Positions 1-21,994 of a stretch of 21,994 bases of DNA are shown here, piece after piece (the stretch's first letter is position 1; each line of letters opens with the position of its first letter). Source of the stretch: a virus; the IMG/VR virus record IMGVR_UViG_3300037521_000067, positions 1 to 21,994 of that record, one strand, 5' to 3'. Below the pieces are notes generated by a model, which saw nothing but the letters and a program-made list of their open reading frames with translations, was not told where the DNA came from and made no database searches. A program made the translations under genes and the position numbers.

Positions 1-215
1 CGTGGTACGAGGCCGCTATATACTGGGACGGCATTGACAAGATCTCCGGTCAGTTCGTTGGACCAGATGGCGTTGTCGGTGGTGGCGGAACCGTCATCCC
101 AGGTGCGAACCTGACGGCAGTCGGATTGAATCCAGGGTTCTTGTTCTCCGACGGTGTGGATGGCGCAGCTAAGACGCTGGACGTTGACTACGTTCTCTTC
201 GGCGGAAGTCGCTAA
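1..215 (+). CDS. C-terminal end of a phage structural protein (partial, beta-rich)
   Basis: The frame starting at base 3 is open for 70 codons and ends at TAA 213-215; the gene begins upstream of the window. The visible tail starts W-Y-E-A-A-I-Y-W, has a Gly-rich turn (VVGGGGTVIPG) and ends with an alternating strand pattern, KTLDVDYVLFGGSR. Alternating hydrophobic residues and a closing aromatic strand like this are common at the C-terminus of phage tail and fibre proteins with jelly-roll or lectin-like domains. That comparison is from memory of such proteins, not a search. The next gene follows after 12 bases with a strong ribosome site, so it belongs to the same transcript. The exact function cannot be named from 70 residues. 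Confidence 0.75.
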   Translation, partial: WYEAAIYWDGIDKISGQFVGPDGVVGGGGTVIPGANLTAVGLNPGFLFSDGVDGAAKTLDVDYVLFGGSR

Positions 216-227
216 AGGAGAAACGTC

Positions 228-860
228 ATGAGAACCATTGTACAGACGCGGCAACTCGCCGCCGCTGTCGCGAACGGCATAGCTCAAGATCAGCAACTCG
301 GAGCGGCTGGGGATCTGGCTCTAAATGGATCACTCGTTGATGCAGACGGAGTCGCTCAGCTTGGATCGCAACGACAAGTAATACTTGAGTCGGGTGGTAA
401 CATCGCGACCGTGGTCTTTACGGTTACAGGTACAGACGATCAGGGACGTACGATCAGCGAAGATGTCACTGGTATTAACGGCAGTTCCGAAGTCACTGTG
501 CTTAACTTTGCGACCGTGACGCAGATTGCTGCTAATGATGCGTTCGCGTCGGACGTTGAGGTTGGTACGACCGGAGTGGGAGCTTCTCAGGAAGTTCCGC
601 TCGATCAGTACATCTCTCCGTTCAATGTAAGTCTGTTTCTAGGTATAATCGGCACGGTGGATGTCACCGTTCAGTTTACTGGAGACGACGTGTTCGGTGA
701 TGCTCCCGGACCTTTCAGTTGGTTAGATCATCCGAATCTTACCAACATCACTGCTGACGATGATGCAACATTCATATCTCCAGTCAGCGCCTGTAGACTG
801 CTCACTAACTCTGGTGTGGGTACGGCAGTCCTGAGGATTCAGCAAGCCGGTCTCACCTGA
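228..860 (+). CDS. small beta-rich virion protein, function unknown
   Basis: The protein has 210 residues. The start ATG has AAGGAG at 215-220, seven bases upstream, partly inside the previous stop. The N-terminus MRTIVQTRQLAAAV is followed by strand-rich sequence with the pattern VVFTVTGTDDQGRTISEDVTG and then FATVTQIAAND, and a repeated V-G-T-T-G-V-G-A-S segment near residue 112. This layout resembles a family of small virion proteins frequent in environmental tailed phages, with an Ig-like or beta-sandwich appearance. There is no signal peptide, no membrane segment and no catalytic motif. It overlaps the next gene by one base (TGATG). A head decoration, neck or fibre-associated role is inferred from position only. 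Confidence 0.7.
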   Translation: MRTIVQTRQLAAAVANGIAQDQQLGAAGDLALNGSLVDADGVAQLGSQRQVILESGGNIATVVFTVTGTDDQGRTISEDVTGINGSSEVTVLNFATVTQIAANDAFASDVEVGTTGVGASQEVPLDQYISPFNVSLFLGIIGTVDVTVQFTGDDVFGDAPGPFSWLDHPNLTNITADDDATFISPVSACRLLTNSGVGTAVLRIQQAGLT

Positions 861-1045
861 TGGCTGGCATAACAGGAAACGAGGTGACCGCAGCGACGGT
901 CACCGCCTCTCCTGTGACTAGAGACAGGGTCACCGGACCTCCGGCTCCTCCGCCTGTCGTGGGGGACATCCTTCTCATTGACGACGGTGGCGATGCTTTG
1001 CTCATCGACGATGCCACTTCAGACAATCGACTCATAGAGGACTAG
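860..1045 (+). CDS. small 61-residue phage protein with LLIDD repeats
   Basis: The start ATG overlaps the previous TGA (TGATG), so translation is probably coupled; no good ribosome site of its own is visible. The N-terminal half is rich in Thr and Val (MAGITGNEVTAATVTASPV), then a Pro-rich linker (PPAPPPVV), then a C-terminal part built from a short repeat: ILLIDDGG, ALLIDDAT, RLIED. Tandem 'L-L-hydrophobic-acid-acid-G' strands of this type occur in small phage virion proteins, but I cannot assign a role. It ends three bases before the next ATG. The overlapping reverse-strand frame is a shadow. It is likely a real gene because of tight spacing and the internal repeat, but it is short. Confidence 0.55.
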   Translation: MAGITGNEVTAATVTASPVTRDRVTGPPAPPPVVGDILLIDDGGDALLIDDATSDNRLIED

Positions 1046-1048
1046 CGC

Positions 1049-3433
1049 ATGGCTAATTCAACTATTCCCAATCTCGTTGCCGTCACAGTTCCTGCGGGGA
1101 CAGATCTCCTTGGAGTTCGCCAGAGTGGCGATGCACGAGACAAGAAACTAACGGTTACACAACTTCTCTCCCTTGGAGGCGACGTATTCAAGGTAGGAAC
1201 TCCGTCCGCTGGCTTATTCGGTGTATGGACTGGTGATGGAACAATTGAAGCCGTATCAGAGGTAACTCTCGGTGGTGGTGTTCTGGTCCTCAATCCTGGC
1301 ACAGAGACTCGCGTGACCGGCGATCTAAGATTGCTTACTGGCTCCGGTCAGGCACCGATGCTCGTAGACGAATTGTCAACCGAAACAAATCCAACAATAT
1401 GTCCAGCGTTTGCCGATCAGAACACAGGTCTAGGTTGGATTGGTGGCGATAGACTTTCGATAATTTCGGGTGGTGTGTCTGGACTGGTTCTAGCTGAACT
1501 AAATGGCGCAGTCATTCCTAGGTATGATACCGAACCAGCCATGACTGCATTCGCAGGCGGCGGACAAGTAAGCGCAGTACAACTTGATCACGGATACAAT
1601 GTCGTAGCAACTGTTGCGACTACCGGCGATTCGGTAAAACTTCCAATAGGTATAGTTTTCTTACAAGGTTCTGTCGTTTACATCAAGAACGACGGCGTGA
1701 ATGCTTGCGACGTATTTCCGGGATCAGGCGACAATCTTGGTGCCGGAGTAGATACAGCCATCTCGCTTGCAGCGGGAGCGTCAGTGGCATTCATCGGAAA
1801 AACTGCTGACTCAATTTGGACTCAACTGATCTTCGCGGCTGGAGGAGGCGGAGGAGACGTCACGAAAGTTGGCACTCCTGTCGATAATCAGATCGGTGTC
1901 TGGACAGGTGATGGCACCATCGAAGGCGACTCTGAATTCTTATGGGATGGAAGTGCGCTCACTGTAGGCTTCGTCAACGCTGGTCCGCAGTTGCTGAACG
2001 AGGTAGCTACAGATACCAATCCCACGATTGTTCCTACCCGAAATGATCCTGATACTGGTATAGGACATGATGCCGCAGATAGATTCGCACTCATAGCGGG
2101 TGGAGTTACCGTTGCGCACGTTCTGGAACAGACCGGGTCTCCGGCAATCGTCATTGACCCGAATGATGCTGGATCAGGTGCGCCCGAATTGGCTTTCGGC
2201 GCGGGCGCTGATACTGGCTGGCGTGAGTCTGCCAACGTACTGACTCTTATTCTTGGAGGAGCATCTAAGTGGGGCTGGGATGGCGATCTCTATGTATCAA
2301 TAACTGCGACAGGCGCAGGTCTGTTGAACGAAGCGGCGTCTGCTACTAATCCGACATTCGTTCCGAATCGCAGCGACCTCGACTCAGGCATCGGGCAGAA
2401 CGCAGTGGATCAAGTCTCGATCATCGCTGGTGGAGACGAGATAGCCAGAGCGGTAGAAGTTGTCGGAGCGAATCAGCTCATCCTATCTCCCGCAGGGATT
2501 CAAGATAACGCGGCAGCACCTTCGCTCGCGTTCGGTGACGGCGACTCTGGCTTTTACGAGTCATTCGAAGACACGATCAGATTAACACTCAGCGGAGTAG
2601 CTCGGTGGGTATTCACGGGAGATCGTTTTGTCGCACACACAGGAAACGGTCCTAGCCTACAGAACGAAGCGTCCCTTCACACTAATCCAACTTTGATTCC
2701 GGCTCTAGGTGATCCAAGCACAGGAATCGGTGGCGTTACTGGTGACATCTCGCTGATCGTAGGTAGCGTTGAAAAACTGCGCATCACCAGTTCAGTACAC
2801 ATATTCACGGGAGATTGGCAAGCGTCGATTACTGCTGGCCCTATCATAGTTGATGAGGCTGCGACCGGAACAAATCCGACACTGGTTCCACGCCGAGGTG
2901 ATGAAGACACAGGAGTAGGTTCTCTCGGTCTCGATACGCTTTCACTCATCGCTGGTGGCGTTGAGATGCTACGTTTATCAGAAGGCACGACCGACCAAGT
3001 TCTCATCGGTCCGGCTGGCACTGCTGCGGCTCCTTCTTTTTCATTCGTAGTTGACCCGGATACTGGATTCTATTCTGCTGTCCCCGGCATTCTTGCGATA
3101 TCAGTTGACGGCATAGGTAGATTTCGGTGGGTAGGTGATCAGTTTCGTGGAGCAACAGGCGGCAGTCCTTCGATACAGAATGAAGTGGCATCTGCAACAA
3201 ATCCAACACTGCTGCCAACTCAGACTGATCTCGATACAGGGATAGGCTGGACAGCTACTGATCACTTATCACTCGTTGCTGGTGGTCTTGATTGTATAAA
3301 CATAAGAGAGACAGCGAGCGCTCGACAAATAGGTTTCTATACGACTGCTCCAATTTCACTACAGACCGGAGTTGCTGTCACCGAAATTGCAATTCACGCG
3401 GCTCTGGTCGCACTTGGATTAATCACGGCATAG
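1049..3433 (+). CDS. modular repeat-built tail fibre-like protein (794 aa)
   Basis: The start ATG follows GAGG at 1037-1040. Residues 1-44 (TIPNLVAVTVPAGTDLLGVRQ) match the 'I-x-x-L ... D/E-L ... Q-x-G ... T-V' leader seen on many phage fibre-type proteins, and the 1207-residue protein downstream starts the same way. Two copies of a DVxKVGTP...VWTGDGTIE module lie at residues 45-76 and 270-301. A domain at about 176-263 (VYIKNDGVNACDVFPGSG, then a Gly-Ala-rich strand segment) also recurs near the C-terminus of the 1207-residue protein. The rest is at least nine copies of a roughly 40-residue repeat of two related forms: NEAASATNPTxxPxxxDxDTGIG...LSLIAGGVE and AxPSLAFGDGDTGFYE. The ending (IAIHAALVALGLITA) is hydrophobic. 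No enzyme motif is visible. Fibre or receptor-contact function is inferred from this repeat architecture. Confidence 0.7.
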   Translation: MANSTIPNLVAVTVPAGTDLLGVRQSGDARDKKLTVTQLLSLGGDVFKVGTPSAGLFGVWTGDGTIEAVSEVTLGGGVLVLNPGTETRVTGDLRLLTGSGQAPMLVDELSTETNPTICPAFADQNTGLGWIGGDRLSIISGGVSGLVLAELNGAVIPRYDTEPAMTAFAGGGQVSAVQLDHGYNVVATVATTGDSVKLPIGIVFLQGSVVYIKNDGVNACDVFPGSGDNLGAGVDTAISLAAGASVAFIGKTADSIWTQLIFAAGGGGGDVTKVGTPVDNQIGVWTGDGTIEGDSEFLWDGSALTVGFVNAGPQLLNEVATDTNPTIVPTRNDPDTGIGHDAADRFALIAGGVTVAHVLEQTGSPAIVIDPNDAGSGAPELAFGAGADTGWRESANVLTLILGGASKWGWDGDLYVSITATGAGLLNEAASATNPTFVPNRSDLDSGIGQNAVDQVSIIAGGDEIARAVEVVGANQLILSPAGIQDNAAAPSLAFGDGDSGFYESFEDTIRLTLSGVARWVFTGDRFVAHTGNGPSLQNEASLHTNPTLIPALGDPSTGIGGVTGDISLIVGSVEKLRITSSVHIFTGDWQASITAGPIIVDEAATGTNPTLVPRRGDEDTGVGSLGLDTLSLIAGGVEMLRLSEGTTDQVLIGPAGTAAAPSFSFVVDPDTGFYSAVPGILAISVDGIGRFRWVGDQFRGATGGSPSIQNEVASATNPTLLPTQTDLDTGIGWTATDHLSLVAGGLDCINIRETASARQIGFYTTAPISLQTGVAVTEIAIHAALVALGLITA
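1181..1276 (+). repeat. GDGTIE module copy 1 (divergent)
   Basis: This encodes residues 45-76 of the 794-residue protein: DVFKVGTP, a divergent middle (SAGLFG instead of VDNQIG), then VWTGDGTIE. It is the most divergent of five copies in the window and lies directly after the N-terminal leader. Confidence 0.7.
1856..1951 (+). repeat. GDGTIE module copy 2
   Basis: This encodes residues 270-301 of the 794-residue protein (DVTKVGTPVDNQIGVWTGDG, then TIEGDSEFLWDG). It follows a five-glycine linker, as do other copies, and is followed by the TGIG-type repeats. Confidence 0.85.
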
Positions 3434-3436
3434 ATG

Positions 3437-3441
3437 AGGAG
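3437..3441 (+). promoter_or_regulatory. ribosome binding site that decides the start at 3448
   Basis: AGGAG lies just after the previous stop. Two adjacent ATGs follow at 3445 and 3448. Spacing is 3 bases to the first and 6 to the second, which favours 3448. The reading frame is open further upstream, but that part overlaps the end of the fibre gene. Confidence 0.6.
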
Positions 3442-3447
3442 AACATG

Positions 3448-3921
3448 ATGGAAGGTTTCAAGAAAGGCGCGCAACCCGGAGCCGGAGTCGTAGGTCACGG
3501 TGAGGCGATGGGGTTCAGGAAGGGTGGACAGGTTAAGTCCTCTCCGCAGTTTCGTCAGACGACGAAGGGAATGGACGACATGGATCACGGTGTTCAGCCC
3601 GCGAGGAAGGGACGTAACGAACAGGAAGTTGAGGCTGGCGGAACGAAGCGCATGACGCCTGGATTCAAGGAAGGTGGATACGTCAAGTGCAAGAAGGGCG
3701 GAATGACTGCCTACAAGAAGGGAGGTAAGTATTACTTGATGAAGGGAGGCAAGATGCATCCGTATGCTGAGGGCGGAAGAGTCGCGTCCGCCGCGCACAA
3801 GACTCACTCCATGCCGAACAGAAGTCAGGGCGAAGGAGTTCAGCCTTCCGGTCGCGGCGCGAAGAACGTCGGTAAGGGTGGAAAGACTGGTCAGCATAAG
3901 GGGTATCGCGTCTCAAAATAG
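3448..3921 (+). CDS. basic Gly-Gly octad repeat protein (157 aa), probable internal virion protein
   Basis: I do not recognise a characterised homologue. The protein is very basic and rich in Gly and Lys. It opens MEGFKKGAQPGAG. At residues 73-113 it carries a run of five units, each holding 'K/A-K/E-G-G' with an aromatic or hydrophobic residue ahead of it: FKEGGYVK, CKKGGMTA, YKKGGKYY, LMKGGKMH, then YAEGGRVA. The Gly-Gly pairs are exactly 24 bases apart for the first four. Other single copies are FRKGGQV near the start and GKGGKT near the end. The motif YA-x-GG recurs in the two ejection-type proteins at 17520 and 19690, which suggests a shared partner or location inside the virion. There is no membrane segment or signal peptide. 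The frame stops at TAG 3919-3921 where another open frame takes over (3918-4055). Confidence 0.65.
   Translation: MEGFKKGAQPGAGVVGHGEAMGFRKGGQVKSSPQFRQTTKGMDDMDHGVQPARKGRNEQEVEAGGTKRMTPGFKEGGYVKCKKGGMTAYKKGGKYYLMKGGKMHPYAEGGRVASAAHKTHSMPNRSQGEGVQPSGRGAKNVGKGGKTGQHKGYRVSK
3664..3786 (+). repeat. Gly-Gly octad repeat (24-bp period)
   Basis: Gly-Gly codon pairs start at 3673, 3697, 3721, 3745 and 3772. The first four are 24 bases apart, the last 27. Each unit has Lys or Glu before the Gly pair and usually an aromatic or large hydrophobic residue two or three positions earlier. The codons for the Gly pairs differ between units, so selection appears to act on the protein. Confidence 0.8.
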
Positions 3922-4055
3922 CGAAGGCTCGGGGCGGTCCGGTCAATGAGAAAACGGTTGACAGAAAGATCGACCGAGCCATGACTAATCACGAAAAGCG
4001 GGCTCGGCCGAGAGGACACGGACAGTACGGAATAAAGAGGCGTGGAGTAACATAG
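3918..4055 (+). CDS. possible hidden small basic ORF (45 codons) without a normal start codon
   Basis: The 134-base gap before the next gene is open in the frame one base back from the preceding gene, from a stop at 3897-3899 to TAG at 4053-4055, immediately before the next ATG at 4056. From ATA 3918, which overlaps the previous TAG, it would read AKARGGPVNEKTVDRKIDRA, then MTNHEKRARPRGHGQYGIKR. This is a sensible basic sequence with Lys, Arg and Gly like its upstream neighbour. No ATG, GTG or TTG occurs before ATG 3981, which would give only 24 residues. Possible explanations are a -1 frameshift at TCAAAATAG extending the 157-residue protein, an ATA start, the short ATG 3981 product, or a sequencing error that split one gene. 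The exact abutment to both neighbours argues for coding. I cannot tell which explanation holds. Confidence 0.4.
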   Translation: MAKARGGPVNEKTVDRKIDRAMTNHEKRARPRGHGQYGIKRRGVT

Positions 4056-5132
4056 ATGGCAACTTCAGGAACAGTAGGACAGACGGTCTTCGAAACTCAG
4101 AAGGTGATTGATCACGCCTTCCGCAGATGCAAGATTCCGCCTCAGGCCATCACGCCGGAGTACATCCAAACGGCGTTTGATCTGTTGTTCTTGAACCTGT
4201 CTGCGCTCGCGGGTTACGGAATTCCACTCTGGGTGATTGAGAAGGTCATCTTACCCATCTATCGCGGAGAGCGGTCGGTTCCGTTGCCAGTCGGAACGGT
4301 TGACGTGATGGACTTTAACATCAGAGACCTCAATCGTACGCTCGGTGATTCGAACTCTGCGAGCGAGGGAGACGCCGATGCTGCCTTCGACAGTGATCTT
4401 ACGACCGCTTGTACGCAAGTAACTCCGGGAGGATTCATTCAGACGAACTTTGGATCCAGTAATGCGGTTCAGGTGGACAACTACGGCATCTTCTTCAACG
4501 CGACGGCGACCTGGGACATCACAATTCAGGGATCGCAGGACGGAATTACGTTCACGGACCTGTTTACGGACGCGGCAGTTGAAGCGGTCGCTGGAGATTG
4601 GATCTGGATAGATTTGGAGCAGCAAATTCCATTCCAATTCTTCAGATTGCAGGCAAACGGAACGACAGTGCTTGACGTTGCGGAGTTTTTCCTTGGAAAT
4701 ACGGCAAACGAGATCCCGATGCCGAAGATTAGCCTTGATTCGTACTCGAACTTGCCGGATAAGACGTTTTTGAGCCGTCCGACGGAGTATTGGTACGACA
4801 AACAGGCGGCAGCACAAGGTGGAAGGCAGATTGCGACGGTTTGGCCGCTCCCGGACACTGAATTCACATTCTTTCAGTACGTTCTGTACGTCAAGCGGCA
4901 GATTCAGGACGTCGGGACGATGGTTCAGGAAATTGAAGTGCCTCAACGATGGTATAAGTTCGTAATCGCGGATTTATCCATCGATGTTTGCATGGAAATC
5001 CCAGAAGCGGACATGAGCAGGCTTCCGATACTCAAGGAGGACTTGCTGAAGCAGGCGAAGGACGCGTGGACCGGAGAAGATGACGGTTCGCCGGTTCGTC
5101 TCACCCCAAGGATCTCGGTGTACACGAAATGA
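4056..5132 (+). CDS. head-tail adaptor-like protein with discoidin-like central domain (358 aa)
   Basis: GGAG at 4044-4047 precedes the ATG by eight bases. Residues 1-96 (MATSGTVGQTVFETQKVIDH, helical, then LPVGTVDVMDF) and about 217-358 (RPTEYWYDKQ, WPLPD, YVKRQIQDVG, VPQRWYKFVIADLSI, then a helical end closing ISVYTK) look like the podoviral adaptor/tail accessory group to which P22 gp4 belongs; similar proteins are common in environmental phages. Between them, residues about 100-215 form a beta-rich domain: DADAAFDSDLTTACTQ, GGFIQTNFGS, then WDITIQGSQDGITFTDLF and FQFFRLQANG. This pattern (a sugar-binding-like sheet with S-x-DG-x-x-F) resembles F5/8 type C (discoidin) domains. It overlaps the next gene by four bases. 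The adaptor role is inferred from family resemblance; whether the inserted domain binds sugar is unknown. Confidence 0.65.
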   Translation: MATSGTVGQTVFETQKVIDHAFRRCKIPPQAITPEYIQTAFDLLFLNLSALAGYGIPLWVIEKVILPIYRGERSVPLPVGTVDVMDFNIRDLNRTLGDSNSASEGDADAAFDSDLTTACTQVTPGGFIQTNFGSSNAVQVDNYGIFFNATATWDITIQGSQDGITFTDLFTDAAVEAVAGDWIWIDLEQQIPFQFFRLQANGTTVLDVAEFFLGNTANEIPMPKISLDSYSNLPDKTFLSRPTEYWYDKQAAAQGGRQIATVWPLPDTEFTFFQYVLYVKRQIQDVGTMVQEIEVPQRWYKFVIADLSIDVCMEIPEADMSRLPILKEDLLKQAKDAWTGEDDGSPVRLTPRISVYTK

Positions 5133-5494
5133 GCCTATTCATCGATCCCAGTGGGGAGTCAACCTTCGGTCTTGGCATTTGCGCAAGATGCAGTCGGAAG
5201 ATGCCGCTCGATGATCTGTACAGCGATCCGAATGCGCCCGGACTGATGGTGTGCATCGAGGATCTGGATGATTATGATCCGTATCGTTTGGCCGCGCGAC
5301 CAACTGAGGAGATTAATCTTCTGTATGTTCGACCAGATAGACCGCTGAATGATGTAATTCAGCCGGACTCTACGATGTTGTTGTTCTACCTCCGTGGAGT
5401 GAGCGAACCGAATACTTACAGAGTCACATCGTCCGGTCAGTTTAGAGAGATAGGACAGGCACCAGACGGCGGAATTCCGCCTTGGGAGTTATAG
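5129..5494 (+). CDS. small Cys-containing phage protein (121 aa), probably neck-associated
   Basis: The start ATG overlaps the previous stop as ATGA. The N-terminal part carries Cys18, Cys21 and Cys42 in the context GICARCSRKMPLDDLYSDPN and LMVCIEDLDDYDPYRL. This looks like half a zinc ribbon: the fourth ligand is not a Cys (Glu or Asp follow), so metal binding is uncertain. The second half has RPDRPLNDVI and a short beta segment. Small proteins with this CxxC ... 'DPYRL' layout are common next to adaptor genes in environmental podovirus-like genomes, as recalled rather than searched. Tight coupling to the adaptor gene suggests a role in the head-tail joint. No catalytic motif is visible. Confidence 0.65.
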   Translation: MSLFIDPSGESTFGLGICARCSRKMPLDDLYSDPNAPGLMVCIEDLDDYDPYRLAARPTEEINLLYVRPDRPLNDVIQPDSTMLLFYLRGVSEPNTYRVTSSGQFREIGQAPDGGIPPWEL

Positions 5495-5495
5495 A

Positions 5496-8400
5496 ATGGC
5501 AGGCATAAAGATTTCTGATCTACCTCCTAACACTCTTCCGCTCGTCGGAGATGAGCAGCTGGAGCTACAAAACGCGGATGGCGATAGCACGAGAGCGACG
5601 GTAGATGACGTCGCTGCTGCTGCTGCTGGTTTAGACGCGACGTTCGTCACTGTTACTGCGAACGCGCAACTGCCGAATGAACGGATACTGACTGAGGGAG
5701 CCGGTATCTCTATCGTAGATAACGGGGCTGGCAATTCAATCGTGGTTTCAGCAACGAGCGGAGGTCTCTCTGGACTTGGGGAGTGGAGATCTCGTACAGA
5801 GACGGTTAGTCCTCCTGCCAGTGGGCAGATAAGGTTCAACAATGCTGATCCCGAACTGGCAACTGAACTATACATTGCTGAGACGAATGATGGTGGCACC
5901 GATGTAGAAACTTTCCTCGCTCTGGCAGGTGTAGGTTCGCTCATCTATATACAGGAGAAGTCGGATTCTTCTAACTTTATTCTTGTTGAGGTTGCAACCA
6001 ACGTTGACAGTGGAACTTTTAGAACAATCGGCATTGCCAACATAGTTCAGCAGGGATCACCGCTTTCTCAGAACACTCGCGTCATTCTTGTTATCAATGT
6101 CGTCGGAAGTGGAGCCGGAGATGTATTCAAAGTCGGCACTCCGGTCGATGATCAGATTGGTGTTTGGACCGGCGACGGTACGATTGAAGGCGACTCAGAA
6201 TTCCTCTACGACGGTTTTAATGTATTCGTACCGAGTATCACTTTGGGTGGCGCTTCAGGCACTGTGTCCATCAGAGAGACGGTTGCCGATACTCTAGCGT
6301 GGAGGATGTCTGGATTTGATAAATGGCGAATGAATTCCGATGCCTTCTTTTCTGCAGCCAGCGATGGCGCGCAGATGAATTTCACAGGAGCAAGCCTCAC
6401 AGATCCAACCCTGCTCCCCCGATCTGGTGATCTGGACACAGGAATTGGTTCAGCGTCCAACGACGATCTATCAATTATTGCCGGTGGACTTACAGCCATC
6501 AGAGTCAGCGAAGGACTTGGCGTCATAACGATGTTACTGGGAGGTGATACCGCAGGAACTGTCGCGAATGCGTTTGGCTTAATCAATGAAACCGCAAGCG
6601 CGACGAACCCTACGCTCCTTCCCAACAGGGCCGAGGATGACACTGGCATTGGACAGAACGCAAGCGGCGAAGTCTCCATCATCGGTGGCGGAGTTGAACT
6701 GGCAAGAGCGGTCGTCGCTGCTTCTGGTGGATTGCTGGCGAATAACTTGGCGACAGGTGCGGGTCTTGAACGTGTACTGACGACAGCCGACCTTTCTGGT
6801 GGTGGTGGAGACGTCTTCAAAGTTGGAACTCCTGTCGACAATCAGGTCGGCGTGTGGACAGGCGATGGCACTATCGAAGGTGATGTAAATTTCCTGTGGG
6901 ATGGGACGATGCTCAGTATATTGAGTGCGGCTGGTGTTATAGGACTTGATTTCTTCTCAGATGGGGCTAGTGGTAACTTTCGTACTCAAGGATCAAATAT
7001 ATCACGATGGATTATGAGCGGATGGGCCGCAGGCGGACCCAACATATATCTGAACTCTACGGGCGGCACAAACGGTCTTAGTATCCATGCTGGAGCGGGT
7101 ACGGGTCAGCATAATGTACATTTTTCAAACGCAGGTGGAGGCGCGGCACGGCTTGAAATAGGAGCAGATCCTTTTGATGGAACGAGCGGAGCATCAGTAG
7201 ATTTTGGGCGAAGAACGGACACCCTTTCGGGCCTAGAACTTCGTCTGTTCCGAGGAGATGATTCAGTAATTGACGAAATTACTTTAGGAGGTACTCTTAC
7301 AATTGCTCCTGGCATACACATTAAAGCCGGTATGCCGCTAGTTATCGACGCGCTCTCAGGCGGAGGCAAATTTGATTCTAGCCATGATAATGTAGATTTC
7401 AATACGGTCTTCACAACTACGACTGATTGGAATATCACAGGTTTGTCTGGTCGCATCCTACAGGGCGCGGAGACTCTGGCATTCGTGTCAGAGATAGGCG
7501 GAGGCATCACAATCGAAGATGAGGGTGTGCCTCTTGTCACGGTAGCAGACACTCTGGATTTTGTCGGCGCGGGCGTGACTGCAACCGGAGCCGGTGGCAC
7601 CAAGACAATCACCATTCCCGGTGGTGGCGGAGGTGATGTAACGAAGGTCGGCACTCCGGTTGATAATCAAGTTGGCGTTTGGACTGGAGACGGTACTATC
7701 GAGGGGACTACAGGACTCACATACGATGGGTCCGTTCTTGAAGTTGCTGGGACAATACAAGTTTCAAATGCAGCCGGTTCTGCAATGCTGGACGAGGCTG
7801 CGACCAGCACTAATCCGACGTTGGTTCCGAATCGTGCCGATCCTGATACCGGCATCAGTGGTAATGGAGTTGATCAACTCTTTCTCGTTGCTGGTGCAGT
7901 TCAGATGCTCCGAGCCACGGAAGTTCCCGGCGCAAGACAAATCATCATCACTCCCGGCATCATAGATAACAATCCAGCACTTCCAGCACTGGCATTCGGT
8001 GATGGAGACACAGGTATATATGAAACCTTTGATGATACGTTATCTATAAGTTGTTTGGGTGCTGCCGTAGCAGAATTTAATACGAACTTCGTTATAAAAA
8101 TGCATCAGGATGTCTTATCTAATAATGGAGTTGGACTTGCAAAGATAGCTGCGACCTCAACTATTCCAAATATACTTCCTAATGTTCAGGACGAAGATTC
8201 GGGTATAGGCTGGACTGCGGCCGACGCTCTATCAGTCATCGCTGGTGGCGTTGAAGGTCTTCGTCTCACAGAAGCTTCCAGTCGAATCATCCAGACCAAT
8301 GCGAACCACGTTGGCTTGACTGCCAGTGTCACGCAGACTCAAGTCGGCGGACTTGCGCTGCTCAGTTCTTACAATGAGATTGCGACGGTCGCCAACTCCG

Positions 8401-9119
8401 GCGATGCGCTGACTGCGTTCGAAGTGGCGGAGGGTGCGCGTCTCGTCGTTGTCAACAACGGAGCCAATGATCTTCAACTCTTCCCGGCTTCCGGTGACGA
8501 CATAGGAGCGGGGACTGACGCATCGATCACGATTGCCGCCGGAGCCATCGGCGTGTTCCTCGGTCGGACTGCCGCCATCTGGGACACACTCTACAATGCA
8601 ATCTCCAGTCCCACTTCGGTTGAACTGCCTGAGTTCCAGTTCTTCGCGGACCAGCTTGAGAATCCTAACAACGCAGACTGGACGGTCAATGCGCTCGCGC
8701 CTGCATCGGCGGATAGCAACAACGCAGGACTGACGGTAAGACTGTTCGATGACACGGTAGAAGAAGGCGTCGGTTTCACTATCGAAGTTCCGTCAGGTGC
8801 CACGAACATTGTCTTCGATTTCGTGGCGCGAGCGGAGACTGCGCCCGGAGTTGTGAACACCGTCGGTCTTGACATATACAACAGAGGCATTCCGGACAAC
8901 GCGGCAGTCCAGGCGTGGAGTGTGGCAACGGCGCTCACGGACATCGACATACCGACCAACGAGTTCTTCCAAGAGGACACGCAGTCCGTGGCTCTTGCGA
9001 CTCTCGGCGTAACGGCAGGAGAGACCACTCAGTTTGAGTTGGTCCGCACACTCCCCGGAGGAGGAACAGATTTGACGGGCGACTGGGATTTACTGCTGAT
9101 GAAAGTGAGCTTCACCTGA
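5496..9119 (+). CDS. large modular tail fibre-like protein (1207 aa)
   Basis: GGGAG at 5484-5488 serves the ATG. Residues 1-85 begin MAGIKISDLPPNTLPLVGDE, the leader type typical of phage fibre proteins. Three copies of the DVxKVGTP...GDGTIE module occur at 209-240, 439-470 and 714-745, each after a Gly-rich linker. Between and after them are at least five TGIG/TGIY repeats. The segment AASGGLLANN...ERVLTTADL (about 410-432) is a fibre motif that also ends the gene at 13030. Residues about 937-1033 hold the NNGANDLQLFPASG domain shared with the 794-residue protein. Residues about 1037-1207 form a compact beta-rich C-terminal domain (QLENPNNADW, FDDTVEEGVGF, LDIYNRGIPDN, GDWDLLLMKVSF) that looks like a receptor-facing or trimer-closing jelly roll. 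Base composition changes sharply before this domain. No enzyme motif is visible. Confidence 0.72.
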   Translation: MAGIKISDLPPNTLPLVGDEQLELQNADGDSTRATVDDVAAAAAGLDATFVTVTANAQLPNERILTEGAGISIVDNGAGNSIVVSATSGGLSGLGEWRSRTETVSPPASGQIRFNNADPELATELYIAETNDGGTDVETFLALAGVGSLIYIQEKSDSSNFILVEVATNVDSGTFRTIGIANIVQQGSPLSQNTRVILVINVVGSGAGDVFKVGTPVDDQIGVWTGDGTIEGDSEFLYDGFNVFVPSITLGGASGTVSIRETVADTLAWRMSGFDKWRMNSDAFFSAASDGAQMNFTGASLTDPTLLPRSGDLDTGIGSASNDDLSIIAGGLTAIRVSEGLGVITMLLGGDTAGTVANAFGLINETASATNPTLLPNRAEDDTGIGQNASGEVSIIGGGVELARAVVAASGGLLANNLATGAGLERVLTTADLSGGGGDVFKVGTPVDNQVGVWTGDGTIEGDVNFLWDGTMLSILSAAGVIGLDFFSDGASGNFRTQGSNISRWIMSGWAAGGPNIYLNSTGGTNGLSIHAGAGTGQHNVHFSNAGGGAARLEIGADPFDGTSGASVDFGRRTDTLSGLELRLFRGDDSVIDEITLGGTLTIAPGIHIKAGMPLVIDALSGGGKFDSSHDNVDFNTVFTTTTDWNITGLSGRILQGAETLAFVSEIGGGITIEDEGVPLVTVADTLDFVGAGVTATGAGGTKTITIPGGGGGDVTKVGTPVDNQVGVWTGDGTIEGTTGLTYDGSVLEVAGTIQVSNAAGSAMLDEAATSTNPTLVPNRADPDTGISGNGVDQLFLVAGAVQMLRATEVPGARQIIITPGIIDNNPALPALAFGDGDTGIYETFDDTLSISCLGAAVAEFNTNFVIKMHQDVLSNNGVGLAKIAATSTIPNILPNVQDEDSGIGWTAADALSVIAGGVEGLRLTEASSRIIQTNANHVGLTASVTQTQVGGLALLSSYNEIATVANSGDALTAFEVAEGARLVVVNNGANDLQLFPASGDDIGAGTDASITIAAGAIGVFLGRTAAIWDTLYNAISSPTSVELPEFQFFADQLENPNNADWTVNALAPASADSNNAGLTVRLFDDTVEEGVGFTIEVPSGATNIVFDFVARAETAPGVVNTVGLDIYNRGIPDNAAVQAWSVATALTDIDIPTNEFFQEDTQSVALATLGVTAGETTQFELVRTLPGGGTDLTGDWDLLLMKVSFT
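6120..6215 (+). repeat. GDGTIE module copy 3
   Basis: This encodes residues 209-240 of the 1207-residue protein: DVFKVGTPVDDQIGVWTGDG followed by TIEGDSEFLYDG. It is almost identical in protein to copy 2 in the other fibre gene but uses different codons at many positions. Confidence 0.85.
6810..6905 (+). repeat. GDGTIE module copy 4
   Basis: This encodes residues 439-470: DVFKVGTPVDNQVGVWTGDG, then TIEGDVNFLWDG. Over the 21 codons 6819-6881 the protein is identical to copy 5, yet 15 of the 21 codons differ. Confidence 0.85.
7635..7730 (+). repeat. GDGTIE module copy 5
   Basis: This encodes residues 714-745: DVTKVGTPVDNQVGVWTGDG, then TIEGTTGLTYDG. It follows a five-glycine linker. The N-terminal 23 residues match copies 2 and 4; the tail of the module diverges. 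Confidence 0.85.
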
Positions 9120-9823
9120 TGGCTGTTCGTACTAATGACGTTGACGGATCAACCTTTTCGTTTCTGAATACAGCGGACCAGTTTACGCAAGATCCGTTCT
9201 CAGCGATGGTGTGGTTCAATCTTTATTCTGGTGACAGTAATCCACAAAACCGTACAATCATTACTGTGTGGGACAATCCCACCAGCAAGTCATGGTTCTT
9301 AAAGCCTGACACCGGAGGAGCGCTTACGCTACGTTCTGGGATGTCATTTGATGGTTCAGCGAGTGTCACGCTGGTAGCGACCGCAGGACTTCTTTCGCTC
9401 GATACATGGTTTCACGGAGGCATAGATTTTGATGGCACCGACCTGCACATCTGGTTGAATGGAGTATTAGAAGCAACATTAAATGATCCCGGTACAATAT
9501 TTGATGATGCTGAGGACTTTGGAATCGGTGGCACTAGCGACGGTGGCAATACACAAGATGTTGATACGGCAGACGTGCGATATTACGACAGGATTTTATC
9601 AGCGGAGGAGTGGCTGACCATCTTCACTGCGCGAGGTCACGACGGAATTGTTGAGGGACTTTTACTCCGACCACTTTTGAATGACAGGGAGTCTGGCATT
9701 CTCGTGACTACGAAGAACCCCATTGACGCAGGACCATTGCAAATTGCTTACGCTGATGAAGACGGTGCGCCTGTCCCAGAGTATGTAGAAGATGGCGGAT
9801 TCAGTTTTAGAAGGAGGGTATAG
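9119..9823 (+). CDS. LamG/concanavalin A-like lectin domain protein (234 aa)
   Basis: The ATG overlaps the previous TGA (TGATG), so it is coupled to the fibre gene. The sequence follows the laminin-G/concanavalin A-like order: FSAMVWFNLYSG (first strand pair), RTIITVWDN, LTLRSGMSF, then LDTWFHGGIDFDGTDLHIWL with NGVLEATL (the 'W-x-H-x-x-x-x-x-D-G-x-x-x-x-x-x-N-G' signature near residues 96-120), IGGTSDGG, and VRYYDRILSAEEW near residues 150-165, which is the usual closing strand of such domains. The last 70 residues are a separate tail. Single-domain LamG proteins next to fibre genes are common in environmental phages and are thought to contact surface glycans; that role is inference here. 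No hydrolase catalytic residues are evident. Confidence 0.75.
   Translation: MAVRTNDVDGSTFSFLNTADQFTQDPFSAMVWFNLYSGDSNPQNRTIITVWDNPTSKSWFLKPDTGGALTLRSGMSFDGSASVTLVATAGLLSLDTWFHGGIDFDGTDLHIWLNGVLEATLNDPGTIFDDAEDFGIGGTSDGGNTQDVDTADVRYYDRILSAEEWLTIFTARGHDGIVEGLLLRPLLNDRESGILVTTKNPIDAGPLQIAYADEDGAPVPEYVEDGGFSFRRRV
9811..9817 (+). promoter_or_regulatory. strong ribosome binding site for a GTG start
   Basis: AAGGAGG, a near-perfect Shine-Dalgarno sequence, lies eight bases before GTG 9826 and inside the last codons of the lectin gene. It supports GTG as the true start of the next gene. Confidence 0.75.
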
Positions 9824-9825
9824 AA

Positions 9826-10212
9826 GTGGCATCAGTACTGAACAGAGCAACGAAGGAATTCCGAAGGTCGGCTCACACTCCGGACTTCAGTTCGGTGGAG
9901 TGGATCATCAATCCAAATTTGTCAGCGGTACAGGGTCAGCCGGTCAAGTATTGGCTCATCAATGGTGACGTCGTAACGCTGGCGAGTCCGGCGGAGCAGA
10001 CTATCATCGACGATGCCCTCGCTGCTACGCGAGCCACAAAAGCTAAAGAGGAAGAGAAGAATCGGTTCGATAACGAACGACTTTTGAAAGCATTCGCGGA
10101 GTTAGTCCTGGATCAGTTCAACGAGTTACGCATAATCGAGGGACTGCCTGCTCTAACTTTCGCACAACTGCGGACGGCAATAAGAAACAAAATTGACGTC
10201 GGCGCAAACTAA
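9826..10212 (+). CDS. small helical protein, paralogue of the one at 15370 (128 aa)
   Basis: The start is GTG, chosen because of the excellent ribosome site upstream. The N-terminal 60 residues are mixed (SVEWIINPNLSAVQGQPVKY, then a short strand). Residues about 65-90 are charged and coiled (KAKEEEKNRFDNE). The C-terminal part, RLLKAFAELVLDQFNELR...LTFAQLRTAIRNKI, matches the C-terminus of the 124-residue protein at 15370 (EVLRAFAKLLVQELNTLR...RTFAQLRTAIRNEI). Both genes sit just downstream of fibre genes. Similar 'A-F-A-x-x-x-x-x-x-x-N-x-L-R ... Q-L-x-x-A-I-x-N-K-I' tails occur in other phage structural proteins. A fibre-assembly or linker role is a guess from position; no function is known to me. 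Confidence 0.65.
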   Translation: MASVLNRATKEFRRSAHTPDFSSVEWIINPNLSAVQGQPVKYWLINGDVVTLASPAEQTIIDDALAATRATKAKEEEKNRFDNERLLKAFAELVLDQFNELRIIEGLPALTFAQLRTAIRNKIDVGAN

Positions 10213-10223
10213 GAGGAAGTACC

Positions 10224-10520
10224 ATGGAACAGAGAAAAGTAGACATCACCCAAGAACAGATGAAGCAAGCGGCGACGGCGGGAGTTCAGTTGCTCAATAC
10301 TCCGGGAGCGGTCAACGTACCGAGCCCGATGGCGATCAGCGGGGTGATGGGAGTTTTGAACTCCATGCTGACAGCCATCGCGAATGGAGAGGTCATTCTG
10401 ATGAACGTCGCGCCGATGAAGGTGCCGGAAGGAGGCGGGAAGACTCCACCAGATGGCAACGGTGAGAAGAAGCCTGATCTGAAGAAGCCCGTTGAGACGG
10501 GGAAACAAGCGGAGAAGTAA
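10224..10520 (+). CDS. small phage protein of unknown function (98 aa)
   Basis: GAGGA at 10213-10217 lies six bases before the ATG. Residues 1-60 appear helical and amphipathic (DITQEQMKQAATAGVQLLNT, then a region rich in Ala, Met, Val and Ile). Residues 62-98 are a low-complexity, charged, Pro- and Lys-rich tail (KTPPDGNGEKKPDLKKPVET) that is probably disordered. There is no clear membrane segment or signal peptide. It opens the group of small genes 10224-12371, which includes lysis candidates, so a role with them is possible but not shown. The overlapping frame 10193-10465 has no ribosome site and is a shadow. Confidence 0.55.
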   Translation: MEQRKVDITQEQMKQAATAGVQLLNTPGAVNVPSPMAISGVMGVLNSMLTAIANGEVILMNVAPMKVPEGGGKTPPDGNGEKKPDLKKPVETGKQAEK

Positions 10521-10521
10521 G

Positions 10522-10905
10522 ATGACGAAGGTCACGAAAGAAGTAATCAAGGAACGCGGACTTCGCATAGGGCTCAATCAGATTGTGACCTACGCAACTC
10601 TCGTTCCTATCTTCTGGTTCATCGTTCAGCCTCTTCTTGTGAACGCACTGGCTGAAGAGATGCAGGAGTCGATCAAGCAGACGGTACAGCAAGAGATCAA
10701 GCCGATCAACGCGGCTTTCGTGGCCCTTCTTCAAACTAATATCGCGAACACTCGACGGAAGATTGCGAGGTTGGAGTTCAAGCGTGATCAGCCACCGAAT
10801 GGAGACTGGACATCGCAAGATGCTGAAGACATGGTGAACCTCCAACTGGAGTTGGCGAGTAGCGAGTCTGCGCTGACTGCTCTAACTACTACGAGTACGA
10901 GTTGA
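10522..10905 (+). CDS. single-pass membrane protein with coiled coil (127 aa), spanin or holin-type candidate
   Basis: The start is taken at ATG 10522 rather than an upstream in-frame ATG at 10492, because GGAG at 10511-10514 fits it and it directly follows the previous stop. A basic N-terminus (TKVTKEVIKERGLR) precedes one clear membrane segment at about residues 20-43 (TYATLVPIFWFIVQPLLVNA). The rest, about 80 residues, is charged and helical with coiled-coil-like spacing (EEMQESIKQTVQQEIK, NTRRKIARLEFKRDQ). This shape (N-in, one TM, helical exterior) would fit an inner-membrane spanin subunit partnered with the lipoprotein at 11590, or another lysis helper. There is no sequence motif to prove it. 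It overlaps the next gene by one base (TGATG). Confidence 0.55.
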   Translation: MTKVTKEVIKERGLRIGLNQIVTYATLVPIFWFIVQPLLVNALAEEMQESIKQTVQQEIKPINAAFVALLQTNIANTRRKIARLEFKRDQPPNGDWTSQDAEDMVNLQLELASSESALTALTTTSTS

Positions 10906-11363
10906 TGGAACTTTTACTGAAACGATTCTCTGGTGCTGACGAGTCTACTCTCGGACTGGTCTTTGTTGAAGAAAGATTCTTCTGCTATTCCCTGGAAGAT
11001 CAGTTCAATGAGCCCAAGATTCCAGGAGAGACTCGCATTCCTGCAGGACGGTATCAGATCATTCTTCGGAATGAAGGTGGCATGGTCACACGGTACAAGA
11101 AACGATTCAGTTGGCATAGCGGAATGCTCTGGCTCCAAAACGTCCCAGGGTTTCGGTTTATCTATCTTCACGTTGGCAATAAGGACGACGACTCTGAGGG
11201 GTGCATCCTTGTTGGTGATGGTCAGGTTCAGAATGTGACTGAGCGTGGTCAGGTGACCAGTTCAGTCGCAGGATACAGACGATTGTACGAAATTATCACT
11301 GAAGCATTGCTCAGTGAAGAAGTGTGGATCGAAATATTTGACGAAGATGAGGAGATAACATGA
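10905..11363 (+). CDS. DUF5675-like protein, lysis enzyme candidate (152 aa)
   Basis: The start is ATG 10905, overlapping the previous stop as TGATG; a TTG one codon earlier is less likely. The sequence follows the DUF5675 pattern: STLGLVFVEERFFCYSLED near the start, IPGETRIPAGRYQI at 39-52, His71, LWLQNVPGF at 75-83, and the core FIYLHVGNKDDDSEGCILVG at 85-104 with His89, Gly91-Asn92, Asp96 and Gly99-Cys100. Family members are frequent in phage lysis regions and have no experimentally settled function that I know. The His...Ser/Asp-x-G-C layout recalls YkuD-type L,D-transpeptidase active sites, which suggests a peptidoglycan role; that is inference. The neighbouring holin and lipoprotein candidates support it. 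Confidence 0.75.
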   Translation: MELLLKRFSGADESTLGLVFVEERFFCYSLEDQFNEPKIPGETRIPAGRYQIILRNEGGMVTRYKKRFSWHSGMLWLQNVPGFRFIYLHVGNKDDDSEGCILVGDGQVQNVTERGQVTSSVAGYRRLYEIITEALLSEEVWIEIFDEDEEIT

Positions 11364-11593
11364 ACACAATCATAGGCGCACTTATGGCGACCGTCATCGC
11401 TCTGTTGACAGCGGCTCTGGCCCTGCTGAGTGGACCGGATGTCACTTCTTTGGGTGACATCACTGGTCTTCAGTGGACCATCCTGCTCATCGGTGGCGCA
11501 ATCACATTCGGTAAGGACTTCCAGGCGATATCAGCCCGACGTCTGGTAAACAAAGTCACAGGTTCGGGCGATGGAGGAGGTACAGTAGGATGA
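11360..11593 (+). CDS. putative holin, two membrane segments (77 aa)
   Basis: GAGGAG at 11349-11354 serves the ATG, which overlaps the previous stop as ATGA. Two hydrophobic segments lie at about residues 4-23 (IIGALMATVIALLTAALALL) and 37-51 (LQWTILLIGGAITFG), joined by a short polar turn with Pro26-Asp27. A basic stretch (ARRLVNK) and a Gly-rich tail follow. Size, two TMs, and position directly after a lysis-enzyme candidate are the usual features of small phage holins. Holins are not conserved in sequence, so this is a call from topology and context rather than a family match. It overlaps the next gene by four bases. Confidence 0.6.
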   Translation: MNTIIGALMATVIALLTAALALLSGPDVTSLGDITGLQWTILLIGGAITFGKDFQAISARRLVNKVTGSGDGGGTVG

Positions 11594-12015
11594 ATCAAGT
11601 GTTCGTAATAACGCGTCAAGTTCAGGCGTTCTACTTACTCGCGATCATGTTGTTGCTGCAATCGTGCGCAGTGACAAGTGCGATGGCGGAAGCGGAGACG
11701 GTTGAACAGAGGGCGTTCGCGGCGTATGGCACGTTCGTGATCATTGAGGAGCAAGCTGCGAAGCTCGTTTCCAGCGGTCAGATTCCGAACAGTGCCGTTC
11801 GCGCAATAGGACGCGCGGATGCTCAAGTGAAGCCAGTGGCAGACTCCATGCTAGATGCGGCTCTGGAATTTACAGTGATCAGAGTGGAGTTTGAAGCTGG
11901 CGGAACGGGAGAGGAGAAGTTCGTGAGAACCATGAATGAGCTAAACGGATGGGTCGATCGAGTGATGCCTTTAATCGCTAACCTTATAACCGCAGTACGA
12001 GGAGCAGAAACATGA
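11590..12015 (+). CDS. phage lipoprotein, outer-membrane spanin candidate (141 aa)
   Basis: GGAGGAGG at 11573-11580 gives a strong ribosome site; the ATG overlaps the previous TGA. The N-terminus has Arg9, a hydrophobic core (AFYLLAIMLLL) and a lipobox L23-Q24-S25-C26, so Cys26 would be lipidated; Ala27 follows, with no inner-membrane retention Asp. The mature part, about 115 residues, is helical (VEQRAFAAYGTFVIIEEQAA, then segments around 60-110). An outer-membrane lipoprotein beside holin and lysis-enzyme candidates fits an o-spanin that works with an inner-membrane partner, perhaps the protein at 10522, but the mature part is longer than typical o-spanins. If correct, it implies a Gram-negative host. 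Another surface or exclusion lipoprotein is possible. Confidence 0.6.
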   Translation: MNQVFVITRQVQAFYLLAIMLLLQSCAVTSAMAEAETVEQRAFAAYGTFVIIEEQAAKLVSSGQIPNSAVRAIGRADAQVKPVADSMLDAALEFTVIRVEFEAGGTGEEKFVRTMNELNGWVDRVMPLIANLITAVRGAET

Positions 12016-12371
12016 GTATACTTCAACTGATTCTCGTTTCGGTTCGCGGGTTATCTTTGTTGACTAACAATCCAGCGCTCGGTGGTGGATCCAGCTTGAA
12101 GTTGCAAGAGACATCGGAGTTTCTGTCTCTGCTCGGGGAATTGCTGGAGCGCGGTGACGAAGCGAACGAAGAACTGAAGGAGTTCGCGGAAGTGGTTGCG
12201 GCGATGGCTAAGGAAAGTAGAGCGCCGACGCCGACTGAGTGGCAAACATTGAGAGATCGCAGTGATGCGGCTCACGATGCAATCCAAGCGGCGGCGAAAG
12301 CGGCTGAGGAACCTGAGCCCGAGCCGGAACCTGAGCCGGACCCCGGTCCAGAACCTGACCCGACTCAGTAA
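12012..12371 (+). CDS. small phage protein with Pro-Glu tail (119 aa)
   Basis: GAGGAG at 11999-12004 is seven bases upstream; the ATG overlaps the previous stop as ATGA. The N-terminus (SILQLILVSVRGLSLL) is hydrophobic but carries Arg, so it is a weak membrane or signal segment. The middle is helical and charged (SEFLSLLGELLERGDEANEE, then MAKESRAPTPTEWQTLRDRS). The 'P-T-x-x-E-W-x-x-L-x-x-R-S-D-A-A-H-x-x-I-Q-x-A' stretch resembles small proteins seen in other environmental phages. The last 20 residues are alternating Pro-Glu/Asp. The role is unknown. It closes the group of small overlapping genes before the second adaptor. Confidence 0.55.
   Translation: MSILQLILVSVRGLSLLTNNPALGGGSSLKLQETSEFLSLLGELLERGDEANEELKEFAEVVAAMAKESRAPTPTEWQTLRDRSDAAHDAIQAAAKAAEEPEPEPEPEPDPGPEPDPTQ
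12306..12362 (+). repeat. Pro-Glu/Asp low-complexity repeat
   Basis: This encodes an alternating (E/D)-P run broken once by Gly at 12345. The codon pair GAR-CCN repeats every six bases with varied third positions. It is likely an extended, acidic tail of the protein. Confidence 0.85.
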
Positions 12372-12383
12372 GGAGCAAGACCG

Positions 12384-13028
12384 ATGCCTACCGCAATGAC
12401 ATTTGATTCTCTGCAAGATGATCTTCGCGATTACCTAGAGCGAGGGACGTCAGTCGATCCGACTGTTTTCGATCAACTCCCCCGATTGATAAACCTAGCG
12501 GAGCGAGACCTTGCTCGCGCGCTCAAGATTCAAGGGTTTATAAATGTCGTCACCAGTACGATGGCCGCTGGAACGTCTGTTTACCAGAAGCCGGACCGCT
12601 GGAGAGATACGGTGAGCATCAACTTTGGCGTGGGAGCGGAGCAGGTGAGAACCCCTCTGTTCCCACGTTCTTACGAGTACTGTCGGATGTATTGGCCCGA
12701 CGAAGACTTGAGGAACGAGCCGAGGTTCTACGCGGACTACAATTACTTCAACTTCTTGTTCAGTCCGACGCCGGATTTTGATTATCCGTGGGAGCTTCTA
12801 TACTACGAACTTCCGGCGCTTCTGGACGACACGAATCAGACGAACTGGTCGTCGACGTATGCGCCGAACGCATTGCTCCACGCGGCGCTACTCCAGGCGA
12901 CAAGGTTCTTGATGAACGACAAACGAATTCCAACGTGGCAGACTACGTACGACCGTGATCTGCAATTATTAAACGGTGAAGACATACAGAAGATTATAGA
13001 TAGGTCTTCAACGAGAAGGGAGGCATAG
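12384..13028 (+). CDS. phage head-tail adaptor, P22 gp4-like (214 aa)
   Basis: TAAGGAG at 12369-12375 lies eight bases before the ATG. The order is typical of small podovirus adaptors: an N-terminal helix (FDSLQDDLRDYLERG), then LPRLINLAERDLARAL, then a beta part (VSINFGVG, RSYEYCRMYWPDEDL), then PWELLYYELPALLDDTNQTN followed by a helix (NALLHAALLQATRFLMNDKR) and a C-terminal helix (WQTTYDRDLQLLNGEDIQKI). This protein would join the portal to the tail. A protein with adaptor-like ends also occurs at 4056, so the phage may have two neck proteins of this kind. The start is certain; the family is recalled, not searched. Confidence 0.7.
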   Translation: MPTAMTFDSLQDDLRDYLERGTSVDPTVFDQLPRLINLAERDLARALKIQGFINVVTSTMAAGTSVYQKPDRWRDTVSINFGVGAEQVRTPLFPRSYEYCRMYWPDEDLRNEPRFYADYNYFNFLFSPTPDFDYPWELLYYELPALLDDTNQTNWSSTYAPNALLHAALLQATRFLMNDKRIPTWQTTYDRDLQLLNGEDIQKIIDRSSTRREA

Positions 13029-13029
13029 C

Positions 13030-15360
13030 ATGGGATACAATGACGTCTTCGGCGGCGGATCAATCAACCCCGCACAGAGAACATACTTAGAACTGACGAT
13101 CAGCGCAGATGTTCAGCTACAGTGGCCGATTGAACAGCAGATCGGCGGCGACGATGTTGCGGTGGACATCATCGATGTCGATGCTACAGTCCCAGGACTC
13201 AATGTTGACTTTGATGATGCTCGTCAGGTGTCTACCGGATACACGACTCTATTCACTAACATCGGGGCTAACACCGTCACGATTAGAGATGCCGGAGGAG
13301 GTACGATCTTATCGCTGGATACTGGCGTATCGTTCTTCATCTACCTGACCGACAACAGTACCGAGGCCGGAGTGTGGAGAACGTTCCAACTTGGTTCGTT
13401 GATGACTGCGGCGAATGCAGCACTGCTCGCGGGAGCCGGTCTCAAGGCTATCAGTGCGACGCTGAACCAGACCATTCCGCCCACGATTGTGACGGTCACG
13501 CCGCTGGATATGACGGATGCGGACCGTGCGCAACTGAACATCTGGAACGCGGGCGTCGGTACGTTTAATCTGCCGAACCCTGGGACTGTCGGCTCTGACT
13601 GGTTCACGCACATAAGAAACGACGGATCCGGTGTGCTGACGGTGAATACTCCGGCTGGAGTTATTGACGACGGCGGAAGTTTGATGTTGAATCCGGGAGT
13701 GTCTGGTACATTCGTGACGGACGGAACGGATTGGTTCACGATTGGCCTGACATCATCCTTAGATACCGGGTTTGACTTCACCGAGATAGACGTCTCCGGT
13801 TCTGGCGACTTCGTGTTGTCCGGCGTCCAGCTTGATCGCGTGGCGTATCGGTTCATCGGATCGCTGACCGGCGATAGAAATATAATTGTTCCCAATACGA
13901 TTCAAGAATATTGGGTGGACAACAGCACGACGGGAGCGTTCTCTCTATTTGTTCAGGTAGCAGGACAAGCGATTCCCGTCGATATTCCGCAGGACAACAG
14001 AGCGATTCTGTACTGCGACGGAAGCGAGGTACTGGACGCGGAGTCTAGCGTCGTTACTTTCCCCATCACCATCAGTCAGGGTGGAACGGGAGCCACGACT
14101 GCTTCTCTAGCGCGAACGAATCTTGGCGTTCCTCCACTCACGCGGCTCGTTGACACTGGAGTTGGACTGACGGGCGGAGGTGATCTTAGTAGCGACAGAA
14201 CGCACGATCTTGACTACTCCGCTGTTCCAGTGGAAGTTATCGCGGCGGGAGACTTCGTAACGTTCCAGGATATTGACGATTCCGACGCTATAAAGAAGAC
14301 GACATTATCTACTGTGGTCGGCAGTATTTCTCAACTCGTTGACAGTGCGAGCAACGTTCGGGTCACGGCTGAACTTCTCGGCATTGCGCAACTACGAAGC
14401 GACGGCAACGCAGACGCGGAAGTTCGCTTGCTCGAGTTCGCGCACTCAGACGGTACTCCGAGAGCGCTGATCGGTCAGCCCACTGCTTCACTCCCCCTTA
14501 GAATTGCGAACCTCATGGCGGGCGGAGCTATCGAACTCACTTCTGGGGCGGCATCCAGTGTCACTCTCAATCCTGCCGGTACACTGCGACTAATCGCTTC
14601 ATCGTTAGCCGGTATCGTGGACGTATTCGCTGATGGCGCTACTGACACCGAGCAGCATCTTGTTCAACTCAAAGACTCTGGCGGGAATATCAAGGGCGAC
14701 TGGGGTTGGACTGCTGCGGAAGCGAAACTGCATCTAGCTAATAACATCAACGGACAAGAATTTGAACTTAGGGGATTCGATTTTGGCGGCAGTCCTCGAA
14801 CGTATCTCCTAGCTGATCCCGATGCTCTTACTATCTTACGAGCAGACACTGACCTCAGTCTTCAAGTTGCCAACGGCGAGATAGCCTTCTACGGTACAGC
14901 GAACGGCAAGTCAGCGATGTACTTCAACAATATTGAAACTACTCGCACGGTCGTCGCTGCGTCAGGTGGTCTTGAAGTTGACAATCAAGATACTGGCGTA
15001 GGATTCGAGCGAGTACTGACTACGGCAGATCTTGGAGGAGGCGGAGGTGCCGTCTTTACTGGATTCATACCAGCAAATGGAATTGGAGAAGTTGTGCCAG
15101 CCGGTTGGTCGGCGTCTAGAACTAGTCTGGGTGTTTACTCGGTAATCCACAATCTTGGTGTATCACCAACGACCGATCTTATTATCGTAGCGACGGCTAT
15201 AGGAACTTCCACTGGTCCCGCCGGAATGATTATAGCCGTGGTATTAAATCGGAATACTAACAATTTTATAGTCCAGATTGGTAATCCAGACATGGGTATC
15301 GGCGGCGGCGGAGGCAATGTAGATCGTGACTGGATGTTTATAGCGGTTGATAATTCATAA
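13030..15360 (+). CDS. tail fibre protein (776 aa)
   Basis: AAGGGAGG at 13016-13023 serves the ATG. The N-terminal 240 residues (MGYNDVFGGGSINPAQRTYL; LQWPIEQQIGG; FDDARQVSTGY; LFTNIGANTVTI; WRTFQLG; LAGAGLKAISATLNQT) form the conserved head of a fibre family common in environmental podoviruses, probably its virion-attachment end. Residues 348-366 carry the classical fibre motif ISQGGTGATT...RTNLG, followed by VGLTGGGDLSSDRTHDLDY. The middle is beta-rich. Residues near 640-675 hold AASGGLEVDN...ERVLTTADL and a Gly run, also found in the 1207-residue protein. The C-terminal 100 residues (AGWSASRTSLG..., TTDLIIVATAIG..., MFIAVDN) look like a small beta-rich tip domain. It binds the host surface by inference. 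Confidence 0.8.
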   Translation: MGYNDVFGGGSINPAQRTYLELTISADVQLQWPIEQQIGGDDVAVDIIDVDATVPGLNVDFDDARQVSTGYTTLFTNIGANTVTIRDAGGGTILSLDTGVSFFIYLTDNSTEAGVWRTFQLGSLMTAANAALLAGAGLKAISATLNQTIPPTIVTVTPLDMTDADRAQLNIWNAGVGTFNLPNPGTVGSDWFTHIRNDGSGVLTVNTPAGVIDDGGSLMLNPGVSGTFVTDGTDWFTIGLTSSLDTGFDFTEIDVSGSGDFVLSGVQLDRVAYRFIGSLTGDRNIIVPNTIQEYWVDNSTTGAFSLFVQVAGQAIPVDIPQDNRAILYCDGSEVLDAESSVVTFPITISQGGTGATTASLARTNLGVPPLTRLVDTGVGLTGGGDLSSDRTHDLDYSAVPVEVIAAGDFVTFQDIDDSDAIKKTTLSTVVGSISQLVDSASNVRVTAELLGIAQLRSDGNADAEVRLLEFAHSDGTPRALIGQPTASLPLRIANLMAGGAIELTSGAASSVTLNPAGTLRLIASSLAGIVDVFADGATDTEQHLVQLKDSGGNIKGDWGWTAAEAKLHLANNINGQEFELRGFDFGGSPRTYLLADPDALTILRADTDLSLQVANGEIAFYGTANGKSAMYFNNIETTRTVVAASGGLEVDNQDTGVGFERVLTTADLGGGGGAVFTGFIPANGIGEVVPAGWSASRTSLGVYSVIHNLGVSPTTDLIIVATAIGTSTGPAGMIIAVVLNRNTNNFIVQIGNPDMGIGGGGGNVDRDWMFIAVDNS

Positions 15361-15369
15361 GGAAATACG

Positions 15370-15744
15370 ATGGCTAGAGTTATTGTAACGAGTGCTCACA
15401 ATTTCGCGGCGATTGCTGATCTGGCAGGTTCGGCGTTGATAAATGTTGCGCACTACGAAATGACTAATGAACTCGAAGTGTCCAATGTTAGTCAGGCAGT
15501 TCTTGACGCGGCGTTCGCAGATTATACCGCGAACCAAGTGGCGAGAGATGCAGCATGGGCGCAGAAAGAAACAAACTTGAAGATTACGAGACAGCAAGCT
15601 GAGTTCGACGACCGCGAAGTTCTAAGAGCGTTCGCGAAACTGTTAGTGCAAGAGTTGAATACACTGCGCGCACTGCACAGTCTTCCTCCGCGAACGTTTG
15701 CTCAACTACGAACTGCAATCCGTAACGAGATAGCGAACCCATGA
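15370..15744 (+). CDS. small helical protein, paralogue of the one at 9826 (124 aa)
   Basis: TAAGGAAA at 15358-15365 precedes the ATG. The N-terminal half (MARVIVTSAHNFAAIADLAG) is unlike its paralogue. The middle is charged and helical (AWAQKETNLKITRQQAEFDD). The C-terminal 40 residues (EVLRAFAKLLVQELNTLRAL ... RTFAQLRTAIRNEI) match the C-terminus of the 128-residue protein at 9826. Both follow a large fibre or lectin gene, so the shared end may contact a common virion partner while the N-terminal halves match different fibres; this is inference. It overlaps the next gene by four bases (ATGA). Confidence 0.65.
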   Translation: MARVIVTSAHNFAAIADLAGSALINVAHYEMTNELEVSNVSQAVLDAAFADYTANQVARDAAWAQKETNLKITRQQAEFDDREVLRAFAKLLVQELNTLRALHSLPPRTFAQLRTAIRNEIANP

Positions 15745-17279
15745 CATCACCGATTAAAATTCACTCCGCTCCCGGCATCAAGCGGGACGGCACTGTTCTC
15801 GAGGGACAGAACTACATCGACGGAAAGTGGTGTCGGTTCCAGCGTGGACGTCCGCGAAAGATCGGCGGCTATCAGGCAGTGACCAGCACGGTCCCGGAAG
15901 TTGCGCGAGGAATGACCAGCTTGAGTGCGAACGGTCTTCGGTATCTGCACATCGGCGGCGCGAGCAACCTCACTCAGTACATCGTAACTGGAAGCGGCTC
16001 GCTCAGTGCGCAGAACGACAGAACTCCAGTGGGGTTCTCAGACCCGATGGCGCTCTGGCAGTTCGATCACTTCTTTGATGCAGTTGCCATCTTCACGGAT
16101 GTGGTTGCGCACCCCGGTCACAATCTCCAAGACATCGACAGCACGGTGAATTCTAAGATCTATCTTGGTGAGGCAACAGATCCCGGTGTTCTGACAGATT
16201 CAACTCTCCCGGAAGTGAGTGGCGGCATAGTAACGATCGGTCCGTACCTGTTCAGCTTCGGCAACAACGGACGCATCGGCTGGTCAAACGTCAATGACCC
16301 CACGACGTTGGATGGAGAAGCGTTCATCACGCAACAGAAGGTCGTCTTCGGTATACCTCTTCGCGGCGCGGGTCAGGGTCCGGCTGCAATATTCTGGTCA
16401 CTGGACGCGTTGATCCGCGCGACGTTCGTCGGTGGTCTAGTGGTCTGGCAGTTCGACACGCTCGCTAGTGACATCAGCATTCTTTCCAGTCAAGCGGTCA
16501 TCGAGTACGACGGAACGTACTTCTGGCCGGGAGTGGATCGGTGGCTCATGTTCAACGGTGTCGTGCGCGATGTGCCGAATGACTTCAATGTCAACTTCTT
16601 CTACGACAACTTGAATTTCAGAGAGCGGCAGAAGGTGTTCGCTTTCAAGGTTCCCAGGTTCCACGAGATATGGTGGTGCTTTCCCAAGGACGGCGCGTCG
16701 GAGTGTAATCACGCGATCATCTTCAACGTGAAGGAGGGTTCTTGGTACGACACGGAACTGCCCGCTGAACGTGAACCGGGGAATGTTCCGGGCAGGACGG
16801 CGGGGATCTACGCGCGAGTGTACAATAAACCATTCTTGGTTGATGCGGATGATGTCGGCGCTCCCGGAACGGATGCCTTCACACTCTGGCAGCATGAGAC
16901 TGGAGTGGATCAGATTGACGGCTCCAGCATTGTGGCGATAGAGTCGTTCTTTGAAACGGCGGAGATGGGGATGCCGGTCGATGAACAGCAACCGAGCAGC
17001 GCAGATTTGCGAGTGGCGAGAGTGGAGCCGGACTTCGTGCAGAAGAAAGACATGACGCTCAACGTGCGCGGGCGCATCAATTCGAAGGCTCCATTTGTGG
17101 AGGACGCCCCGAGAACATTTGAGGAAGTACCGACAGACCCGACAGACGAGACAATCAAACTGAAGACCATCAGGCGATTGATGAGTTTCAAGTTTACGTC
17201 CAACGTCGTCGGCGGTGATTACGAATTTGGTGAGACGTTGGCTCACTTAGAACCAACGGGCGAAAGAGTTGAGTCATGA
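15741..17279 (+). CDS. packaged DNA stabilisation protein, P22 gp10-like (512 aa)
   Basis: The ATG overlaps the previous stop as ATGA. The N-terminus (IKIHSAPGIKRDGTVLEGQN, WCRFQRGRPRKIGGY) is the hallmark of the phage stabilisation protein group that contains P22 gp10, which plugs the portal after DNA packaging as part of the tail hub. The body shows repeated beta-propeller-like turns such as GRIGWSNVNDPTTLDG, VVWQFDTLAS, FWPGVDRWLMFNG and IWWCFPKDGASECNHAIIFN, and a C-terminal beta segment (FKFTSNVVGGDYEFGETL). Length is close to the family norm of about 470-530. It lies after an adaptor and before ejection-type genes, as in P22. It overlaps the next gene by four bases. Confidence 0.75.
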   Translation: MTSPIKIHSAPGIKRDGTVLEGQNYIDGKWCRFQRGRPRKIGGYQAVTSTVPEVARGMTSLSANGLRYLHIGGASNLTQYIVTGSGSLSAQNDRTPVGFSDPMALWQFDHFFDAVAIFTDVVAHPGHNLQDIDSTVNSKIYLGEATDPGVLTDSTLPEVSGGIVTIGPYLFSFGNNGRIGWSNVNDPTTLDGEAFITQQKVVFGIPLRGAGQGPAAIFWSLDALIRATFVGGLVVWQFDTLASDISILSSQAVIEYDGTYFWPGVDRWLMFNGVVRDVPNDFNVNFFYDNLNFRERQKVFAFKVPRFHEIWWCFPKDGASECNHAIIFNVKEGSWYDTELPAEREPGNVPGRTAGIYARVYNKPFLVDADDVGAPGTDAFTLWQHETGVDQIDGSSIVAIESFFETAEMGMPVDEQQPSSADLRVARVEPDFVQKKDMTLNVRGRINSKAPFVEDAPRTFEEVPTDPTDETIKLKTIRRLMSFKFTSNVVGGDYEFGETLAHLEPTGERVES

Positions 17280-17515
17280 TCCTCAACCCGTACTACATGG
17301 ATGTTCTGGAATGGACAGACAACATGAACCAGTTCTACGAGATTGGAACTGGCTCGGTGCAGAAATTGGAAGACCCGGAAAAATGGCAAGATTGGGCTAT
17401 GAATTTGGTCGGCGATCCAGATGAAGTTGGGAGAGACGCTCCAGTTCCATACGACTTTGATGATTGGCGTGAGTGGGCGAGTTTATTTTTCTTGACCCAA
17501 GACTTGGTAGGATAG
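17276..17515 (+). CDS. small acidic aromatic protein (79 aa), function unknown
   Basis: The ATG overlaps the previous stop as ATGA; a ribosome site is weak, so translation is probably coupled to the gp10-like gene. The protein is acidic and rich in Trp, Tyr and Phe (YYMDVLEWTDNMNQFYEIG, DPEKWQDWAMNLVG, YDFDDWREWASLFF). There is no membrane segment. Its place between the gp10-like gene and the ejection-type genes is where P22 has a short tail-needle gene, but the sequence gives no sign of the long coiled coil of a needle. I cannot assign a role. Confidence 0.55.
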   Translation: MILNPYYMDVLEWTDNMNQFYEIGTGSVQKLEDPEKWQDWAMNLVGDPDEVGRDAPVPYDFDDWREWASLFFLTQDLVG

Positions 17516-17519
17516 AATT

Positions 17520-19685
17520 ATGACACGGAAGAAAACAGAGTATCAGCGCGGTAAAGACATAGCTGAGCAAATCGGCGCGGTCGCTCAAGTCCCCGGTGGA
17601 TTGGAAATGCTGATGACGATAGCCGCTGAACAACTCGGCGGTCCGAAGGGCGGAAAGACCAAGAAGCTTCGTCTCTACAATATGGGAGGCGAGGTCAAGG
17701 CATACGCTCAGGGTGGTCTCGGTCAGATCATGGAGCAACAGCAAGGAACGATGGGAGATCAAGCGGAAGCGGTTCGCAGTGCTGGTCGTGGTGATGACGA
17801 GATGCTTCTGCACTTGGCTCCCGAAGAGTACGAGGCCATCACGTCGATGTGGGGCGAGCCGGACATCAATCCGAATACGGGGATCCCCGAGTACGGATTC
17901 CTGAGCAAGTTGTGGAAGGGGATCAAGAAGACCGTCAAGAAAATTGTCAAGAGTCCGCTCTTCAGTTTCATTGCGCCCATCGCGCTGAACATATTCGCTC
18001 CCGGTCTTGGATCGGCGCTCGGCGGTTTCCTAGGTGCGACCGGCAAAGCGGCGGCGACTATCGGCAACACTCTTCTTCGTACTGGCATCGGCGCACTCAG
18101 TGGAGGTAAGACTGGCGCAATCAGTGGAGCACTGAGTGGTCTCACCATGAGCGGCGTCGGCAGCGACATCGGCAAGAAACTCGGACTGAAGGGAGCGACT
18201 GCGAAGATAGCGGGTGACGCTCTGATGGGTGGAGCAGCCGGATCGGCGACTGGCGTCGGTTTCGGTGCTGGAGCTACTGGTCAGGCAATGTCATCACTGA
18301 TGGGTAATCAGATGCAGAAGGTTGAGCAGAAAATTACGGACGTCGGAAAAGGTATGTTTGATCCACTGACAACGATAGGTATGGAAGATGTTGATGCAGT
18401 GCCTGGGATGGAAGGACTTGGAGGTTCAAAAACAGAAGATCCATTCGGGTACACTGGATACGGTCCCGGCGACGTCGGTCCTATTTCTGCTCCACAAGAA
18501 GGATACTATCTTGGTCCGGGTCAGAGTCCGGCCGGTCCGGGAACATCGGTGTTCGGAACTGCACTGCCAGAGGCAGATCCAAGTATGTGGGGTAAAGCTA
18601 CTGGATGGATGAAGGAGCATCCGTGGTTGACGGCTGGCGGAGCGCTCGGAATTGCTGGGATGGCTGGCGCGTTCGGTAGTAAAGATGAAGGTCCGCCAGA
18701 TTTTTCGGCTGACTTACCTCCGGGGTTCATGGACGACTTGGAAACTTTGCCGTACAGCAGACAGCAGATGTCGCCGGACAGCTATCTCGACTACGGACAG
18801 GTCGGAGCGGAACAGGAAGGAGAGTTCAGTTTCTTCAATCCCAATGCTATCCCATCTACGTCTCCAACTGCCGGAGGTCCGGGAGCAACTGGTGGAGGAG
18901 GTCCGGGTGGATACGCAGGCTATGGCGGAAATGTGAGGAGAGCAACTCTTCAAGCGCAAGGATGGACGTTCGATCCGTCTACGAACATGATGCACCCTCC
19001 TCCGGGGTACAATACCAGTCCAGTTCCGGCGGCACTCGGCGGTCTGATACAGAAGTATCAAGTTGGCGGACACGTGCGAGGACCTGGAACTGGTCGCAGC
19101 GATGACATTCCGGCAGTGCTGAGTGATGGAGAGTACGTGATAGACAGCGAGTCAGTTGCACTGCTCGGCGACGGAAGCACGGATGCCGGAGCGCGGCGAC
19201 TCGACGAGATGAGAAGTAACTTGCGGAAGCACAAGAGCAAGAAACTTGCGAAGGGTGGATTCAGCGACGCAGCCAAGAAGCCGGAACGCTACATGCAGGA
19301 GGGTGGATACGTTCCGCCGAGGGCGAACCCCTACAAGAAGGGGACTGCTCGCTACAGATTGTGGGAGAAGAAGTTCGGCGACTACTGGGAAAAGCAAGAG
19401 AAGAAGAAGCCGAAGAAGGAAGAGGAGACGTTGGGTGTTCTCGCCAGACTTAAGAGCAAGTCCGTCGACGAACTGGAGAGGCTGAAGGAAGCTAAGGGCG
19501 GAGCAATCACGTCCAAGCCTGCATTCAAGGAGTTGAGAAGGCTCGCCAATAAACTGGAAACGGCGATCACCACTGGCAATAAGAAACGTGTCAGGGAGAT
19601 TACTGCGCAGTTAGATTCCATGGACCCAGAGTTCAAGCTCGCTCGTGGCGGTCTGGTAACTAAGAAATACATACGAAGAGGGTAA
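17520..19685 (+). CDS. putative internal/DNA ejection protein with long Gly-Ala hydrophobic region (721 aa)
   Basis: AGGA at 17509-17512 serves the ATG. Residues 1-60 are basic and helical. YAQGG lies at 62-66. Residues about 132-251 form a long hydrophobic Gly-Ala-rich stretch, starting WKGIKKTVKKIVKSPLFSF and continuing FAPGLGSALGGFLGATG. A second hydrophobic piece is at 363-388 (after WMKEHPW). The most recognisable part is residues 525-565, GRSDDIPAVLSDGEYVIDSE then VALLGDGSTDAGARRLDEMR, a block widespread in internal proteins of environmental tailed phages. The C-terminal 150 residues are very basic, with KGG/EGG motifs (AKGGFS, QEGGYV, AKGGAI, ARGGLV). An injected, membrane-interacting role is inferred from this make-up and from gene order after the gp10-like protein. 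Confidence 0.68.
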   Translation: MTRKKTEYQRGKDIAEQIGAVAQVPGGLEMLMTIAAEQLGGPKGGKTKKLRLYNMGGEVKAYAQGGLGQIMEQQQGTMGDQAEAVRSAGRGDDEMLLHLAPEEYEAITSMWGEPDINPNTGIPEYGFLSKLWKGIKKTVKKIVKSPLFSFIAPIALNIFAPGLGSALGGFLGATGKAAATIGNTLLRTGIGALSGGKTGAISGALSGLTMSGVGSDIGKKLGLKGATAKIAGDALMGGAAGSATGVGFGAGATGQAMSSLMGNQMQKVEQKITDVGKGMFDPLTTIGMEDVDAVPGMEGLGGSKTEDPFGYTGYGPGDVGPISAPQEGYYLGPGQSPAGPGTSVFGTALPEADPSMWGKATGWMKEHPWLTAGGALGIAGMAGAFGSKDEGPPDFSADLPPGFMDDLETLPYSRQQMSPDSYLDYGQVGAEQEGEFSFFNPNAIPSTSPTAGGPGATGGGGPGGYAGYGGNVRRATLQAQGWTFDPSTNMMHPPPGYNTSPVPAALGGLIQKYQVGGHVRGPGTGRSDDIPAVLSDGEYVIDSESVALLGDGSTDAGARRLDEMRSNLRKHKSKKLAKGGFSDAAKKPERYMQEGGYVPPRANPYKKGTARYRLWEKKFGDYWEKQEKKKPKKEEETLGVLARLKSKSVDELERLKEAKGGAITSKPAFKELRRLANKLETAITTGNKKRVREITAQLDSMDPEFKLARGGLVTKKYIRRG

Positions 19686-19689
19686 GGAA

Positions 19690-20748
19690 ATGCCAGTTAA
19701 CGATTTTCTATTTGAGGGAAGACCACCACCGTCAGTTACGACTTACGGACAGACCGTCGAGTCGATGCCGAAGTGGCTGTCCGATTACACGCAAGGACTA
19801 ATCAAGCGAGCGAATGTAATAGCGGCGGAACCGTATCAAGCATACGAAGGTCCTCGCATAGCGGGATTCTCGGAAGACGAAGAGCAGGGATTTGATATAG
19901 CGAGAGGAACTGTCGGCGCGTATCAACCCTATCTTGAACAGGCAGGATCGACGCTAGGAGGCGGACTAAGTCAAGCGCAAGGAATGCTCGGCGAAGGAAC
20001 CAGAGGATTTCCTGGCGCAGTCGGGGAGTACATGGACCCGTTCATAGGTCACGTGCTGGACAGACAGTCGCAGCTTGCGAACAGACAGTTCACGGAACAG
20101 ACACTGCCTGAATTGCAAGGCGCGTTCACTCGTGCCGGTCACTTCGGTAGTGATCGCATGATGGAGATGGGAGAGCGAGCGGGAAGGGACTTCGGTGAGA
20201 ACCTGACCGCTCAGCAACTCGCGACTCTGTCTACGGGATACGGTCAAGCCGGTGAACTTTACGGAGCGGATGCCGCTCGTAATATTCAAGCCGCTGGCGT
20301 TGCTGGTGAACTCGGTGTCGAAGGTGCGAGAGGATACGGAGCGCTCGGTGAGATGGCAACACGAATGGGATACGGTGACGCCGCTGCAATGGAGGCAATC
20401 GGCAGACAGCAACGCGGCATGGATCAGGGCAGTTTGGATCTTGCTTATCAGGATTTCTTGCGTCAGCAGAATTATCCCAGAGAGACCATCGACTGGATGG
20501 GTGCAACGGTGAGAGGACTGCCGTATGATTCCAGGAGAAACGTCACTGAGTACGGACCGATGCCGCAACTTCAGTATCAGCCGTCCGGCGCTTCTCAACT
20601 CGGGTCGTTGCTCACTACGGGAGCAGGGGTATATGAAACGATGTTCGGATCGGAGGGTGGACTCGCGCAGTATGCGAAGGGAGGCTTCGCAAAGAAAGAA
20701 GCTGAGCCAGCTTATTGGAAACCTCAAAAAGGATGGGGAGAAGTGTAA
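19690..20748 (+). CDS. putative internal virion/DNA ejection protein (352 aa)
   Basis: GAGG at 19678-19681 lies eight bases before the ATG. Residues near 114-126 read YMDPFIGHVLDRQ and near 150-170 GHFGSDRMMEMGERAGRDFG; this pairing ('YMDP ... A-G-x-F-G-S-x-R') is typical of internal virion or ejection proteins of environmental podoviruses. The protein is mostly helical with Gln/Ala/Gly-rich segments and a tandem G-Y/A-G pattern at 190-240. PRETIDWMGATVRGLPYDS lies near 265-283. The C-terminus has YAKGGFA at 328-334, matching motifs in the proteins at 3448 and 17520. There is no signal peptide. It overlaps the next gene by one base (TAATG). Confidence 0.65.
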   Translation: MPVNDFLFEGRPPPSVTTYGQTVESMPKWLSDYTQGLIKRANVIAAEPYQAYEGPRIAGFSEDEEQGFDIARGTVGAYQPYLEQAGSTLGGGLSQAQGMLGEGTRGFPGAVGEYMDPFIGHVLDRQSQLANRQFTEQTLPELQGAFTRAGHFGSDRMMEMGERAGRDFGENLTAQQLATLSTGYGQAGELYGADAARNIQAAGVAGELGVEGARGYGALGEMATRMGYGDAAAMEAIGRQQRGMDQGSLDLAYQDFLRQQNYPRETIDWMGATVRGLPYDSRRNVTEYGPMPQLQYQPSGASQLGSLLTTGAGVYETMFGSEGGLAQYAKGGFAKKEAEPAYWKPQKGWGEV

Positions 20749-21994
20749 TGTCGATGCCTGAAGATGAATTAGTAGAAGCATTACAGACTGCTCTCGGCGG
20801 AGGTCCTTCATCTCCAGAAGGATTGGACTACGCTCGTCGTGTTCTTAGTATGGACGCGCCGACGTTAGACGTTAGCAGTATGGAAGGTCTCCGCGAACAA
20901 GAAACCGAAGTGATGGGCGCACTTCGCAAAGCGCAAGAACGCCTCCAACAGATGAAGGGTCCTACTCGGGCTGAGAAATTGTTAGCGATAGGTGCCGGAC
21001 TCGGTGCGCCGACGAGGACTGGAGCAATCGGCGAGACGGCTGCGGCAGTTTCGCGCAACCTCGCCCCACTTGCCGCAGAACAGAGAGCGTTCGAAGGAGA
21101 ACAAGCGGCAGGAATGAGTCAGTTGGATCTTGCGATGGCGAAGGCGAAGGGTCCGGTGAGTCAAGCAGAAATGGACATCGCTAAGTTACAGTACGAGCAG
21201 GAGTGGAAGGAAAGAATCCAGGCGATGAAGACCGTTGCTCGCGGCTCCGGAAGGGGGATGAAGAATAGAGAGGCAAGCATCCAAGACCTTATTACTGGCT
21301 GGAACTACAGCAGACCCGACGCGGCTGCTCTGGTAGATGGCTTCGTTGATGTTGAAATTGTGCCGCAGACTGGAAGAGCGCGTCTAATCAACAAGATTGA
21401 TAAGTCTGTTATTGAGGTTCCCATCGGTTCGCTTGAGGGGTATTTCAACAACGCGCCGGATGACTACGAACCTCCGCCTGAGGGAACTACTGTACCGGGG
21501 GAGAAGGATCTCAGGACGAAGGAAGAACAGGAGGCTGATTTATACGCGTCCAATATGTTCAAAGAAGGTCGGTCGATGTGGGACATGGCGTTGATCGGAA
21601 CTGGTCCGTGGTCAGCGGGATTGGCTGGCATTTCATTCGTTTCCAGTTTATTCGGTGGTGAGGTGGCGACCGAAACGCTGATCGCACGTCAGGGGTTGGT
21701 CATGCGAACGAAGGACTTGGTCGGTACGTTGATCGCGAACGACAGTGGTCGCATGTCCATGCCGCTGATCATAATGACGCTGGAGGAAGTATCGACTTCT
21801 CCAGAAATAATAGACACTGGTCCTCACATGCAGGCAAGAATGATTGAACTCGATGGATTCCTGTATCGTCAATACCTGAACGCCAGAGAAGATGCAGACA
21901 ATCCTAATCTCGGTGAGAAGTTGCGGATTAAACAGCAAGCGAACGCCCGAGCATTCGGCACGTTCTTGCGTGATCTTAATGTTCCGGCAGACCG
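20748..21994 (+). CDS. large internal/ejection-type protein, C-terminus beyond the window (at least 415 aa)
   Basis: GGGGAG at 20735-20740 lies seven bases before ATG 20748, which overlaps the previous TAA as TAATG. The frame is open to the last base, so the gene continues outside. The N-terminal 150 residues are helical with coiled-coil spacing (EGLREQETEVMGALRKAQER, then MSQLDLAMAKAKGPVSQAEM and IAKLQYEQEWKERIQAMK). A linker rich in Gly follows (RGSGRGMKNR). The middle is mixed and acidic (PDDYEPPPEG; KDLRTKEEQEAD). Residues about 285-305 (WSAGLAGISFVSSLFGG) are hydrophobic. The rest is helical (LIARQGLVMRTKDLVGTLIA and onward). It would be the third ejection-type protein in the series, as P22 has gp7, gp20 and gp16; that is inferred from order and composition, not from a family match. 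Confidence 0.6.
   Translation, partial: MSMPEDELVEALQTALGGGPSSPEGLDYARRVLSMDAPTLDVSSMEGLREQETEVMGALRKAQERLQQMKGPTRAEKLLAIGAGLGAPTRTGAIGETAAAVSRNLAPLAAEQRAFEGEQAAGMSQLDLAMAKAKGPVSQAEMDIAKLQYEQEWKERIQAMKTVARGSGRGMKNREASIQDLITGWNYSRPDAAALVDGFVDVEIVPQTGRARLINKIDKSVIEVPIGSLEGYFNNAPDDYEPPPEGTTVPGEKDLRTKEEQEADLYASNMFKEGRSMWDMALIGTGPWSAGLAGISFVSSLFGGEVATETLIARQGLVMRTKDLVGTLIANDSGRMSMPLIIMTLEEVSTSPEIIDTGPHMQARMIELDGFLYRQYLNAREDADNPNLGEKLRIKQQANARAFGTFLRDLNVPAD

Follow-up and report, generated by a model that had tools for sequence, protein, structure and literature searches.

A short peptide module, repeated five times in two fibre-like genes of a 21,994-base virus record (the whole of this stretch is referred to below as the window; the record gives neither host nor taxonomy), is probably a conserved protein joint of tail-fibre-like proteins, found in several host phyla, at which segments recombine. 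Selection maintains the amino acids of the module, whereas its codons vary freely and are saturated, and the same segments sit beside different partners on both sides of the module, in different genes and in different phages. The five copies in the window are better regarded as samples from a large pool of old module lineages than as in-place duplicates kept in this genome by selection. The features concerned are listed in Table 1.

Table 1. Fibre-like genes, module copies and adjoining segments (positions are those of the window)
Feature	Position	Strand	Description
Fibre-like gene A	1049..3433	+	794 aa; ORF; modules c1 and c2 and DTGIG-type repeats
Module c1	1178..1255	+	GDVFKVGTPSAGLFGVWTGDGTIEAV; most diverged copy; gene A
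Module c2	1853..1930	+	GDVTKVGTPVDNQIGVWTGDGTIEGD; gene A; codons significantly close to c4
Fibre-like gene B	5496..9119	+	1207 aa; ORF; modules c3, c4 and c5
Module c3	6117..6194	+	GDVFKVGTPVDDQIGVWTGDGTIEGD; gene B
Segment between c3 and c4	6195..6806	+	homologue in L009 (54% aa identity), located in gene A there
Module c4	6807..6884	+	GDVFKVGTPVDNQVGVWTGDGTIEGD; gene B
Segment between c4 and c5	6885..7505	+	82% aa identity to segment after first fibre-B module of L007
Upstream flank of c5	7499..7631	+	L007 homologue precedes module whose downstream side resembles c4
Module c5	7632..7709	+	GDVTKVGTPVDNQVGVWTGDGTIEGT; gene B; 15/21 core codons unlike c4
Segment after c5	7710..8023	+	together with c5, 90% nt identity to L008/L009 (window 7622-8023)

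Across genes A and B, the module has the consensus GDVxKVGTPVDNQxGVWTGDGTIEG; strong conservation extends over ca. 26 residues (GDV to GTIEG), and a weaker tail reaches ca. residue 37. The poorer copy is c1, which has 19-21 of 32 residues in common with the other copies. Since a module profile recovered all five copies with scores of 48-77 bits, the repetition of the protein is not due to chance. Nine DTGIG-type repeats of ca. 39 residues lie alongside the modules in the two genes. Genes A and B are tentatively regarded as fibre genes from these repeats and from weak family matches: residues 656-693 of gene A matched a PHROG tail fibre family weakly (E 1e-4), and gene B gave tblastn matches, covering parts only, to annotated phage structural or hypothetical proteins. 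The segment of gene B preceding c4 (VVAASGGL...ERVLTTADL.GGGG, 6709-6817) recurs at 14940-15056 in a third long ORF (13030-15360), where no KVGTP module stands behind it. The ORF that follows gene B (9119-9823) contains a Laminin_G_3 (concanavalin-like lectin) domain (E 4e-11), and its product is possibly a glycan-binding virion protein. At 10902-11363 lies the gene of a DUF5675 protein (E 1e-25), which also matches Tlde1 below threshold and may act on peptidoglycan.

The first-pass annotation had noticed that the same 21 residues (KVGTPVDNQVGVWTGDGTIEG) are encoded by codons 6819-6881 (c4) and 7644-7706 (c5) although 15 of the 21 codons differ, all synonymously, and this was confirmed; one of the six codons in common is TGG, which has no synonym. 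It had also reported that Ser in the related NEAASATNPT repeats is encoded by TCT in one copy and AGC in another. Both codons are present (TCT at 2339-2341, AGC at 6597-6599), but the AGC copy reads NETASATNPT. The c4-c5 pair shows a dN of 0 and a pS of 0.96 over 21 codons (Nei-Gojobori); the pair is thus no fresh duplication, as had been argued. When random synonymous codons were drawn from the codon usage of genes A and B themselves, 12.8 of the 20 degenerate codons were expected to differ between c4 and c5, and 15 did (P(>=15) = 0.21). The codon difference between c4 and c5, the most diverged pair among the copies in the window, is no greater than chance.

The copies in the window are not uniformly saturated: between c2 in gene A and c4 in gene B, only 9 of 26 comparable codons differ as against 16.2 expected, a significant similarity (P(<=9) = 0.004, ca. 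0.04 after ten tests). For c2-c4, dS is 0.69, and for c3-c5 and c2-c3 it is about 1.5-1.7; over 26 codons, seven of the ten copy pairs give no defined value once multiple changes are corrected for, and their sites are thus saturated. The DTGIG-type repeats gave the same picture as the modules, with 0.63 of the codons for shared residues differing versus 0.67 expected. No exact run longer than 8 bases is common to c4 and c5, and this could lower recombination between them passively.

Relatives of the module were collected by three module-centred scans of IMG/VR (best 80 matches of each) and one scan of GTDB genomes, which together gave 228 sequences including the window and 207 distinct module copies. 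The GTDB bearers are MAGs labelled as Gammaproteobacteria, Deltaproteobacteria, Bacteroidetes and candidate division WOR-3, and two isolate genomes, Muriicola jejuensis and Zeaxanthinibacter sp. In a sample of the Flavobacteriaceae, the family of Zeaxanthinibacter, the module was present in 2 of 299 genomes, both found before. Among annotated phages, the module matched only weakly, in Flavobacterium phages (E 0.2). No significant match to the module was obtained in Pfam, NCBIfam or PDB (a PDB profile search gave unrelated proteins at best, E 0.25), and PHROG gave one weak match, to a 'virion structural protein' family, in 1 of 73 members. A text search of the literature for the module peptide found no mention of it. 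Searches made by segment instead of by module returned 2 and 4 loci only, too few for module-free sampling; the segment between c4 and c5, searched alone, matched in L006 and L007 only.

Among the 207 distinct copies, codons at almost every column are chosen as if at random according to fibre codon usage. Where two copies have the same residue, the probability of their also having the same codon, compared with the expectation from codon usage, was 0.30 versus 0.29 at Gly1, 0.51 versus 0.51 at Lys5 and 0.28 versus 0.28 at Thr22, and the largest excess of codon sharing at any column was 0.07. Between contigs, 0.622 of comparable codons differ (0.646 expected). Within genes, the corresponding value for 71 pairs was 0.541 against 0.597, a ratio of 0.91, with z above 2 in 2.8% of the pairs and below -2 in 14%. 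By z, c4-c5 ranks third among these 71 pairs, which is what choosing a striking pair would yield. A homologous pair in L085 likewise shows many differences (20 of 24 codons, 15.1 expected). Conversely, copies within one gene of L033 (ORF at offset 3792) differ at only 5-6 of 22-24 codons, which indicates that recent duplications or conversions of the module occur in other phages. The per-column and pairwise results reveal no DNA word that is conserved and no surplus of divergence. The codon scrambling is ordinary saturation, with no indication that selection acts against identity of the repeats. These data, together with the dN and pS of c4-c5, bear out the earlier proposal that the protein is under purifying selection and its synonymous sites are saturated.

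We also considered the module as a hotspot of synonymous change or of gene conversion, and this was rejected: continual conversion would leave the modules more codon-diverged than their flanks, yet in 14 ortholog pairs with homology on both sides, the codon identity of the module (0.65) did not differ significantly from that of the flanks (0.69; p = 0.39), so that ongoing gene conversion of modules is not demonstrated.

The sequences beside the modules were compared over 20 residues on each side, flanks with at least 70% identity being taken as homologous and those with less than 35% identity and a low local alignment score as non-homologous. Homology was limited to the upstream flank in 74 module pairs and to the downstream flank in 155 (229 one-sided pairs), and extended to both flanks in 6; since the loci were fetched mostly through module similarity, the absolute number of module pairs with two unrelated flanks is inflated. 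Control stretches of 26 residues with at least 75% identity were taken from the same genes, at a distance of more than 50 residues from all modules, and sorted with the identity thresholds used for the flanks. Among clear flank-homologous cases, 95% were one-sided at modules as against 16% at the control stretches, a ratio of one-sided to two-sided cases that is less exposed to module-based sampling, though not immune to it. Furthermore, when protein homology was determined with the modules masked, internal ends of homology blocks were concentrated within 6 residues of a module edge: blocks started there 4.6 times and ended there 10.9 times more often than at random positions, while masked pseudo-modules gave enrichments of 1.5-2.6 times.

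A clear case is provided by locus L007, which has ca. 84% identity to the window in the part concerned. Upstream of the first module in gene B of L007, 56 of 59 informative sites agree with c5 and 2 with c4; downstream, 71 of 83 agree with c4 and 5 with c5. Inside the module, the balance of c5 to c4 sites shifts from 4:3 through 1:4 to 1:6, and the best breakpoint lies between -10 and +8 nt from the module start. At least one crossover, in which either L007 or the window may be the recombinant, thus maps to the module edge. That copies come from separate lineages by recombination, a finding that the earlier annotation had placed against its own reading, is borne out in part by these flanks. 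In L008 and L009, c5 and the following sequence are 90% identical to the window over 402 nt, and the upstream flank is unrelated. In L099 (ORF at offset 4344), the modules at residues 449 and 574 share only 9 of 21 codons, although each follows a copy of the same 45-codon flank in which all 44 comparable codons agree. L006, which is near-identical to the window, and L008, which shares the c5 segment, have one metagenome number in common (3300038629), and exchange partners may therefore co-occur in one sample.

Based on these results, we propose that the module is a connector of 26 to 37 residues between interchangeable fibre segments. A crossover at the joint would give an in-frame protein that presumably still folds and assembles, so that the recombinant survives, and over time each genome would gather module copies from several old lineages; the same peptide would thereby appear within one gene with mostly different codons. 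The swapped segments may carry receptor-binding or length functions. An AlphaFold2 model of a 62-residue module fragment was weak (pLDDT 73, pTM 0.36) and contained short beta strands only, and a Foldseek search with it against PDB, uninformative given such a model, gave no significant fold match (best E 2.5). The joint as a physical element is thus something that we infer.

Crossovers could start at the weak homology of the modules with the help of a divergence-tolerant phage recombinase, or anywhere, and then be filtered by protein function. The second possibility, in which exchange is illegitimate, survival is limited to fusions at a structurally permissive joint and the homology of the modules does nothing to initiate crossovers, is a variant of our explanation that differs solely in how crossovers start. 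It deserves serious consideration, although we put it at somewhat below an even chance. The exact runs that module pairs have in common are short (median 10-11 nt, at 76-77% identity), and the L007 breakpoint lies at the module edge, not in its middle, as this possibility would have it. On the other hand, the module is intact and in register at the junctions listed, which a homology-guided crossover explains more simply, and relaxed phage recombinases are described as accepting 12% divergence at only a 100-fold cost (PMC3945230), although the modules are more diverged than this. A further proposal, that the module is a shared connector standard kept by unrelated phages of different bacterial phyla for the interchangeability of segments, with selection for exchange (evolvability) acting besides selection for the fold, appears doubtful.

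If the copies had arisen by an old duplication within the genes and had remained in place under purifying selection, with no exchange between phages, the saturated pS with little or no dN would be accounted for, as would the two-sided orthologs, which diverge as their flanks do. This explanation is nonetheless improbable, since flanks switch across phages and between genes A and B, c2 and c4 are similar across genes, and the L007 chimera contradicts it. The first-pass annotation had suggested that codon scrambling may keep the copies from recombining with each other. In its strong form, that is, codon diversification itself selected so that DNA differences prevent recombination from deleting the segments between copies, this is very improbable and mostly refuted. 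The lack of exact runs above 8 bases between c4 and c5 and the L085 pair agree with it, but the 71 within-gene pairs fall below the random expectation instead of above it, low z values are more frequent than high ones, and the c2-c4 and L033 copies are too similar. Moreover, the suggested anti-recombination role is not supported, because the module is the very place where fibre segments are exchanged, including between the positions of c4 and c5. Nearly all of the data are metagenomic contigs and the module is repeated within genomes, so the one-sided homologies might be assembly chimeras. This can hardly be the case: only 7 of the 229 one-sided pairs have an exact in-register module run of 21 nt or more, the others being too short for k-mer joining; the same architectures occur in different metagenomes (L008/L009, L067/L071, L031/L032); and the module is also present in bacterial isolate genomes. 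Least credible of all is conservation of the module as a DNA recombination site (site-specific or hotspot) and not as protein, because, despite the concentration of junctions at the module, codons are random at almost every column so that a conserved DNA word is refuted, all copies lie on one strand in the same, direct orientation, and no recombinase was found among the larger ORFs of the window.

The preferred explanation, a conserved joint between exchangeable segments, names a specific and apparently undescribed peptide at which environmental phages probably assemble mosaic fibres, and for which a difference from the control stretches was measured. With the module as a marker, otherwise unannotated fibre proteins of uncultivated viruses can be divided into units of exchange, and exchanges between phages of one sample can be traced. 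In addition, identical protein with scrambled codons among repeats need not imply selection on codons; the right yardstick is the expectation from codon usage, and by that measure c4-c5 is ordinary.

Among known systems, a diversity-generating retroelement target does not fit, as the differences between copies are synonymous in every codon family and leave the peptide unchanged; no reverse transcriptase was found by Pfam scans of 20 ORFs in the window, which is a fragment. The modules also do not resemble an invertible fibre cassette of the Cin/Min type, all of them being direct and in one reading direction, and the same scans revealed no recombinase in this fragment. Rad52-like phage recombinases perform relaxed homologous recombination, with 12% divergence costing ca. 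100-fold (De Paepe et al. 2014, PMC3945230), and are plausible machinery for crossover in short diverged stretches. As far as the available part of that report goes, its tests concerned lambdoid phages and prophages at 12% divergence, unlike the modules, which differ by ca. 24% (median); this tolerance of diverged DNA makes a homology-guided crossover possible, though not proven at such divergence. In coliphages, receptor-binding domains are surrounded by conserved DNA motifs that have been put forward as recombination hotspots (PMC10408124). There, too, conserved stretches border exchanged receptor-binding segments, but those motifs are conserved DNA (63-81% average identity), whereas the module is conserved at the protein level with random codons. 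Domain mosaicism of receptor-binding proteins is general, as seen in 133,574 reference proteins (Smug et al. 2023, PMC10684548); fragments common to otherwise unrelated tail proteins across taxonomic boundaries are found there as here, whereas the module, unlike those domains, is a short joint with no significant match in Pfam, NCBIfam or PDB and occurs mostly in uncultivated viruses. A further parallel is that of the distal tail-fibre genes of T-even phages, in which recombination occurs between conserved motifs (Tetart, Desplats and Krisch 1998, as cited in PMC10408124 and PMC6027323). In both cases, variable segments of fibre genes are bordered by short conserved motifs, which serve as exchange joints: the module is found repeatedly in single fibre genes and across them (five copies in the window, 207 distinct ones in the loci collected), and different partners stand on its two sides in different phages. 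It appears to be another motif, in other phages, and the T-even exchange, as described in these sources, concerns adhesin specificity. Fibre exchange at conserved motifs is already known, and the module peptide itself is apparently an addition to it that had not been described.
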